Origin: Nitratidesulfovibrio sp. SRB-5
GTDB taxonomy: Bacteria > Desulfobacterota > Desulfovibrionia > Desulfovibrionales > Desulfovibrionaceae
Direction of reading: 5' to 3'
Length of the DNA: 64,000 nt
NCBI RefSeq assembly: GCF_019931275.1
Contig: NZ_JAIOTY010000001.1
Span: forward strand, 124,001 to 188,000
Below, piece by piece: positions 1 to 64,000 of the stretch (positions within the stretch are counted from its first letter, which is position 1; each line of letters starts with the position of its first letter). Position numbers and translations under genes: made by a program. Under the pieces are notes generated by a model. That model ran no database searches. It was not told the DNA's origin and saw nothing but the letters and a program-made list of their open reading frames with translations.

Positions 1-2394
1 TGCCGTGGCGGTGGAGGGTGTTTCTCCTGCGGCGCCGGTTGTCGCGGTGGCCGCCGTGCTGCCTGCCGCACTCGCCCCGGCCAAGGGAGACCGGGCGGAT
101 TGGGCGGCCTCGCGTGGGGCGGTGGGGGCGCGGACCCCGGCGCTTGCTGGCGCGGTGGCGTTGGCCCCCGTGGCCCCGGTGGTTCCGTTTGCGGCGGGCG
201 CGTTCGTGCGCGGCAGGGGCGTGGGGGCCGGTTTGGCGCCGGGAGATACCTTGAGGGATTGCGGAGCTTGGGGTGCCTGGGCAGGCTGGGGAGCCGCCGG
301 AACCGCCGGAACAGGGGGGGCAGGGGCGGCAGAGGTGCCCGTGGAGCCTGTGCCAGCGGTGTCGGCGGGCGCGGGTTGCGCTGCCGGTTTGGCGACTTCC
401 GCATCCGGGGCCGGATTCCTGGAGGGTGCCGTACCGAGGTCACCGTTCTGGTCTCCGGCGGCGGGCACTGCGGGCTTGCCCCCGGCAGCGGAGGCCGGGG
501 TTTTGTCCTGGGCCCCCGTGGCAGTGGCCTCCGTGGCAGTGACCGCCGTGTCGGTGGAGGCAGGAGTGGCGGCGGCGTCCGTGGGAGGCGTGGCGCCCTG
601 CGGCGCGGCGGGGTTCGCGGAGCTTGCGGGCGTGCCCTGCGTGGCGGCCTGGTCTCCCCCCTTGGCGCGTCCGGCCCGCTGGTAGCGGTTCACGGCGCGG
701 TTGTGTTCGTCCAGCGTGGCGCTGAACTGGTGCGAGCCGTCGTTGCGCGACACGAAGTAGAAATAGCTGTGCTTTTCCGGCGTGGTGGCCGCGCGCAACG
801 ATTCCAGCCCCGGCGAGCAGATGGGGCCGGGGGGCAGGCCAGGGCGGCGGTAGGTGTTGTACGGATTGGCGGCGTCCTGCAGGTGCGAGCGGCGCAGGTT
901 GCCGTCGAAGGTGTCGCCCAGCCCGTAGATGGTGGTGGGGTCTGCCTGCAACAGCATGCCGGTGCGCAGCCGGTTGGCGTACACCCCGGCCACGCGGCCC
1001 CGTTCCGAGGGCTGGCCGGTTTCCTTCTCCACGATGGAGGCCAGGATGATCAGCCGCCGCAACTCGTCGCGGGCCGGGCGGCCATCGGGCCAGACCTGGG
1101 CGGCGCGCCGCCAGAAGGTGTCCACCATCCGTCCGGCCACGGCGCGGGCCGATTCCCGGTCGGGCGTGGTGGGCTTCTTGATCAGGTAGGTATCGGGAAA
1201 CAGGAAGCCCTCCGCCGTGTCGAAGGGGATGCCCCAGTGGCGCAGGAAGGCCGGGTCGGTGATGACCGCGCGGAAGTCCTCCACGGTGACGAAGCCCTCC
1301 ACCTCCAGCAGGCGGGCGGTTTCCCACCAGGTCAGCCCTTCGCGCAGGGTGATGCGCGACAGCACCGGCTGGCCGTTCACCAGTTGGTCCAGCACCCGGA
1401 AGGGCGTCCAGTTGCTGTGCACCAGGAAGCGCCCGGCCTTCAGCGAGGTTTCCCAGCCGTGGTAGTGGGCCAGCAGCTTGAAGCGCCAGTCGCTGGCCAC
1501 CGCGCCCTTGTCCACCAGTTGCCTGGTCACCCTGTCGAAGGTGGCGCCGGGTTCCACGTCCACGTAAACGTCCGCGCCGGGGGAGGCGGGCGGCGTGTGC
1601 AGGAAGCGCCAGGCATCGTACCCCGCGTAGCCGCACGTCAGAAGGACCAGCAACACCAGCGCGGCCAGCGCGCGCAGCAGGATGCGCACCACCGGGTGGC
1701 CCGGTGCCGGGCTGGCGGGGGACTGTGCGGATGGTGTGGGTGAGGCGGAGGACGGCATGGAAGTTTCGGGAGCGGACGGAGCAGGTGAAATCGGGGCCGA
1801 CACCGGGGCTGCCATGGAAGATGCGGATGATGCCGGAGCGGCCACGTCTGCTGCGGTGGCGGCGTGCGCCGGGGGCGTTTCCGTTGCGGTTGCGGAGGCG
1901 GTGTCTTCGGATGCCGAGGCAGGGGCGGTGCCGGTCGCGTTCCCGGGGGTTGCGGTGGCGGCGGGTTGCGTGCCCGTAGAGTCCGTGGAGCCCGTGGAAT
2001 CCTGCGCCGCAGGGGAAGCCGTGAAGATGGCGGAATCGGGGGCCTTCGGGGGCGCGGCGGCTTCGGGGGCAGGTGCTGCCGGAGCGGACGTTGGGGTGTC
2101 CGCCGCGTCGCCTGTCGGCGCCGTTGCCGCTGTGCCCGCTACGCCAGTTGTGCCAGTCGCGCCCGTCGTGTCAGGCGTTGCGGGCACGGCGGTACTGTCG
2201 TCAGCGGCAGCCTGTTGCGCGGTGTCTGCGGCGATGGGGGCTGCGGGCGTGCGTTCGCCGTCCGGCGGTTGCGGGGTGACGGTAGCGGTTGCCGGGGCTG
2301 CACACGTCGCGTCAGAAGACGCGGGCTGCGTGTCCTGCGGTTGTGCGGAGGTATCGGGGGTAATTTCCGGGGATGCTTTGGGGGTATCGCTCAT
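1..2394 (-). CDS. mltG: Endolytic murein transglycosylase MltG, 3' end cut by window edge
   Basis: At least 798 codons read from ATG at 2394 to the window edge without a stop. The core has the YceG/MltG signature: ASIVEKET at about residues 452-459, with the family's catalytic Glu probably Glu456, followed by GRVAGVYANRL and GMLLQADPTTIYG near 479. MltG is known to cut nascent glycan strands at the inner membrane. One membrane span (LLRALAALVLLVLLTCGYAG) lies near residue 245. About 230 residues before it are almost only Ala, Pro, Thr, Ser and Asp, and more than 220 residues after the core have the same bias and run out of the window. The usual family length is about 340, so these flanks are unusual. 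The start lies 17 bases after the ruvX stop, so the two are probably co-transcribed, a pairing seen in other bacteria. Confidence 0.85.
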   Translation of the reverse strand, partial: MSDTPKASPEITPDTSAQPQDTQPASSDATCAAPATATVTPQPPDGERTPAAPIAADTAQQAAADDSTAVPATPDTTGATGTTGVAGTAATAPTGDAADTPTSAPAAPAPEAAAPPKAPDSAIFTASPAAQDSTGSTDSTGTQPAATATPGNATGTAPASASEDTASATATETPPAHAATAADVAAPASSASSMAAPVSAPISPAPSAPETSMPSSASPTPSAQSPASPAPGHPVVRILLRALAALVLLVLLTCGYAGYDAWRFLHTPPASPGADVYVDVEPGATFDRVTRQLVDKGAVASDWRFKLLAHYHGWETSLKAGRFLVHSNWTPFRVLDQLVNGQPVLSRITLREGLTWWETARLLEVEGFVTVEDFRAVITDPAFLRHWGIPFDTAEGFLFPDTYLIKKPTTPDRESARAVAGRMVDTFWRRAAQVWPDGRPARDELRRLIILASIVEKETGQPSERGRVAGVYANRLRTGMLLQADPTTIYGLGDTFDGNLRRSHLQDAANPYNTYRRPGLPPGPICSPGLESLRAATTPEKHSYFYFVSRNDGSHQFSATLDEHNRAVNRYQRAGRAKGGDQAATQGTPASSANPAAPQGATPPTDAAATPASTDTAVTATEATATGAQDKTPASAAGGKPAVPAAGDQNGDLGTAPSRNPAPDAEVAKPAAQPAPADTAGTGSTGTSAAPAPPVPAVPAAPQPAQAPQAPQSLKVSPGAKPAPTPLPRTNAPAANGTTGATGANATAPASAGVRAPTAPREAAQSARSPLAGASAAGSTAATATTGAAGETPSTATA

Positions 2395-2411
2395 GCGGTG
2401 ATGCTATCCGG

Positions 2412-2840
2412 TCAGGCGGGGGTACGCCGCGATTCTGGCAGGTTGAGGAACGATTGCAGGATGCGCACGGCCGCCTGCTGGTCCACCACGGCTTCCAGCG
2501 CCCTGCCGTAAAGCCCGGCGTCGCGCAGGTCGTCCTCGGCCTCGTAGGAGCTCAGGAACTCCTCCATGAGGTAGACGGGCAGGGTGGTGCGGCGCTTCAG
2601 CCGCTCCACGAAGTTGCGCACCTGCCGGGTGGTCAGGGTGTCCGTGCCGTCGTGCAGCAGCGGCAGCCCCACCACGTAGGCCTCGGCGCGTTCTTCCTCG
2701 GCCACGGCCAGCAGTTCGGCAAAGAACCGGTCGCGGGTGGTCATGACGATGGTGCGGCGCGGAAAGGCCATGCTGCCGCCCGTGTCGCTGGCCGCAACGC
2801 CGGTGCGCTTCGTTCCGTAATCTATGCCAAGGTACTTCAT
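2412..2840 (-). CDS. ruvX: Putative pre-16S rRNA nuclease RuvX/YqgF
   Basis: 142 residues from ATG 2840. The protein opens with [19 protein letters not shown], the RNase H-like fold of the YqgF family, whose members process the 5' end of 16S rRNA. The [13 protein letters not shown] loop and the C-terminal [17 protein letters not shown]-like region match the family, as does the length (about 140). A longer frame up to 2879 exists, but it would add arginine-rich sequence before the conserved first strand. It is followed 17 bases later by mltG. The upstream 327 bases hold a pair of inverted hairpin repeats and no clear promoter. Confidence 0.9.
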
Positions 2841-2901
2841 GGGTGGCCGGATGCTACGCCAGCGGGCGCGGCTGGGCAAGCTGCGGGGTGGTGGAGAGTA
2901 T

Positions 2902-2986
2902 CGGGGGAGGGAGGAAGGAACTTTTGAAAAAGTTCCTTCCTCCCTCCCCCGAACCCCCTCCCTTCTTCCTCAAAACTTTTCAACGG
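2902..2986 (+). repeat. A-type hairpin repeat, copy A1 (plus orientation)
   Basis: Bases 2902-2925 and 2928-2951 form a perfect 24-base inverted repeat (CGGGGGAGGG...AACTTTT and its complement) with only two bases between the arms. The inward tail is C-rich and ends in CAAAACTTTTCAAC. It faces copy A2 (3064-3140), so the two hairpins bracket about 80 bases. Together they fill the 327-base gap between the ruvX start and the stop of the FAD/Fe-S gene. No protein was seen here. Confidence 0.85.
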
Positions 2987-3063
2987 TGGGGGGGGGCGGT
3001 CAAAGGGAAGGGGCGGTCATGTTCAGAGCGGGATGGCTCCCTCGTCGCGTCAGGGCGTGGTCC

Positions 3064-3140
3064 CTGTTGAAAAGTTTGAAGGGGTGGAAGGGGTCCGGGG
3101 GAGGAGGGGAAACTTTTCAAAGTTTCCCCTCCTCCCCCGG
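3064..3140 (-). repeat. A-type hairpin repeat, copy A2 (minus orientation)
   Basis: Arms 3095-3114 and 3121-3140 are perfect 20-base complements (CCGGGGGAGGAGGGG...) around a six-base loop. On the minus strand the hairpin comes first and the tail (CTTCAAACTTTTCAACAGGG, 3064-3083) follows. It lies 27 bases after the stop of the large minus-strand oxidoreductase, in sense orientation, so it may act as its terminator. Confidence 0.85.
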
Positions 3141-3167
3141 TTCGTTCTTTCAGTCTTTCGTTTTTTC

Positions 3168-6100
3168 TTACAAGCCGCTGTCGTCCACCACGCGTACGCC
3201 GCCCTCATCTTTGGCTTGGTCGGCGGCCTTGCGCAGCAGCTTGCGCCAGTCCGCGCCCTTGGCCAGTTCGGCCAGCCATTCCAGGGTATGCAGCACGGGC
3301 CGCTTGTCCTTGAGGGCCAGCATGGTGCGCTTGATGCCCACCTTGCACGAGGGGCAGCCCACGATGACGGGCGCGCCGTCTGCGTAGGTCATGAAGTCCG
3401 CCTCAAGGCGCATGCGCTTGCGGGCGCGCAGCTTGTTGTAGATGGCGGGCGAGGTCATGGCGCCCATGCCCGATTCGCCGCAGCAGCCGGGGTTGACGCG
3501 GACTTTCGCGCCGGTGAAGGCGGTCACGGCCTGCGCGTAGATGTTGGCGGCCTTGCCCTTGTGCACCCCCACCCATTCCGCGTGGCACGAGGGGTGGTAG
3601 AGCACCTCGGTTCCGGCGACGGGCTTTTCCACGCCGGTCAGGGCGTCGGCAGGCAGACGTTCCAGCAGGAACTGCACCATGTCCTTGTGGTGCATGGCCG
3701 GGGCATTGCCCTGCGCGGCCAGCAGTTCGTGGCGCTGGATGCCGTCGCGGCACGAGCCGCAGGCGGTGATGACGTGGGTGACGTTCAGCCCCGCCGCGCG
3801 CGCCTTGTCCAGCGCAGCCTTGATGGCCTGCACGTTGCGGTCGCGGTTGGTGGCGAAGGCGTTGTCGGCCCCGGCGGACAGCAGCGGATAGCCGCAGCAC
3901 AGGTGCTGTTCCGGCATGACCACGGCCACGCCGGATTTCAGCATCAGCATCAGACCGGCCAGCCCGATGTTGCGGTAGAACAGCCCCGCGCCGCAGCCGG
4001 GGAAGTAGAACACTGCTTCCACAGGTTCGCCGGTGGCCGCCGCGCGCTGTCTGGCGCTGGCGGGCACGAAGATGCCGCCCTTGCCCAGGTGCAGGGTTTC
4101 CGCAAGGTTCTTGTAGCCCACTTCCGGGCCGGGACCGGCGAACAGCGGGCTTTCGAAGCGTTCGCGCCACCCGGCGGGCACCAGGCCCACGAAGCGGTTC
4201 TGGAACCGCTGGCCCATGGACGCGGCCTTGGCCGCGCGGGGCACGCGCGATGCCGGGTCGGCGGACAGCCATTCCAGCACCTTGCGCTTGATGGGGTGGC
4301 CGCCCGCGTTTTCCGATTCCAGAAAGGCGCGCATGGCCAGCGCCACGCCGGACGAATCGATCTTCACTGGGCAGACCGAGGTGCAGCGGCCACAGCCGGT
4401 GCAGTGCTCCATCATGGTGCGCAGTTCGCCCAGCAGGAAGGGGTCGGGCCTGCCCTTGTTGACCTGCGAATAGTACACCGCCTCCACCAGCGCGCCGAGG
4501 GCGATGTTCTTGTTGCGCGGGTGGTACTGCAGCGACTGTTCCGGGTAGAACATGGGGCAGACCTGCTTGCACTTGCCGCAGCGGGTACAGATCTGCACGT
4601 TGGCCAGCAGCGCGATCAGCCGTTCCTTGTCGGGCAGGCCGCTCTGGCGGATGTCCTCGATGAGCCGGTTGAACGAGAAGGTGAACGGGCGCACCGGCAG
4701 TTCGCGCTGGGTCAGCTTGGCCGGGTTCAGCACGTTGCGCGGGTCCACGCGCTCCTTGAAGGCGCGCAGGGCGTCCATCTTCTCCTTGCGCAGGAAGGCG
4801 ATCTTGGTGATGCCGATGCCGTGCTCGCCGGAAACCTCGCCGCCCACTTCCTGGGCTTTCGCCATGACGCGGTGGGCCACCTGCTCGGCATTGTGCAGCA
4901 TGACCGGGTCGTTGGAGTTGACCGGGATGTTGACGTGGCAGTTGCCGTCGCCCGCGTGCATGTGGCTGGCCACCTCGATGCGGGTGGCCTGCATGTGGTC
5001 CTTGATGCGCTCTATCTTGCGGGCCAGGTTGGGGTGCGCGTTGGCCAGTTCGCCCAGGAATACCACGGCGCGGATCTGCATTTCCTCGTCCGAGATGTCC
5101 TTGGCCGAAACCTCGCCCTTGGCCACCTTGGAGGCGTAGGTGAACTCGCGGTTGAACTCCCTGTCGTCCAGCGGCATGCCCGCCAGGCGTCCCGCCTCTT
5201 GCAGGGCCGAGCGGTAGGCGGCGGCCGCGCATTCCAGGTTCACCTGTTCGAGAAAATCGGCGAACTCGGGCACCCCGTCGATGGGAATGACCACGTCCTC
5301 GTTGATCTTGAAGCCGGAGGTGCGGCGGGCGATGGCGGACAGCTTGTGGCGGTCCTCCCAGAAGACTTCCGCCTCCTTCTCGTCGCGCGCGGCGAAGATG
5401 TCCGCCCCGTCGTAGGGGTTCACGATGTCCAGGATCTGGTGCACGGCGCGGTCCAGATGGAACTCGTCGTCGCCGTCCAGCTGCACGATGAGCACCGAGA
5501 TGGGGTCGCCCTCGTAGTCCGTGGACTTTTTCTTGTATTCTATGGCCTTGACGTACTTGGAGTTGAATTCCTCCAGGGCCGAGATCTTCACGTGGTCGCC
5601 TTCGCGGCGGATGGTGTCGCGGTAGCCCACCACGTCCTTGATGACCTGCATGGCGCTGTTCATGGAACGCCCGAAGAATTCCAGCACCAGCACGCGCTGG
5701 TGGGTGGGCTTCTTGTGCAGCACGAAGCAGGCCTCGACGATGATGCCGTCAACGCCTTCCTTCTGCATGCCGGGCAGGCCGCCCAGGGTCTTGTTGGTCA
5801 CGTCTTTGCCAAGGCCGGGCAGGCGGATTTCGTCGCCGCGCAGGGACACCACGTTGCGCACGCCGCCGCTCAGGTCGCGGATTTCGAAGGTGGCCGTCTC
5901 GCCGGGCATGATCTTGTGGCGCGGGTGGTTCACCCGGGCCACGTCGATGATCTCGCCGGTGGGGGTGACCATGCGCCACGAGAGCAGGTTGTCGAGGGTG
6001 GTGCCGTATTCGAAGGCAAACGGGCCGCCCGCGTTTTCGGCAATGTTGCCCCCGATGGACGAGGCCAGCTTGGAGGCCGGGTCCACGGTGAACAGCAGGC

Positions 6101-6770
6101 CCTTCCTGCCCGCCGCGACGATGGCATCGTTGGTGATGACGCCCGCCTCGCAGCACAGCACCCTGTTCTGCTCGTCGATGCTGACGATGCGGGTAAGGCG
6201 GCCAAGGCTGAGGATCACCGTGCGCTTGCGGGCGGGCACGGCGCCGCCGGTCAGGCCGGAGCCGCCGCCGCGCGGGATGATGGCGAACTTCAGCTCGTTG
6301 GCCAGCTTGACCACGGCGCTGACCTGTTCGGCAGACGCGGGGCTGACCACCAGCATGGGCAGTTCCATGCGCAGGTCGGTGGCGTCGGTGGAGTTTTCCA
6401 CCAGCGCGCCGGGGCGGGTGTCGATGCACTCGCGCGGCATGACGGCGGCCATGCGTTTCACCAGCTCGTCGCGGTAGGCCACCTCGGCCTCGTGCGCGCT
6501 CCAGAACATGGTGATGCCTTCGCCGATGCTGGTGGCGTAATGGTGGGCCAGTGCCGCCTTTTCGCCCTCGAAACGCGCGCGAACGCTCGCTTTCACCGTT
6601 TCCGCGTCGATGAACGGGTTGTACACGACGAGAAACAGTTCTTCCGCGATTTCGATGGCGAGATGACGTACGGATTCCGGCCAGTCCTCGAACTCGTCGA
6701 GGTTGATGCGCAGAATGCGGTTTACGACGAAATCTGCGGAGATGGAGATGTGCGGGCCTTTATGGGGCAT
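3168..6770 (-). CDS. FAD-binding and iron-sulfur oxidoreductase, D-lactate dehydrogenase type
   Basis: 1200 residues. The first half is a GlcD/Dld-type FAD_binding_4 domain (RGGGSGLTGG at about 167-176) followed by the FAD-oxidase C-terminal domain with HMHAGDGNCHVNIP. The second half carries two [4Fe-4S] motifs, CTRCGKCKQVCP near 728 and CTGCGRCTSVCP near 790. It ends with paired CCG domains (FPGCGAG and CCGYPLLSAG near 920-960; HPSCHAEW and CCGESGMGAM near 1060-1100) like those of heterodisulfide reductase HdrB and GlpC. This is a natural fusion of dehydrogenase and electron-transfer subunits. Oxidation of D-lactate or a related 2-hydroxy acid is the likely role, but the substrate is inferred. 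A well-formed promoter lies 42-70 bases upstream. Confidence 0.88.
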   Translation of the reverse strand: MPHKGPHISISADFVVNRILRINLDEFEDWPESVRHLAIEIAEELFLVVYNPFIDAETVKASVRARFEGEKAALAHHYATSIGEGITMFWSAHEAEVAYRDELVKRMAAVMPRECIDTRPGALVENSTDATDLRMELPMLVVSPASAEQVSAVVKLANELKFAIIPRGGGSGLTGGAVPARKRTVILSLGRLTRIVSIDEQNRVLCCEAGVITNDAIVAAGRKGLLFTVDPASKLASSIGGNIAENAGGPFAFEYGTTLDNLLSWRMVTPTGEIIDVARVNHPRHKIMPGETATFEIRDLSGGVRNVVSLRGDEIRLPGLGKDVTNKTLGGLPGMQKEGVDGIIVEACFVLHKKPTHQRVLVLEFFGRSMNSAMQVIKDVVGYRDTIRREGDHVKISALEEFNSKYVKAIEYKKKSTDYEGDPISVLIVQLDGDDEFHLDRAVHQILDIVNPYDGADIFAARDEKEAEVFWEDRHKLSAIARRTSGFKINEDVVIPIDGVPEFADFLEQVNLECAAAAYRSALQEAGRLAGMPLDDREFNREFTYASKVAKGEVSAKDISDEEMQIRAVVFLGELANAHPNLARKIERIKDHMQATRIEVASHMHAGDGNCHVNIPVNSNDPVMLHNAEQVAHRVMAKAQEVGGEVSGEHGIGITKIAFLRKEKMDALRAFKERVDPRNVLNPAKLTQRELPVRPFTFSFNRLIEDIRQSGLPDKERLIALLANVQICTRCGKCKQVCPMFYPEQSLQYHPRNKNIALGALVEAVYYSQVNKGRPDPFLLGELRTMMEHCTGCGRCTSVCPVKIDSSGVALAMRAFLESENAGGHPIKRKVLEWLSADPASRVPRAAKAASMGQRFQNRFVGLVPAGWRERFESPLFAGPGPEVGYKNLAETLHLGKGGIFVPASARQRAAATGEPVEAVFYFPGCGAGLFYRNIGLAGLMLMLKSGVAVVMPEQHLCCGYPLLSAGADNAFATNRDRNVQAIKAALDKARAAGLNVTHVITACGSCRDGIQRHELLAAQGNAPAMHHKDMVQFLLERLPADALTGVEKPVAGTEVLYHPSCHAEWVGVHKGKAANIYAQAVTAFTGAKVRVNPGCCGESGMGAMTSPAIYNKLRARKRMRLEADFMTYADGAPVIVGCPSCKVGIKRTMLALKDKRPVLHTLEWLAELAKGADWRKLLRKAADQAKDEGGVRVVDDSGL

Positions 6771-6811
6771 GGGCGGGCTCTCTCTCGGGTTGCGGTGAGA
6801 GGAAGCCGCTG

Positions 6812-6840
6812 ACTATAGGCGCGCGCGGCCCGGTTGGCAA
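6812..6840 (-). promoter_or_regulatory. Sigma-70-type promoter for the FAD/Fe-S oxidoreductase
   Basis: On the minus strand TTGCCA (6840-6835), a 17-base spacer and TATAGT (6817-6812) lie 42 bases before the start codon. Nothing else in this gap competes in that direction. The rest of 6771-7164 is the AAA ATPase control region. Confidence 0.65.
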
Positions 6841-7087
6841 GTTGAGTGAGCGCACGATGTTTTGGCGGGGGCGGTACCGCCATGGTCGGGAGCGGGCGGG
6901 GCTGCCTGTCGGAGCGCCCATCGGAAAAAAATATGCGCGGGCTGATGCGCCGTGGCGGCTTAGGGTCAAGGGGGTGATGCTATGACTACACCAAAAAACT
7001 CTGTTGTGTGGCGAAGTGTTGTCTGTAGTTTGTGCGTGCGAACAGCATGACAGGACTGTGCAATACTGTCCGCATTAACTGTAAGAT

Positions 7088-7133
7088 CAATCAATTGATT
7101 GTAATTGACACATTTCCCTGTTTGGTGTGTAGC
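7088..7133 (+). promoter_or_regulatory. Promoter with adjoining perfect 14-bp palindrome
   Basis: A perfect palindrome, CAATCAATTGATTG (7088-7101), lies three bases before a consensus -35 TTGACA (7105-7110). A weak -10, TGTAGC, follows after 17 bases (7128-7133). A start site near 7140 would give a 25-base leader carrying AAAGGAGG at 7151-7158. The palindrome is a plausible operator for the ATPase gene downstream. The regulator is unknown. Confidence 0.55.
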
Positions 7134-7164
7134 GTGGTGCATGCTTCCAGAAAGGAGGACTGCC

Positions 7165-8685
7165 ATGCCGCACGCACTGCCACGCGCCGATGTCATGGGA
7201 CGCCTTGCCGCGGACAACCCGTGGTGGGCCGACGAGACCGCCCGCCCCTTCGCGGCGGACCTGCCGCAGCGCGACCACTTTGCGCCGTTTTTCGAGCTTG
7301 CCGCAGACTGTGCCCTGCACCGGGCCGTGGTGCTGATGGGGCCGCGTCGGGTGGGCAAGACGGTGCTGCTGCACCAGGTGGTTGATACCCTGTTGCAGCA
7401 GGGGGCCGAACGCCGCCAGATCCTGTTCGCCACCTTGGACGCCCCGGCCTACACCGGCATGGAACTGGCCGACTTCGTGGAACTGGCCGCCGAAATGGCG
7501 GGGCTGGACCCCAATCGCCCCGGCTGGGTCATCTTTGACGAAATCCAGTACATGGCCGACTGGGAGCGCGGGCTGGACACCCTTGCCGCCCGCTGGCCCG
7601 CGTTGCGCTGCACGGTGTGCGGTTCCGCCGCGCCCGCCCTGCGCCGCATGGGCGATGCCGAGGCGGCGGGGCGCTTTGCTGTGTACATGCTGCCGCCGCT
7701 GTCCTTTGCGGAGTTCCTGCGACTGTCGGGCGGGCAGCGCCGCGACATGAAGCAGCTGTTCACGCCCGAACGCATGGACGAGCTGAACGAACTGCTGGTG
7801 CGGTACATGAATTTTGGCGGCTACCCGGAAGCCGTGGTGTCCGAGCGGGTGCGCGCGGACATGGCGCGCTTCCTGCGCAGCGAGATTATCGACCGGGTGC
7901 TGTGCAGCGACATGCCCGGCCTGTACGGCATCTCGGACGTGCAGGAGCTGAACCGCCTGCTGGCCGTGCTGGCCCTGAACAGCGGGCGCGAGGTGACCCT
8001 GGAGGATCTGCGCGGCGAATCGGGCATCGCGGTGAACACCCTGAAGCGCTACCTCGACTATCTGGAAGCGGCCTTCCTGGTGGTGCGGCTGCGGCGCATC
8101 GACGATGCGGGCCGCCGCTTCCGGCGCGACCGCAGCTTCAAGGTGTACCTGGCCAACCCCTCCATGCGCACGGCGCTGTTCGCGCCCATCACCGGCCCGG
8201 ACGACCCCGGCCTGCAACCGCTGCTGGAAACCGCCGTGGTGGGGCAGCTCTTGTGCAGCCCGGCCCTGTCCCGCAACACCTGCTACGCCCGCTGGGACGG
8301 CGGCGAGGTGGCTCTGGTGGGTCTGCACCCGGTGCACGGCAAGCCGGTGCTGGCCTTCGACATCCGCTGGAGCGACGAAGGCATCGCCCCCGGCCAGAAG
8401 AACGGCAATGGCCGCTGCGGCGCACCTGCGGAGCCTGCCGTGACCACCCGCGCCGCGCGCAAGGCGGCGGGCAACGGCAACGGAGCGCAGCTGCGGCCCC
8501 TGTTCGAGTTTGCCCGGCGGCACAATGTGCGCAAGTCGTACGTGACCACCCGCACCACCTTCACGGTGGGGGTGCAGGGCGACACGGAATTTTCGTACCT
8601 GCCCGCGGGCATGCTGGCGTTCACCTTGTCCAGCCAGGCGGCGGAGCGGATTTTCGCCAAGCTGGTGACGGCGGACTGCGGGTAG
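7165..8685 (+). CDS. AAA ATPase of the AAA_14/DUF4143 family
   Basis: 506 residues from ATG 7165, chosen over an upstream ATG at 7105 because AAAGGAGG stands directly before it. Walker A is GPRRVGKT near residue 56 and Walker B is VIFDEIQYM near 121. A sensor-like VCGSAAPALRRMG follows. The C-terminal half (LRGESGIAVNTLKRYLDYLE, LVVRLRRID, FKVYLANPSMRTALF) is the winged-helix plus DUF4143 module typical of this family. Near residues 411-435 there is a Gly/Ala/Asn-rich insert. Cellular roles of these ATPases are mostly unknown, though some are linked to mobile DNA or stress. Here it is a single gene with its own promoter and terminator. Confidence 0.85.
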   Translation: MPHALPRADVMGRLAADNPWWADETARPFAADLPQRDHFAPFFELAADCALHRAVVLMGPRRVGKTVLLHQVVDTLLQQGAERRQILFATLDAPAYTGMELADFVELAAEMAGLDPNRPGWVIFDEIQYMADWERGLDTLAARWPALRCTVCGSAAPALRRMGDAEAAGRFAVYMLPPLSFAEFLRLSGGQRRDMKQLFTPERMDELNELLVRYMNFGGYPEAVVSERVRADMARFLRSEIIDRVLCSDMPGLYGISDVQELNRLLAVLALNSGREVTLEDLRGESGIAVNTLKRYLDYLEAAFLVVRLRRIDDAGRRFRRDRSFKVYLANPSMRTALFAPITGPDDPGLQPLLETAVVGQLLCSPALSRNTCYARWDGGEVALVGLHPVHGKPVLAFDIRWSDEGIAPGQKNGNGRCGAPAEPAVTTRAARKAAGNGNGAQLRPLFEFARRHNVRKSYVTTRTTFTVGVQGDTEFSYLPAGMLAFTLSSQAAERIFAKLVTADCG

Positions 8686-8799
8686 GGCACGGAGACGGGC
8701 AGAGAAAAATCCCGGGAAAGGGACAGGCAGGAGTGGAGCAGGAGTGCCCCCCCGCCTCACGGTAGTTGTGGGGCGGCGGCGGGACGAAAGCACGAGTAC

Positions 8800-8867
8800 G
8801 GGGCGGTGCGCTGGTGGTGGAGCTTCTGTGGGGAAGCGGCACCGCAGGCGCACCGCCCGCTTTTTTT
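8800..8867 (+). terminator. Intrinsic terminator of the AAA ATPase gene
   Basis: GGGGCGGTGCGC-type arm at 8800-8812 pairs with 8847-8859 across a long loop of about 34 bases, followed by seven T. The T run is on the plus strand and fits the end of the ATPase transcript. Confidence 0.6.
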
Positions 8868-8907
8868 GGGGGGAAAGGGGACGATCGCTGGCGATGGCGC
8901 TGCGGGG

Positions 8908-11472
8908 TTACCCCCGCCCGGCCAGCACCCGGCGCGCCCAGGCGGCCTGCCCCAGCGAGATGCAGCCATCGCCGGGGGGCAGTTCCGCGTGGGTCAGCAC
9001 GGTCAGCCCGCGCGCGGCAAGGGCCTGCGGCAGGTGCACGGACAGGGTGAGGTTCTGCATGGCCCCGCCGGACAGGGCCACCACGGGCACGTCCATCACC
9101 CCGGCCACGGCGGCGGCCATGTCGGCAAGGCCCGCCACCAGCCCGGCATGGAAGCGGCGCGCTACCTCTCCGGGCGGGGTGCCGCGCGCCCAGTCGTCGT
9201 GCACGGCGCGGAACAGCGCGTGCGTGTCCAGCACCAGCGTGTCGCTGCCGTCACGCGCTCCGCGCAGGGGGCAGGGGTAGGCGTGGGTGAAGAAGGCGTC
9301 GTGGCTGCCGCCGCATGGTGATGCGGCGTCCTGCGCGTGTTCCAGCCGGATGGCCGCCTGCCCTTCGTAGGTGACGGTGGTGCACAGCCCCAGCAGGGCG
9401 GACACGGCGTCGAACAGCCGTCCGCAGCTGGAGGTGAGCGGGGTGTTCACCCCGCGTTCCAGCAGGCGCGGCAGCAGGGCGGCGGCCTGGGCGTGGTCGC
9501 GCAGCCACGGCCACGGCCACGGACGCGCGCCGTCCGTGGCGGGTTCGCGCAGGCCCAGGTGCCACAGCAGCCCCTGCGCGATGCGCCACGGCTCGCGGAT
9601 GGCGGCCTCGCCCCCCGGCAGGGGGATGCGGGCCAGCCGCCCCAGCCGCTGGTGGTCCAGCGCCACGTTGTCCACGTACAGCAGTTCGCCCCCCCACACC
9701 GTGCCGTCGTCGCCGTGGCCGGTGCCGTCAAGGGCCAGCCCCAGGGCCGGGCCGTCGTGCCGGTTTTCGGCCAGCACGGCGTGGATGTGCGCGAAGTGGT
9801 GTTGCAGGGTCAGCACGGGCAGGCCGCTCTGTTCCGCTTCTGCCGTGGTCATGTAGTCGGGGTGCAGGTCGCGCACCACGGCCTGCGGCGTCACTTGCAG
9901 GATGCGCGGCAGGTGCGCGGCGATTTCGCGGTGAAAGCCCAGGGTTTCCAGGTTGTGCATGTCGCCGATGTGCTGGCTGACAAAGGCCTTGTCGCCCCGG
10001 GTGACGCACAGGGTGTTCTTGAGCTCCGGCCCCATGGCCAGCACGCACGGGCCGTCGCCCTCCAGGAACACAGGCCGGGGGGTGAAGCCGCGCGCCCGGC
10101 GCAGGAACTGCGGCGCGCCGGTGGCCGGGTTGACCCGCGTGACCGAGTCGTCGGTGCGGATCAGGATGTCGCGGTCATGCAACAGGAATACGTCGGCAAT
10201 GGACGACAGGCGGCGCAGCGCCTCGCGGTTGCCGAGGCAGATGGGCTCGCCCCCCGCGTTGCCAGATGTCATCACCAGCGCGGGCACGCGGCCTTCCGGC
10301 AGCAGCGCGCCGTACAGGCGCAGCAGCACGTGGTGCAGGGGCGTGTAGGGCAGCATCACCCCCACGAAGGGCGTGTCCGGCGAGATGAGGGGCGAAATGA
10401 GGGGCGAGATGGGTGGCGGGGTGCGGGGCGCATCGGGATCGAGGGCCAGCGGGCTGCCGTCGCCGGGCCGGGCCACGCCGTGCATGCCGCCCGCCAGCCC
10501 GTCCAGCGCCCGGCACAGCACGATGGGCCGTTCGCGCCCGGCCAGCAGGGCCTCTTCTTCCGGCGAAACGTGCACGATGCGCCGGGCGGCGGCAAGGTTC
10601 GGCACCATGATGGCCAGCGGCTTGTGGGGCCGGTGCTTGCGGCGGCGCAGTTCGCCCACGGCGGCATCGCTGGCCGCGTCGCAGGCCAGATGGAACCCGC
10701 CCAGCCCCTTCACGGCGGCGATGCGGCCCGCGGCCAGCGCCGTTGCCAGCGCCTGGATGGCCGGGGTGCCCGTGGGACGGCCCGCGCCATGATCGGAGGC
10801 GGGTGCGCAGCCGGGTTCGTCTCCGCGTCCGGAGCCGGGCGCGGCGTCATATCCCGTGTCCGCCGCCGGGCCGTCGGGCGCGCCGTCCACATACCACACG
10901 CGCGGCCCGCATACCGGGCAGGCGTTGGGCTGGGCGTGAAAGCGCCGGTCCAGCGGGTTTTCATACTCCGCCGCGCATGCCGGGCACAGCGGAAAGCAGG
11001 CCATGGAGGTCTTGTCGCGGTCGTAGGGGATGAACCGGGTGATGGTGTAGCGCGGCCCGCAGTTGGTGCAGTTGGTGAAGGGGTACAGGTGGCGGCGGTT
11101 GGCCGGGTCGTTCATGTCGGCCAGGCAGTCGTCGCAGGTGGCCACGTCGGCGCTGATGAGCACCTCGTGCCCCGCCCCCCCGTCGCCGCTGGCGACTATG
11201 CGGAATCCCTCCTCGCCATCCACCACGGGGATGTCCTGCTGCGTGCACGACACCACCCGCGCCAGGGGCGGCAGCTTGTGGGCCAGGTCGTGCCCGAAGC
11301 CGTCAACGCATGCCGCAGGCCCCTGTACCTCTATGAACACCCCGGCGGCGGTGTTGCTGACCGTGCCGGTCAGCGCATGGTCGGCGGCGATGCGGTACAC
11401 GAAGGGGCGAAACCCCACCCCTTGGACCTGTCCGGACACGGTGAACTTGCGGCGCACGAGATCGTCTGGCAT
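8908..11472 (-). CDS. hypF: Carbamoyltransferase HypF, [NiFe]-hydrogenase maturation
   Basis: 854 residues from ATG 11472. HypF makes the thiocarbamoyl group on HypE that becomes the cyanide ligands of [NiFe] hydrogenase. Visible in order: an acylphosphatase domain (QVQGVGFRPFVYR), two zinc fingers (CDDCLADM...CTNCG and CPACAAEY...CPVCG), a YrdC-like domain (AVKGLGGFHLACDA) and a Kae1-like carbamoyl-transfer domain (HHFAHIHAVLAENR, LALDGTGHGDDGTVWGGELL). Family proteins are usually about 750-780 long. The excess lies in two low-complexity inserts, one after the zinc fingers (Asp/Gly/Pro-rich) and one holding three copies of ISPL/ISPD. The frame stays open upstream to 11787, but conservation begins at this Met. 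No hyp neighbours are in view. Confidence 0.95.
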   Translation of the reverse strand: MPDDLVRRKFTVSGQVQGVGFRPFVYRIAADHALTGTVSNTAAGVFIEVQGPAACVDGFGHDLAHKLPPLARVVSCTQQDIPVVDGEEGFRIVASGDGGAGHEVLISADVATCDDCLADMNDPANRRHLYPFTNCTNCGPRYTITRFIPYDRDKTSMACFPLCPACAAEYENPLDRRFHAQPNACPVCGPRVWYVDGAPDGPAADTGYDAAPGSGRGDEPGCAPASDHGAGRPTGTPAIQALATALAAGRIAAVKGLGGFHLACDAASDAAVGELRRRKHRPHKPLAIMVPNLAAARRIVHVSPEEEALLAGRERPIVLCRALDGLAGGMHGVARPGDGSPLALDPDAPRTPPPISPLISPLISPDTPFVGVMLPYTPLHHVLLRLYGALLPEGRVPALVMTSGNAGGEPICLGNREALRRLSSIADVFLLHDRDILIRTDDSVTRVNPATGAPQFLRRARGFTPRPVFLEGDGPCVLAMGPELKNTLCVTRGDKAFVSQHIGDMHNLETLGFHREIAAHLPRILQVTPQAVVRDLHPDYMTTAEAEQSGLPVLTLQHHFAHIHAVLAENRHDGPALGLALDGTGHGDDGTVWGGELLYVDNVALDHQRLGRLARIPLPGGEAAIREPWRIAQGLLWHLGLREPATDGARPWPWPWLRDHAQAAALLPRLLERGVNTPLTSSCGRLFDAVSALLGLCTTVTYEGQAAIRLEHAQDAASPCGGSHDAFFTHAYPCPLRGARDGSDTLVLDTHALFRAVHDDWARGTPPGEVARRFHAGLVAGLADMAAAVAGVMDVPVVALSGGAMQNLTLSVHLPQALAARGLTVLTHAELPPGDGCISLGQAAWARRVLAGRG

Positions 11473-11902
11473 GCGGCGACCATAGCGGAAGACCAGCGGC
11501 GTGAAAAGGCATGCGGCGGCAGGGGACGCCATGGCCCGCAACGCCCCGCTGCGGCGTGCCGCGTGCCATGACGGGGCGTTGCCTGTGCCGCTCCTGCCGT
11601 CCGCTGACGCCTGAGTCCGCTGCGGTATGCGCCCGCATGAGCCGGTTGTCATGAAGGCGACGCTCTTATAAAGTGTCGCGGCGGTCGCACTGCGCAGGAT
11701 GAGTCCGAGCGCCTTGCGGCAGCGGCCAGCGCAATTGCGGGGTATGCGGCGCGGCAGATACACGGCTGCCATGCAACCGGGGCACAACGGCGTGCGGTTG
11801 TTCGCGCGCCCAGTCGGGGGTATTTTCCTTGTACAGCGTGCGCCGGTCGGCTAAGTAGAACGATTCCCACTGCATTTCTCCGCCGCAACCTGATCGCAAA
11901 CT

Positions 11903-11970
11903 GGGAGCAACCCGGGAGCAACCGGGGAGTAACCGGGCCCAGACAGGCCCATACAGGCCCAGACGGGTGC
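11903..11970. repeat. Two short tandem repeats upstream of the XRE-cupin gene
   Basis: Three 11-base units (GGGAGCAACCC and variants, 11903-11935) are followed by three 10-base units (AGACAGGCCC and variants, 11941-11970). They sit in the 544-base gap between divergent hypF and the regulator gene. I saw no convincing promoter or gene in the rest of that gap (11473-11902). Confidence 0.7.
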
Positions 11971-12016
11971 GGACCGGCGGCGGGGGGGCACAATCAATCC
12001 GCTTCAAGGAGGAGCC

Positions 12017-12583
12017 ATGGGCGCTGACAAGCTTGGCGCGCGCGTGCGCAAGTACAGGGAAGACCGCAGCCTGAGCCGCGAGGAACTCGCGGACGCCGCC
12101 GGTCTCAAGACGGAATTCATCGCCGCCCTCGAGGACGACAACCTGTATCCGTCCATCGGACCGCTACAGAAGCTCGCCCGCGCCCTGAACGTACGCCTTG
12201 GCACCTTCATGGACGACGCGGTGAGCCGCGACCCCATCGTGAGCCGCCAGGGCGACCGCGAGGCGGACCTGACCATGCAGAAGGCGCGCAACAAGTGCGC
12301 GGCCTTCCGCTTCCACTCGCTGGGCAAGGGCAAGAGCGACCGGAACATGGAGCCGTTCTTCATCGAGATATGTCCGGAGCCCGTGGAGGACCGCAAGCTG
12401 TCCTCGCACCAGGGCGAGGAGTTCATCCTGGTGAACAAGGGTTCCATCCGCGTGGTGTACGGCAAGGAAGAGCACCTGCTCGGCCCGGGCGACAGCATCT
12501 ACTACAACTCCATCGTGCCCCACTACGTGGGCGCCGAAGGGGATGCCCCGGCAGAAATCTACGCCGTCATCTACTATCCCTAG
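12017..12583 (+). CDS. XRE-family regulator with C-terminal cupin domain
   Basis: 188 residues, preceded by AAGGAGGAG. Residues 5-65 form an HTH_3 DNA-binding domain (GARVRKYREDRSLSREELADAAGL, with recognition-helix region KTEFIAALEDD). Residues 110-185 form a cupin barrel (SSHQGEEFILVNKGSIRVVYG, LLGPGDSIYYNSIVPHYV) that in this family senses a small ligand. It stops 13 bases before an acyl-CoA ligase gene, so the pair is probably one operon and the ligand may be that enzyme's substrate or product (inference). Confidence 0.88.
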   Translation: MGADKLGARVRKYREDRSLSREELADAAGLKTEFIAALEDDNLYPSIGPLQKLARALNVRLGTFMDDAVSRDPIVSRQGDREADLTMQKARNKCAAFRFHSLGKGKSDRNMEPFFIEICPEPVEDRKLSSHQGEEFILVNKGSIRVVYGKEEHLLGPGDSIYYNSIVPHYVGAEGDAPAEIYAVIYYP

Positions 12584-12596
12584 GAGTGGAAGGGGC

Positions 12597-14249
12597 ATGG
12601 ACGAATTCGCAGTGCGCGAACGGACCCTTGGCCAGATACTGGACGAGACCGTCGCCAAATATCCGGACAACGACGCGGTCATCTACGTGGACCGCGACTA
12701 CAGGCAGACCTACCGGCAGTTCTCGCAGGTGGTGGACGACCTGGCCAAGGGGCTGATGGCCCTTGGCGTGCGGCATGGCGAAAAGGTGGCCGTGTGGGCC
12801 ACCAACGTGCCCTACTGGGTGGCGTTGCAGTTCGCCACGGCCAAGATGGGCGCCATCCTGCTCACGGTGAACACCAACTACCGCGAGCACGAAATCCGCT
12901 ACCTGCTCACCCAGTCGGAGTGCGAGAACCTGTTCATCATCGACGGGTTCCGCGACCACGACTACGTGCAGACCATCTACAACATGATCCCGGAACTGAA
13001 GACGCAGCCGCGCGGGCAGTTGCGCTGCCCCTCGCTGCCGCACCTGAAGCGGGTCATGTTTCTGGGCGCGGAAAAGCACCGCGGCATGTATTCCGTGCCG
13101 GAGATCATCAGCATGTCGGCCATGGTCTCGGACGAGGAATACGCCGAGCGCCAGCGCGCGCTGGACCCGCACGACGTGGTGAACATGCAGTACACCTCGG
13201 GCACCACCGGGTTTCCCAAGGGGGTCATGCTCACCCACGTGAACATCGGCAACAACGGGTACTGGATCGGCAAGAACCAGCACTTCACCGAAAAGGACCG
13301 CGTGTGCCTGCCGGTGCCGCTGTTCCACTGCTTCGGCTGCGTGCTGGGGGTGCTGGCCGCCATCAACCACGGGGCCGCGCTGGTGATCCTGGAGAGCTTC
13401 AGCCCCATGCACGTCATGGCGTCCGTGGACCAGGAAAAGTGCACCGCCCTGTACGGGGTGCCCACCATGTTCCTGGCCGTGCTGGAGCACAAGCTGTTCG
13501 AGCGCTTCGACTTCAGTTCGCTGCGCACCGGCATCATGGCCGGTTCCGTCTGCCCGGAACCACTGATGCGCCGGGTGGTCGAAAAGATGTTCATGCGCGA
13601 GATCACCATCTGCTACGGCCTGACCGAAGGTTCGCCGGTGATGACCCAGAGCCTGGTCACCGACCCCTTCGAACGCCGCGTGCAGACCGTGGGCCGGGCC
13701 ATGCCGTGCATCGAGGTGCGCATCGTGGACCCGGACACCAACGAGGAAGTGGAGCGCGGCACCCAGGGCGAGGTGGTCTGCCGGGGCTACAACGTGATGA
13801 AGGGCTACTACAACATGCCCGAAGCCACGACTGCCGCCATCGACGCCGATGGCTGGCTGCATTCCGGCGACCTTGGCGTCATGGACGAGGAAGGCTACGT
13901 GGTCATCACCGGCCGCATCAAGGACATGATCATCCGGGGCGGCGAGAACATCTACCCCCGCGAGATCGAGGAGTTCCTGTACGGCATGGACGGCGTGCAG
14001 GACGTGCAGGTGGTGGGCGTGAACAGCCGCAAGTACGGCGAGGAAGTGGGGGCGTTCATCATTCCCAAGCCCGGGGTGGAGATGGCGCCGGAAGATGTGC
14101 GCGACTACTGCCGTGGGCGCATCGCCTGGCACAAGGTGCCGCGCTACATCAGCTTCATCGACGCCTATCCCATGACCGCCAGCGGCAAGATCCAGAAGTT
14201 CAAGCTGCGCGAGATGGCGGCGGATCTGTTTCCCGAGGCCATGAAATAG
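12597..14249 (+). CDS. AMP-forming acyl-CoA synthetase
   Basis: 550 residues from ATG 12597, with AGGAGTGGAAGGGG before it. The ANL-superfamily motifs are all present: YTSGTTGFPKGVMLTH near 198 (phosphate loop), GLTEGSPVMTQS, HSGDLGVMDEEGYVVITGR near 422, and ASGKIQKFKLREM with the catalytic Lys at the C-terminus. The closest resemblance I recognise is to medium or long chain fatty acyl-CoA ligases, and the acyl substrate is not determined. It is coupled to the XRE-cupin regulator upstream. A strong terminator follows 80 bases after the stop. Confidence 0.9.
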   Translation: MDEFAVRERTLGQILDETVAKYPDNDAVIYVDRDYRQTYRQFSQVVDDLAKGLMALGVRHGEKVAVWATNVPYWVALQFATAKMGAILLTVNTNYREHEIRYLLTQSECENLFIIDGFRDHDYVQTIYNMIPELKTQPRGQLRCPSLPHLKRVMFLGAEKHRGMYSVPEIISMSAMVSDEEYAERQRALDPHDVVNMQYTSGTTGFPKGVMLTHVNIGNNGYWIGKNQHFTEKDRVCLPVPLFHCFGCVLGVLAAINHGAALVILESFSPMHVMASVDQEKCTALYGVPTMFLAVLEHKLFERFDFSSLRTGIMAGSVCPEPLMRRVVEKMFMREITICYGLTEGSPVMTQSLVTDPFERRVQTVGRAMPCIEVRIVDPDTNEEVERGTQGEVVCRGYNVMKGYYNMPEATTAAIDADGWLHSGDLGVMDEEGYVVITGRIKDMIIRGGENIYPREIEEFLYGMDGVQDVQVVGVNSRKYGEEVGAFIIPKPGVEMAPEDVRDYCRGRIAWHKVPRYISFIDAYPMTASGKIQKFKLREMAADLFPEAMK

Positions 14250-14328
14250 CCTGGAAGGGCCTTTCCGTCCGCTGGCTGCGGCGTAACGTGGCCGGACGTC
14301 GGGCGGAAACATTCCGTACGGGTCGACT

Positions 14329-14361
14329 GCGCCCCCGAAGCCCGGCTTCGGGGGCGTTTTG
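14329..14361 (+). terminator. Intrinsic terminator after the acyl-CoA ligase
   Basis: CGCCCCCGAAGC, a CCG loop, GCTTCGGGGGCG and TTTT form a 12-base-pair stem followed by T residues. Confidence 0.85.
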
Positions 14362-14522
14362 CGTGCGCTTGCTTTCCGCTGCGGTTCCGCGCAGAATGAA
14401 AGTGACCTGAAGTGTCTGCCCTGTCGGGCCTGCCTGTGCGCGCGGGATGTTCCCCGTGCTTCGGCATGGCCGGAGCAGGGCATGGCTGATCACGCAATGC
14501 CACAGAGCATGAAGGAACGCGC

Positions 14523-16001
14523 ATGTCGCTGGAAGCGGACGTACTCGTAGCCGGTGCCGGGTTTGCCGGTCTGCGCGCCGCCATGGCCGCCGCCGTCGCG
14601 GGGCGCGGCCTGCGCGTCATCGTGCTGGCCCCGCATGAAGGGCCGGGCGGCTCGTCCTTTGCGGGGCATGCGGGCTCGCTGGGCGTGCTGGCCCCTGCCG
14701 ACGACGAGGAGCGCGACGCCATCCTGGAGCGTGCCCTGTCCATCGCCCATCCCGGCACGGCGGACCCGGCGCTGGTGCGCCTGCTGCTGGAACAGGGCGA
14801 ACCCCGCCTGCGCGAATTGGAGCAGTGGGGCGTGCCGCTGGCCACCGGGCCGGGCGGCGCGCGGCTGCGCCGCAGCGCGTGCTTTTTTCCGGAAATGGCC
14901 GTGGCCGGGGTTATCCCCGACTGTGCGGCGGCCCACGCAGCCATGCTGCGCGTGGCCTTGGCCGCCGGGGTCGAGGTGCTGTCGGGTTTTACCCTGGCCG
15001 CGCTGGGCGTGGAGGGCGGTCCACCCGGCAGCGCGCTGTGTCTGGACCGGGCCGGCAACGTGCTGCCGGTGCGCGCCCGGTCCGTGGTGCTGGCCGTGGG
15101 CGGTCCCGCCGCCCTGTTCGTCAACGACGTCTCCGGCGCCGGGCAGACCGGCACGGGGCTGGGCTTTGCCCGAGGCTGCGGCGCCCGCACCGGCAACGCC
15201 TCGTTTCTCCAGTTCCTGTGGTACGAAGGGGGGCAGCCCTTCCCCTTCCTGCCCGAGCGGGCGCATGAACTGGAAGTGGCCGGACTGGACGGCGTGCCCG
15301 CCGCCCTGCCGCGCGAACTTCGCCCCCATGTGGCCAGCCGGGCCACCCATGCCCCGTGGGGCTGGGGCATGCCCGATGCAGCGCTGGACGCCTGGCTGCT
15401 GGCCCGCATGACCCCGGCGGGGGTGGTGCCGGTGCGCTACCATGGCGAACGCGAGCCGCGCCTGCTGTCGCTCATGGCGCAGGCGGGCAACGGCGGGGCG
15501 CTCATCGACGCGGACGGGCGCACCTCGGTTGCGGGGCTGTTCGCCTGTGGCGAATGCGCCACCGGCATGCACGGGGCCAACCGCATCGGCGGGGCCATGG
15601 TGCTGGCCGCCCATGTCTTCGGGCACCGGGCGGGCATTGCGGCGGCCCTGCATGCCCATTCCGCGCTGTTACCCCCGCCGCCCACCGCGCCCGATGCGGC
15701 GGAGCGCCAGTCTGCCCACCATCCGCTGCGCCTGCGCGAGGCCATGCAGCGCCACTGTCTGCCGGGCATGCCCGGAGAGGCGTTGCAGGCCGCACGCCCC
15801 GGCGCGGTGGGGCCTGCAGGCCCCGAACGGCAGCAGCAGGACCTGGAGTTGTTCACGGAGCGGCTGAAGGCGCTGTTGCTGCTGCCTGCCGTGGATATGC
15901 TGGACCGTGCCCGCGTTCTTTCCTGCCTGACCGTGGCCGAACATCGCCTGCGCCGTCTGCGCGCAGAGCGCGAGGCCGTGTCCCCCGCCCCGGCGGCGTA
16001 G
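14523..16001 (+). CDS. FAD-dependent oxidoreductase, fumarate reductase/aspartate oxidase-like
   Basis: 492 residues with a Rossmann GAGFAGLRAAMAAA near residue 10, a GGSSFAGHAGSLGVLAP flavin-attachment-region equivalent near 42, and the C-terminal LFACGECATGMHGANRIGGAMVLAAHVFG typical of the FAD_binding_2 (SdhA/NadB/FrdA) family. The catalytic Arg/His of succinate dehydrogenases cannot be assigned with certainty. No iron-sulfur or membrane subunit gene lies beside it, so the electron partner is unknown. RBS GAAGGAA lies at 14512-14518. The downstream gap (16002-16422) holds degenerate direct repeats. Confidence 0.75.
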   Translation: MSLEADVLVAGAGFAGLRAAMAAAVAGRGLRVIVLAPHEGPGGSSFAGHAGSLGVLAPADDEERDAILERALSIAHPGTADPALVRLLLEQGEPRLRELEQWGVPLATGPGGARLRRSACFFPEMAVAGVIPDCAAAHAAMLRVALAAGVEVLSGFTLAALGVEGGPPGSALCLDRAGNVLPVRARSVVLAVGGPAALFVNDVSGAGQTGTGLGFARGCGARTGNASFLQFLWYEGGQPFPFLPERAHELEVAGLDGVPAALPRELRPHVASRATHAPWGWGMPDAALDAWLLARMTPAGVVPVRYHGEREPRLLSLMAQAGNGGALIDADGRTSVAGLFACGECATGMHGANRIGGAMVLAAHVFGHRAGIAAALHAHSALLPPPPTAPDAAERQSAHHPLRLREAMQRHCLPGMPGEALQAARPGAVGPAGPERQQQDLELFTERLKALLLLPAVDMLDRARVLSCLTVAEHRLRRLRAEREAVSPAPAA

Positions 16002-16107
16002 CCCCCCGCCGCATTCCCCTGGTGTCGGGGCGGGGCTGTCCCGGTGCCCGTTCCGCTGTTCATCCCCTGCGGCCCGGATCATGGCGCGTGTGCGCATGTT
16101 GTGCGGT

Positions 16108-16183
16108 TGCGCACGAACGCCACCGGCGTCCCGGCTGCGCACGAACGCCACCGGCGTCACGGTTCTATACGGACGCCACCAGC
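16108..16183. repeat. Direct repeats, 23-base unit
   Basis: Two exact 23-base copies (TGCGCACGAACGCCACCGGC plus GTC) at 16108-16130 and 16136-16158 are followed by a decayed third at about 16163-16183. A looser set of GAACAGGA-containing repeats continues to about 16330. This is the main content of the 421-base gap between the flavoprotein and pal. No coding signal was seen. Confidence 0.75.
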
Positions 16184-16371
16184 GCCCCGGTGCACCGTGA
16201 TGTCGTCTTGCATTGCCAGAGCGAAGCACACCGAACAGGATCAGGCAGCCCGGTCGAACAGGACCGGCGGAACAGTATCGACCGGGCAGGATTGGCCGAA
16301 CAGGAGCGGCCGGACATGAGGGACCGGACAGGGCTGGCAGGCTGCCACTGGCGCGCCGCGCGCAAAAGAAG

Positions 16372-16401
16372 AAGGCCGCCCCCGCGAACGGGAACGGCCT
16401 T
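16372..16401 (-). terminator. Intrinsic terminator of pal
   Basis: On the minus strand AAGGCCGTTCCCG, a TTCG tetraloop and CGGGGGCGGCCTT form a stem of about 12 pairs, followed by a T-rich stretch (CTTCTTTT). It starts 22 bases after the pal stop. Confidence 0.8.
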
Positions 16402-16422
16402 GAAATCAGGCGGAAACAAAAC

Positions 16423-16935
16423 TTACTTGATGATCTTGAACTCGCCGCGGCGGTTCTTGGACCAAGCAGCTTCGTTGTGACCTTCCACGGCGGGGCGTTC
16501 TTCGCCGTAGCTGATCATTTCCAGCTGACCGGCGTTCACGCCGGACATCACCAGGTACTCGTAGGCGGCGCGAGCGCGACGTTCGCCGAGGGCCAGGTTG
16601 TATTCCTGGGTACCACGTTCGTCGCAGTGGCCTTCCACCAGCACGCGGATGGAGGGGAACTTCTTCAGCACGTCGGCCTTCTGCTTCAGCACTTCCTTGG
16701 ATTCGGCCTTCAGGTCGAACTTGTCGAAGTCGAAGTAGACTTTGGCGTCGGTGATGATCTGCTGGGCCCGGGCAAGGGCTTCCAGCTGAGCACGACGGGC
16801 CGAATCGTCTTCGGCGGCCATGGGGGCGCCGGCGGATTCGGGGGTGGCGGCGACCTGCTTCTTGGCGCAGCCAAAGCCGGTGGCGAGGACAAGGGCCAGA
16901 GTCAGGACAAGCCCAAAGCGCTTTGCGGTGTTCAT
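16423..16935 (-). CDS. pal: Peptidoglycan-associated lipoprotein Pal
   Basis: 170 residues. The lipoprotein signal peptide ends in LATGFGC with the acylated Cys at 23, then comes a short linker. An OmpA-type peptidoglycan-binding domain follows (YFDFDKFDLKAES near 67, LVEGHCDERGTQEYNLALGERRA near 99, SYGEERPAV). Pal anchors the outer membrane to peptidoglycan and works with TolB and TolA during envelope constriction. RBS AGGAGGAA stands eight bases before ATG. It is separated from tolB by 352 bases, so it may have its own promoter as well as read-through from the tol operon. Confidence 0.95.
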   Translation of the reverse strand: MNTAKRFGLVLTLALVLATGFGCAKKQVAATPESAGAPMAAEDDSARRAQLEALARAQQIITDAKVYFDFDKFDLKAESKEVLKQKADVLKKFPSIRVLVEGHCDERGTQEYNLALGERRARAAYEYLVMSGVNAGQLEMISYGEERPAVEGHNEAAWSKNRRGEFKIIK

Positions 16936-17287
16936 GTGATTCCTCCTAGACAGCTCTTCGCTCCAATAGAATTATGCAGAGAACGGTTCCTTTCCTTTAT
17001 CCCTTTCCGTCGGCTTCGGCCGCAACCCTAACACCCCCGGAATGGGACAGCAGTAATGGTATCTCTACGCCGTTTTTTGTCAAGATGGGGGATTGCGGTA
17101 TCTCCACTTTCCCCCACGATTTTTTCAGTTTCTACCGCCCTGGAGGGAGGGTGTGCCCCCTTCCTGACGTTCCACGATGGCGTGTGCGGTCGGAACGCGT
17201 GAAACTTGTCCCCCTGACGGCGGATTTTCCACGCGGGCGGGATCGCCCCTCTTCGCCCCTTTCGCCACCGCCTCCGTGTCCTGCGAC
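16936..17287. other. Gap between tolB and pal
   Basis: 352 bases. Near the pal start the minus strand reads CTGCATAATTCTATTGG, which contains CATAAT and TATTGG as possible -10 hexamers, but I could not find a matching -35. No gene or clear hairpin was seen in the remainder. Confidence 0.4.
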
Positions 17288-18628
17288 CTAGTCGGGAATC
17301 ATGCCCCAGTCCGGGAACGAGGCGTCACCGGCGCCCGTGGGCACCCGCTTGGCGTCGCCGCCGTGCCGGGTGATCAGGTAGATCTGCTTGGCGCCGCTGC
17401 GGGTGGAGGTGAACGCCAGAAAGTAGCTGTCGGGCGCAAAGGACGGGGTTTCGTCGGTGCCGGGGCCGAAGGTTACCTGCCGCTCCGACTGCGTGACCAT
17501 GTCGTACACGAAGATGCGGTGGCCAAAGTCGGTCATGCGGGCAAAGGCGATCAGCGTGCCGTCGGGGCTGATGGACGGGGCCGTGTTGTAGTTGCCGCTG
17601 CGGCTGATGCGCGTCACCTGGCCGGTGGTCAGGTCCTTCAGGAATATCTGCGGACCGCCCAGGCGGCTGGAGCAGAAGGCCATCTTGGTGCCGGTGGCGT
17701 CGAACGAGGGCGAAACGTCGATGGAGGCGCTGTCCTCAAGCGCGCGTTCCTTCTGGAACACGTGGCTCAGCAGGAAGATGCCGGGGTTCTTGCCGGTGGA
17801 AAGGCTGACCGCCACCTTGTTGTCGGGCATGAAGGTGGGGCCGATGACGGTGTTGCCCGGAAACTTGATGCGCTGGGTCTGGCGGGTCAGGCGGTCCCAC
17901 ACGCCAAGGGCGTGGGTGCGGTCGTCCATGTGGCTGAACACGATGAACCGCGCGTCGGGCGACCACGACGGGGACATGGCCTCGCCGGGCAGGTTGGTGA
18001 TCTGGCGCAGGTCGCGGCCGGTGGGCTTGCTGAGCCACACGTCCTTCTTGTTCTTGCCGCCCGATTTCACGAAGGCAAGGGTGGACTTGAAGAACTCGCC
18101 CCGGCCCGTCAGGGCCTTCATGAGGTCGGAGCAGAAGCGGTCGGCCACGTCGGGCAGCTGGGTTTCCTGGATGTCGTAGTAGCCTTTGCCGAACACCAGC
18201 TTGCCGGAATACGCCTCGTACACGCGCAGTTCGACGAAGGGCTTGCCGGGGGCGTCGCCCTGGGGCCAGCCCGCGGTGACCACAAGGTCGGTGCCCGCGA
18301 TCTGGAAGCGCTTGAAGTCGATGTCCGGAGCCTTGTAGCTTTGCAGCACCGAACCGCCCAGGATGGCCTTGGGGTCGGTCAGGCGCAGGAACGGCAGAAA
18401 GCTCAGGTTCTCGCGGATGATTTCGTTCAGCTTCACGCCCTGCCCGGTCACCGGGGTGCCGGGGGTGGGGCCCAGCGGATCGGCAAGGGCAAGGTTCAGG
18501 CTGCCCTGGCCGGGGCCGTAGATGTCGATCTGCACGGGGCCGGCCGCAAGGGCCGGGGCCGCCAGCGCGCAGCACGCGATGAGGCACACTGCCGCCATAA
18601 GGCGGTGGATGGCATGATGCTGTCTCAT
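17288..18628 (-). CDS. tolB: Tol-Pal system protein TolB
   Basis: 446 residues with a signal peptide (LMAAVCLIACCALAAPALAA). An N-terminal TolB domain (residues about 30-170) is followed by repeated beta-propeller blades with the WD40-like signatures SPSWSPDARFIVFSH, DVSPSFDATGTKMAFCS, APSISPDGTLIAFARM and TPSFAPDSYFLAFTS. TolB is the periplasmic partner of Pal and TolA. Its ATG overlaps the stop of the upstream TolA-like gene (ATGA), so translation is probably coupled. A longer open frame to 19075 is only read-through in a GC-rich sequence. Confidence 0.95.
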   Translation of the reverse strand: MRQHHAIHRLMAAVCLIACCALAAPALAAGPVQIDIYGPGQGSLNLALADPLGPTPGTPVTGQGVKLNEIIRENLSFLPFLRLTDPKAILGGSVLQSYKAPDIDFKRFQIAGTDLVVTAGWPQGDAPGKPFVELRVYEAYSGKLVFGKGYYDIQETQLPDVADRFCSDLMKALTGRGEFFKSTLAFVKSGGKNKKDVWLSKPTGRDLRQITNLPGEAMSPSWSPDARFIVFSHMDDRTHALGVWDRLTRQTQRIKFPGNTVIGPTFMPDNKVAVSLSTGKNPGIFLLSHVFQKERALEDSASIDVSPSFDATGTKMAFCSSRLGGPQIFLKDLTTGQVTRISRSGNYNTAPSISPDGTLIAFARMTDFGHRIFVYDMVTQSERQVTFGPGTDETPSFAPDSYFLAFTSTRSGAKQIYLITRHGGDAKRVPTGAGDASFPDWGMIPD

Positions 18629-19098
18629 CTTTTTCCGATCATTTCCTGAAGGTTGAAGGTGAGCAGAAGGTCCTGGTATTCCGGGCCGGGCGGCGGCGGC
18701 AGCATGCCGACCTTGCCCAGCGCCTTCAGGGCCGACGCGTCGAAGTCGGCCTGGCCCGAGGACTGCTCCACGTTGAAGTCCCATATCTGTCCATTGGGGG
18801 TCACCCTCGCCCGCACCCGCACCGTGAGGGGCTGGGGGGAGGTGAGGGCGGGAAACTCCCAGTGGTCCCGTACCATCATCATGACCTGTTGCGCGTACGC
18901 GGGGCCCGGCGCGGAGGCGCTGGCGCCCGCCGGTTCGGCCCCTGCCGCGCGGGCGGGGGACAGCAGCAGGACACATGCAACAATGAACAAGGCAATCAGC
19001 GCGACCGGTGATGCGTACCGTGATGCAAAAGGACATGCCGCAGGGCACGCGATGGCCGACAGCGCGATAGGGCACGCCGCAGGGGCATGGTCCGGCAT
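18625..19098 (-). CDS. Stand-alone TolA/TonB C-terminal domain protein
   Basis: 157 residues: an N-terminal hydrophobic signal or anchor (VALIALFIVACVLLLSPARAA, about 32-52), then essentially only a TolA domain III. The last about 85 residues (VMMMVRDHWEFPALTS, VRVRARVTPNGQIWDFNVEQ, ALKALGKVGMLPPPPG) are about 70 percent identical by eye to the C-terminus of the TolA encoded just upstream. The coiled or Pro-rich domain II is absent. The gene lies 16 bases after tolA and overlaps tolB by four. It appears to be a local duplication of the TolA receptor domain, possibly competing for TolB/Pal (inference). Confidence 0.85.
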   Translation of the reverse strand: MPDHAPAACPIALSAIACPAACPFASRYASPVALIALFIVACVLLLSPARAAGAEPAGASASAPGPAYAQQVMMMVRDHWEFPALTSPQPLTVRVRARVTPNGQIWDFNVEQSSGQADFDASALKALGKVGMLPPPPGPEYQDLLLTFNLQEMIGKR

Positions 19099-19114
19099 CG
19101 CGCGGGGGGGCTGC

Positions 19115-20143
19115 TCATCGCCTGCCCATCATTTCCTGAAGGTTGAAGACGAGCACCAGGTCCTGGAATTCCGCGCTGGGCGGCGGCGGCAGTATGCCGG
19201 TCTTGCCCAGCGCCTTCAGGGTCGACGAGTCGAAGTCGGCCCGGCCCGAGGACTGTTCCACGCTGAAATCCTGTATCTGGCCGTTGGGGGCAACCTTCAC
19301 CCGCACCCGCACCATGAGGTTCTCGCGGTTGGCAAGGGCGGGGAATTCCCAGTGGCTGCGCACGATCTGCATGACCTGCATGGTGTACACCCCGGCAATG
19401 CCGACGCCGCCGGAGCCTTCGCCCCCGCTGCCGTCACCGCCGCCCGCCGCGCCGCCGCCTCCTCCGCCCTTGACGGTGGCCTGCAGGGCGGACAGGGCGT
19501 TGGCCACGTCCTTGGCGCCAGCAGCGCCCGAGGTGACGCCCGCGCGGGTCTTGCCCTGTTCCGGCGCGCCGCCGGTCTTGGTCTGCACGTCGGCCAGGGC
19601 CTGCTTCAGCACGTCCTTCGGATCAGGGGCCTTCGGCGCGGGCTTGTCGTCCTTCGCGGGGGCCGCAGGCTTGGCCGGGGCAGCCGCCGTGGCGTTCTTG
19701 GAGACGTCCTTGAGCGGTTCAGGCTTGGTCTGCTTCTCGTCCTTCTTTTCGCTGATGGCCTTGGCGTCGGGCTTGGGCTCGGGCTTGGGCTCGGGTTTCG
19801 GTTCCGGCTTGGGTTCCGGTTTCGGCTCGGGCTTGGGCTCCGGCTTCGGTTCCGGCTTGGGCTCTGCCTTGGGCGCGGGTTTTTCCTGCACCTCGGGTGT
19901 GGCCACGGGCGCGGCCTTGGGCGACGACGCCGTGGGCGCGGGTGCCGGGGCGGCCTGCGGTTGCGCGGGGCCGGGCGCCGGGGCGGGCGGGGCCTTGGGT
20001 CCGCCGGGCGCGCCCAGGCTTACCAGGTCCACCTGCACCACGGGCATGTCCAGACGCACCGGCGGCGACGAGGGCCAGAAAAAGACCAGCAGCACGATGG
20101 CGCAGTGCAGGCTGAGCGACAGCAGAAAACTGGAGTAGCGCAT
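19115..20143 (-). CDS. tolA: Tol-Pal system protein TolA
   Basis: 342 residues. There is an N-terminal transmembrane anchor (LLSLSLHCAIVLLVFFWP, residues 7-24). The long Pro/Lys-rich periplasmic spacer includes about eight EPKP repeats at residues 94-125. A short Ala/Lys region and a Gly-rich hinge lead into a C-terminal domain III (VMQIVRSHWEFPALANREN, VKVAPNGQIQDFSVEQSS). TolA links the TolQR motor in the inner membrane to TolB and Pal. The EPKP spacer resembles TonB more than the helical spacer of enterobacterial TolA, but the position between tolR and tolB supports TolA. Confidence 0.9.
   Translation of the reverse strand: MRYSSFLLSLSLHCAIVLLVFFWPSSPPVRLDMPVVQVDLVSLGAPGGPKAPPAPAPGPAQPQAAPAPAPTASSPKAAPVATPEVQEKPAPKAEPKPEPKPEPKPEPKPEPKPEPKPEPKPEPKPDAKAISEKKDEKQTKPEPLKDVSKNATAAAPAKPAAPAKDDKPAPKAPDPKDVLKQALADVQTKTGGAPEQGKTRAGVTSGAAGAKDVANALSALQATVKGGGGGGAAGGGDGSGGEGSGGVGIAGVYTMQVMQIVRSHWEFPALANRENLMVRVRVKVAPNGQIQDFSVEQSSGRADFDSSTLKALGKTGILPPPPSAEFQDLVLVFNLQEMMGRR
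19769..19864. repeat. In-frame 12-base repeats coding EPKP
   Basis: About eight near-identical 12-base units inside tolA encode Glu-Pro-Lys-Pro. The units alternate between GGC/GGT and TTC/TTG spellings, so the array is not a recent perfect expansion. Confidence 0.8.
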
Positions 20144-20220
20144 GTCGTCCCCGGCCTACCGCGCGGCCTTGCCGCGAAGGATGTGGAACCGGACCGTGCC
20201 GTCCCTTCGTGATGACGGGC

Positions 20221-20640
20221 TCATTTCTTCTTCGGGTCCTCGCGTTCCGCCACGACGCCGAGCTTTTCGATGCCCGCCGCCTTGATGTGCCCCATCACGT
20301 CCACCACCACGCCGTAGGGCACGGCCTTGTCGGCCTGGAGAAAGAGCAGCTTGTTCTTCTCCTTGACCAGCCGTTGCAGGTAGCCTTCCAGTTCCTCGAT
20401 GGTCACCTTGTACTCGTCGAGGTACATCACCCCGTCCTTGCGCACGGTAAGCAGCAGGTGGTCGCTGTCCGCGGGCAGCACCTGCACGGTGCGCGTCTGG
20501 GGCAGATCCACCTCGAGGCCTTCGGTCATCATGGGGGCCGTGACCATGAAGATGATGAGCAGCACCAGCATCACGTCCACGAAGGGTGTGACGTTGATTT
20601 CGGCGACGAAGCCGCCCTTGTTGCCGACGGAAGCGCCCAT
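20221..20640 (-). CDS. tolR: TolR/ExbD-type motor protein
   Basis: 139 residues. One transmembrane helix (VMLVLLIIFMVTAPMM) contains the Asp of NVTPFVDVMLVLL near residue 22, the proton-carrying residue of this family. A periplasmic domain follows (LEVDLPQT, LTVRKDGVMYLDEYKV, LFLQADKAVPYGVVVDVMG). It lies three bases after tolQ. With TolQ it forms the proton-driven stator that energises TolA. Confidence 0.93.
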   Translation of the reverse strand: MGASVGNKGGFVAEINVTPFVDVMLVLLIIFMVTAPMMTEGLEVDLPQTRTVQVLPADSDHLLLTVRKDGVMYLDEYKVTIEELEGYLQRLVKEKNKLLFLQADKAVPYGVVVDVMGHIKAAGIEKLGVVAEREDPKKK

Positions 20641-20643
20641 GGG

Positions 20644-21339
20644 CTAGCCCCGTTCGGTGCGGCTGGCGGGCTGGGCCGCCCCGCGATGGGCGTTGATCTC
20701 GCGTTGCACGCGGTTCAGGAACGCGCCCGCGAAGTTGACGAGCTGCACTTCTATGCTGCTGATCATGCCCAGAAAGATGTTGTAGCCCACGGTGGCGGGA
20801 ATGGCCACGAACAGGCCGATGGCCGTGGCGATGAGCGCTTCGGAAATGCCGGGGGCCACGGTGGCGAGCGAGGCGCTCTTCATCTGGCCGATGGCGTGGA
20901 AGGAGTACATGATGCCCCACACCGTGCCGAACAGGCCGATGAACGGCGCGGTGTTGGCGGCGGTGGCCAGGAACGACAGCGAGGCGGAAAGGCGGGTCAT
21001 TTCGTTGCCCACGCCCTGGCGCAGCGAACGGCGCACGTTGTCGGCCACCACGTCGCCCGAGCTGCCCGCCTCTTTCAGGCGGTTGAACTCGGCCACGCCC
21101 TGCTGGGCCACGTGGTACAGGGGCGAGGCGGCATCGCCGCCCAGCGACTGCACGGCCTCGCGCAGGTCGCGGGCCTTCTGGAAGCGGTCCAGGCCGTCGG
21201 CGGCCTTGCGCTGCGCGGCCTTCAGGGCAAACCATTTCTGGAACATCAACGTCCAGCTGCCGATGGACATGAGAACCAGAAGGACGAGGATGAACTTGGC
21301 CACCAGGGTGGCCTGGGCAAGAATCGAAAGAATATCCAT
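20644..21339 (-). CDS. tolQ: TolQ/ExbB-type motor protein
   Basis: 231 residues from ATG 21339 (MDILSILAQATLVAKFILVL). Three membrane helices are visible: near 12-32, near 125-150 (FLATAANTAPFIGLFGTVWG) and near 165-190 (PGISEALIATAIGLFVAIPA). These last two carry the conserved Gly/Pro and Thr residues of the ExbB/TolQ proton channel. It is the first gene of the minus-strand tol operon. An open frame to 21702 is not conserved sequence. Confidence 0.94.
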   Translation of the reverse strand: MDILSILAQATLVAKFILVLLVLMSIGSWTLMFQKWFALKAAQRKAADGLDRFQKARDLREAVQSLGGDAASPLYHVAQQGVAEFNRLKEAGSSGDVVADNVRRSLRQGVGNEMTRLSASLSFLATAANTAPFIGLFGTVWGIMYSFHAIGQMKSASLATVAPGISEALIATAIGLFVAIPATVGYNIFLGMISSIEVQLVNFAGAFLNRVQREINAHRGAAQPASRTERG

Positions 21340-21798
21340 GACGTTGGGTGTCTCCACCGGGTGTTGAGTTGTACCGTGCGGCTGGCGGGGCGCGGCTGGC
21401 CGTGGCGGGCCGGGCATGATCGTTGTCGGCCCGGCTCCATCTGGTCCGGCCGCGTCCGATTGCGCCGACCATGTTGCGCCGACCGTGTCGTGCCACGCCG
21501 TTTCGTGGGCGCGTCCGGCACCCCGCCCTCCATTTAGTCGTCTCGGGACAATGATGCAATGGGATTCAGGGGCTCCGGCGCGAAAAGGAGCGCACTTTCC
21601 GGGGGGCGGCCGCGAAGCGGCGCGGGGCGCGGCTTGCCGGGGCCCGTGCCAGCGGGGTGGCGGTAACGGTCCGTGCGCATGCGCACCGCGCGCGGGCCGC
21701 ATTCAGGGGCATGGCGTGGAAGGGGAACCGCCCGCCGCATCGGCCACGACCGGTTGTGCAAGCGGACACCCGCCTGCCGCATGGGCGGCTGCACATTG

Positions 21799-21827
21799 TT
21801 GCAAGTGGGCCCGGCCCCGGCTACACT
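21799..21827 (+). promoter_or_regulatory. Sigma-70-type promoter for the TolC-family gene
   Basis: TTGCAA (21799-21804), a 17-base spacer and TACACT (21822-21827) lie 70 bases before ATG 21898. In the rest of the 558-base divergent gap to tolQ I found no equally good minus-strand promoter. Confidence 0.5.
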
Positions 21828-21897
21828 GCCCCGCGTATCAAAACCGGCATGCCGCCGGGCATATTTCCCTGTCACGCCTTCTCCGTCAGGAGTATCC

Positions 21898-23346
21898 ATG
21901 CACCCCACCCATGCAGCCTGCCTGCCGACGGCGCAGCGTCGCAGGTGCCGCCTTGCGCGCACGATCCTTCTTGCCCTGATGCTGGGCGCAGCCCTGTCCG
22001 TGCCCGTGCTGGCCGCCGAGGTGGGCACGCCGGACGCCGGTGCCCCGGGGGGCATGGCCGCCGGTACGCCCTCGCCCGCGTCGGCGGACGCCCTTGGCAG
22101 GGGTGGCGAGTACGACATGCGCCGCGCCGTTGAATCCGCCCTGCGCGACAACCAGGGCGTGGTATCCGCCCGCGCCGGACGCGACGCGGCGGAAGAGGGG
22201 CGCAAGTCGGCGCGCGGGGCGTTCGGCCCGGCCGTGTCCACCTCTTACGGTTACAACCGCCTGAACGAGAAACCCCGTTCCATGTCGCGCGAACTGGACG
22301 ACGACACCTACACCTGGACCGTGGGAGTCAGCCAGCCGCTGTTCACCGGGCTGCGGCTGCTGTCCACCTATCAGAAGGCCGCGCTGGAAACCGAGCGCCA
22401 GTCCCTGACGCTGGACAAGTCGCGTCTGGACCTTGCCGCGCAGGTGCAGGAGGCCTTTCTGGCCCACCTGAAGTCGGGCGAGAACGTGCGCAGCGCGCGC
22501 GACGCCCTGAGCCGCCTGCGCGAACAGGCCAAGGTGACCCGCGCCTTCTACGACGTGGGCCTGCGCCCGCGCCTGGACGTGTTGCAGGCCGAGGTGGACG
22601 TGACCAACGCCGAATCGCTGCTGATCACCGCGGAAAACAACCACGCCACCCAGCGTGCCCGGCTGAACACCCTGCTCACCCTGCCCGTGGACAGCGACAC
22701 CGCCTACGTGGGCACGCTGGTGCCCGTGGGCTTCGACATGACGCTCGAACAGTGCCTGGAACGCGCCTACCGCAACCGGCCCGACGTGCGCATCGCGGGC
22801 AAGGCCGTGGAAATCGCGGGCAAGGACGTGCGCATCGCGGACAGCGGGCTGTATCCGCAGGTGTCGGCCAACTTCAACTGGGCCACCGAAGGCGACCACC
22901 CCGAAGCTTCGGGCAGCACCCTGAGCCCCACCGGGTTCAGCCAGTGGTCCACCGGGCTGAAGGCCGAGTGGAGCGTGTTCGAGTGGGGCAGGACGTGGTA
23001 TTCCGGCCAGCAGGCCCGCCAGGTGGAAACCCAGGTCCGTGCCGAAGAGGCCAACCTGCGCCACGAGGTCGCCTACGAGGTGCAATCGCGCCTGCTGACC
23101 CTGACCGATTCCTCCAAGCGCATCGCGGTGGCCACCAAGGGGCTGACCCAGGCCGAGGAGGCCTATCGCGTGGCCGTGGCCCGCTATCAGGCCCAGGTGG
23201 GCACCAATACCGACGTGCTGGACGCCCAGGCCAAGCTGACCGCCGCAGAGGCGGCCCTGACCGGGGCCAAGGCCGAATACCTGGATGCGCTGTCCAAGCT
23301 GTGGGCGGCCATGGGCGAACTGAAGCCTTCCCTTACGGACGGCTAG
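21898..23346 (+). CDS. TolC-family outer membrane efflux protein
   Basis: 482 residues from ATG 21898 (RBS TCAGGAGT). A signal peptide (ILLALMLGAALSVPVLAAE) precedes two OEP repeats (pfam02321): residues about 60-265, with FYDVGLRPRLDVLQAEVDVTNAES, and about 285-475, with RYQAQVGTNTDVLDAQAKLTAAE. The paired internal repeat and the G-x-x-x-x-x-DVL-x-A-x-x-L motif are typical of TolC-like trimeric channels for drug efflux or type I secretion. No pump genes lie beside it, so the partner is unknown. It is transcribed away from the tol operon. Confidence 0.92.
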   Translation: MHPTHAACLPTAQRRRCRLARTILLALMLGAALSVPVLAAEVGTPDAGAPGGMAAGTPSPASADALGRGGEYDMRRAVESALRDNQGVVSARAGRDAAEEGRKSARGAFGPAVSTSYGYNRLNEKPRSMSRELDDDTYTWTVGVSQPLFTGLRLLSTYQKAALETERQSLTLDKSRLDLAAQVQEAFLAHLKSGENVRSARDALSRLREQAKVTRAFYDVGLRPRLDVLQAEVDVTNAESLLITAENNHATQRARLNTLLTLPVDSDTAYVGTLVPVGFDMTLEQCLERAYRNRPDVRIAGKAVEIAGKDVRIADSGLYPQVSANFNWATEGDHPEASGSTLSPTGFSQWSTGLKAEWSVFEWGRTWYSGQQARQVETQVRAEEANLRHEVAYEVQSRLLTLTDSSKRIAVATKGLTQAEEAYRVAVARYQAQVGTNTDVLDAQAKLTAAEAALTGAKAEYLDALSKLWAAMGELKPSLTDG

Positions 23347-23505
23347 GGCACCGCCAGCAGGGCGCAGGAGACCGGTGCCGTCGCAAGGCAGGCCGGGCAG
23401 CGGACAAGCATGCGGAACTTTTCAGGGCCGCCGGGGCAAACCCGGCGGCCCTGTTGCAAGCGCGGCCCGGAGCATGGCGGTGTGGACCATTTTTCCGTGC
23501 GGGTA

Positions 23506-23538
23506 TTGACATGTGACCCCACAAACAGTAATCATTAC
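23506..23538 (+). promoter_or_regulatory. perR promoter with overlapping Fur/PerR-like operator
   Basis: TTGACA (23506-23511), a 17-base spacer and TAATCA (23529-23534). The -10 lies inside the 11-base palindrome GTAATCATTAC (23528-23538), which resembles half of a Fur/PerR box. Binding there would block RNA polymerase, so autoregulation is likely. Confidence 0.65.
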
Positions 23539-23560
23539 CAATAAAAATGTGAGGTCCCGC

Positions 23561-23956
23561 ATGACCCAGCCGCAACAGACTCGCATGACCAAGCAACGCA
23601 TGGTCATCCTTGAAGAACTGCGCAACGTGCACAGTCACCCCACGGCGGACGAGGTGTACGGCATGGTCCGGCAGCGTCTGCCGCGCATCAGCCTGGGAAC
23701 CGTGTATCGCAACCTCGACCTGCTGGCCGAATCGGGTGATATCCTGAAGCTGGAGTCGGCCGGGGCGCAGAAGCGTTTCGACGGCAACGTCACCCCCCAC
23801 CAGCACGTGCGTTGCACCCAGTGCGGCCGGGTGGGCGACGTGATGGAACCCGTGCGCCTGCCCGACATTTCGGGCGCGGGGGCCCCCGGCTTCATCATCC
23901 TTTCCGGACGCATCGAGTTCGAAGGGGTGTGCGAGGCCTGCGCGTCGAAGAACTGA
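23561..23956 (+). CDS. perR: Peroxide-responsive Fur-family repressor PerR
   Basis: 131 residues. ATG 23561 is preferred to the upstream GTG at 23513 because the latter would lie inside the promoter. The N-terminal winged helix (TKQRMVILEELRNVHSHPTADEVYGMVR, LGTVYRNLDLLAESGDI) is followed by a dimerisation and metal domain. That domain has the two structural zinc CXXC pairs (CTQCGRVGD and CEACASKN) and the His-rich PHQHVRC sensor strand. PerR releases DNA when peroxide oxidises its regulatory-metal ligands. The downstream rubrerythrin and Rdl genes match the D. vulgaris perR-rbr-rdl cluster, but a 485-base gap follows, so rbr may also have its own promoter. Confidence 0.92.
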   Translation: MTQPQQTRMTKQRMVILEELRNVHSHPTADEVYGMVRQRLPRISLGTVYRNLDLLAESGDILKLESAGAQKRFDGNVTPHQHVRCTQCGRVGDVMEPVRLPDISGAGAPGFIILSGRIEFEGVCEACASKN

Positions 23957-24244
23957 GCCACCGTATTTCCCATGCCCTTCCCCGCGTAGCTGACTGCATG
24001 TTCACTCTTGCGCGGGGTGGGTGGTGATTGTACGTTCGCAGCGTGCAGCCTTGTATGGCTTCGCGATGCACGACGCCCAACAACATGGTTTGAGCGCTCG
24101 ATCTGTTCGGGGAAGGCGCGGTGTCCGCGTCCGGCGTGGCGTCACGGTCCGGCAGTGCCCGCCAGCCCGTCTCCGCACGGTTCGCACCGTGCACATGCCG
24201 TCCGGCATGCCGCACTCCAGACCGTCGCCCCCGAACGTCGTACC

Positions 24245-24283
24245 CGGCCCGTCGTTCCGGCCCGTCGTTCCGGCCCGTCGTTC
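24245..24283. repeat. Three tandem 13-base repeats in the perR-rbr gap
   Basis: The unit CGGCCCGTCGTTC occurs three times exactly (24245-24257, 24258-24270, 24271-24283). The 485-base gap 23957-24441 otherwise holds GC-rich sequence without a gene or clear terminator that I can support. Confidence 0.8.
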
Positions 24284-24441
24284 CGGACGATCGTGCCATC
24301 ACCATCGCATCACGGTTCCGGCGGCCTCGCCCGGCAGGCGGGGTGCCGGTTGCATTTTGCGGCGCATGTGGCCGTGCAGCCCCGCGCCATCAGGCTACCT
24401 CCCCATTCACCCGGAACATAACGCTAATTCAAGGAGCAGTC

Positions 24442-25017
24442 ATGAAAGCCCTGAAAGGCACCAAGACCGAACGCAACATCCTGACCGCCTTTGCCGGCGA
24501 ATCGCAGGCCCGCAATCGCTACGACTATTTCGGCGCCCGCGCCAAAAAGGACGGCTTCGTCCAGATTGCCGACATCTTTGCCGAAACCGCCAGCCAGGAA
24601 AAGGAACACGCCAAGCGCCTGTTCAAGTTCCTTGAAGGCGGCGAAGTGGAGATCGTGGCTGCCTTCCCGGCGGGCATCATCGGCGATACCCACGCCAACC
24701 TCATCAACTCGGCGGCGGGCGAAAACCACGAGTACACCGAAATGTACCCCTCTTTCGCGCGCATTGCCCGCGAGGAAGGCTTTGACGAGATCGCCAAGGT
24801 GTTCATGAGCATCGCCGTGGCCGAAGAATTCCATGAGCGCCGCTTCCTGGGCTTTGCCAAGAACGTCAAGGAAGCCCGCGTGTTCGTTCGCGAATCGTCC
24901 GTGGTGTGGCGCTGTCGCAACTGCGGATTCCTGCACGAGGGCAACGAAGCCCCGCACCTGTGCCCCGCCTGTGCCCACCCGCAGGCCCACTTCGAACTGC
25001 TGGGCATCAACTGGTAG
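24442..25017 (+). CDS. rbr: Rubrerythrin
   Basis: 191 residues, RBS AAGGAG. The N-terminal four-helix ferritin-like domain carries the diiron ligands (LTAFAGESQARNRYDYF, ETASQEKEHAKRLFKF, NHEYTEMYP, AVAEEFHERRF). The C-terminal rubredoxin-like domain has Cys pairs WRCRNCGFLH and LCPACAHPQAHFELL. Rubrerythrin reduces hydrogen peroxide to water with electrons from rubredoxin and protects this anaerobe from oxygen. It lies between perR and rdl. Confidence 0.97.
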   Translation: MKALKGTKTERNILTAFAGESQARNRYDYFGARAKKDGFVQIADIFAETASQEKEHAKRLFKFLEGGEVEIVAAFPAGIIGDTHANLINSAAGENHEYTEMYPSFARIAREEGFDEIAKVFMSIAVAEEFHERRFLGFAKNVKEARVFVRESSVVWRCRNCGFLHEGNEAPHLCPACAHPQAHFELLGINW

Positions 25018-25119
25018 ATCGTTGCGCATCGGGCGCGGGCGGCATGCGGCGTGCGTGTGCCCGCGAACCGGCGCGGCCTGACCAGCATACGGGCCGAAAT
25101 CCGGGGGGAAGGAGGCTCC

Positions 25120-25347
25120 ATGGCCGATCCCAGGGACATGTGGCGTTGCCAGACCGTCAACTGCGGCTATGTCTACGACCCCGACCGGGGCGACCGGAAG
25201 GGCAAGGTGCCGCCGGGCGTCCGCTTTGAAGATTTGCCCGACACCTGGCGCTGCCCGGTGTGCGGCGGCACCAAGCGATGCTTCCGGCCCATGGCCGGGC
25301 CCGGGTCCACCGCGCAGCCCGACTGCGAACTGCCCACGGACAGGTGA
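25120..25347 (+). CDS. rdl: Rubredoxin-like protein Rdl
   Basis: 75 residues from ATG 25120 (RBS GGAAGGAGG). The first metal-ligand pair is CQTVNC (CX4C) instead of the CX2C of ordinary rubredoxin, while the second is CPVCGG. The aromatic core ([16 protein letters not shown]) is kept. The widened first pair is the known mark of Desulfovibrio Rdl. It probably acts as an electron carrier in peroxide defence next to rubrerythrin. The C-terminal about 15 residues after the second pair are not rubredoxin-like. Confidence 0.92.
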
Positions 25348-25394
25348 CGCGGGGCAAGGCCGTGGGCCGATGGTGCATGCGCACGACAAGAAAG

Positions 25395-25425
25395 AAGGCC
25401 CGCCGGGGAATCCCGGCGGGCCTTT
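25395..25425 (+). terminator. Intrinsic terminator of rdl
   Basis: AAGGCCCGCCGGG, a GAAT loop, CCCGGCGGGCCTT and a further T: 13 perfect pairs. A copy differing by one loop base occurs at 25674-25705 on the far side of an inserted repeat unit. Confidence 0.88.
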
Positions 25426-25431
25426 CGGACA

Positions 25432-25673
25432 ACGGACAAACCCAGACTCTTGCGGGGGAGGGACCCTTTTGGAAAAGGGTCTCCTCCCCCGGCCCCCTCC
25501 CCCCCAAAAAAACTTTTGTTTGTGTTTCCTGTGTATTACGAAAGCACAAAACATGGGGATTCAAGGGGCGGCAGCCGCTCTGCGATCGCCATCCGTAAGG
25601 CTCGCAAGCGCGCCTAACGGCTGCCGTCCTTGGCCGCCGGAGGCGTTCAAAAACAGACGTTGCCAATAGCCGC
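25432..25673 (+). repeat. Long A+B repeat unit, plus orientation
   Basis: About 240 bases. It contains a lead-in ending GACAAACCCAGACTCTTG, hairpin A at 25454-25490 (GGGGGAGGGACCCTTTT and its complement), the inward tail (CCCCCTCCCCCC then AAACTTTT), a spacer, and core B at about 25575-25670. Core B runs CTGCGATCGCCATCCGTAAG, then CTAACGGCTGCCG, GCCGCCGGAGGC and AAAAACAGAC. Nearly the whole unit recurs in reverse at 50345-50588. It lies directly between two near-identical terminators. No start codon or protein was found inside. Confidence 0.85.
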
Positions 25674-25705
25674 AAAGGCCCGCCGGGAAATCCCGGCGGG
25701 CCTTT
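25674..25705 (-). terminator. Terminator, second copy, facing the TPR gene
   Basis: AAAGGCCCGCCGGG, AAAT and CCCGGCGGGCCTTT, the same hairpin as at 25395-25425. It is symmetrical and could end the minus-strand TPR transcript (stop at 25782). Confidence 0.8.
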
Positions 25706-25781
25706 GCGTGCAGTGTGACCGACAGTCGGGCGGCCTGCGTGGTGGTGGCGGCGGGTGCGCCCGTTGGCGCCACGTGCCCGC

Positions 25782-26585
25782 CTATTTGCCCATCTGGCGG
25801 GTGGCGAATTCCAGCATCTTGCGCGCCTCGTCGAAGTCGGGCTTCAGTTGCAGCGCTGCCGAGGCGGCCTTGGCCACCTTGTCCCACTTGCGCCAGTCCA
25901 CGTACAGGCGGCCGATGTTGAAGAACAGGTTGGGGTCGCGTCCGGTGTACTGGGCGGCCTTGAAATAGTACTTTTCCGCCACGTCGAACTTGCCCATCTT
26001 GCGCAGGGCCATGCCGATGCGGTTGTACAGGTGGACGGATTCCGGGCTCTGGTCCAGGGCCTGGGCCAGATAGTCGAAGGCTTCCTCGTACCGGCCCGCC
26101 TTCAGGAACCGTTCGCCGATGTCTCCCTTCAGCGCCGGATCGTCGCTGAACTCCACCACCAGTTGCCGGAACACGTCGTTGGCGGCGTCGTAGTCCTTGC
26201 CGTCCAGCAGCTTCTGGCCGCGTTCCAGTTCGGACTGCTTGCGGGCCTCCATGGCCTTGATGTGTTCCTGCGCCTCGTTCACGGCGGCTTCGTTCACCGC
26301 CTTGACCAGTTCGCGCACGGTGTCCAGCACCTGGCGTTCCGAACCGGGCTTGTAGTCGATCCTGAGCGGAAAGACCTTGCGCAGTTCCGGGTCGTTGTCG
26401 AGGTAGGCGCAGGCGTCGGCCAGCATGCGCTCGAATTCTTCGCGCTCGGCCTTCATCAGCGGGTTTTTCAGCACCAGCACCAGCGCCTCGTGAAAGGACT
26501 GGGCGGCAGGCATCACCTTGCCCTGGCGCAGCAGGGAGCGCACCTGGGTAAGCAGTTGTCGTGCCTTGGTGAGGTCGTTGGACAT
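25782..26585 (-). CDS. Tetratricopeptide-repeat protein
   Basis: 267 residues without a signal peptide or membrane span. An N-terminal helical region (about 1-110) contains a TPR-like first hairpin. It is followed by at least four TPR motifs between about 115 and 260 (LLDGKDYDAANDVFRQLVVE, LKAGRYEEAFDYLAQALDQS, LRKMGKFDVAEKYYFKAAQ, YVDWRKWDKVAKAASAALQ). It is a probable cytoplasmic scaffold or adaptor with unknown partners. It lies 115 bases after carA on the same strand and may be the last gene of kdsB-carA-TPR. Confidence 0.8.
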   Translation of the reverse strand: MSNDLTKARQLLTQVRSLLRQGKVMPAAQSFHEALVLVLKNPLMKAEREEFERMLADACAYLDNDPELRKVFPLRIDYKPGSERQVLDTVRELVKAVNEAAVNEAQEHIKAMEARKQSELERGQKLLDGKDYDAANDVFRQLVVEFSDDPALKGDIGERFLKAGRYEEAFDYLAQALDQSPESVHLYNRIGMALRKMGKFDVAEKYYFKAAQYTGRDPNLFFNIGRLYVDWRKWDKVAKAASAALQLKPDFDEARKMLEFATRQMGK

Positions 26586-26700
26586 GCATCGCCCCCGGAG
26601 TGGCGTGGCGCGTAAAGGGGCAAGGCCCCGTAAGCGAAGGGGCGCGGCGTGCCTGTACCGCGCCCCCCTGGGTCAAGTCGTAGAGCTGGTGGCGTGGCCC

Positions 26701-27827
<1,127 letters not shown>

Positions 27828-27831
<4 letters not shown>

Positions 27832-28640
27832 CCTTCGTTCTCCCCAAGCAGGTTGATGATGATGCCGATGTCTTCGGGCCGGTCCACCCCGTGGGTACGG
27901 TAGGTGGTGGGCACGACCCGGATGGGAATGCCGTTTTCGAGCAGCCGCAGCTGCTCCAGTTTCTCGCGCCGCTCAAGGGAAGAGGGCGCCAGTTGCGTGA
28001 AGGCGCGCAACGCCTCCAGCCGGAAGGCGTACAGCCCGACATGGCCGAGGTAGGCCGGGCCGGCTGCCGCATCGCCCGCCTGCGCGCCGCCGTCCCGTGC
28101 GAAGGGAATGGCCGCGCGCGAAAAGTACAGTGCGTCGCCGTTGGCCGCCGTGACCACCTTGACCCGGTCGGGGCTGGCGGCTTCCGCCGCGTCGATGGCC
28201 ATGGCCAGGGTGGCGACGCGCACCCGCGCGCCGTCCTTTGCCGCGGTGAACGGGGCCACCAGCTGGCTGAGCATGCGCGGGTCCAGCGCGGGCTCGTCGC
28301 CCTGGATGTTCACCACCACCGCGTCGTCGGGCAGCCCCGCCTTGCCGGACGATTCCAGATCACGGCCCAGCAGGCAGGCCGCCTCGTACACCCGGTCGGT
28401 GCCGCTTTCATGGTCGGGCCGGGTCATGACGAAAGGCACATCCAGCCGGTGCGCGGCCTGCGCGATGCGTTCGTCGTCCGTGGCCAGCACCACCTTGCAC
28501 AGTTCCGGGCAACGGGCCGCGCGCTGGTACACATGCCAGAACATGGGCATGCCCGCGATGTCGGCCAGCGGCTTGCCGGGAAAACGGGACGAGGCGTAGC
28601 GTGCGGGAATGATGCCGTAGCAGGTGGGAAATGCCGTCAT
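27828..28640 (-). CDS. kdsB: 3-deoxy-manno-octulosonate cytidylyltransferase (CMP-KDO synthetase)
   Basis: 270 residues. The nucleotidyltransferase motif [16 protein letters not shown] opens the protein. [20 protein letters not shown] and [10 protein letters not shown] are the other family motifs. It activates KDO with CTP for lipopolysaccharide core synthesis, in keeping with the Gram-negative envelope implied by the tol genes. An Ala/Gly-rich loop near 180-190 is slightly longer than usual. Confidence 0.96.
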
Positions 28641-28709
28641 CTCGTCAGGTGGCCCTGCGGCTTGCGGTTGGGGTGCGGAGGCATTGGGGTGATGCTCCGG
28701 GCGCGAAAC

Positions 28710-28728
28710 TTTCGGACAATAACCGAAA
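28710..28728. promoter_or_regulatory. Inverted repeat upstream of kdsB
   Basis: TTTCGG (28710-28715) and CCGAAA (28723-28728) flank ACAATAA. On the minus strand this places TATTGT between the arms, 17 bases after a poor -35 (TTTCCC). It is a possible kdsB promoter with operator, but weak. Confidence 0.35.
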
Positions 28729-28869
28729 ATATCAGGCCGGGAAAGCGTCTTGTGGAAAATGACGCATCAGTCCGGAATGGCTGACGAAAATGTAAAATGG
28801 CCGGTGTTCCCGTGTCGCGCCGCCGTCCGCCCCGTTTCGTGGCCGTCCCGCAGGGCCCCGCCCCGGCGG

Positions 28870-28937
28870 TTGACCGCTCTCCTCAGGTGTAGCATAACTC
28901 CGCTTCTCGCGCGGGCAAGGCCCGCCCCCCTTTTTTT
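28870..28937 (+). promoter_or_regulatory. prfC promoter followed at once by a hairpin and T tract
   Basis: TTGACC (28870-28875), a 17-base spacer and CATAAC (28893-28898) would start RNA near 28905. A GC stem GCGGGC-AAG-GCCCGC (28911-28925), five C and seven T follow immediately. The prfC start is at 29115, so the leader would be about 210 bases with an early potential terminator. This is the main content of the 474-base divergent gap. Confidence 0.45.
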
Positions 28938-29114
28938 GTCGCGCCGCCCCTGTTTTCGTGTTGCGAGCCGTTGCGCGCCCCCCAGGCCGCCGCCCGTGCC
29001 CGCGCCGGGTTCCATGCCCGGTCCGACAGGACGTTGCACATTCCGGGCATTCTCCATCCCGACGATCATCGGTCATCGCCATTTGACCGCCAGACCCCTT
29101 CAAGGACCATTGCC

Positions 29115-30704
<1,590 letters not shown>

Positions 30705-30708
30705 TTTT

Positions 30709-30876
30709 TTGCGGGGGAGGGACCCTTTTGGAAAAGGGTCTCCTCCCCCGCGCCCCCTCCCCCCAAAACTTTCAATTGTCTTTAGGCACGCCCCGTGTGT
30801 TGAAAGCGGGCATTTCGGGGCAGCCCACGGTTGGTTTTGTGGTTGCGGGAGGCGTTCGGAAACGGACGTTGCCAGT
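30709..30876 (+). repeat. A-type repeat with partial B core, copy A4
   Basis: Hairpin GCGGGGGAGGGACCCTTTT-GG-AAAAGGGTCTCCTCCCCC spans 30711-30751, followed by the CCCCCTCCCCCCAAAACTTTC tail. About 100 bases later the B end is recognisable as GGAGGCGTTCGGAAACGGAC and GTTGCCAGT (about 30848-30876). The B middle with CCGTAAG and TAACGG is missing, so this copy appears internally deleted. It abuts a perfect 52-base palindrome. Confidence 0.8.
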
Positions 30877-30928
30877 CCCCAGCACGCATGAAGGCCCGGC
30901 ATATGCCGGGCCTTCATGCGTGCTGGGG
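30877..30928. terminator. Perfect 52-base palindrome, probable bidirectional terminator
   Basis: Bases 30877-30902 are the exact reverse complement of 30903-30928, with no spacer (outer bases CCCCAGCACGCATG, centre GGCATATGCC). It lies 46 bases after the stop of the minus-strand histidine kinase and 173 after prfC, between convergent genes. T runs are weak on both sides. Confidence 0.85.
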
Positions 30929-30973
30929 AAAGTGCGGGAAAAGAAAAGGGGAATGCGCGCGGGGCGCTAACGG

Positions 30974-33900
30974 CTATGCTGCCCCCGTGGTACCGCCCAT
31001 GCCGTTGCCCGTGGCCCCTCGTTTTTCGCGGTAACGGGCCACCTGCCGTTCGATGGCCGCGAACAGGGCCTCGCGGTTCACCGGCTTGGCCACGAAGTCG
31101 TCCATGCCCTCTGCCAGGAAGCGGTCACGGTCGCCCTGCATGGCGTGGGCGGTCAGGGCGATGACCGGCACGTCGGCCCAGGCCGCCCCTTGCGCCGCCG
31201 CCTCGCGGATGCGGCGGGTGGCTTCCAGCCCGCTGACCACCGGCATCTGCACGTCCATCAGCACCACGTCGAAGGGGGGACGTTGCATGCCGCCGTCCGG
31301 CTCGGCATTGGGTCCGGCATCAGGACGGGCATCCGGTACGGCTTCAGTTCCGGCATCCGGCCCCCCGATTCCGTTAATTCCGCCGATTCCCCCTATTCCG
31401 CTGTCGGGGGAGCAGCCCCCGCGCAGGCGGTCCAGGGCCTCCTGCCCGTCGATGGCCAGGTGCACCTCGTAGCCGCGTTCCTGCAGGAAGAAGCTCAGGA
31501 ATTCGCGGTTCAGGTCGTTGTCTTCCGCCAGCAGCACGCACAGGGGGCGGCCTGCTTCCTGCGCGCCCGGTTCCGCCGGTTTTGCCGGTCCCCGGTGTCC
31601 CGGCGCCACCGGTGAATCCGGATGGTCCGCCGGGCTCGGGCTGGTCAGGCGCAGGTCGGTGGGGGTGGCGGCGCCCTGCGGCGCGTCCTTGTCGATGGGC
31701 AGGGTGAACCAGAACCGGCTGCCCTGGCCGGGCGTGCTGTTCACGCCGATGTCACCGCCCTGCAAGCGCACGATGTGCCGCGAGATGGCAAGGCCCAGGC
31801 CGCTGCCGCTGTGCCGCCGGGTATGCGACCCGTCCGCCTGCGAGAAGCTTTCGAACAGCAGGGGCAGCTTGTCCGCCGTGATGCCTGGCCCGGTGTCCTG
31901 CACGGTGAAGCGCAGGCAGCCGCCGGGCCGGGGGCACTGGGCGCTGCGGCGCACGTCCACGTGCACGCTGCCGGTGTCGGTGAATTTCACGGCGTTGCCC
32001 GCCAGGTTCACCAGAATCTGGCGTAGCCGCAACGGGTCGCCCTGCAACCGGGCGGGTACGTCCGCGTCGATGTGCACGGTAAGCGACAGCCCCTTGCGCT
32101 CCGCCTGCACGGCCAGCGGCGCCAGCGCATCGCTCACGGCGGCCCGCAGGTCGTACTCCACCTGGTCCAGCCCCAGCCGTCCGGCCTCCATGCGCGAAAA
32201 GTCCAGCAGATCGTTGATCACGTGCAGCAGCCCCTCTGACACGTTGCGGATCATGGAAAGGTAGTGGCCCTGCTCGTTGTCGTGGGCGGGGAGCGCCGTG
32301 TCGTTCAGGCGTGAAAGCGCCACGTCCACGATGCCCAGGATGCCCGAAAGCGGGGTGCGCATTTCATGGCTGATGTTGGCCACGAACTGGCTCTTGAGTT
32401 CGTTGGCGCTTTCGGCTTCTTCCTTGGCCCGTTGCAGGGCCTGTTCCGCCTCGTACAGGCGGCTGATGTCCTGGAAGGCGCCGCGTGCCCGCACCGGCCT
32501 GCCGTCCGGTCCGCGCTGCACCACGGCCTTCATCTGGCCCATCATCCGCCGCCCCTTGGCCGTGCGCAGGGGGATGTTGTCCCAGAAGACGGATTCCGGT
32601 TCGTCGGCGGGTTCGGTAATCATCCGTTCGAACTGCGCGGCGTAGTCCGGGGCGTAGATATGGCAGCCTTCCAGCGGGCGGGGCAGCGGCGTGCCGGGCT
32701 CCACCTCGAGCAGGGCGTACAACCCCGTTGACCAGTAGGTGGCCACATCGTTGGCGATGTCGAAGTCGAAGCTGCCGATCCCCGCGATCTGCTGCGCTTC
32801 CTGCAACCGGGCCTCGCTGTCGCGCAGGGCCTGCTCCGCCTCGTGCAGGGGGGTGATGTCCTGAAAGGTGCCCCGGATGTGCTCTGGCAGGCCGTCCGCG
32901 CCGTGGCGGGCCATCATGTGCAGGCGGCCGAAGCCGCGCCGCCCGGTGGCGGTGACGTAGGGGAACGAGCGCAGCTCCGTGGATTCCGGCCTGTCCGCCG
33001 GGGTGGCCAGGAACGCCTCGAACCACGGGGCGGTTTCCGGGGCATGGCGGCGGAAGGCCTCGCCGGGCACCAGCGGACCGTCGTGCGGGTCCAGGTCCAG
33101 CAGGCGGAACAACCCTGGTGACCAGAAGGCCTCGCCGTCGCGCAGGTTGACGGAATAGCTGCCCATGCGGGCGATGAACTGCGCCTCGTTGAGCCGCGCC
33201 TCGCTGTCGCGCAGGGCCAGTTCCGCCTCGCGCAGGTTGGTGATGTCCTGAAAGGTGCCCTGGGCGTGCAGGGGCAGGCGATCCGGCCCGCGCGCCACCC
33301 GGCAGCGGAATTGCCCCCAGCTCTGCCGCCCCCCCAGGGTGCGGTAGGGAAAGACGCGTTGCAGTTCGGTCACCGGCTCGTCCGACATGATGGCCACGTG
33401 CTCGCGGAACCAGTCCAGCTCTTCCGGCGCGTGGATGGCGAATACCTCCGCCGGGGGCGGGGGCGGCAGCGCGGGGTCGTGGCCGAGCATCTCGTACAGC
33501 CCGGCGGACCATACGAACGCCCCGGTGTCCATGTGCAGTTCGAAGCTGCCCATGCGGGCGATCTGCTGCGCCTCCTGCAGGCGGGCCTCGCTGTGGCGCA
33601 GGGCCATGCGGGCCGCCTCGCGCTGGGTGATGTCCTGCAACACGGCCATGCACCGGGCGGGCATGCCGGTTTCGCGGTCTTCGTGCAGGGGGCGCAGGCG
33701 CACCTCGTGGATGCGTTCGTCCACGGCCATGGTGAAGGTTACCTCGGTACCCGCCAGCGCCAGTTGCAACTGCTCCTCGAAGGGCAGCGCCACCTGCGGG
33801 GGCAGCACGCCGGAGGGGAGGGCGCCCTCTATCCGTTGGCGGGGCGCCAGCAGCCCGGCCAGGCCCAGCCCGTCGGCCAGCAGACAGCGCATGTCCCCGT

Positions 33901-35176
33901 CAAAGAGCATGATTGCGCCGCCGGGGTAGTTTTCGGCCAGGGTGCGGTAGCGGGCCTCGCTGCGGCGCAGCGCGGTCTCCGCCTCCAGCCGCTGGCCGCG
34001 CTGGCGGCTGGCCGACCAGGCCAGCAGCGAGACGGCCATGCACAGGGTCAGGGTCATGCCCACGTTGGCCATCGTCTGCCTGCGCCATCCGGACAGCACC
34101 AGGTCCAGCGGGGTGTGCATGGTCATGCGGAAGGGAAAATCGCGCAGTTGGTGCACCGCCACCAGCGCGTCGTCCGTTTCGACGATGCGCAGGCCGGAAA
34201 CGCCGATGCCCTTGTCGGGCATGTCGTCGAAGGAGGTGCCGTCCAAAGATGGCGATGCTTCCGGGGGCAGGGCGGGAGAAGGGGCCGAGCCGTCCCCCGA
34301 CATGCCCTGCGGGGCGCCCCGTACGCTGTCGGGCGGCGCATCGGGCCTGGCATCGGGCTCGCCTTCCGGCCAGGCCCCGCTGGCCGCGGCCACCGAGGCG
34401 CGCACGCAGGCCGGGTCTGCGCCGGGCGGCCAGACCACCAGGGGGGAGGCGTCCTCGTCGAGCAACGCGGAGCATTCCGCTTCGTCGGGGTCGTAGTCCT
34501 GGTAGCGGTCGTGGAAGGATACCGGATTGACCAGGGCCACCACCACTCCGGCAAAGCTGCCGTCCGGCCCGGAGATGCGGCGGCTCAGCAGCATCCGGGG
34601 CGGCGTGTTGCCGTGCACGCCAGTGAGCGGCGACGGCAGCCGCAGCAGGTTGAAATCGCGCAGCAGGTCGCGGTGGGCGGGCAGCACCACGCGGTGCAAC
34701 TGGGGGATGGCGGCGGTGGGCAGGGGGGCGGTGGCCGCAAGCACCTGCCCGTCTGGGGCGAGCAGGGCCAGTTCCAGTGCATTGGGACGCAGCAGGTCCA
34801 GCCGCTGGCGCAGCATGGCGTCGAGCGCGGGGGGGGCGGGAGTGGCGTGCTCGGGCACGCTGCCGGACATATCGGAGGCCAGGGCCGCCAGCGTGAGGTC
34901 CATGGTCTGGAGCAGCCCGCCCACGTGCTCGCCCATCAGCCGCAGTTGCCCCTCCAGCCGCAGCCGGGCCATGTCCATGTGGCGTTCGCGTTCACGCAGC
35001 ACGTGGGTGGCGCTGGTTACCACCACCGCCGCCAGCACCACCAGCAGCACCCAGCCGAGCATGCTGTCGCCCAGGCGGCCCGGGGGGATGCGCAGGCGCG
35101 TTCCGTCCCCCTGCGGGGCAGCGGGCTGTTGGAGGGGGGGCGATCCCTCGGGCGGTGGTGCGGGGGCGTCAGCCAT
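30974..35176 (-). CDS. Hybrid sensor histidine kinase with multiple PAS domains
   Basis: 1400 residues. Transmembrane helices near 40-60 and 375-395 enclose a periplasmic sensor domain that carries an Asp/Pro-rich insert. Inside the cell there are four PAS modules (about 410-910). The last three start with near-identical SEARLQEAQQIARMGS-type sequence and look like tandem duplicates. HisKA follows with phosphoacceptor His937 (NISHEMRTPLSGI), then HATPase_c (NLAGNAVKFTD, DTGPGITADKLP, SGSGLGLAISRHIV). A receiver domain has phosphoacceptor Asp1308 (VVLMDVQMP) and a 45-50 residue Gly/Ile/Asp/Pro insert before that strand. No HPt domain or response regulator is adjacent. The start overlaps the stop of hemW. 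Confidence 0.93.
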   Translation of the reverse strand: MADAPAPPPEGSPPLQQPAAPQGDGTRLRIPPGRLGDSMLGWVLLVVLAAVVVTSATHVLRERERHMDMARLRLEGQLRLMGEHVGGLLQTMDLTLAALASDMSGSVPEHATPAPPALDAMLRQRLDLLRPNALELALLAPDGQVLAATAPLPTAAIPQLHRVVLPAHRDLLRDFNLLRLPSPLTGVHGNTPPRMLLSRRISGPDGSFAGVVVALVNPVSFHDRYQDYDPDEAECSALLDEDASPLVVWPPGADPACVRASVAAASGAWPEGEPDARPDAPPDSVRGAPQGMSGDGSAPSPALPPEASPSLDGTSFDDMPDKGIGVSGLRIVETDDALVAVHQLRDFPFRMTMHTPLDLVLSGWRRQTMANVGMTLTLCMAVSLLAWSASRQRGQRLEAETALRRSEARYRTLAENYPGGAIMLFDGDMRCLLADGLGLAGLLAPRQRIEGALPSGVLPPQVALPFEEQLQLALAGTEVTFTMAVDERIHEVRLRPLHEDRETGMPARCMAVLQDITQREAARMALRHSEARLQEAQQIARMGSFELHMDTGAFVWSAGLYEMLGHDPALPPPPPAEVFAIHAPEELDWFREHVAIMSDEPVTELQRVFPYRTLGGRQSWGQFRCRVARGPDRLPLHAQGTFQDITNLREAELALRDSEARLNEAQFIARMGSYSVNLRDGEAFWSPGLFRLLDLDPHDGPLVPGEAFRRHAPETAPWFEAFLATPADRPESTELRSFPYVTATGRRGFGRLHMMARHGADGLPEHIRGTFQDITPLHEAEQALRDSEARLQEAQQIAGIGSFDFDIANDVATYWSTGLYALLEVEPGTPLPRPLEGCHIYAPDYAAQFERMITEPADEPESVFWDNIPLRTAKGRRMMGQMKAVVQRGPDGRPVRARGAFQDISRLYEAEQALQRAKEEAESANELKSQFVANISHEMRTPLSGILGIVDVALSRLNDTALPAHDNEQGHYLSMIRNVSEGLLHVINDLLDFSRMEAGRLGLDQVEYDLRAAVSDALAPLAVQAERKGLSLTVHIDADVPARLQGDPLRLRQILVNLAGNAVKFTDTGSVHVDVRRSAQCPRPGGCLRFTVQDTGPGITADKLPLLFESFSQADGSHTRRHSGSGLGLAISRHIVRLQGGDIGVNSTPGQGSRFWFTLPIDKDAPQGAATPTDLRLTSPSPADHPDSPVAPGHRGPAKPAEPGAQEAGRPLCVLLAEDNDLNREFLSFFLQERGYEVHLAIDGQEALDRLRGGCSPDSGIGGIGGINGIGGPDAGTEAVPDARPDAGPNAEPDGGMQRPPFDVVLMDVQMPVVSGLEATRRIREAAAQGAAWADVPVIALTAHAMQGDRDRFLAEGMDDFVAKPVNREALFAAIERQVARYREKRGATGNGMGGTTGAA

Positions 35177-36563
35177 GGCTGCGCCCGGTGGGGGGAGCAG
35201 GGGACGATGATGGCGGGGCGGCGGCGCTGGCCGTATCCGTGGGGCCGTCCCGACCCGCGACGCCCCTTGCGACGGCCTCCGCGACCTGTCCGCCAGTCAG
35301 GCCGCCAGTCAGGCCGCCGGTCTGCTCACCAGTCAGGCAACCGGTCTGGCCCGCATCGGGCGCGGGGACCCTGCCGGCATCGGGCAGGGGAGAGGCGGGA
35401 GTGTCCACGGGCAGGGCCATCAGTGCCTCGGTGTCCTCGAACAGTCGTTCAAGGATGGAATTGGAAACCAGCATGCCGCTGCGGGTCAGCCGCAGGTAGC
35501 CGTCGCGGATGCGCAGCAGCCCTTCGCGGTGCAGCAGATGCACCAGCCGCTTGTGGTCACGCAGAAAGTCGCGCCCGGTCAGTTCGCGGTAGGCCTTTAC
35601 CCGCAGCCCGCGCGCCGTGCGCAGCCGCAGCATGATGAGTTCCAGCACCCGCGTCTGCGGGGTCAGCCGCTCGGCCTCGGTGCCCACGCGCCCCTCGTCC
35701 ACCTGGCGGGTCCATGCGGCGTGGTCCTCCGGGTTGTTCCAGCGCAGGCCCCCCAGCGTGGACGCCGCCGACGGGCCGAGGCCAAGGTAGTCCTCGCCTT
35801 CCCAATAGCCCAAATTGTGACGGCACTGGAAGCCCATGCGGGCGAAATTGGAAATTTCGTAGTGGATGTAGCCTTCGGTTTCCAGCAGTTCCGCCCCGTC
35901 CATGAACATGGCGGCCTGGGCGCGCTCCGGGGGCAGGTCCAGCCTGCCGGTGGCGCAGTCGTCCTCCAGCGGCGTGCCCGGCTCCAGGGTCAGCCCGTAG
36001 CAGGACAGGTGGTCGGGCCGCAGCCGCACCACCTCTTTCAGCTGCTGCATCCATTGGCGCAGGGTCTGGCCGGGCAGGCCCCAGATCAGGTCCATGCCCA
36101 CGTTCTGGAAGCCCGCCGCGCGCACGGCGCGGAACGCATCCAGCGCCTCTCGGGCCCGGTGCGGCCTGCCCAGGGTGTGCAGCATGGCGTCGTCCAGACA
36201 CTGCACGCCCATGGAAAGCCGGTTCACCCCCACCTTCAGCAGGGTGCGCAGTTCCGACGGGCGGGTCAGCGATTCCGGATTGGCCTCCATGCTGATTTCC
36301 GCGCCCGGCTGCACCGCGAAGGCCTTGCCCACCCGGTCCAGAATGGTGCCGATGGTGCGCGCGGGCAGCAGGCTGGGCGTGCCACCGCCAAAGAAGATCG
36401 AGGTCACCGGCACGGCGCCCATGCGGTCGCCCCACAGGGCCAGTTCGCGCAGCAGCGTTTCCACGTAGTCGCGCACGACCGACGCCGCCCCCATCTCCAG
36501 CGAGTGGAAGGCGCAGTACCGGCATTTGCGGCGGCAGAAAGGTACGTGGATGTACAGCAGCAT
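35169..36563 (-). CDS. hemW: Radical SAM heme chaperone HemW / coproporphyrinogen III oxidase-like
   Basis: 464 residues from ATG 36563. CRRKCRYCAF (Cys10, 14, 17) binds the radical-SAM [4Fe-4S] cluster. SIFFGGGTPSLLP, SMEANPESLT, NRLSMGVQ and YEISNFARMG are HemW family signatures. The C-terminal HemN_C winged region ends near residue 390 and is followed by about 70 residues of low complexity including repeated GGLTGG. HemW is a heme-binding chaperone. This protein has the HemW-type CX3CX2CXF order. It overlaps the kinase gene by eight bases. Confidence 0.88.
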   Translation of the reverse strand: MLLYIHVPFCRRKCRYCAFHSLEMGAASVVRDYVETLLRELALWGDRMGAVPVTSIFFGGGTPSLLPARTIGTILDRVGKAFAVQPGAEISMEANPESLTRPSELRTLLKVGVNRLSMGVQCLDDAMLHTLGRPHRAREALDAFRAVRAAGFQNVGMDLIWGLPGQTLRQWMQQLKEVVRLRPDHLSCYGLTLEPGTPLEDDCATGRLDLPPERAQAAMFMDGAELLETEGYIHYEISNFARMGFQCRHNLGYWEGEDYLGLGPSAASTLGGLRWNNPEDHAAWTRQVDEGRVGTEAERLTPQTRVLELIMLRLRTARGLRVKAYRELTGRDFLRDHKRLVHLLHREGLLRIRDGYLRLTRSGMLVSNSILERLFEDTEALMALPVDTPASPLPDAGRVPAPDAGQTGCLTGEQTGGLTGGLTGGQVAEAVARGVAGRDGPTDTASAAAPPSSSPAPPTGRSHG

Positions 36564-36624
36564 GGTGGTGTGGCTTGAAGATGACGGGGCGCTGCCCCGT
36601 ACCCCGCAAGGGGGCCGCGCGCCT

Positions 36625-36824
36625 TGCGATCGCCATCCGTAATGTTCGCGCGTTGCGCTCACATAACGGTTGCCGTCCCCTTGACCCCTTTTGCCGCCAG
36701 CCCCCGCACTGCGTGCGGAATCTGGCGGATACGGGGTGCGCTTCAGTAGCCCCCTACTAAAAAGTTTGGGGGGATGGGGGTACGGGGGAAGGAGACCCTT
36801 TTCAAAGGGTCCCTTCCCCCGAGA
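36625..36824 (-). repeat. B core plus A hairpin, copy A5
   Basis: Core B (GCGATCGCCATCCGTAATG then CATAACGGTTGCCGTCCCC) lies at about 36625-36680. A minus-oriented A hairpin lies at 36783-36821 (CGGGGGAAGGAGACCCTTTT and its complement) with its tail toward B (AAAAAGTTTGGGGGGATGGG). The hairpin starts seven bases after the queH stop in sense orientation. Together they occupy the 265-base gap before hemW. Confidence 0.8.
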
Positions 36825-36828
36825 GTTT

Positions 36829-37419
36829 TTACATATTTTTCAATTCTTCTTTCGTGCCAGTAACCCGTGCGAAGTCGCGGGCGAAGCGTTCGGCCTCGCT
36901 GTACAGGCAGCCGCAATAGTTCTGGCGGTGGATGCCCCATTCTTTGGACGTGTCGATGCCTTCCTGCCAGCCGGAGCGGAAGTCGCGGTACAGGAAGGGC
37001 ACGGAGCCGTCCGGACTGGCGGCGGCGATACCGTGTCCCACCTCGGCGATCATGTCGTGGCGTTGGCGGCGCGAGTAGAGCAGGCTGGTGGTGAAGGCGT
37101 CGTACCCGCCGCGCGCGGCGATGGCGTGGGTGCGGTCAAGGCGGGTGGCGTAGCACACCCGGCAGCGCACGCCGGGTTGTTCGCGCCAGGCCATCTGGCG
37201 CATCCAGGCGGCGGGGTCGTACTCGGCGTCGCGCCAGATGACGGGCAGGTCGAGCCGCCGCGAGACCTCAAGCATGGCCTCGCGGCGGCGCAGGTATTCC
37301 TGCACGGGGTGGATGTTGGGGTTCAGGAACAGGGCCGTGACCTCGTGTCCCTCGTCGCGCAGCATCCGCACCGTGGCGATGGAGCACGGCCCGCAGCAGG
37401 CGTGCAGCAGGACGCGCAT
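36829..37419 (-). CDS. queH: Epoxyqueuosine reductase QueH
   Basis: 196 residues. The paired and spaced cysteines of the QueH (DUF208) family are present: HACCGPC (Cys8, 9, 12), RCRVCYATRLDRT near 82, and QNYCGCLYSE near 170. The family performs the last step of queuosine synthesis on tRNA, reducing the epoxide with an iron-sulfur cluster and a second metal site. It starts four bases after the rng stop. Confidence 0.92.
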   Translation of the reverse strand: MRVLLHACCGPCSIATVRMLRDEGHEVTALFLNPNIHPVQEYLRRREAMLEVSRRLDLPVIWRDAEYDPAAWMRQMAWREQPGVRCRVCYATRLDRTHAIAARGGYDAFTTSLLYSRRQRHDMIAEVGHGIAAASPDGSVPFLYRDFRSGWQEGIDTSKEWGIHRQNYCGCLYSEAERFARDFARVTGTKEELKNM

Positions 37420-37423
37420 GGCG

Positions 37424-38902
37424 TTACCGGGCGGGCCTGATGTCGAGATGCACGCCGAACTGGCGTTCCAGGTCGAGCAGGCGTTCGCGCTTGTGGTTCA
37501 GCAGGTGCATGGCAAGCTCTGCCCCGGTCTCGAAGACGAAGGTGGGCGTGCCGTGCGGCAGCGAGCGCAGCTGGCGGTGGATTTCGCGCAGGGCCTGCAA
37601 CGACTGCCATTCCATGTTGCGGCGCAGGCCGGAACCCTTGCAGCAGGGGCAGGTTTCCATGGTGATGGACAGCGCGGACGAGCCGGTGCGCTGGCGCACC
37701 ACCTGAAGCAGGCCGAAGCGGCTCATCTTGCCCACGTCGTGGCGGGCGCGGTCGTTCTTCATGGCGTTGCGCAGGGTCTTTTCCACCTCGCGCCAGTGGT
37801 TGCGGTCGCGCATTTCGATGAAGTCGATGACCACCTGCCCGCCGATGTCGCGCAGCTTGAGCTGCTGGGCGACGGTTTCGGCGGCTTCCATGTTGGTGCG
37901 CAGGGCCATGGATTCGAAATTGGTCTTGCCCGAGATCTTGCCCGAGTTGATGTCGATGGCCATCAGCGCCTCGGTCTGGTCGAACACCAGCCGTCCGCCG
38001 GAGGGCAGGGTAACCTCGCGCGAGTAGATCTGCTCCAGCTGGCGCTGGATGCCGAAGCGTTCCCACAGGGTGCGCGACTGCTGGTCCTTGTAGACCTTGA
38101 CCAGGCTTCCCTTGCGCGGGAACAGCAGCGAGGCGTAGTCCTCGATGAGCTGCGCGGTGTGCTCGTCGTCCACCCACACCTCGGCCACGTCGTCGCTGAG
38201 GTAGTCGCGCACGGCGCGAGAGGCCAGGTCCGGCTCCTTGTAGATCAGGCAGGGGGCCGATTCCTCGGTGCCCTTCTTGCGGATGTCCTTCCACAGGCGC
38301 TTCAGGAATTGCAGGTCGCGTTGCAGGGTGGTCTTGCTGGTGCCCGCGCTTACGGTGCGCACGATGACGCCAAGGCCGGGGCCGGGGTTCAGGCCTTCCA
38401 GCATCTCGCGCAGGCGGCCGCGTTCCTCGTCGTCCTCGACCTTGCGGGAAACGCCGATCTGCTCGCGACCGGGGGTGAGCACCAGGAAACGGCCCGGCAT
38501 GGACAGGTAGGTGGTCAGGAACGCGCCCTTGCTGCCGGTGGGTTCCTTCACCACCTGCACCAGCACCTCCTGCCCGGCCTTCAGCACCTTCTGCATCAGC
38601 GGGTACTTCTTGCCCTTGGTGGCGTCGTGCGGGGTGTTGTAATATTCGGGGTGCACCTCGTCGATCTGGAGAAAGCCGTTCTTGTCGGCCCCGTAGTTGA
38701 CGAAGGCAGCCTGGAGGTTGGTGTCGACGTTGTTGATGATGCCGCGGTAGATGTTGCCCTTGGTCTTGGCCTGGTGGACCATCTCCACGTAGTATTCCTT
38801 GACCTGGTTCTCTTTCGCGCCTTCCTCGGCAAGGGCGACTTCCACCTGCTCGCCGGGCAGCACGCTGATGAACATCCTCAGCTTGCTCTTTTTCGTTGTC
38901 AT
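37424..38902 (-). CDS. rng: Ribonuclease G/E family protein
   Basis: 492 residues. An S1 RNA-binding domain (GNIYRGIINNVDTNLQAAFVNYG, KNGFLQIDEVHPEYY) is followed by the catalytic domain with FDQTEALMAIDINSGK, whose metal-binding Asp is near 316. The zinc-link motif CPCCKGSG near 417 joins dimers. The length matches RNase G rather than full RNase E, because the long C-terminal scaffold is missing. It acts in rRNA maturation and mRNA decay. A slightly A/T-rich leader with GTGTTG-N17-TACACT precedes it. Confidence 0.93.
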   Translation of the reverse strand: MTTKKSKLRMFISVLPGEQVEVALAEEGAKENQVKEYYVEMVHQAKTKGNIYRGIINNVDTNLQAAFVNYGADKNGFLQIDEVHPEYYNTPHDATKGKKYPLMQKVLKAGQEVLVQVVKEPTGSKGAFLTTYLSMPGRFLVLTPGREQIGVSRKVEDDEERGRLREMLEGLNPGPGLGVIVRTVSAGTSKTTLQRDLQFLKRLWKDIRKKGTEESAPCLIYKEPDLASRAVRDYLSDDVAEVWVDDEHTAQLIEDYASLLFPRKGSLVKVYKDQQSRTLWERFGIQRQLEQIYSREVTLPSGGRLVFDQTEALMAIDINSGKISGKTNFESMALRTNMEAAETVAQQLKLRDIGGQVVIDFIEMRDRNHWREVEKTLRNAMKNDRARHDVGKMSRFGLLQVVRQRTGSSALSITMETCPCCKGSGLRRNMEWQSLQALREIHRQLRSLPHGTPTFVFETGAELAMHLLNHKRERLLDLERQFGVHLDIRPAR

Positions 38903-39284
38903 GCAGTCCTCTGCGGAAAAAAGTGTAAAATTTCAAAAAATTTGCAACACGTTGCCGTGCCTGCGGCGCGTCCGTGCGGATTCCCGGGGGATTCCGCGCG
39001 GGGTGCGCAGCGCAACCGGAGCGGTGCGGACGCGGGGTGCGCGTCTCTTCCCGGAGCCGGGCGGGACTGGTCTGAACCGGGCGCGCGTCGGCGCGCATCG
39101 GTGCGTCCCGCTTTTTCCGGGTCGGGCGTTGTGTTGCCCGTGCACTTCCGGTGCGGCGGAATGCCGTTCTGCGGCATTCCCTGCGGTGGCCCGTCTTGCG
39201 ACACCCCCGGTCGGGGGTATCCCGGACGGGGGCCCCCAGACAGGGGCGGGGCCGTTGCGTCGCCGCGACAGCGGCCGCCCGGCG
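38903..39284. other. Gap upstream of rng
   Basis: 382 bases. On the minus strand a weak promoter, GTGTTG (38950-38945), 17 bases, TACACT (38927-38922), lies within an A/T-rich run close to the rng start. The distal part is GC-rich with small hairpins such as CCCCCGGTCGGGGG near 39203. No gene was seen. Confidence 0.4.
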
Positions 39285-40391
39285 CTACCCGTTGCGGGGT
39301 GAGCGCCCGGCGTGGAAAATTTCGCCATCCGTATCGCGCGGCAGGGCCGTTTCGGCCACGGGGGCGCATGCGCCCCGCGCCGTCAGCCCGTCCAGCGCCT
39401 TCCGCACCGCGTCCAGCGGGGCCCCCAGGGCCTTCGCCAGTTGCGGCGCGGTCTGCGGCCTGCGCGTTACGGAGCGCAGCACCGCCTCTTGCAGGGCCTC
39501 CGTGTCCATGGTCAGGGAGACGTGGGGCACGGGGGCTTGCGCGTTCGTCGCATTCGCCGCACGGCGGGAACCGTCATCCGGTGTCGTCGCCGTGGGGCCG
39601 TGGCCAGCCGGTGCCGTTGGCGGGCACCCGGCTGCCGTGTTCAGTTCGTCGCTCCAGCGGGCCAGCACGTCCCTGTCCACGGGCAGGGCGCGCGGGCTTG
39701 CGCCCGGTCGCGACAGGGTGGTCACGTCCACCCGGTGGGGGGCCAGTTGGCGCACGTAGTCACGCAACAGGGCGAGGTTTTCCGCCGTGTCGTTGATGCC
39801 GCGCGCAAGCAGCACCTCCAGGTAAATCCGCCCGCCGAACCCGCGCGCGAACCCCAGCAGGCCGTCAGCCACGCCGCGCGCGGTCACGCCCTTGCACGGG
39901 CGGTTCAGCACGCGGAATTCCGATTCGACCAGCGAATCCAGCGAGGGCAGCGCCACGTCCGCCCCGGCAAGGTCGGCGCGCACGTCGTCCCGGTGGAGCA
40001 GGGTGGAGTTGGTCAGCACCGCCACGGGCACACCGGGCAGGATGTCCCGGCAGCCCGCGATGATGCGGGCAAGGTCGCTGTTCAGGCAGGGTTCGCCTGA
40101 GCCGCCCAGCGTCACATGGTCAAGCCGGACGGAAGCCGGTGACGCGGAAGGCGTCCGGCAATCCGGCGTGGCGCCATGCTTCGCCGCCTCGGCGTCGCGC
40201 CAGCGGGCCAGTTCGTCCAGCAGCACGGAGGCCGGGACATAGGGAGCCCGCTCGCAGGTGTGCACGTCGGTCGCGCCCACCTCGCAGTACAGACAGTCCA
40301 TGGAACACACCCGCCCGCCAAGCAGGTCGAGGCCGAGCGAACGACCAAGGCGGCCTGAGACCACCGGACCGAACACGTGGGCAAGGGGCAT
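39285..40391 (-). CDS. Radical SAM protein, COG0731-like
   Basis: 368 residues if started at ATG 40391; the frame is open to 40484 and the start is uncertain. CSMDCLYCEVG (Cys29, 33, 36) binds the SAM cluster. HVTLGGSGEPCLNSDLARII, PVAVLTNSTLL, LPSLDSLVESEFRVLNRPC and RIYLEVLLARGINDT follow the pattern of COG0731 Fe-S oxidoreductases. After a low-complexity Pro/Ala/Thr linker near 255-295 there is a winged-helix-like C-terminus (VTRRPQTAPQLAKALGAPLDAVRKALDGL). The substrate is unknown. Confidence 0.78.
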   Translation of the reverse strand: MPLAHVFGPVVSGRLGRSLGLDLLGGRVCSMDCLYCEVGATDVHTCERAPYVPASVLLDELARWRDAEAAKHGATPDCRTPSASPASVRLDHVTLGGSGEPCLNSDLARIIAGCRDILPGVPVAVLTNSTLLHRDDVRADLAGADVALPSLDSLVESEFRVLNRPCKGVTARGVADGLLGFARGFGGRIYLEVLLARGINDTAENLALLRDYVRQLAPHRVDVTTLSRPGASPRALPVDRDVLARWSDELNTAAGCPPTAPAGHGPTATTPDDGSRRAANATNAQAPVPHVSLTMDTEALQEAVLRSVTRRPQTAPQLAKALGAPLDAVRKALDGLTARGACAPVAETALPRDTDGEIFHAGRSPRNG

Positions 40392-40760
40392 GCTGTCCAG
40401 AAAAACGTCCTTGTGCGAGAATGCGTGCGGATGCCGGATGCACGGCGCGGCATGGGCCGCACCTTTCACCGTGGGGTGCATCAAAACGGGTTTTCAGGAA
40501 AAAAGCAAGCGGGGGCGGGAAACCGGTGGGGTTCTCTGACCTTTTTGCAGCGCCCCGGCTGTGGCGCAGGGGCAGGAAAGCGCACTAGCACGGGCGTGTC
40601 CGGCCGTCCATTGTAATGTTGCAGGTCCCGGCGGCGTCTGCGCACGGCCCTGCATCGCGGGGGTGGGCCAGCCGCTGGGCCCGGGTACACGTGCGGAGCC
40701 GCGCGGTGCGGCCCCCTTGTCCCGGACGGTGCCCCACTCGCCCCGTGGCGTGCCCAGGCC

Positions 40761-40827
40761 CGCCCATTCGCCAATTCGGCCAGTCCGGCCAGTTCGGCCA
40801 ACCCCGCCCGTTCGCCAATTCGGCCAG
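40761..40827. repeat. Direct repeat with TTCGCCAATTCGGCCAG
   Basis: A 23-base unit (CGCCCRTTCGCCAATTCGGC plus CAG) occurs at 40761-40783 and 40805-40827 with one mismatch, separated by CGGCCAGTTCGGCCA-type half copies. It lies in the about 600-base gap between the radical SAM gene and trmI. The remainder (40392-40760) showed nothing else I can support. Confidence 0.7.
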
Positions 40828-40839
40828 CCGCGCCGCTTC

Positions 40840-40868
40840 TTGACACCGCCCCCCTGTCCCGGTAGGCC
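40840..40868 (+). promoter_or_regulatory. Possible trmI promoter
   Basis: A consensus -35 TTGACA (40840-40845) is followed after 17 bases by a poor -10, TAGGCC (40863-40868). The leader to ATG 40998 would be about 120 bases. Confidence 0.35.
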
Positions 40869-40997
40869 CTTCGTTCCATAGGGCCGGGACCGGGTCTGCC
40901 ATTGGCGGCGGGCACGGCCCCGGGCGCGCGCACGGCGCGCGCCGCCCGGCTTTGCGCGTGCGGGCCGGTTGCCGCAGAACCCTCAGGAGGAATTCCC

Positions 40998-41894
40998 ATG
41001 CCCGCATACGGAGATCTGGTCATTCTGCAAAGCCCGCGCGGCAAGCGCTACCTGCGCCGCGTCGAAGAGGGCAACGACCTGCACTGCCAGGAAGGCGTGC
41101 TGCCCATGGCCGATCTGGCCGCCGCCGAGTACGGCACCGAAATCCGCACCCGGCAGGGCGTGCCCTTTCGCGTGCAGCGCCCCACCATCACCGACCTGGT
41201 CAAGGGCGTGAAGCGCCAGACCCAGATCATCTATCCCAAGGATATCGCCTATATCTGCATGCGCCTTGGCGTGGGTCCGGGCCGCACCATCATCGAGGCT
41301 GGCTCCGGCTCCGGCAGCCTGACCGTGGCGCTTTCGTGGTTTTCCGGCCCCACGGGCCGCGTCTGCACCTACGAGGCGCGCGAGGAATTCTACAAGCTCT
41401 GCCGCCGCAACCTCGACTGGGCAGGCGTGGGCCAGAACGTCACCCAGTTCAACCGCGACATCATTGACGGCTTCGAGCAGACCGACGCCGACGCCCTGTT
41501 CCTGGATGTGCGCACCCCGTGGGACTACCTGCACCACGTGGTCCGCGCCGTGAAGCCGGGCGCCGCCCTGGGCTTCCTTGTGCCCACCGTGGACCAGGTG
41601 TCCAAGCTGCTGCACGGCATGGAAACCGGGCCCTTCGACGACATCGAGGTCTGCGAGATCCTGATCCGCCGCTGGAAGCCCGTGGCCGACCGCCTGCGCC
41701 CCGAAGACCGCATGATCGCCCACACCGGGTTCCTCATCTTTGCCCGGCATCAGGAACGCTCCGAGGAATGGGATTCGTTCCGCACCTTGGGCACCCGCGA
41801 ACGCAAGCAGGAAGCCGCCCGCCAGGAACGCCTGGCCGCCGCGCGCGGCAATGCGGACGCCGTTGCCAGCGATGACGCCGGGTTTGAAGAATAA
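40998..41894 (+). CDS. trmI: tRNA (adenine-58-N1)-methyltransferase TrmI
   Basis: 298 residues, RBS CAGGAGGAA. An N-terminal beta domain (YGDLVILQSPRGKRYLRRVEEG) precedes a class I methyltransferase domain. That domain has IIEAGSGSGSLTVALSWF near 100 (motif I), TYEAREEFYKLCRRNLDWAG and ADALFLDVRTPWDYLHHV. TrmI methylates A58 in the T-loop of tRNAs. The C-terminal about 35 residues are charged and look disordered. A family A/B element starts 14 bases after the stop. Confidence 0.9.
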   Translation: MPAYGDLVILQSPRGKRYLRRVEEGNDLHCQEGVLPMADLAAAEYGTEIRTRQGVPFRVQRPTITDLVKGVKRQTQIIYPKDIAYICMRLGVGPGRTIIEAGSGSGSLTVALSWFSGPTGRVCTYEAREEFYKLCRRNLDWAGVGQNVTQFNRDIIDGFEQTDADALFLDVRTPWDYLHHVVRAVKPGAALGFLVPTVDQVSKLLHGMETGPFDDIEVCEILIRRWKPVADRLRPEDRMIAHTGFLIFARHQERSEEWDSFRTLGTRERKQEAARQERLAAARGNADAVASDDAGFEE

Positions 41895-41908
41895 CATCAG
41901 GCTATAAC

Positions 41909-42164
41909 GGGGGAGGGGCACCCTTTGGAAAGGGTGGCCCCTCCCTCGTACCCCCGCTTTGCTGTCGCCATCCGTAAGGTTCGTGCAAGCGCTCACCTAA
42001 CGGATGCCGCTCCCCTCCTAAACTTTTTAGTTGGGTGGTGATTTGCGCAGGCTGGCATGTGTTGCTATCTGCATGTCACCCCAATTGAAAAGCTTTGAAG
42101 GGATGGAGGGGGGTGCGGGGGGAGGAAGGGGAACTTTCCCGAAAGTTCCCCTTCCTCCCCCCGC
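41909..42164. repeat. Complete inverted A-B-A element
   Basis: 256 bases. A plus-oriented A hairpin (41909-41946, GGAGGGGCACCCTTT and its complement) is followed by core B at about 41950-42016 (GTCGCCATCCGTAAGG, CACCTAACGGATGCCG), then inward tails (CTAAACTTTTTAG, AATTGAAAAGCTTTGAAGGG). A minus-oriented A hairpin with perfect 24-base arms (42115-42138 and 42141-42164) closes it. It fills the gap between trmI and the ABC-F gene. An ORF of 13 codons (42057-42098) inside it is noted as a finding. Confidence 0.8.
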
Positions 42165-42205
42165 ATGATCTTCTTCATGTTCAATTATTCTACTTCGGAA
42201 GCGTC

Positions 42206-44188
42206 ATGAACTTCACCATCCAGAGTCTCAGCAAGTCCTACAACGGTCAGGATATCCTGTCCGATTTCTCGCTCGAGGTGCAGTCGGGCGTGCGGCTGTG
42301 CGTGTGCGGCCCCAACGGGTGCGGCAAGTCCACGTTGCTGCGCATCATTGCGGGCGTGGAATCTGCGGACAGCGGCAAGGTGCTGCTGCCCAAGGGCTGC
42401 CGGTTGGGCTACGTGCAGCAGGAACTGGGCGACGACGTGCTGGACCGTCCGCTGCTGGACTGGGTGCTGGACGTGCTGCCTGCGTGGCACGACTTCTGGG
42501 CGGAGTGGGAGGCGGCGACGCATGCCGGGGACGAGGCGGCCATCCGGCGGCTGGGCGTGAAGCAGGCGGAACTGGAGCAGGTGTACGGGTACAACCCGGA
42601 ACACCGGGCGCGGGCGGTGCTTTCGGGCCTGGGGTTTGCGGAGCGCAAGTGGAGTTTGCCCATCCGCAAGCTGTCGGGCGGCTGGCGCGAGCGCGCCAAG
42701 CTGGCCCGCGTGCTGACGGCGGGCGTGGACGTGCTGCTGCTGGACGAACCCACCAACCACCTGGACCTGGAAGCCGTGGAATGGCTGGAAGCCTTCCTGA
42801 TGGACTACAAGGGCGCGCTGGTGTTCGTGGCGCACGACCGGGTGTTCATGGACAAGGTGGGCACGCACGTCCTGTACCTGGGGGCCAGCAAACCCCTGTA
42901 CCGGCGCGGCACGTTCAGCCAGTTCGTGGCCCTGCAGGAAGAGGTGGAGGGCCAGCGCGAGCGCGAGGCCCAGCGCCTGCAGGAAGAGATAGCCCGCAAG
43001 ATGGATTTCGTGCGGCGGTTCCGGGCCAAGGCCACCAAGGCGCGGCAGGCCGGTTCGCGCCAGAAGATGGCCAAGAAGCTGGAAAAGGAACTGGAAAACT
43101 ACAGGCCGGAGCAGAAGCGGCGCGAGCTGGAATTTTCGTGGCCGGAACCGGCGCGGGCGGAAAAGACCATCCTCAGCGTGGTGGACCTGGAATACGCCTT
43201 TCCGGACGGCACGGGGCTGTGGCCCGGCCTGACCTTCAATATCTATCGGGGCCAGAAGATCGCGCTGGCCGGTCCCAACGGGTGCGGCAAGTCCACGCTG
43301 CTCAAGGTGATCGGCGGCAGGCTGGAAAAGAGCGGCGGCACGGTGGTCATGGGCACGCTGGTGCGCATGGGCTTCTTCAGCCAGCACCAGTTGGAGACAC
43401 TGAACCCTTCGGGCACGGTGCTCAGCGAAATCCGCCGCCTGTCCGACCCGCGCACCACGGAAGAAGAGCTGATGAGCGTGCTCGGGCTGTTCCTGCTGGG
43501 GCAAAGCTACTTCGATCGCGTGGTGGGCGAGCTTTCCGGCGGCGAAAAGAGCCGCCTGATCCTGGCCACGCTGTTCCTGGCCCGGTGCAACTTCCTGGTG
43601 CTGGACGAACCCACCAACCATCTGGACCTGGAAAGCCGCGAGGCGCTGGTGGAGGCGTTGCAGAGCTACGAAGGCACCATCCTGATGGTGGCCCACGACC
43701 GGCACCTGCTGTCCAGCGTGGCCGACGAGATATGGGCGCTGTCGCCCGGCGGCATCACGGTGTACGAGGGCGGGTTCGAGGAATACGACGCGGCGCGCCG
43801 CCAGCAGGGCGACACCGGCAGTCTGGCGTCCGGCGCGGGCGAGCCCCGGCGCGAGACGGCATCCCTTTCGCGCGACGACATGAAGCGCATCAAGCGCGAG
43901 CAGGCCGAACAGCGCAACGCCCTGTACAAGGAACTGAAGCCCCGGCAGGACGCCTACGCCAAGCTGGAAAAGCAGCTGGAAACGTCGCTGGCCGAACAGG
44001 CCGAGGTGGAACAGACCCTGGCCGACCCGGCGGTGTACGCCGATTCCGTCCGGACCACGGAACTGCTGAAACGCTTTGGCGAATTGCAGCGGGAGGGCGA
44101 GGAACTGTTCGAAAAGATGAGCGAACTGGAAGCGGTGATCGCGGACCTTGAGACGCGGCGGGCGGCGCTGACCGTGGAAGGGGTCTGA
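42206..44188 (+). CDS. ABC-F family ATPase
   Basis: 660 residues with two ABC domains and no membrane region. Walker A is GPNGCGKST in both (near 35 and 355). The signatures are LSGGWRERAKLAR and LSGGEKSRLILA, and both Walker B motifs are LDEPTNHLDLE. The linker (about 245-325) is the charged helical P-site tRNA interaction motif region, and the C-terminus is a coiled coil (about 560-655), as in Uup/YheS-type members. ABC-F proteins act on ribosomes. Without further evidence I would not call it a resistance factor. mutT follows one base after its stop. Confidence 0.93.
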   Translation: MNFTIQSLSKSYNGQDILSDFSLEVQSGVRLCVCGPNGCGKSTLLRIIAGVESADSGKVLLPKGCRLGYVQQELGDDVLDRPLLDWVLDVLPAWHDFWAEWEAATHAGDEAAIRRLGVKQAELEQVYGYNPEHRARAVLSGLGFAERKWSLPIRKLSGGWRERAKLARVLTAGVDVLLLDEPTNHLDLEAVEWLEAFLMDYKGALVFVAHDRVFMDKVGTHVLYLGASKPLYRRGTFSQFVALQEEVEGQREREAQRLQEEIARKMDFVRRFRAKATKARQAGSRQKMAKKLEKELENYRPEQKRRELEFSWPEPARAEKTILSVVDLEYAFPDGTGLWPGLTFNIYRGQKIALAGPNGCGKSTLLKVIGGRLEKSGGTVVMGTLVRMGFFSQHQLETLNPSGTVLSEIRRLSDPRTTEEELMSVLGLFLLGQSYFDRVVGELSGGEKSRLILATLFLARCNFLVLDEPTNHLDLESREALVEALQSYEGTILMVAHDRHLLSSVADEIWALSPGGITVYEGGFEEYDAARRQQGDTGSLASGAGEPRRETASLSRDDMKRIKREQAEQRNALYKELKPRQDAYAKLEKQLETSLAEQAEVEQTLADPAVYADSVRTTELLKRFGELQREGEELFEKMSELEAVIADLETRRAALTVEGV

Positions 44189-44189
44189 G

Positions 44190-44723
44190 ATGGGCGCGGA
44201 GCCGTCCATGGCGGCAGGCTGCATCCCCGCAGAGGGTGCGGACACCCCCGCGACCGGTCCCGCGTCGGACCCCACGCGGTCTCCCGCCCGGCGCATCGCC
44301 GTGGTGGCGGGCATTCTGTGGGACGGCGAGCGGTTTCTGGCCGTGGAGCGCCCGGAGGGCAAGCCGCAGGCGGGGTTCTGGGAATTTCCCGGCGGCAAGA
44401 TCGAACCGGGCGAGGCCCCGTCGGACGCCCTGACCCGCGAACTGGGCGAGGAGCTGGGCGTGACGCCGGTGCAGGCCACCTTCTGGCGCACCGTGCGGCA
44501 CGACTATCCGCACCTGTCGGTGGAACTGCACTTCTTTCACGTGACAGGGTTCACCGGCACGGTCACCGCGCTGGAGGGCCACCGCTTCGCGTGGCTGACC
44601 TGGGACGAGGCCATGCGCCTGCCGTTTCTGGAGGCGGACCTGCCGCTGGTGGCCGATCTGCGGGACGGGCCGGGGACGGGGGCAGGACCGGGGCCGGGAC
44701 CGGGCCAGGACACGGACGGGTGA
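44190..44723 (+). CDS. mutT: NUDIX hydrolase, MutT-like
   Basis: 177 residues. The Nudix box is complete: GGKIEPGEAPSDALTREL then GEELGV (GX5EX7REUXEEXGU), preceded by RPEGKPQAGFWEFP as in 8-oxo-dGTPases. The first about 33 residues and the last about 20 (Gly/Pro repeats) are low complexity. An internal start is possible, but none is better supported. It would clean 8-oxo-dGTP from the nucleotide pool. It is co-transcribed with the ABC-F gene. Confidence 0.85.
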   Translation: MGAEPSMAAGCIPAEGADTPATGPASDPTRSPARRIAVVAGILWDGERFLAVERPEGKPQAGFWEFPGGKIEPGEAPSDALTRELGEELGVTPVQATFWRTVRHDYPHLSVELHFFHVTGFTGTVTALEGHRFAWLTWDEAMRLPFLEADLPLVADLRDGPGTGAGPGPGPGQDTDG

Positions 44724-44800
44724 CCGGCCTGCGGGGCGAGACCTGCCCATGCTGTTCAGGGAGACCGGTTCCGGAGTCAGGCCGGGGCAAAGGATATTTT

Positions 44801-44848
44801 TCGGGGGAGCGGGACGCACCGCTCCCCCGAAGCCCCTTTTGCGGGGTT
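44801..44848 (+). terminator. Two consecutive hairpins after mutT
   Basis: TCGGGGGAGCGG, GACGCA and CCGCTCCCCCGA (44801-44830) form a 12-pair stem reminiscent of the A family. It is followed at once by CCCCTTTTGCGGGG and TTTT (about 44833-44850), a standard short terminator. Confidence 0.75.
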
Positions 44849-44960
44849 TTCTGGTAGAACAGGGAGCGGGCCGGGGGCCTTGGGCCGCCGGGACACATCG
44901 GGGATGGCGGCGTGAAGCGCCATCCGGATTGCATCGGGCGAAGACACGTCGGGAGGGCGT

Positions 44961-45401
44961 ATGGGACAGATGGTGTGGATCGTGCTGGCCTTGCTGGCCG
45001 GGGCAACCCTGCCTACGCAGGCGGGCATCAACGCGGCATTGCAGGCCAGCTGGGCGCGGCATCCGGCCCTGGCCTCGCTGATTTCGTTCGCCGTGGGCAC
45101 GGCGGCGCTGGCCTTGTACGTGCTGGCGGCGCGCCTTCCGTTTCCTTCGGTGTCCACGTCGTCGGCATGGCAGTGGACGGGCGGCCTGTTGGGCGCGTTT
45201 TTCGTCACCGTGGTCACCTTTCTGGCGCCGCGCCTGGGGGCCACGGCCATGATCGCGCTGGTGCTGGCCGGGCAGATGGCGGCATCGGTGACCCTGGACC
45301 ACTTCGGGCTGCTGGGCTACCCGGAGCGTCCGCTGGGGCTGGTGCGCTTTGCCGGGCTGGTGCTGGTGGCGGTGGGGGTGTTTCTGGTCCGCCGTTTCTA
45401 G
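44961..45401 (+). CDS. Small DMT-superfamily membrane protein, YdcZ/DUF606 type
   Basis: 146 residues, RBS GGGAGGGCG. Five hydrophobic helices fill the protein (MVWIVLALLAGATLPTQAGIN, LASLISFAVGTAALALYVLA, WTGGLLGAFFVTVVTFLAPRLG, IALVLAGQMAASVTLDHFG, LVRFAGLVLVAVGVFLV). GATLPTQAGIN at the start and PRLGATAMIALVLAGQM are DUF606 hallmarks. Such proteins often work as pairs of half transporters. No second half is adjacent, and the substrate is unknown. Confidence 0.85.
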   Translation: MGQMVWIVLALLAGATLPTQAGINAALQASWARHPALASLISFAVGTAALALYVLAARLPFPSVSTSSAWQWTGGLLGAFFVTVVTFLAPRLGATAMIALVLAGQMAASVTLDHFGLLGYPERPLGLVRFAGLVLVAVGVFLVRRF

Positions 45402-45439
45402 CTGGGAATAAACTCCCGTGCACATTGCCGGGCGGTCAA

Positions 45440-45468
45440 TTGCGTTCCGCCGCGCGTCGGCATATGGT
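45440..45468 (+). promoter_or_regulatory. Possible asd promoter
   Basis: TTGCGT (45440-45445), a 17-base spacer and TATGGT (45463-45468). A hairpin GGGCCTTTTCC...GGAAGGCCC follows at about 45556-45581 inside the leader. This is the notable content of the 324-base gap before asd. Confidence 0.4.
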
Positions 45469-45725
45469 ATGCAATTCCGGCTGCGCGGCAGGCCTCGTAT
45501 GGGGTTGCGCGCGGCACGGTGCAAGCATTCCGGCAGGGTGATGGCAGGGGTTGCCGGGCCTTTTCCGAGGGGGGAAGGCCCATGCGGCGGGTTGCTGCAT
45601 CCGTTGCCGACATGGCGGGCGGTCGCCATGCACGGCGCCCCGGCGCGGGCCGCGCCAGGGTAGGGAATAGAGGGAAGGCGAAAGAGGACGGGCCGTTGCC
45701 CGACTCCAAGCGCAAGGAGTGCATC

Positions 45726-46775
45726 ATGTCCAAGGAAAGACTTGTCGTCGCCGTGTGCGGGGCCACCGGGGCGGTGGGCCGCGAAATGCTGAACACGCTG
45801 GAACAGCGCGAATTTCCCGCGGCGGAGGTCATCCCCTTCGCCTCGGCCCGTTCCGCGGGCAACAAGGTGCCCTTCATGGGCGGCGAACTGACCGTGCGCG
45901 AACTGACCGAAGAATCCTTCCGGGGCGTGGACATCGCCCTGTTCTCGGCGGGTGGTTCCACCTCCGAGAAATTCGCCCCCCATGCCGTGCAGGCCGGGTG
46001 CGTGGTGGTGGACAACTCCAGCGCGTGGCGCATGGACGAGCGCTGCCCGCTGGTGGTGCCCGAAGTGAACGCCCACGCCCTTGCCGCGCACAACGGCATC
46101 ATCGCCAACCCCAACTGCTCGACCATCCAGATGGTGGTGGCGCTGAAGCCGCTGCACGACGCGGCCAAGATCACCCGCGTGGTGGTTTCCACCTACCAGG
46201 CCGTTTCCGGCACCGGGCAGAAGGCCATTGACGAGTTGGAAAAGCAGGTGCGGCAGATGTTCAACATGCAGGAGCCGGACGTTGCCGTGTACCCGCACCG
46301 CATCGCCTTCAACTGCCTGCCGCAGATCGACGTCTTCATGGACAACGACTACACCAAGGAAGAAATGAAGATGGTGCTGGAAACCGTGAAGATCATGGAG
46401 GATCCCTCCGTGAAAGTCACCGCCACCTGCGTGCGCGTGCCCGTCTTCTACGGCCATTCCGAGTCGGTGAACATCGAGACCGAGCGCAAGCTTTCGGCCA
46501 AGGAAGCCCGCGCCATCCTCGCGCAGGCCCCCGGCGTGCGGGTGTACGACAACCCCGCCCAGAAGATGTACCCCATGCCCATCGACGCGGCGGGCGAGGA
46601 CGACACCTTCGTGGGCCGCATCCGCGAGGACGAGACCATCGCCAACGGCCTGAACATGTGGATCGTTTCCGACAACATCCGCAAGGGCGCGGCCCTGAAC
46701 GCCGTGCAGATCGCCGAGGCGCTGGTGGAGCGTGACCTGCTGAAGGTGCGCGACCCGCAGCTCTTCCTCCGTTAA
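45726..46775 (+). CDS. asd: Aspartate-semialdehyde dehydrogenase
   Basis: 349 residues from ATG 45726 (RBS AAGGAG). The NADP-binding CGATGAVGREML starts the protein. The catalytic Cys131 lies in NPNCSTIQM, and the active-site His is in the RVPVFYGHSESVNIE region. ASD reduces aspartyl phosphate to the semialdehyde for lysine, diaminopimelate, methionine and threonine synthesis. A longer upstream frame is not conserved. A class IV aminotransferase gene follows after 170 bases. Confidence 0.97.
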   Translation: MSKERLVVAVCGATGAVGREMLNTLEQREFPAAEVIPFASARSAGNKVPFMGGELTVRELTEESFRGVDIALFSAGGSTSEKFAPHAVQAGCVVVDNSSAWRMDERCPLVVPEVNAHALAAHNGIIANPNCSTIQMVVALKPLHDAAKITRVVVSTYQAVSGTGQKAIDELEKQVRQMFNMQEPDVAVYPHRIAFNCLPQIDVFMDNDYTKEEMKMVLETVKIMEDPSVKVTATCVRVPVFYGHSESVNIETERKLSAKEARAILAQAPGVRVYDNPAQKMYPMPIDAAGEDDTFVGRIREDETIANGLNMWIVSDNIRKGAALNAVQIAEALVERDLLKVRDPQLFLR

Positions 46776-46805
46776 GGTCACCGTTCGGCATCACGAATCC
46801 ATCAC

Positions 46806-46849
46806 GCGGCCATCCGGCCCCGGCAGTGCAGACCGGACGGATGGCCGCG
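46806..46849 (+). terminator. Hairpin between asd and the aminotransferase
   Basis: GCGGCCATCCGG and CCGGACGGATGGCCGC can pair across a loop of about 16 bases. There is no T run, so factor-independent termination is doubtful. It may instead protect the upstream message. Confidence 0.4.
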
Positions 46850-46945
46850 CGTCCGCCCGGCGCAGGGGGATGTTTCCCGCTGGCGCGCGGACGCCCCACC
46901 AGTCGCCATCCACTGCGTTCCACCGCAACAAGGAGTGATCACGCC

Positions 46946-47887
46946 GTGATCCCCGTGCTTGATACCGACGACTACGTCACCCGCCTGCTGTCCCGCGAAC
47001 GCCCCGGCGAAGCGGGCATCATCGCTTTCTACGAGCACCGCGTGGGCGCCATATGCCGCAACCCGCGCCTGATGCTCATGCCTCTCGACGACCACCTTGC
47101 CCATCGCGGCGACGGCATCTTCGAGAGCATGAAGTACCTGCACCGCCGCATCTACCAGTTGGACGCGCACCTGGAGCGCATGCGCCGCTCCGCCGCGGGG
47201 CTGTACCTTGCCCCGCCGTGCACGTGGGAGCGCCTGCGCGAGATCATCATCGAGGTGGCCAAGGCAGGCGGCGAGGCAGACGGTTCCATCCGCGTGCTGG
47301 TGGGGCGCGGCCCCGGCGGCTTCGGCATCGACCCCGCCGAATGCCCGGAACCCAGCCTGTACGTGGCCGCCTACCATTTCACCCCCAAGCCGGAGGCGTG
47401 GTTCGACAAGGGCCTGACCGCCTTCCGCAGTTCCATCCCCGCCAAGCAGGGGTACCTGGCGCGCATCAAGAACGCCAACTACCTGCCCAACGTGCTCATG
47501 ACGCGCGAGGCGCACGAGCGCGGCATGGACGTGCCCTTCTCGTTCGACGACGAGGGCTGCCTGGCCGAGACCGCCATCGCCAACGTGGCCCTGGTGGACC
47601 AGACCGGCACCCTGGTGGTGCCGGAGTTCACCAACGCCCTTGCCGGCACCACCGTGCTGCGCGCCGTGGAACTGGCCCAGGGCGAGGTGCCCGTCAGCTT
47701 CCGCAAGGTGCGCGAGGAAGAACTGCACGCCGCCCGCGAAATCCTGGTGCTGGGCACCAGCTCGGACTGCGTGGCCGTGGTGGCCTACGAAGGGCGCCCC
47801 GTGGCCGATGGCCGCCCGGGACCGGTTTCGCGCCGGTTGCGGGCGCTGCTCCAGGCGGACCTGATGGGGCACGGGGTTCCTTTTTAG
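46946..47887 (+). CDS. PLP-dependent class IV aminotransferase
   Basis: 313 residues from GTG 46946 (AAGGAG 11 bases upstream). The fold-type IV pattern is clear: DHLAHRGDGIFESMKY, then YLARIKNANYLPNVLMTREA with the PLP lysine probably Lys175, then CLAETAIANVALVD and PLP-phosphate loops near TNALAGTTVLRAVEL. Branched-chain aminotransferase, D-amino-acid aminotransferase and aminodeoxychorismate lyase share these features. I cannot separate them, although the sequence is closer to the first and third. A family C structure begins four bases after the stop. Confidence 0.85.
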   Translation: MIPVLDTDDYVTRLLSRERPGEAGIIAFYEHRVGAICRNPRLMLMPLDDHLAHRGDGIFESMKYLHRRIYQLDAHLERMRRSAAGLYLAPPCTWERLREIIIEVAKAGGEADGSIRVLVGRGPGGFGIDPAECPEPSLYVAAYHFTPKPEAWFDKGLTAFRSSIPAKQGYLARIKNANYLPNVLMTREAHERGMDVPFSFDDEGCLAETAIANVALVDQTGTLVVPEFTNALAGTTVLRAVELAQGEVPVSFRKVREEELHAAREILVLGTSSDCVAVVAYEGRPVADGRPGPVSRRLRALLQADLMGHGVPF

Positions 47888-47890
47888 GCA

Positions 47891-48096
47891 CGTTCGCGCT
47901 CCGTCCTTTCGCCCTCCGGCTGACCGACCCAAAGGGCGCGAAGCGTGGCCGTTAGACGAGCTTGCGAGTCTTACGGTCATCGAGAGCAGAGCGTCAGATT
48001 TCGCCTTTTGCTCCGGTCACGTACGAGAAGAGTACGCTCCCTTCGCAAAAAGGCTCATCTTCCTTGCCGGAGAACGAAAATCCTGTCGCGCGAACG
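47891..48096 (+). repeat. C-type large hairpin C1 with nested B core
   Basis: Outer arms CGTTCGCGC (47891-47899) and GCGCGAACG (48088-48096), then TTTCGCCCTCCGGC against GCCGGAGAACGAAAA, enclose the family centre TCCGGTCACGTAC-GAGAA-GAGTACGCTCC (about 48012-48040). About 70 bases at 47921-47992 (GGCCGTTAGACGAGCTTGCG, TCTTACGGTCATCG) are a reversed B core, and they interrupt the left arm relative to copies C2 and C3. It fills the gap before the glycosyltransferase. Confidence 0.8.
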
Positions 48097-48241
48097 CGCC
48101 TTGCAACATTGGCACGACGGTATTGTCCTTTTGCAAGAAAGGCATCGGGATGGATACAATTCGCTTTGCGGAGTAGTGTTCCGGTGCGGCGTGCATGCCA
48201 ATAACCGTTGTTGAACGATAAGAGAGCATCGGACAAAACAA

Positions 48242-49366
48242 ATGACCACCGACACCGCCATGCACATCATCCTGCTGGACCTGGGGCGCGAAATGCGCGG
48301 GGGCCAGTTGCAGGTATTCTACCTGGCTCGCGCGCTGCACCACAGTGACGGGTTTTCGGTGGTGGTGGCCTGTCCGGCGGGCGCGCCGCTGGCGCGCGAG
48401 GCGGTGGCGGCGGGCATTCCCGTGTTGCCGTTGCCGGGCCGCCGGTCATGGAGTCCGCGCGCGTTGCTGGCCCTGTGGCGCGAGGCGCGCGGCCACTCCC
48501 GGGTGGTGCTGCATACCCACGACGCGCGCGCGGCCAGCCTGGGCGCGCTGTGCAAGGGCACGTGGGGGGCAAAGGCGCCGCTGGTGCACACCCGGCGGGT
48601 CTCCTATCCGCTGGGCCGGGGGCTGAGCCGCCGCAAGTATCTGGCGGCGGACGCGGTGGCGGCGGTCAGTGCGGAAACGGGCGGCGTGCTGGCGGCTGCC
48701 GGGCTGGACCCGGCGCGCATCACGGTGATCCATTCCGGCATTGATCCCACCCGCTACTACCCCCGGCGCGAGCGTGGCGATGGCCGTTTCGTGTTCGGCA
48801 TGGTGGGCGCGCTCACCCCGCAGAAGGGGCATACGGTGCTCATCGAGGCGCTGGCGGCCTTGCAGGCCTGCGAGGCCGGTGACGCGGAAGGGAATGCCGA
48901 CGGCGGCACGGGCGGTGCCCCCATGCCTGCCTGGGAGGTGCGCGTGGTGGGCGAAGGCCCGCTGTTCGGCACCCTGCTGGACCGCGCGGACGAACTGGGC
49001 GTTTCCCCGCGCATGGCCTTTCTGGGGCGGCAGGACAGCCGCCGCATGCTGCCCGACTGCGACGCGTTGCTGGTGCCTTCCGTACACGGCGAAGGCAGCA
49101 GCGGGGTGATCAAGGAAGGCTGGGTAACCGGGCTGCCGGTGATCTGCTCCGGCCTGGCCTCCAATCTGGAACTGGTGCGCGACGGCGAGAACGGCCTGGT
49201 GGTGCCCCCCGGCGACGCCGAGGCGCTGGCCTGCGCCATGCGCCGCCTCGCCACCGACGCAGCCCTGCGCGAACGCCTGGCGGCGGGCGGCACGGCCAGC
49301 GTCGCCCACTACACCGACGCGCGCATGGCCGAATCTTACATGGCCCTGTACCGCCGCCTGCGCTAG
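48242..49366 (+). CDS. Glycosyltransferase family 4 (GT-B fold)
   Basis: 374 residues. The N-terminal domain has the GGQLQVFYLARAL glycine-rich acceptor loop. The C-terminal donor domain shows TVIHSGIDPTRYYP, FGMVGALTPQKGHTVLIEAL, VRVVGEGPLF, FLGRQDSRRMLPDCDALLVPS and EGSSGVIKEGWVTGLPVICSG with the E-x7-E motif. A Gly/Ala/Asp-rich insert interrupts the donor domain near 215-225. It probably adds sugars to lipopolysaccharide or a related glycan. Donor and acceptor are unknown. Confidence 0.9.
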   Translation: MTTDTAMHIILLDLGREMRGGQLQVFYLARALHHSDGFSVVVACPAGAPLAREAVAAGIPVLPLPGRRSWSPRALLALWREARGHSRVVLHTHDARAASLGALCKGTWGAKAPLVHTRRVSYPLGRGLSRRKYLAADAVAAVSAETGGVLAAAGLDPARITVIHSGIDPTRYYPRRERGDGRFVFGMVGALTPQKGHTVLIEALAALQACEAGDAEGNADGGTGGAPMPAWEVRVVGEGPLFGTLLDRADELGVSPRMAFLGRQDSRRMLPDCDALLVPSVHGEGSSGVIKEGWVTGLPVICSGLASNLELVRDGENGLVVPPGDAEALACAMRRLATDAALRERLAAGGTASVAHYTDARMAESYMALYRRLR

Positions 49367-50025
49367 GACGCTTCATCCGCCAGCGAGGCCGCTGGCATTC
49401 CCATGCGTTTCCCTCTGACGCCCATCGTTCCTGTCCCCCCCTTCGTTCCTGCCGTCACGCCTTGTCACCCCCCCCCTGTCACCCCTGTCATCGCTGTCGC
49501 CCGGCCCCCCCTGTCGCCCGGCCCCCCAGGTCATCGCGGCCCCCTCGCCACGCCGGTCGCCACCGCTCACCTCCTGTGGCCCCATGGCCCCTCGTGGTTG
49601 GCGCGCGGGCGCTTTGGCGTCCGTTCCCGTCGTCCCTTTTGTTGCCATTGCGGCGGCTGCCGTCGGGATTTCCGGCGAACGGAGGGGAAACCTCGCTCCA
49701 TGCGCCATGTACGTGCCCACGCCATGCGTATTGCACGTCACAGCGGATATGAGGGCGGATACTGTCGAATCCGCCAGGCAGCACATGTTCTGATGATGTG
49801 TGTTCTGTAACGTTGGGGGGAGCATCAGTAGTGCGCGGCTTGCGGCGTATTTGGAAGGCGCGCAAGGCGCATGTCGATGTTTTTATGAAAATATGCCGCA
49901 ATGCATGGAGATGTGTTTGCCGGGAATGCCCTGTGCGATGTCGCCAAAGGTAGGGTTTTCCCGCAGTGACATGCAGCACAGTGCGGTGTAGACAGGTCGC
50001 AAGTGAGTGGCGAGGGGGATTCTCC
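49367..50025. other. 659-base gap with pyrimidine-rich tract
   Basis: Bases about 49426-49545 are strongly C/T-rich on the plus strand with repeats of CCTGTCA and TGTCGCCCGGCCCCCC. From about 49740 the composition becomes more A/T-rich up to the small ORF at 50026. No promoter of good quality and no convincing protein were seen. Confidence 0.5.
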
Positions 50026-50091
50026 ATGACTTGGGTGTTCATGGTCGTGGCGCTGGCGGTGCTGGTCATCCTCATCGCCCGCGACAGGTGA
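50026..50091 (+). CDS. Possible 21-residue single-span membrane microprotein
   Basis: The ORF reads MTWVFMVVALAVLVILIARD plus a final Arg and TGA. It has a GAGGGGG ribosome-binding sequence seven bases before ATG, a 14-16 residue hydrophobic helix, and a short basic/acidic tail (RDR) that would face the cytoplasm. A strong terminator follows 62 bases later, so the unit looks like a complete short transcript. Nothing similar is adjacent, and nrfA converges from the other side. Chance cannot be excluded for so short a frame. Function unknown. Confidence 0.45.
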   Translation: MTWVFMVVALAVLVILIARDR

Positions 50092-50153
50092 CGCCCCTGC
50101 GGCAGCCGTGCGCCAGAGGCGAAACGGATACGGAAGGGGCAGGATCCGAAAGA

Positions 50154-50183
50154 AAGGGCCGGACGTTCATCGTCCGGCCCTTT
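50154..50183 (+). terminator. Terminator T1 of the microprotein unit
   Basis: AAAGGGCCGGACG, TTCAT and CGTCCGGCCC, then TTT: 10-13 pairs and a T run. Almost the same hairpin occurs at 50316-50344 and 50589-50617. Confidence 0.85.
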
Positions 50184-50315
50184 CTCGCGCACGGCACCGC
50201 CGGTCTTGCGGCGTGTGCGTGCGCCGCCACGCAGGCGCAGGCGGCATTGACTGCCGCCGTCAGCGGCGGAGTGGGCGTGCCTTTCCCCCGCCCTGCGGGG
50301 GCATGTGTAAGTGAC

Positions 50316-50344
50316 AAGGGCCGGACGTTCATCGTCCGGCCCTT
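50316..50344. terminator. Terminator-like hairpin T2
   Basis: AAGGGCCGGACG, TTCAT and CGTCCGGCCCTT: identical stem and loop to T1. No gene ends between T1 and T2. The about 130 bases between them are GC-rich with a CCCCCGCCCTGCGGGGG hairpin. Confidence 0.8.
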
Positions 50345-50588
50345 CAGGTTATTGACAAAGTCTGTTTTTGGAAGCCTCCGGCGGCCAAGGACGGCAGCCG
50401 TTAGTCGAGCTTGCGAGCCTTACGGATGACGATCGCAGAGCGGCTACCGCCCTTTGGAACCCCATGCTTTGTGGTTTTGTAATATCCAGAAAATACAAAT
50501 AAAAGTTTTTGGGGGAGGGGGTGCGGGGGAGGGACCCTTTTTCAAAAGGGTCCCTCCCCCGCAAGAATTTGGGTTTGTCATCAACCTG
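50345..50588 (-). repeat. Long A+B repeat unit, minus orientation
   Basis: Read on the minus strand it begins near GACAAACCCAAATTCTTGCG. It continues with hairpin A (50561-50523), the CCCCCTCCCCCAAAAACTTTT tail, a spacer with ATTACAAAACCACAAAGCATG, then core B (CTGCGATCGTCATCCGTAAG, CTAACGGCTGCCGTCC, AAAAACAGAC). By eye it matches 25432-25673 over nearly its entire length. It sits between hairpins T2 and T3. Confidence 0.85.
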
Positions 50589-50617
50589 AAGGGCCGGACG
50601 AATATCGTCCGGCCCTT
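50589..50617 (-). terminator. Terminator T3 of nrfA
   Basis: AAGGGCCGGACG, AATAT and CGTCCGGCCCTT, the T1/T2 stem with a different loop. It lies 53 bases after the nrfA stop on the minus strand. Confidence 0.82.
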
Positions 50618-50669
50618 TCCTGTCATCTTCGGTTGGCGCCACGGAATGCCCGTCACGCCGTGCTCCCGG

Positions 50670-52244
50670 CTAGCTGGCCGGGGCCGCGGCGGGCGCGGGC
50701 GGGGGAATCAGGCGGGTCTGGCCGTCCCACACGCGCGGGGCCTTGGGGGTGAGCGGAATGTACTTGAACCACTTGTGGGTGGCCATGTGGGCCGGGTCCA
50801 TTTGCAGTTCGCGGCTGTGCTTCAGGATGGGCGGCACGATCTTCTTGATGTCGCCGTCCAGATCCTTGGCGGTGGTGAAGGCTGCTGCGCGGATGGCCAC
50901 GTCCACGGCCTTCTGGCTGTATTGCTGCGACTGGGCCAGGGTGTTCAGGGCCTTGGTGGGGTTGTGGAAGCCCACGCTGTTTTCGGCGGAGACGAGATCC
51001 CAGAAGAACTGGCCCTTGCGGCACATCTGGCGCGCCTCGATCATCAGGTCGTCGTAGTCGGCGGGCTTGGGCCCGGTGTATTCGGCGGCCATGCGGATGG
51101 CCTCATGCGCCTTCACCGAGATGTCCTGGGCCACCATCAGCTGTTCCCACACCTTGTTCTGGGTGAACAGCACCCGCTGGCGCAGGTAGTCGGGGGTCTT
51201 GTCGGTGTGGCACTGGCGGCAGGCGCGCAGGTCCGGATCCTTCAACGGCGACGTCCAGTGGTGGGTGGACATCTTCTTCTTGCCGTCAAGCCGGACGTAC
51301 GACATGTGGCAGTCGGCGCAGGTGACCCCGGCGGAGCCATGCACGCCGTTGATCCACGTTTCGTATTCCGGATGCTGGGCCTTCAGCATGGGGGTCTTGG
51401 ACACGGGGTGTACCCAGTCCACGAAGTTGCCCTCGAAGCCCTTGGTGGTCGTGTTGCCGTGGGTCTTGTAGTACTCGAACATGTCTTCGGGGTCGAAGCC
51501 GTTGGCCCACGGGAACACGGGCTTCTTGGCCGCGCCGAATTCCTTGTCCTGGAAATAGTATTCCACGTGGCACTGGCCGCAGACCAGGGCGCGCTTTTCG
51601 TTGCGGGGCAGGTTCTTGAATTCCTTGTTCTGGGACTTCAGGTAGTCCTTCAGCGGTTCGCTGTACAGGCGCAGTTCCATGGTCTGCGGCTCGTGGCAGT
51701 TGGCGCAGCCGATGGTGTGGTCGTCCACGTCCAGCTTCTGGCGGAATTCGTGGAAGTCCTTGGCCCAGAAGTCGTCGCCGTTTTCCTTCACCCATTCCAT
51801 CATCTTGGGCGTCTTGCAGTTCCAGCAGGTGGAGGGCAGGCCCGCCTTTTCGCTGTAGTTGTTCAGCCGGTCGATGTGCAGGATGTCCTTCACCGCGTAG
51901 GTGTGGCCGCGCGCAGCGCGGTATTCGTAGCTGAAGGGGTACCCCAGCCACAGGTTCTTCAGGTACGGCTGGGCGTGCTTGTACCCTTCGGGCAGGGGAT
52001 CCACGTTGTCATGCTTGTTGTACGGCACAGACCCGCCGTACTCGGTCATGATCTGCGATTCATTGTTGCGCAGGTACGTTTCGTAGTGCAGCGGGAATTC
52101 CGCCTTGAAGGCGGAATTCTTCATTTCTTCAGCGGAAAGTTTGGTCTTGTAGGTCGGTGTCATGGGTTCCGAGGGCTCGGAACAGCCCGCCAGCGCGGCG
52201 AGCGCCATGGCCATCAGCGCTACGAGAAGGCGACGGCTAGACAT
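50670..52244 (-). CDS. nrfA: Cytochrome c nitrite reductase catalytic subunit NrfA
   Basis: 524 residues. A lipoprotein-type signal (MALAALAGC, Cys21) suggests membrane anchoring on the periplasmic side. The active-site heme motif is CWNCK (Cys140 to Lys144), where Lys replaces the usual His. Four more hemes are bound by CANCH near 180, CGQCH near 222, CADCH near 309 and CRQCH near 342. NrfA reduces nitrite to ammonium with six electrons. Its start overlaps the nrfH stop by eight bases. The C-terminus ends in a short Pro/Ala tail. Confidence 0.97.
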   Translation of the reverse strand: MSSRRLLVALMAMALAALAGCSEPSEPMTPTYKTKLSAEEMKNSAFKAEFPLHYETYLRNNESQIMTEYGGSVPYNKHDNVDPLPEGYKHAQPYLKNLWLGYPFSYEYRAARGHTYAVKDILHIDRLNNYSEKAGLPSTCWNCKTPKMMEWVKENGDDFWAKDFHEFRQKLDVDDHTIGCANCHEPQTMELRLYSEPLKDYLKSQNKEFKNLPRNEKRALVCGQCHVEYYFQDKEFGAAKKPVFPWANGFDPEDMFEYYKTHGNTTTKGFEGNFVDWVHPVSKTPMLKAQHPEYETWINGVHGSAGVTCADCHMSYVRLDGKKKMSTHHWTSPLKDPDLRACRQCHTDKTPDYLRQRVLFTQNKVWEQLMVAQDISVKAHEAIRMAAEYTGPKPADYDDLMIEARQMCRKGQFFWDLVSAENSVGFHNPTKALNTLAQSQQYSQKAVDVAIRAAAFTTAKDLDGDIKKIVPPILKHSRELQMDPAHMATHKWFKYIPLTPKAPRVWDGQTRLIPPPAPAAAPAS

Positions 52245-52713
52245 CGGCGGCACTCCTTCTGGCTATGGGCAGCTTGGGGGTATGGGGCACGTGACGGTGG
52301 CAGTCGGTGCAGTACTTCTTGGTTTCCATGGATACGGTCATGGTGGTGGCCACGTGGCAGCGCCTGCAGTTGGCCTGCACCACGTCCTTGGTCTCTCCGC
52401 CGGGGTGGATCAGGTCGGGGATGGTGCCAAGGGTTGTTGCGTAAATGTCGCGCGTGCCTTCCTTGGCCTTGAAGGGCAGCTTGGCGGCCAGGTTGTGCGG
52501 CGCGTGGCATTCATTGCACGCCAGCTTCGCGTGCGGCGAACGCTTGTGGGTAAGCGCCGCCTCGGCCATGGAGTGGCAACTGCCGCAGAACAGGGCCTGG
52601 TCCGTGGCAGTCATGGCCAGGGCCGCGCCTACGGTGACGGCAACACCCGCCAACGCGGCCACGAGCATGATGCGCCATGGTCGCCCGGTGGTGTCGCTCC
52701 GCAGAGCATGCAT
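52237..52713 (-). CDS. nrfH: NrfH, membrane-bound tetraheme quinol dehydrogenase
   Basis: 158 residues. One N-terminal transmembrane helix (IMLVAALAGVAVTVGAALAM) is followed by four CXXCH motifs at 43, 66, 116 and 135. CGSCHSM carries Met49, the unusual axial ligand position known from D. vulgaris NrfH. It takes electrons from menaquinol and passes them to NrfA. It is the first gene of the nrfHA operon, RBS AGGAGGAACC. Confidence 0.97.
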   Translation of the reverse strand: MHALRSDTTGRPWRIMLVAALAGVAVTVGAALAMTATDQALFCGSCHSMAEAALTHKRSPHAKLACNECHAPHNLAAKLPFKAKEGTRDIYATTLGTIPDLIHPGGETKDVVQANCRRCHVATTMTVSMETKKYCTDCHRHVPHTPKLPIARRSAADV

Positions 52714-52850
52714 GGTTCCTCCTCCTGTTGGTGTGTCGTGCGTCTGCCCGCCGCGAAGGGCGGTGCGTCCCGCGTGCGGCCATGGACGGTTCGCGTGCCG
52801 ACCATTGGTCGCAGGCGCTGCGCGGCGGGCGTGGCAAGGGTTCCCACCTC

Positions 52851-52883
52851 ATTGTATGGGAAAACAACGTCCTGTGATACAAT
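52851..52883. promoter_or_regulatory. Inverted repeat ATTGTAT-N19-ATACAAT upstream of nrfH
   Basis: Perfect seven-base arms at 52851-52857 and 52877-52883 lie 138-170 bases before the nrfH start. On the minus strand the proximal arm gives a good -10 (TACAAT), but no -35 fits at 16-18 bases, so an activator may be needed. TGTGATACAATGA beside it resembles half of a CRP/FNR-type site. Confidence 0.4.
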
Positions 52884-53227
52884 GATTTTTTTATGGAGCG
52901 GGGGAATCTGAACTTTTACAATTTTCTGATTAGATGCTTAATATGCTGTTTTGGCAGAGAAAAAATATGCTCATTGGTGCGCCGTACAGTCGGGCGACTT
53001 CGCCTGTCTCTGCGGTGGCTACAGGCTGTAAAAATAAAAATCTGCATGAAAACAGATTATTATCGTTGTATTGATAGTGCATCCCGCACGATCCGCAAAC
53101 GAGTTGCTGTACGAATGTACAATATTCATTGTGCGGCCCCAGAAGGCTCTGGGGGGCGCAGTGCGCAAGCGGAGCAACCGGGTTGTGCCGGGGTAATTGC
53201 GTAATAAAAATGTTTTATTCAGATAGG
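52884..53227. other. A/T-rich intergenic segment between nrfH and glutamate synthase
   Basis: Markedly richer in A/T than anywhere else in the window. It holds a seven-pair hairpin CCCCAGA-AGGC-TCTGGGG at 53137-53154 and ACAAT-ATTC-ATTGT at about 53119-53132. A 103-codon frame (52893-53204) has neither a good RBS nor protein-like composition, and I do not call it a gene. Confidence 0.6.
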
Positions 53228-53257
53228 TTGCAATTCATTCTGTGGCAAAAATGTAAT
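53228..53257 (+). promoter_or_regulatory. Candidate promoter of the glutamate synthase genes
   Basis: TTGCAA (53228-53233), an 18-base spacer and TGTAAT (53252-53257). The leader to ATG 53418 is about 155 bases and A/T-rich at first. A second GTAATA lies 20 bases on, so the exact start is uncertain. Confidence 0.45.
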
Positions 53258-53417
53258 ATTTTGCAGTACAAATATGTAATAAAAAAACCAGTCTGGCCGC
53301 CATCAAAATCGCGTTCTTGCCGTTTTTGGAATTTTCCGCTATCGCACGTGAACCCGCTGCGGATTGCGCATTTGTGTCATTCCGGGGCGGAGTCCACGCC
53401 ATCCGGAGAACGCGTCC

Positions 53418-54545
53418 ATGTGTCGATTGTTCGCCTTGACTTCGGCGGAACCCGTCTCCCCCATGGTGGCCATCAATGCCCTGAATGTGATGAAGGAAGG
53501 GCATGACGGCTCCGGGGTCGGGCTCTATCTATCCGGTCTGTCGGGTCCCTTCGCGGAGCACCCCGAATATCCCATCCTTTCCGGCATCTTCACCGAAAAG
53601 GGCCTGAAGCGGCTCGACGGAATCATGGACGACCTGGGGTTTCGTCCGTTCCATTCGGTGTCGATCATCAAGTCCGATCCGCCCGCAGGCACGCCCAGGC
53701 GCGGCGTGTACCTGGCCCGCGCCTACGAGCCGCCGAAAGCCTGGGCCGACATGCCCGAGGCCGAGCGCACCGCGCAACTGGTGCAGACCCGCGTGGCCAT
53801 CCGCCAGCAGGGCGAGGCCGAACGCGACATGATGGCCTTCTCGTTCTGGCCGGGCGTGGTGATGATCAAGGAAGTGGGCGATCCGCTCACCGTGGGCGAG
53901 TACCTGGGCCTTGACCGGCCCGACCTGCATGCCCGCCGCATCCTGTGCCAGGGCCGCCAGAACACCAACTACGCCATCAACCTGTACGCATGCCACCCGT
54001 TCTTCATTGAGGGCGTGTGCACCATGACCAACGGGGAAAACACGGCGTTCATCCCGATCCGCGAATACCTCTCGTCGCGCAACGTGCCCGGCTACACGGG
54101 CTACCAGTCAGACTCAGAGGTGTTCACGCACATCATGCACTTCACGCATTACAAGCTGGGCCTGCCGGTAGAGGCGTACAAGCACGTCATCACCCCGCTT
54201 TCCGACGCGGAAATGGCCGGGCACCCCGACCATGACATGCTGGCCCGCCTGAAGGTGCTGTGCCGCAAGATGATCATCGACGGACCCAACTGCGTCATCG
54301 GCTGCCTGCCGGACGGCACCATGTTCATGGTGCAGGACCGCAAGAAGCTGCGCCCCGGCGTGGTGGGCGGCAAGCCCGGCATGTACGCCTTTTCGTCCGA
54401 GTTGTGCGGCCTCGACGCCGCCATCCCCGACCGCGACAAGACCCTCGACTTCCAGCCCATGCATCTGGACACGGCCTACGTCCGTCCCGAATGCCAGGAG
54501 GTGACCGTATGCAGCCAACTGCAGGCATTACCCCGTCAACGCTGA
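53418..54545 (+). CDS. Glutamate synthase, stand-alone class II glutamine amidotransferase subunit
   Basis: 375 residues from ATG 53418. The second residue is Cys (MCRLFALT), which after Met removal becomes the N-terminal nucleophile of class II (Ntn) amidotransferases. HDGSGVGLYL, CMTNGENTAFIPIREYL-like and DSEVFTHIMHF follow the GATase fold seen at the N-terminus of GltB. In ordinary bacteria this domain is fused to the synthase. Here it is a separate gene, as in archaeal-type enzymes. It would deliver ammonia to the product of the next gene, whose start lies 37 bases inside this reading frame. Confidence 0.88.
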   Translation: MCRLFALTSAEPVSPMVAINALNVMKEGHDGSGVGLYLSGLSGPFAEHPEYPILSGIFTEKGLKRLDGIMDDLGFRPFHSVSIIKSDPPAGTPRRGVYLARAYEPPKAWADMPEAERTAQLVQTRVAIRQQGEAERDMMAFSFWPGVVMIKEVGDPLTVGEYLGLDRPDLHARRILCQGRQNTNYAINLYACHPFFIEGVCTMTNGENTAFIPIREYLSSRNVPGYTGYQSDSEVFTHIMHFTHYKLGLPVEAYKHVITPLSDAEMAGHPDHDMLARLKVLCRKMIIDGPNCVIGCLPDGTMFMVQDRKKLRPGVVGGKPGMYAFSSELCGLDAAIPDRDKTLDFQPMHLDTAYVRPECQEVTVCSQLQALPRQR

Positions 54546-56143
54546 GCGTGAAGGACCTGCCCTGGCAGGTCGAGTGGAACAAGGACACCTGCACCCTGTG
54601 CGGGCGGTGTACCTCCGTGTGCCCGGTGAGCGCCATCGAGCTGGCCGTGCACAGGAAGCGCGTGGTCGAAACCACCACCGGCCTCCTGCAGAAGCCCAAG
54701 AACATCTATTCGGTGTTCCACGGCATCCGCCAGCGCACCGACGCGGCCTACGCCTGCATCGGCTGCGCCATGTGCACCATGGTCTGTCCCAACAACGCCA
54801 TCCGGCCCATGCGGCTGGATGAAGGCACCGCGCTGCGCTTCCACAACAACCGCGGGGGCCACGCCCGGACCCGTGGTGGCCGCCGCAACGCGCCCGACAG
54901 CCTGCTGGACCAGATCAAGTTCATCCGCATCTCCATGCTCACCGACCCCGCGCTGGACGCCGGGCGGCACGAGTTTGAACTGCGCACCCTGCTGGGCCGC
55001 GTGCTGCCGCCCGAACAGGGGCTGAAGGCCTTCCAGGAAAACGGCTGGGTGCCCGCGGTGCGCGAAATCTACCCGCTGGTCATCGGCTCCATGTCCTTCG
55101 GCGCGCTTTCGCCCAACATGTGGGAAGGCCTGCAGATGGGCGTGGCCTACCTGAACGAGGAAATGGGCATGCCCGTGCGCATGTGCACCGGTGAAGGCGG
55201 CTGCCCGCCGCGCCTGCTGCGCTCGCGCTTCCTCAAGTACGTCATTTTGCAGATTGCTTCCGGCTACTTCGGGTGGGATGAAATCCTGCATGCCATCCCC
55301 CAGATGAAGGAAGACCCCTGCGCCATCGAGATCAAGTACGGCCAGGGCGCCAAGCCCGGCGACGGCGGCCTTCTCATGTGGCACAAGGTCAACAAGCTCA
55401 TCGCCTCCATTCGCGGGGTGCCGCCGGGCGTGTCCCTGCCCAGCCCCCCCACCCACCAGACCCAGTATTCCATCGAGGAATCCGTGGCCAAGATGATCCA
55501 GTCCATGAGCATGGCCTGGGGATTCCGCGTGCCCGTCTACCCCAAGATATCCGCCACCACCACCTCGCGCGCCGTGCTGAACAACCTGGTGCGCAACCCC
55601 TACGCGGCGGGCCTTGCCATCGACGGCGAGGACGGCGGCACCGGGGCGGCCTACAACGTGTCCATGAACCACATGGGCCACCCCATCGCCTCGAACATCC
55701 GCGACTGCTACCACGACCTGGTGCAGCAGGGTTGCCAGAACGAGATTCCGCTCATCGCGGGCGGGGGCATCGGCAAGAACGGCAACCTCGCGCACAACGC
55801 CGCCGCCCTGATCATGCTGGGCGCCAGCATGGTGCAGGTGGGCAAGTACGTGATGCAGGCCGGGGCCGGGTGCGTGGGGTCGGAAATCGACCGTTGCAAC
55901 ATCTGCAACCTGGGCCGCTGCCCCAAGGGCATCACCTCGCAGGATCCCCGCGTGTACCGCAGGCTGGACCCGGAAAAGGTGGCCGAACGGGTGGTGGACT
56001 TCTACCTGGCCTTCGACACCGAGCTGCGCAAGATATTCGCGCCGCTGGGCCGGTCCACCTCGCTGCCCGTGGGCATGTCCGACGCGCTGGGCATTGCGAA
56101 CAAGGATGCGGCGGAGCGGCTCGGCATCCAGTACGTCGTCTAG
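54509..56143 (+). CDS. gltB: Glutamate synthase FMN-binding synthase subunit with N-terminal ferredoxin domain
   Basis: 544 residues from ATG 54509 (RBS AGGAGGTG). Residues 28-38 (CTLCGRCTSVCP) and 83-93 (CIGCAMCTMVCP) bind two [4Fe-4S] clusters. The rest is the GltB FMN-dependent TIM barrel (IGSMSFGALSPNMWEGLQMG, CTGEGGCPPRLL, IEIKYGQGAKPGDGGLL, DGEDGGTGAAYNVSMNHMG, IAGGGIGKNG). The cluster region CNICNLGRCPKGITSQDP completes it. It makes glutamate from 2-oxoglutarate and ammonia. The added ferredoxin domain suggests ferredoxin-type electron input. A C-type hairpin starts directly at the stop codon. Confidence 0.93.
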   Translation: MQPTAGITPSTLSVKDLPWQVEWNKDTCTLCGRCTSVCPVSAIELAVHRKRVVETTTGLLQKPKNIYSVFHGIRQRTDAAYACIGCAMCTMVCPNNAIRPMRLDEGTALRFHNNRGGHARTRGGRRNAPDSLLDQIKFIRISMLTDPALDAGRHEFELRTLLGRVLPPEQGLKAFQENGWVPAVREIYPLVIGSMSFGALSPNMWEGLQMGVAYLNEEMGMPVRMCTGEGGCPPRLLRSRFLKYVILQIASGYFGWDEILHAIPQMKEDPCAIEIKYGQGAKPGDGGLLMWHKVNKLIASIRGVPPGVSLPSPPTHQTQYSIEESVAKMIQSMSMAWGFRVPVYPKISATTTSRAVLNNLVRNPYAAGLAIDGEDGGTGAAYNVSMNHMGHPIASNIRDCYHDLVQQGCQNEIPLIAGGGIGKNGNLAHNAAALIMLGASMVQVGKYVMQAGAGCVGSEIDRCNICNLGRCPKGITSQDPRVYRRLDPEKVAERVVDFYLAFDTELRKIFAPLGRSTSLPVGMSDALGIANKDAAERLGIQYVV

Positions 56144-56274
56144 CGAGCTGCGTCCTTTCGTTCTCCGGCGGTGTCAGGCTTCATCTTTCATTTCGGTCAC
56201 GTACCAAAGAGTACGCTCCCTGCATGAAAGACTCGCCTTCCTGGCCGGAGAAACGAAATCACCGCAGCTCGCGT
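56144..56274 (+). repeat. C-type large hairpin C2, inside the glutamate synthase operon
   Basis: Outer arms GCGAGCTGCG (56143-56152) and CGCAGCTCGC (56263-56272), then TTTCGTTCTCCGGC against CCGGAGAAACGAAA, and inner arms CATCTTTCAT and ATGAAAGACT, surround the centre TTCGGTCACGTAC-CAAA-GAGTACGCTCC. It occupies the first half of the 325-base gap before the next gene of the operon. 56275-56468 holds no recognisable structure. Confidence 0.85.
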
Positions 56275-56468
56275 GGAGGAGGAAACTCCTCCAGATGCCG
56301 GAGAGGTGCAGCGCGTGCTGAAGGACATCGCCGCAAGACGAAATCCCGTCGGATGCACGGGCCAGATGAAGTGAATATCCGCGCGGCGGGACGGAAAACA
56401 TGTCCGTCCCCGGCGCGGCGAATGAAGATAACGCCGGAAAGGCAACCATACAGCAGCGGAGTGACGCC

Positions 56469-58802
56469 ATGTCCCCCAGCGAAGTGGTCCGCGTAAGCGG
56501 CATGGAAGACGGAAAGCGCATCGAATCGCGCATTCTCGAAGAGCGCCTGCAAGGCGTCGTGCGCGACGGCGCGCGTAACGTGGAAGTGGATGCCTGCGGT
56601 CAGCACGGCATCGGCGGGCGCTTGTGGATATCGGAACAGGAGCCCCTGCACGTCACCGTGCGCGGCTCGTCGGGCCAGCGGCTGGGTTCGCTGGGCAGCA
56701 CCGGCACCACGGTGGAAGTGTTCGGCCCCGCGTCCGACGACGTAGGCTGGCTGAACGCGGGCGCCAACATCGTCGTGCACGGCAACGCCGGCAACGGCGC
56801 GTGCAACGGCATGGCCCAGGGGCGCGTGTACATCGGCGGCAACATCGGTTCGCGCGGCATGACCATGACCAAGCAGAACCCGCGCTTTTCCGCGCCGGAA
56901 CTGTGGGTGCTGGGCGGCGTGGGCGACTACTTCGCCGAGTTCATGGCGGGCGGCACCGCCGTGGTCTGCGGCGTGGGCGCGCAGAACCCCGCCAACGTGC
57001 TGGGCTATCGCCCCTGCGTGGGCATGGTGGGCGGGCGCATCTTCGTGCACGGCCCGCACCAGGGCTTTTCGCAGGCCGACGCCAAGCAGGTGCCCATCGA
57101 CGACACCATGTGGGCGTGGCTGGCCGAAAACCTGGCCGGGTTCCTGGCCGCCATCGGCAGGTCGGACCTTTTGGCCGGGCTTTCTGTGCGCGAGGACTGG
57201 CAGTGCATCGCCGCGCGCGGCCCCTTCGAGAAGGTGGGCAAGAAGCGCCGGGACGTGGCGGATTTTCGCCGCAACGTGTGGGAGAAGGAACTGGGCATGG
57301 GCGGCCTTGTGGGCGACCTGACCTCGGTGGACCGCAGCCCCATCCCGCTCATCACCACCGGTGAACTGCGCCGCTTCGTCCCGGTGTGGGAAAACGGCCA
57401 GCACATGGCCCCCTGCCAGTCCAGCTGTCCCACCGGCATGCCGGTGCAGGAACGCTGGCGGCTGGTGCGCGAAGGCCTGATCGACGAGGCGGTGGACGTG
57501 GCGCTGGCCTACACCCCCTTCCCGGCCACCGTGTGCGGCTACCTGTGCCCCAACCTGTGCATGCAGGGCTGTTCGCGCAGCCTGCAACGCATGAAGCCGG
57601 TGGACATCACGCAAATCGGCAAGGCCGGTGCGGCATCGCGCGCGCCCAAGCTGCCCCCGCTGACCGGCACCAGGGTGGCCGTCATCGGCGGCGGCGCAGC
57701 AGGCATCTCCGTGGCGTGGCAGCTGCGCATGCGCGGCGTTGCCGCCACCGTGTACGACATGGAAAAGGAACTGGGCGGCAAGATCAGCTCGGCCATTCCC
57801 GGCAGCCGCATCCCGCAGGACGTGCTGGACGCGGAACTGGCGCGCGCCCGCGAGGTGCTGCCCCACGTGCACCTGCAACAGCGCCTGGGCAAGGACGAGT
57901 TTGCCCAGCTGCGGTCCGACAACGACTTCGTGGTGCTGGCCACCGGCGCCAACGCCCCGCGCATGCTGCCCGTGCCCGGCAAGGAACTGGCGCGCACCGC
58001 GCTGGAATTCCTGAAGTCGGCCAAGTCCGGCTCCGGCAGCGTGGGCAAGCGAGTGGTCATCGTGGGCGCGGGCAACGTGGGCTGCGACGTGGCCACCGAG
58101 GCCGCGCGGCTGGGGGCGGAATCCATCACCCTCATCGACATCCAGACCCCGGCGGCCTTCGGCAAGGAAAGGGAAGAAGCGGAACACGTGGGCGCCACCT
58201 TCCGCTGGCCCTGCTTCACCAAGGAGATCACCCCCGAAGGGCTGGTGCTGACCACCGGCGAACTGCTGCCCGCAGAAACGGTCATCTTCTCCATCGGTGA
58301 CGCGCCCGGCCTCGACTACCTGCCCGACGACATCGCCGTGGAGCGCGGCCACGTGGTGGTCAACGACATCCAGCAGACCACCGACGCGCGCGTCTTCGCC
58401 ATCGGCGATGCGGTGCGCCCCGGCCTGCTCACCCAGGCCATCGGCATGGGCCGCAAGGCCGCCGAAGCCATCGTGGAGATGGCCGAAGGCAAGCGCCCCG
58501 TGTCCGACACCCGCAAGATGATCGATTATGCCCGCGTGAAGCTGGAATACTACGACCCGCGCATCGACAACTTCCAGGATCTCGGCCAGTGCGGCGATGC
58601 CTGCGCCAGTTGCGGCGCCTGCCGCGACTGCGGCATCTGCGAGACCATCTGCCCGCAGGCGGCCATCAGCCGCCGCGAAGTGCAGGGCGGTTGCGGTTTC
58701 GAGATGGCGGTGGACGCCGAAAAGTGCATCGGCTGCGGCTTCTGCGCCGGTGCCTGCCCGTGCGGCATCTGGAATCTGGTGGAAAACACGCCCATGGAGT
58801 AG
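56469..58802 (+). CDS. Glutamate synthase GXGXG domain fused to GltD-type flavoprotein and ferredoxin domain
   Basis: 777 residues from ATG 56469 (GGAG seven bases before it); ATG 56400 in the same frame is an alternative. Residues about 1-230 are the GltB C-terminal beta-helix (GXGXG) domain (GQHGIGGRLW, GNAGNGACNGMAQGRVYIGGNI). A Cys-rich GltD linker follows (CQSSCPTGMPVQERW, CGYLCPNLCMQGCSR), then FAD (VAVIGGGAAGISVAWQL) and NAD(P)H (VVIVGAGNVGCDVATEA) Rossmann folds. The C-terminus is a two-cluster ferredoxin (CGACRDCGICETICP, CIGCGFCAGACPCGIW). It supplies reducing power to the FMN subunit. The three genes together equal one GltB plus GltD with added iron-sulfur modules. Confidence 0.93.
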   Translation: MSPSEVVRVSGMEDGKRIESRILEERLQGVVRDGARNVEVDACGQHGIGGRLWISEQEPLHVTVRGSSGQRLGSLGSTGTTVEVFGPASDDVGWLNAGANIVVHGNAGNGACNGMAQGRVYIGGNIGSRGMTMTKQNPRFSAPELWVLGGVGDYFAEFMAGGTAVVCGVGAQNPANVLGYRPCVGMVGGRIFVHGPHQGFSQADAKQVPIDDTMWAWLAENLAGFLAAIGRSDLLAGLSVREDWQCIAARGPFEKVGKKRRDVADFRRNVWEKELGMGGLVGDLTSVDRSPIPLITTGELRRFVPVWENGQHMAPCQSSCPTGMPVQERWRLVREGLIDEAVDVALAYTPFPATVCGYLCPNLCMQGCSRSLQRMKPVDITQIGKAGAASRAPKLPPLTGTRVAVIGGGAAGISVAWQLRMRGVAATVYDMEKELGGKISSAIPGSRIPQDVLDAELARAREVLPHVHLQQRLGKDEFAQLRSDNDFVVLATGANAPRMLPVPGKELARTALEFLKSAKSGSGSVGKRVVIVGAGNVGCDVATEAARLGAESITLIDIQTPAAFGKEREEAEHVGATFRWPCFTKEITPEGLVLTTGELLPAETVIFSIGDAPGLDYLPDDIAVERGHVVVNDIQQTTDARVFAIGDAVRPGLLTQAIGMGRKAAEAIVEMAEGKRPVSDTRKMIDYARVKLEYYDPRIDNFQDLGQCGDACASCGACRDCGICETICPQAAISRREVQGGCGFEMAVDAEKCIGCGFCAGACPCGIWNLVENTPME

Positions 58803-58811
58803 GGCCTGCCA

Positions 58812-58938
58812 CCACTACGGCCTTTTTGCCCTCTGCCTTCGTCAGAGTGCGTTTTTATTCCGGTCGAGTACGGTAAGAGTACACTTCCTCCATAAAAACG
58901 CATTCTTCCTCGGCAGAGAACAAAAAACCTCGTAGTGC
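58812..58938 (+). repeat. C-type large hairpin C3 after the glutamate synthase operon
   Basis: Outer arms CACTACGG.CCTTTTT and AAAAAACCTCGTAGTG, then CCTCTGCC and GGCAGAG, then AGAGTGCGTTTTTA and TAAAAACGCATTCT, enclose TCCGGTCGAGTAC-GGTAA-GAGTACACTTC. It starts nine bases after the stop and lies between convergent genes, so it could end both transcripts. Confidence 0.85.
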
Positions 58939-59058
58939 TGACAGACCCAGGCGGGTGCAAACTCTAAGCAAAACGGGCGGTCCCTTCCGGTGAAGGGGCC
59001 GCCCGTTCGCGTTGTTGGCGTGGTGCTGCCAGTCTGGTCCTGTTTCGGCGGGCTGCCG

Positions 59059-60837
59059 CTACAGGGTGTCCAGCAGCCTGGTGACGGGGGTGTCGTGCAT
59101 CCACGGAATGGTGGCGGTGTGGCCCGCGCTCAGCGCGTTGACCCTGTTGATCCAGCCTGCTTCGGCGGCAGCCCTGTGGCGCAGTATGGGGCTGTCCGTT
59201 TCAAGAAGCGAGAAGCACTGGTTGACGACCCACCATTGGGTGTGAATGCCCGCGCGGCGCAGATCGGCTTGCAGCCTCTCTGCCTCGAATACGGGGGTGG
59301 CCTCGGGCAGCGTGACGATGACGACTTCCGTTTGCCGAGGGTCGCGCAGCCGGGGAAGAAGGTTGCGCACGGAAGGCGGGATGATGCCCTTGGTCCGCTG
59401 CACTTCCTTGTGATGGCTCTGGGTGGCGTCCAGCAGAAGCAGCGTATGGCCCGTGGGAGCTGTGTCGATGATGACGATTTCCTCGCCGGCCTTTTCCACG
59501 ATCTCAGCGAAAGCCCGGAACACGGCAATTTCCTGGGTGCAGGGGGAGCGCAGGTCTTCCTCGATGTATGCGACGTCGTCCTTGCTCATGACCTGCATTG
59601 CCGTGTCCAGCACCTCCTTGCGGTATCTGTCCAGTTCCTCTTTCTCGTCGATGCGGCTCAGGGTGATGTTTGCGGGATTCTTCAGGATGGTTTGCAGGTC
59701 GCTTGCCGGGTCGGTGGACGTAAGGTGCACCTTCGCCCCCTTCCGGGCCAGCCCCAGGGCGATGGACGCGGCGATGGTCGTCTTGCCCACGCCCCCCTTG
59801 CCCATGGTGAAGATGACCTTCTTTCCCGTGGCATGCAGATCGGCGACAAGGTCGCCCAGCGTTCGGGTGCGTTCCGGATGCTCCATGGCAGCGGGCTGTT
59901 CCGGGCGCGTGCCGGAGAGGAAGGCGCGCACCGCGTCCAGCCCGAGAATGGTGTAGGGCACCAGCGGAATGGCGTAGGTGCGGATTTTCGCCAGTTGTTG
60001 CGGCATGTCGCGCAGCGCGGCCTGCTGCTTCGCATGGAGCTTGCCCGAGACTGCGTCGGTGGGGTTTTCCAGAACGGCGTTGATGATGAGTATCTGGTTG
60101 CGTATCCCCAGCTCGCGCAGTTCCGCGCTGGAACGGTCCGCCTCTTTCAGCGGCGCGGCATCCGGCCGCGAGACGAGAACAAGTGTCGTCGCGGCGGCAT
60201 CGCCAAGGGCGCCCACGGCGTGACGGTACATCTGCTGCTTGCCTTCCAGCCCGGCAAGCTGCCCCAGGCAGGATGCGCCGTGCGTGCTTTCGCTGATGAA
60301 GGAACTCCACGCCGAGGGCAGTTGCAGCATGCGCAGGGTATGTCCTGTCGGCGCGGTGTCGAAGATGATGTGGTCGTATTCCCGGTTGATGGCGTCGTTG
60401 GTGAGAAAGGTCGTGAACTGGTCGAACGCCGCTATCTCCAGGGTGCAGGAGCCGGAGAGCTGTTCTTCCATGCTGGCGATGGCGCTGTCGGGCAGTTTGC
60501 CCCTGTACGGCGCAACGACGGATTCCCGGTATTCCCGCGCGGCTTCTTCCGGGTCGAGGTTGGCGACCACCAGTCCGTCGACACCCCGTATCGGCACGCC
60601 ATGGCCGTCGAGTTCGGTGTCGAATACGTCTTGCAGGTTGGAGGCCGGGTCGGTGCTGATGAGGAGGATTCTTTTCCCCTGATCGGCCAGCGTTACCGCA
60701 ACGGCGCAGGCGACCGATGTTTTTCCCACGCCGCCCTTGCCGGTGAAGAACAGGTATTTGGTCAGCGGAATCGAGCCAAGGTCGAACGGCGCGAACATGA
60801 TGATCCCTTTCATGTCTGTGTCTGCGACAGGTTTCAT
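59059..60837 (-). CDS. arsA: Arsenite-translocating ATPase ArsA
   Basis: 592 residues in two homologous halves. Each has a P-loop (GKGGVGKTS at 33-41; GKGGVGKTT at 346-354) and a DTAPTGHT switch. The three As(III)/Sb(III)-binding cysteines of ArsA correspond to Cys131 (GSCTLEIAAF), Cys190 (GASCLGQL) and Cys433 (SPCTQEIAVF). ArsA drives efflux through the ArsB permease. M9 or M14 could be the true start; the first Met lies four bases after the arsD stop. No arsB, acr3 or arsC is in view. Confidence 0.96.
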   Translation of the reverse strand: MKPVADTDMKGIIMFAPFDLGSIPLTKYLFFTGKGGVGKTSVACAVAVTLADQGKRILLISTDPASNLQDVFDTELDGHGVPIRGVDGLVVANLDPEEAAREYRESVVAPYRGKLPDSAIASMEEQLSGSCTLEIAAFDQFTTFLTNDAINREYDHIIFDTAPTGHTLRMLQLPSAWSSFISESTHGASCLGQLAGLEGKQQMYRHAVGALGDAAATTLVLVSRPDAAPLKEADRSSAELRELGIRNQILIINAVLENPTDAVSGKLHAKQQAALRDMPQQLAKIRTYAIPLVPYTILGLDAVRAFLSGTRPEQPAAMEHPERTRTLGDLVADLHATGKKVIFTMGKGGVGKTTIAASIALGLARKGAKVHLTSTDPASDLQTILKNPANITLSRIDEKEELDRYRKEVLDTAMQVMSKDDVAYIEEDLRSPCTQEIAVFRAFAEIVEKAGEEIVIIDTAPTGHTLLLLDATQSHHKEVQRTKGIIPPSVRNLLPRLRDPRQTEVVIVTLPEATPVFEAERLQADLRRAGIHTQWWVVNQCFSLLETDSPILRHRAAAEAGWINRVNALSAGHTATIPWMHDTPVTRLLDTL

Positions 60838-60841
60838 GGCG

Positions 60842-61165
60842 TTACAGCGGCATGAGCACCTTGCGGGCTCCGGTCCAGCTGATGAATTCCTCGTTGGTGG
60901 GGTAGGCGCGCGATTTGATCACCTTGCCGTCAACGAGGGTCAGCGGCAGTATTTCCGCCCCGTCCCGTTCAAGGGCCGCGCTCACCACGGGGTTTGCGAT
61001 GAACTGCTGCGGCTGTTGCGCAAGGTTGAACCGCTCGCATTCCACCCCCTGTGCCTGCAACTGGCCGATCATGGTGGCCACCCGCAACAGTTCCGGGTCA
61101 ACGCCCGGTCCGCATATGCCGGTGGCGCAACACAGGGCAGGATCGTAGATCGACATTTTGGCCAT
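60842..61165 (-). CDS. arsD: Arsenic metallochaperone ArsD
   Basis: 107 residues. Cys12, Cys13 and Cys18 (LCCATGICGP) form the metalloid site of the family, and the thioredoxin-like fold ends in LTLVDGKVIKSRAYPTNEE. The C-terminal vicinal Cys pairs found in the E. coli plasmid protein are missing, as in many ArsD. It hands As(III) to ArsA, whose gene follows four bases later. Confidence 0.95.
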   Translation of the reverse strand: MAKMSIYDPALCCATGICGPGVDPELLRVATMIGQLQAQGVECERFNLAQQPQQFIANPVVSAALERDGAEILPLTLVDGKVIKSRAYPTNEEFISWTGARKVLMPL

Positions 61166-61277
61166 GGCGGCATCTCCCTGGCACGGCGCGGCACCGTTGG
61201 CGGCATTTCACGCCAATGCTTGTTGTACTATTGAAATGTTGGGGCGCAACAGGGCATGCCCCGCGCCTTGTCCATGT

Positions 61278-61345
61278 ATGCTTCGGGTTTGTGCATGCTT
61301 CGGGTTTGTGCATGCTTCGGGCCTGTGCGTGCTTCGGGTTTGTGC
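61278..61345. repeat. Four tandem 17-base repeats between arsR and arsD
   Basis: Unit ATGCTTCGGGTTTGTGC: two exact copies (61278-61294, 61295-61311), then two with one or two changes (61312-61328, 61329-61345), and a decayed fifth running into the arsR stop. It lies in the 190-base arsR-arsD gap. Each unit contains GCTTCGGG, which could form small hairpins. Confidence 0.85.
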
Positions 61346-61355
61346 GTGTCCGGGG

Positions 61356-61721
61356 CTATGCGTCTTCCGGCAGCATCTGGGGCAGCACCTGAGGCACCAC
61401 CTTGCTCGCCTTGCGGAAGTTTTGGCATTGCTCGGGATTTCCGGAACAGCACTCGGAGGTCAGGTAGGCGATCAGGTTCAGCATGAGGGGGATTTCGGCG
61501 CGGTAGCGCAGGAACTTGCCTTCCTTCTCCATGGTGATCAGCCCGGCGTGCACGAGAGCCTTGAGATGGAAGGAAAGGTTGCTTGCGGATATGCCCAGCA
61601 GCCTTGCGATATCCCCGGCGACAAGCCCCTCTGGGGCGTGCCTGACCAGCAACCGGAACAGCTCCAGTCGCGTGCCCGAGGACAGCGCCTCGAAAAGCGT
61701 CACCGCATGTTTTGTTTCCAT
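61356..61721 (-). CDS. arsR: Arsenite-responsive repressor ArsR
   Basis: 121 residues. Winged-helix ArsR/SmtB fold (LVAGDIARLLGISASNLSFHLKALVHAGLI, GKFLRYRA). The ELCVCDL metal site of the classical plasmid ArsR is absent. Instead ECCSGNPEQC gives Cys91, Cys92 and Cys99 near the C-terminal helix, like the site described in Acidithiobacillus ArsR. There is no Shine-Dalgarno sequence before ATG 61721, and the promoter predicts transcription starting at about that base. It is the first gene of arsR-arsD-arsA. Confidence 0.93.
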   Translation of the reverse strand: METKHAVTLFEALSSGTRLELFRLLVRHAPEGLVAGDIARLLGISASNLSFHLKALVHAGLITMEKEGKFLRYRAEIPLMLNLIAYLTSECCSGNPEQCQNFRKASKVVPQVLPQMLPEDA

Positions 61722-61724
61722 GTT

Positions 61725-61756
61725 TGAACAATACAACGAATGTTGAATTGTGTCAA
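61725..61756 (-). promoter_or_regulatory. ars promoter with overlapping ArsR operator
   Basis: On the minus strand TTGACA (61756-61751), a 17-base spacer and TATTGT (61733-61728). An imperfect inverted repeat TTGAACA-N10-TGTTGAA (about 61724-61747, plus strand) covers the spacer and -10, as expected for an ArsR operator. Confidence 0.8.
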
Positions 61757-61869
61757 GGGTGCCGTTCGGGGCGGGCACGGCTCAAGTCCGGGGGGCCAAG
61801 CCTGCGGAAGCAGGCCGGGGGAAGCGGGCCGGGCCGCGCTGGCGGATGGAGGCGAGCGCCGGGGAGGCC

Positions 61870-62646
61870 TTACTGCAGGATGAACCCCATGGCCTTCAGG
61901 TCCTTGGCCCAGCAGCCCCACGGACCGGTCAGGAAGGTGACCTGCATGGTCTTGGGGTTGAAGCGCACCTTGGCGTCCTGATCCAGATGGCACTGGCGGT
62001 CGTAGTTGGTGTGGGTGATGCGCAGGGTCCACGTGCCGTCCTTGTTGGGGCAGGTTTCCTCCACGTACACCGGGTGGCCGGTGGGCATGCCCCGGCCCTT
62101 GTTGGCATCCAGCACCATGACCGCACCCGGCGTGGGCGTGCGGGTGGTGGCCCCGTTGCGCTGGGCGCAGGCGAACCACTGCACCGGGCTGGTGTCGCCC
62201 AGGCGGCAGGTGTCGATGCCGGTGCGGCAGCGGGCGTAGATCAGGCTTTGCGGCTGGCAGCGGCCCGTGACTTTTACCGTCTTGCCCTTCTTGTCCTTTT
62301 TCGTGGTGGTGGCGCCGGGTCGCAGCGAATAGCACTGGCCGCGCGTCTTTTCCTGATTCATGGACACGCACTGGCCTTGCAGCACCCCGGTCAGCGGATC
62401 GCACGCGGCGTCATCCGGCGTGGTGGGCGAGTGGGGTTTGCGGGCCGTTTCGCGCATTCTGGCGGCCTCGGCATCCTGATCGAGCGCCTGCGTGGAGGCA
62501 GGGGGGGCGGCGTCGGGCACGGGCGCGGGAGTGGGTTTGGCGCAGCCGGAAAGCAGCAGGGCCGTGGTCAGGAAAAGTGCCAGCAGGGGCAGCGGGCCCC
62601 GCGTGGCGGCGGTGGGGGAAAGGCGAAACGGGCGAATGCCGGGCAC
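61870..62646 (-). CDS. Exported lipoprotein of unknown function
   Basis: 258 residues from GTG 62646 (GGAGG four bases before); an ATG at 62733 would add 29 residues that do not look like a signal peptide. The signal sequence ends in LLALFLTTALLLSGC with the lipobox Cys. A Pro/Ala linker follows, then a Cys-rich domain with at least ten cysteines (DDAACDP, GQCVSM, GRCQPQS, ARCRTGIDTCR, FACAQ, ETCPNKD, DRQCHL, GCWAKDLK). The part PGAVMVLDANKGRGMPTGHPVYVEE distantly recalls CHAP peptidases, with Cys (FACAQ) and His (GHPVY) in suitable order, but this is only a suggestion. Confidence 0.6.
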   Translation of the reverse strand: MPGIRPFRLSPTAATRGPLPLLALFLTTALLLSGCAKPTPAPVPDAAPPASTQALDQDAEAARMRETARKPHSPTTPDDAACDPLTGVLQGQCVSMNQEKTRGQCYSLRPGATTTKKDKKGKTVKVTGRCQPQSLIYARCRTGIDTCRLGDTSPVQWFACAQRNGATTRTPTPGAVMVLDANKGRGMPTGHPVYVEETCPNKDGTWTLRITHTNYDRQCHLDQDAKVRFNPKTMQVTFLTGPWGCWAKDLKAMGFILQ

Positions 62647-63025
62647 GGTTCCTCCGTTGGACGGGTGAGGGCTGCGAATAAGGGACGGGGCCTGTCCTGA
62701 GCGGCGGGGCGCGGGCGGTTTGGTCCCGATCACGACCGCCAGTCTGGTTGGCGTATATCCGTTGTTGTCGTCTATCTGCGCGGGTGCGGGCCGTCAATTG
62801 GATGATGCCCGCCGGATGATGGCGGATGATGGCGGACGACGCCCCCACGGAAGGCCGGAGAACGGCGGTGGGCCGGTGCCTGACGGCGGGGAAGCGTCAG
62901 GCTGCCTGCGCCGGGTTGCGTGCATTTTCCGGAGCCCGTGCGGCCCCGGGGGGTTGCGGCGCGCTGCCGGTACGATATGGTGAGGCCAAGTACCGCAGGG
63001 ACAACCGGAACGGACGGGGTGAACG
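62647..63025. other. Gap between two divergent exported-protein genes
   Basis: About 380 bases of GC-rich sequence with short GATGATGGCGG-type direct repeats near 62815-62835. No promoter of good quality was seen in either direction. Confidence 0.4.
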
Positions 63026-63571
63026 ATGCACGCGGCACAGAAGGCACACGCCCTGAAGGCATGCGAACGGAAGGCATGCGAACGGAAGGCATGCGAACGG
63101 AAGGCACGCGAACGGGCGCAGCGCGCCGGACACGTGAGCGACCGTGTCGACCACATCGGGCACATCGGGCACATCGGGCGCATCGGGCACGGCGGCGCAA
63201 CCGGCTTCGTCCGCCGTGCGTCGCTGGCTGCGCTTGCGCTGCTGGCAATCCTGCTTGCTCCCGCCCGCCCCGCCATGGCGCTGGACGACATCGCCAACCT
63301 CAAGGGCATGGGCGTGGTGGCGGCGGGGCCGGTGAAACGGCTGGATTGCCCCATGTCGGGCCGGTTCGACTGCAACTCGTGGCCCACCAACTTCCTGAAG
63401 TTCGAGTACGAGAACATCTGCTTTGCCGTGGACCCCGGCGTGTGCGGCGCCTACTGCAAGGGCATTCTGGCCACGGACAAGGGCAAGACGGTGTATTTCT
63501 TCGAATCCCAGCCGGGGGGCGACCTGGCCCAGCGCCGCGCGCGCGGCTACGAGTGCCCGCCGGGGTTCTAG
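63026..63571 (+). CDS. Small secreted Cys-containing protein with repetitive N-terminus
   Basis: 181 residues if ATG 63026 is used. Residues 11-30 are four KACER-like repeats and 43-53 are HIG repeats, both coded by tandem DNA repeats. A typical signal peptide then follows (SLAALALLAILLAPARPAMA, about 66-85). The mature part is about 95 residues with six Cys (RLDCPMSG, FDCNSWP, ENICFAVD, GVCGAYCKG, YECPPGF). The true start may be nearer the signal peptide, for example GTG 63134, in which case the repeats are not translated. No family recognised. Confidence 0.5.
   Translation: MHAAQKAHALKACERKACERKACERKARERAQRAGHVSDRVDHIGHIGHIGRIGHGGATGFVRRASLAALALLAILLAPARPAMALDDIANLKGMGVVAAGPVKRLDCPMSGRFDCNSWPTNFLKFEYENICFAVDPGVCGAYCKGILATDKGKTVYFFESQPGGDLAQRRARGYECPPGF
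63056..63187. repeat. 15-base and 9-base tandem repeats
   Basis: Four 15-base units AAGGCATGCGAACGG (63056-63115, last one with a single change) are followed by four 9-base units CACATCGGG (63152-63187, last one CGCATCGGG). They may lie in the leader or the coding start of the secreted-protein gene. Confidence 0.85.
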
Positions 63572-63617
63572 GGGCTGTTTCCGGATTGTCTCCGCCGGGC
63601 GCACGGCACGAAAAAAT

Positions 63618-63650
63618 GGGCGGAACCGCATGCGGTTCCGCCCGTGTTTT
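63618..63650. terminator. Bidirectional intrinsic terminator
   Basis: GGGCGGAACCGCATGCGGTTCCGCCC is a perfect palindrome with six A before it and TGTTTT after it. It lies between the convergent secreted-protein gene and the minus-strand lipoprotein gene. Confidence 0.9.
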
Positions 63651-63673
63651 CTGCTGCTGTCGGTTCTTCGCGT

Positions 63674-64000
63674 CTACTTGTCAGACGCGTTCTGCACGAA
63701 CACCTTGAACTCGGTGTCTTGCTCGTGCTGCGGATGGTACGGCCCGTAGGGCATGGCGTTCAGGGCGATGGCGTTGGCCTGCATGGCGTAGGGCACGTAG
63801 TCGGCCATGGCCGTGTTCATGGCCGTGACCATCACCTGCACCAGCAGTCCTGCTAGGCCGCCACCGGTGTTGTGGCTGGTCAGGTCGATGACCACCGTTC
63901 CGGAATAGTTCCACATTTTTTCGCCGGTGGTGGTGGACTTCAGTTCGCATTCCACGGCCACGGTCAGGTGCGAGGCCACCACGGCGTACGAGGTGTCCCA
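63674..64000 (-). CDS. C-terminal part of a DUF799/GNA1162-like lipoprotein
   Basis: The frame is open at the right window edge; 108 codons are visible. The sequence WDTSYAVVASHLTVAVECEL, then TGEKMWNYSGTVVIDL and a hydrophobic helix (GGGLAGLLVQVMVTAMNTAM), ending PYGPYHPQHEQDTEFKVF, resembles DUF799 proteins. These are usually encoded with CsgG-like and DUF4810 lipoproteins; those genes would lie to the right. The first Met in the window (63982) is internal. Confidence 0.6.
   Translation of the reverse strand, partial: WDTSYAVVASHLTVAVECELKSTTTGEKMWNYSGTVVIDLTSHNTGGGLAGLLVQVMVTAMNTAMADYVPYAMQANAIALNAMPYGPYHPQHEQDTEFKVFVQNASDK

Follow-up and report, generated by a model that had tools for sequence, protein, structure and literature searches.

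Nested palindromic repeats of two kinds at an intergenic element of Nitratidesulfovibrio sp. SRB-5

The intergenic stretch at positions 41909-42164 of the window (the whole stretch of 64,000 nucleotides that was analysed, part of a genome of 4.12 Mb in 11 contigs) carries two hairpins facing each other around a repeated core. This locus raises the question whether such an arrangement is a single mobile element with inverted ends or an assembly of parts that come and go separately. The initial annotation had listed eight copies of the hairpin (module A) and four of the core (module B) and had read the arrangement as one A-B-A element of a REP/MITE-like family.

Anatomy of the element and its relatives in the window

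The eight A hairpins and the four B cores were all found where they had been placed, and A modules face each other at 2902-3140 and 41909-42162. The features of the window are as follows.

2902..2951, plus strand: A hairpin of a facing pair without B
2953..2985, plus strand: mirror tail of the 2902 hairpin
3066..3093, minus strand: facing A tail of the 2902 pair
3095..3140, minus strand: facing A hairpin of the 2902 pair
25454..25516, plus strand: A hairpin and tail in a composite element
25576..25626, plus strand: B element
30711..30772, plus strand: A hairpin and tail without B
36620..36675, plus strand: B element
36761..36820, minus strand: A tail and hairpin
41909..41947, plus strand: left A hairpin with purine 5' arm, pyrimidine 3' arm and apex CCCTTTGGAAAGGG
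41951..42035, plus strand: A tail (CCCC...CTCCCCTCCTAAACTTTTTAGTTGGG), split by B
41955..42009, plus strand: B element of 55 bp in the tail slot
42079..42113, minus strand: facing A tail
42117..42162, minus strand: right A hairpin
47944..47993, minus strand: variant B, the fifth B in the window and missed by the initial annotation, inside a 70 bp stretch absent from genome G007
50392..50442, minus strand: B element within a composite missing from G007 and G005
50502..50560, minus strand: A tail and hairpin of the composite missing from G007 and G005

The split tail at 41951..42035 is predicted to pair with the tail facing it. At 25454-25720 and 50300-50600, A and B are parts of a longer composite with an additional module. 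A degenerate A pattern gave 15 matches in the window, a few of which are not A modules, against 2.04 expected from shuffling (largest shuffle 6). Over the whole genome, 45 raw matches to a stricter A-tail pattern, representing 36 distinct tails, compare with a single match to its backward control, and among the tail pairs of this stricter list lying less than 100 bp apart four were facing and none pointed apart. Three near-identical terminator-like hairpins (50146-50190, 50312-50345 and 50580-50612) stand around the last composite, and the loop bases of these hairpins are seemingly common within one strain, as if copied locally.

The A hairpin and its mirror tail

The tail of module A is no plain terminal repeat: it mirrors the 3' arm of its own hairpin, locus by locus. 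Among 69 candidate A hairpins from loci of the genus, 34 had a 3' pyrimidine tail (33 distinct), a rule that 5'-side tails fail. In these 33 modules the 14-nt tails shared 75% identity with the mirrored arm of their own hairpin versus 62% with those of others, which was reached in 0 of 5000 permutations. When the tail was read as an antiparallel purine-motif third strand, on the strand that carries it as purines, the base opposite G was G in 131 cases, A in 7, T in 3 and C in 1, and the base opposite A was A in 87, T in 30, G in 32 and C in 2. Canonical triads made up 0.846 of this set versus 0.612 after permutation (0.868 versus 0.614 for the 26 distinct arms; 0/5000). The own-genome set, which overlaps the first in part, was collected with a fixed pattern for the tail; 35 of its 36 tails have a hairpin. 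Its 35 modules had G 125, A 3, T 0 and C 3 opposite G, and A 75, T 28, G 19 and C 0 opposite A, and canonical triads amounted to 0.896 versus 0.651 permuted in 26 distinct modules (0/5000), the first C-runs being set by the pattern and the positions after them loosely so (HHYCC). Third-strand T was almost confined to positions opposite A, as the T.AT triad allows, and G opposite A (32 and 19 cases) was the chief departure from the triad code. A loop longer than 30 nt, as with B inside, was present in 5 of 35 A hairpins.

To judge from its sequence, the A tail fits antiparallel G.GC and A(T).AT triads with the purine arm, as expected of PIT elements; the purine-motif triads were used as given in PMC4666352. 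A pyrimidine-motif triplex gave a poorer fit, because an A opposite A-T, read on the pyrimidine tail, is a mismatch there and corresponds to an allowed T.AT in the purine motif. After the collected A hairpins come a short linker and then a C-tract, with no direct T-tract as in an intrinsic terminator. The likeness of arm and tail could partly come from co-inherited pairs. Module A is best regarded as a family of the intrastrand-triplex kind that is new in sequence, a bacterial hairpin family in which locus-specific third strands co-vary with their own arms. Such covariation would be evidence at the sequence level that selection or mutation follows the triplex code.

As described in PMC4666352, the PIT, BoxC and TMECO repeats have in common with A a hairpin with a purine-motif third strand, many intergenic copies and unstable loci; intrastrand triplex motifs in E. 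coli are linked there to locus instability. E. coli TMECO belongs to class II, whereas A has the class I order on the purine-tail strand. The E. coli triplex motif copies are described in the same source as nearly identical. A differs from these repeats by locus-specific arms with code-following tails, by a common AAAACTTTT end and by the B element hosted in its loop. The main text of PMC4666352 makes no mention of Desulfovibrio.

The B repeat, its sites and its presence between strains

The B element is an imperfect palindrome of 50-57 bp. A covariance model was built from 29 copies, which match it by construction, and the own genome gave at least 138 matches at E<=1 and at least 110 at E<=1e-6 (150 of 3087 first-look candidates scored). 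Each of the eight genomes of the genus, the own one included, contained at least 90 to at least 97 matches (96 candidates scored in each). In the family, B was found at E<=1e-6 in at least 67 of 288 genomes and at least 15 of 44 genera (19 candidates scored per listed genome), and 15 family genomes picked as B-positive had 1 to 79 matches at E<=1e-4. No match at E<=0.001 was found in 24 genomes from other families of the same order, and in a phylum sample of 395 genomes at least 8 were B-positive at E<=1e-6, all of them Desulfovibrionaceae (14 candidates scored per listed genome).

B is predicted to fold into two hairpins: the main one has conserved mismatches, and the small one on its 5' side (GC..TGC) is closed by C-G in 87 of 137 rows and by A-T in 18. 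The main stem has 17 counted pairs with internal mismatches and opens C-G, then G-C or C-G. In 150 aligned copies (137 distinct; alignment fitted to the model) 16 of 20 pairs had two-sided changes and 92.7% of the cells were paired, values reached by none of 500 shuffles. The covariation trend was the same in an unfitted alignment of the 29 copies. Pair 14-87 contradicts the stem: both positions carry letters in 115 rows, and in 63 of these they do not pair.

The window's B had no match in the named phage and plasmid collections searched, and carriage of B by phages or plasmids was rejected on this ground. Among viral contigs, 38 stretches have a 15-mer of B, and the model matches 11 of the 38 at E<=0.001, two of the matching loci (L296 and L312) being one contig. 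On that contig (L312:2959-3600) the start of an apparent gene is repeated in tandem with a unit of 148 bp, and the repeat contains five B copies.

The orthologous gaps were compared between strains, and empty sites exist: the copies are not fixed everywhere. At the 41909 locus the own genome carries B in the tail slot only, and the loop slot of the left hairpin (41909..41947), empty in it, is B-filled in G002, G003 and G007. Both slots are filled in G002 and G007, each of which has an additional B nested in one filled slot, and the slot differs between the two. G003 has B in the loop slot only. In G005 the tail slot is empty and the left hairpin lies beyond the contig; in G001 and G004 the locus is interrupted by contig ends. 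Both slots are empty in G006, Desulfovibrio sp. A2 and the MAG Rs511, and the 55 bp of 41955..42009 are exactly absent from G006 and MAG Rs511. TrmI segments on contigs of N. liaohensis, N. oxamicus, Desulfovibrio sp. A2 and a Desulfovibrio MAG (L111-L114) are 97-98% identical to that of the own genome, in line with the genus Nitratidesulfovibrio; the genomes of the genus are close, and their trees are short-branched with mixed support. The contigs L086 (G001), L089 (G005) and L104 (G004) terminate at or just beside the A-A element, which suggests that the element hinders sequencing or assembly.

Slot states vary across genomes at three loci, and B subtypes at one slot differ between genomes. 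At C1:1177914, 57 bp lie exactly in the loop in the own genome and G007 is empty. For the right hairpin of this locus, G000 and G003 are filled; G001, G004 (a different hairpin), G006 and G007 are empty. For the left hairpin, the filled genomes are G002, G003 and G005 and the empty ones G000, G004, G006 and G007. The right half is lacking in G002 and G005, and the left half is off the contig in G001. At C1:336859 the own genome has a plain hairpin, G007 and G005 have 56-57 bp in its loop, and G001, G003 and G006 are also filled, with no intact hairpin in G004 and G002 cut off. This mixed polarity (five relatives filled, the own genome empty) indicates that precise loss or recombinational allele exchange also happens. 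Two more precise absences are those of 56 bp from G005 at C1:306424 and of 70 bp from G007 at C1:171944. Whole composites can be missing, namely one of 323 bp at C1:916389, which holds three B matches, one of about 394 bp at C1:198645 (in G007) and the composite at 50312-50600 of the window in G007 and G005, and many composite elements differ between genomes by complex changes. No target-site duplication was seen in the filled/empty pairs.

A count over contig C1 covered the 29 own-genome regions with a collinear G007 ortholog in the sequence examined: B was present anywhere in the G007 gap in 8 and in none of the other 21, two of the 8 (C1:485308 and C1:1409153) having B aligned away from the own copy and two G007 gaps containing runs of N. 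The orthologous locus in the single-contig G007 (G007:C1 near 3225500-3226760) has an inverted copy of the ABC-F gene start and a run of N, together with what we take to be rRNA-like sequence, and this arrangement is probably a misassembly at hairpins.

The A and B modules are real, yet they are a nest of independent parts and not one A-B-A transposon, which was rejected because B is polymorphic independently of A, and in two slots of one element. B is not a fixed centre: the facing pair at 2902-3140 has none, and three relatives lack it in their orthologous 41909 element. What stood of the initial reading was the REP/MITE-like repeat family; a single element made of a variable core between inverted ends was unsupported.

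The copies had also been described as all intergenic, and most are: by a rough rule, 7 of 134 tested B sites fall inside a coding-like frame. Where a gene was found on both sides (111 sites), 28 were convergent, 80 codirectional and 3 divergent. Among the matches listed, B sits inside A-type hairpins, A tails, larger composites and other B copies. B-in-B was seen at C5:13914 and C2:1209669 and, in a second form where the loop of the host holds a variant B, at C1:325777, C3:39275, C3:97300 and C3:97450 (again among the matches listed). The nested B uses the same internal position across different host copies, and the ATCCG position of B-in-B nesting falls in the host stem, not in a loop.

When B and the next base were removed, the junction fell within a hairpin loop (loop <=9 nt, closing stem >=5 bp, RNA energy parameters) at 29 of 137 sites versus 36 of 822 control positions from the same flanks (Fisher p 6e-10), and at 19 versus 16 with a stem of at least 7 bp. 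The remaining 108 of 137 copies fail this strict criterion, and many sit within larger composites. A flank complementarity score of at least 6 was reached by 34 of 137 sites versus 5.9% for mismatched flanks. By eye, the 3' junction of B in A loops is nearly always C followed by an A-run, and 0 to 3 loop bases stay 5'. In other genera, 27 of 31 contexts were usable (L069, L251, L247 and L259 were excluded as misplaced clipped loci), and most of the 27 were without a strong enclosing stem by score. B variants lie inside a GAGCAATTTCA/TGAAATTGCTC palindrome in G136 and G137, and G144 has a variant B in A-type hairpins with mirror-like tails.

Known relatives, driver and origin of the nested repeats

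Short repeated palindromes within other palindromes are common to B and to REPs as described in the consulted part of PMC3733652, which gives Anabaena GTAG-15, Thermomicrobium GTAG-23 and Halothiobacillus CGTC-1 as REPs inside palindromes. The terminal GTAG tag of GTAG REPs is absent from the B consensus of 150 aligned copies. In most of these copies the 5' foot is GGTC or TGTC, and this xGTC foot, with a frequent CA after the 3' foot, recalls the CGTC/TGTC tag and unpaired tail of CGTC REPs, a super-family for which the same part of PMC3733652 allows the tag variants TGTC and CCTC; judged by sequence, the foot may tie B to this group. The stems of CGTC REPs are given there as 8-9 bp opening A-T, whereas that of B is longer and opens C-G. 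As far as that part of the source describes REPs, B further differs by its extra 5' mini-hairpin, its self-nesting, the demonstrated filled and empty alleles and the lack of a Y1 domain match in 6 of 8 genomes of the genus.

The search for a transposase, which the initial annotation had proposed, covered the REP transposase domain and found no driver. The Y1 domain PF01797 had no match in these 6 genomes, including the single-contig G007, which has at least 97 B matches yet no Y1 match, and the matches in the other 2 were both partial. The single match of the own genome (L031:1501-1758) is a decayed fragment with an in-frame stop, and no B was noticed within the 3.3 kb read around it. No autonomous B copy was noticed in the sequence examined. 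A Y1 (HUH) REP transposase is therefore unlikely as the enzyme of B, and a RAYT-driven REP was judged unlikely in view of this search.

Our observations are probably best explained by a nest of two selfish or structural palindromes, a triplex-type A and an independent, non-autonomous B that favours hairpin loops. A would be a purine-motif intrastrand-triplex hairpin of the PIT/BoxC kind, present singly or in facing pairs with pairable tails, and probably serves as a loop-exposing target that destabilises its loci, as is reported for the intrastrand triplex motifs of E. coli. B would enter and leave as one unit, with no target duplication to be seen, would prefer the loops of other hairpins including A and would also enter B itself. 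It may move as single-stranded DNA in folded form, on the lagging strand or at A-stalled forks for example, with a host or element enzyme acting in trans to join it into the exposed hairpin loop. If A exposes loops that B enters, triplex-type DNA and mobile repeats would be directly linked. That B represents a new kind of mobile element, a gene-less hairpin of 50-57 bases that some enzyme, not related to the known REP transposases, joins as folded ssDNA both into its own copies and into hairpin loops (those of intrastrand-triplex hairpins included), is a tentative possibility.

The absence of any present transposition appears rather doubtful. Old B copies would then be removed by exact or almost exact loss of the hairpin tip (slippage, or SbcCD-type cleavage and repair) and their alleles exchanged by homologous recombination. 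C1:336859 resembles a loss in the own genome, the closeness of the genus would make alleles exchangeable, and the complex changes in many composites are in line with it. The right hairpin of C1:1177914, filled in 2 genomes and empty in 4, speaks against loss alone, as do the variation of B subtypes at one slot, the occurrence of B at one position within other B copies and its presence in unrelated palindromes of other genera.

Replication without a recombinase, in which the fork stalls at triplex hairpins and the nascent strand switches to another folded hairpin and copies it into the loop, is likewise rather doubtful. It would account for loop-tip insertion without target duplication and for arms that stay complementary at each locus, and A fits the triplex code, the intrastrand triplex loci of E. 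coli being unstable (PMC4666352, as far as its consulted sections go). Against copying alone stand the near-constant unit ends and 3' junction of B (the base right after the model end is C in 113 of 137), its conserved mismatches and its invariant blocks, which together suggest recognition by a protein.

A known recombinase class, for example an IS110-type or integron-type enzyme working on folded DNA, is an unlikely mover of B, although the lack of target duplication and the targeting of palindrome loops agree with it. The GTTAGG-like motif in the B arms is presumably an integron-type resemblance and was counted in its favour; the order of the two arm boxes, which we take to be opposite to that of attC, was counted against it.

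Very improbable is a function of B and the composites as structured RNAs or as terminator/3'-end elements under transcript selection, since the strong covariation of B and its placement mostly downstream of genes are set against few G-U intermediates (42 of 2494 pair cells), the absence of B from 21 of 29 orthologous regions of the close relative G007, A hairpins followed by a C-tract and not a U-tract, and the lack of an Rfam family. No known RNA family for these elements was found in Rfam 15, where the window had 0 matches at gathering score and 12 composite-bearing loci gave at E<=0.5 only tRNA, a sub-threshold SECIS_3 and two weak matches.

The nest of A and B is favoured over these accounts, and what is new in it is the A/B combination, the self-nesting, a triplex code particular to each locus and the lack of a Y1 match in most genomes of the genus. 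Mitochondrial double-hairpin or repetitive hairpin elements are, like B, repeated hairpins without genes of their own; they are organellar, unlike A and B, and we know of no triplex-type hosts for them. Palindrome-in-palindrome REPs and triplex repeats are already known kinds in the parts of PMC3733652 and PMC4666352 consulted. Among the best-listed literature matches, which come mostly from outside the subscription journals, no description of A or B modules in Desulfovibrio was found. Many polymorphic single-unit insertion sites are present in closely related genomes, so that the spread of palindromic repeats without an evident transposase becomes testable. Finally, a composite of about 300 bp with two or three B variants and a multibranched predicted fold was observed at L174, L180 and L155, and one copy of it is cleanly absent from G007.
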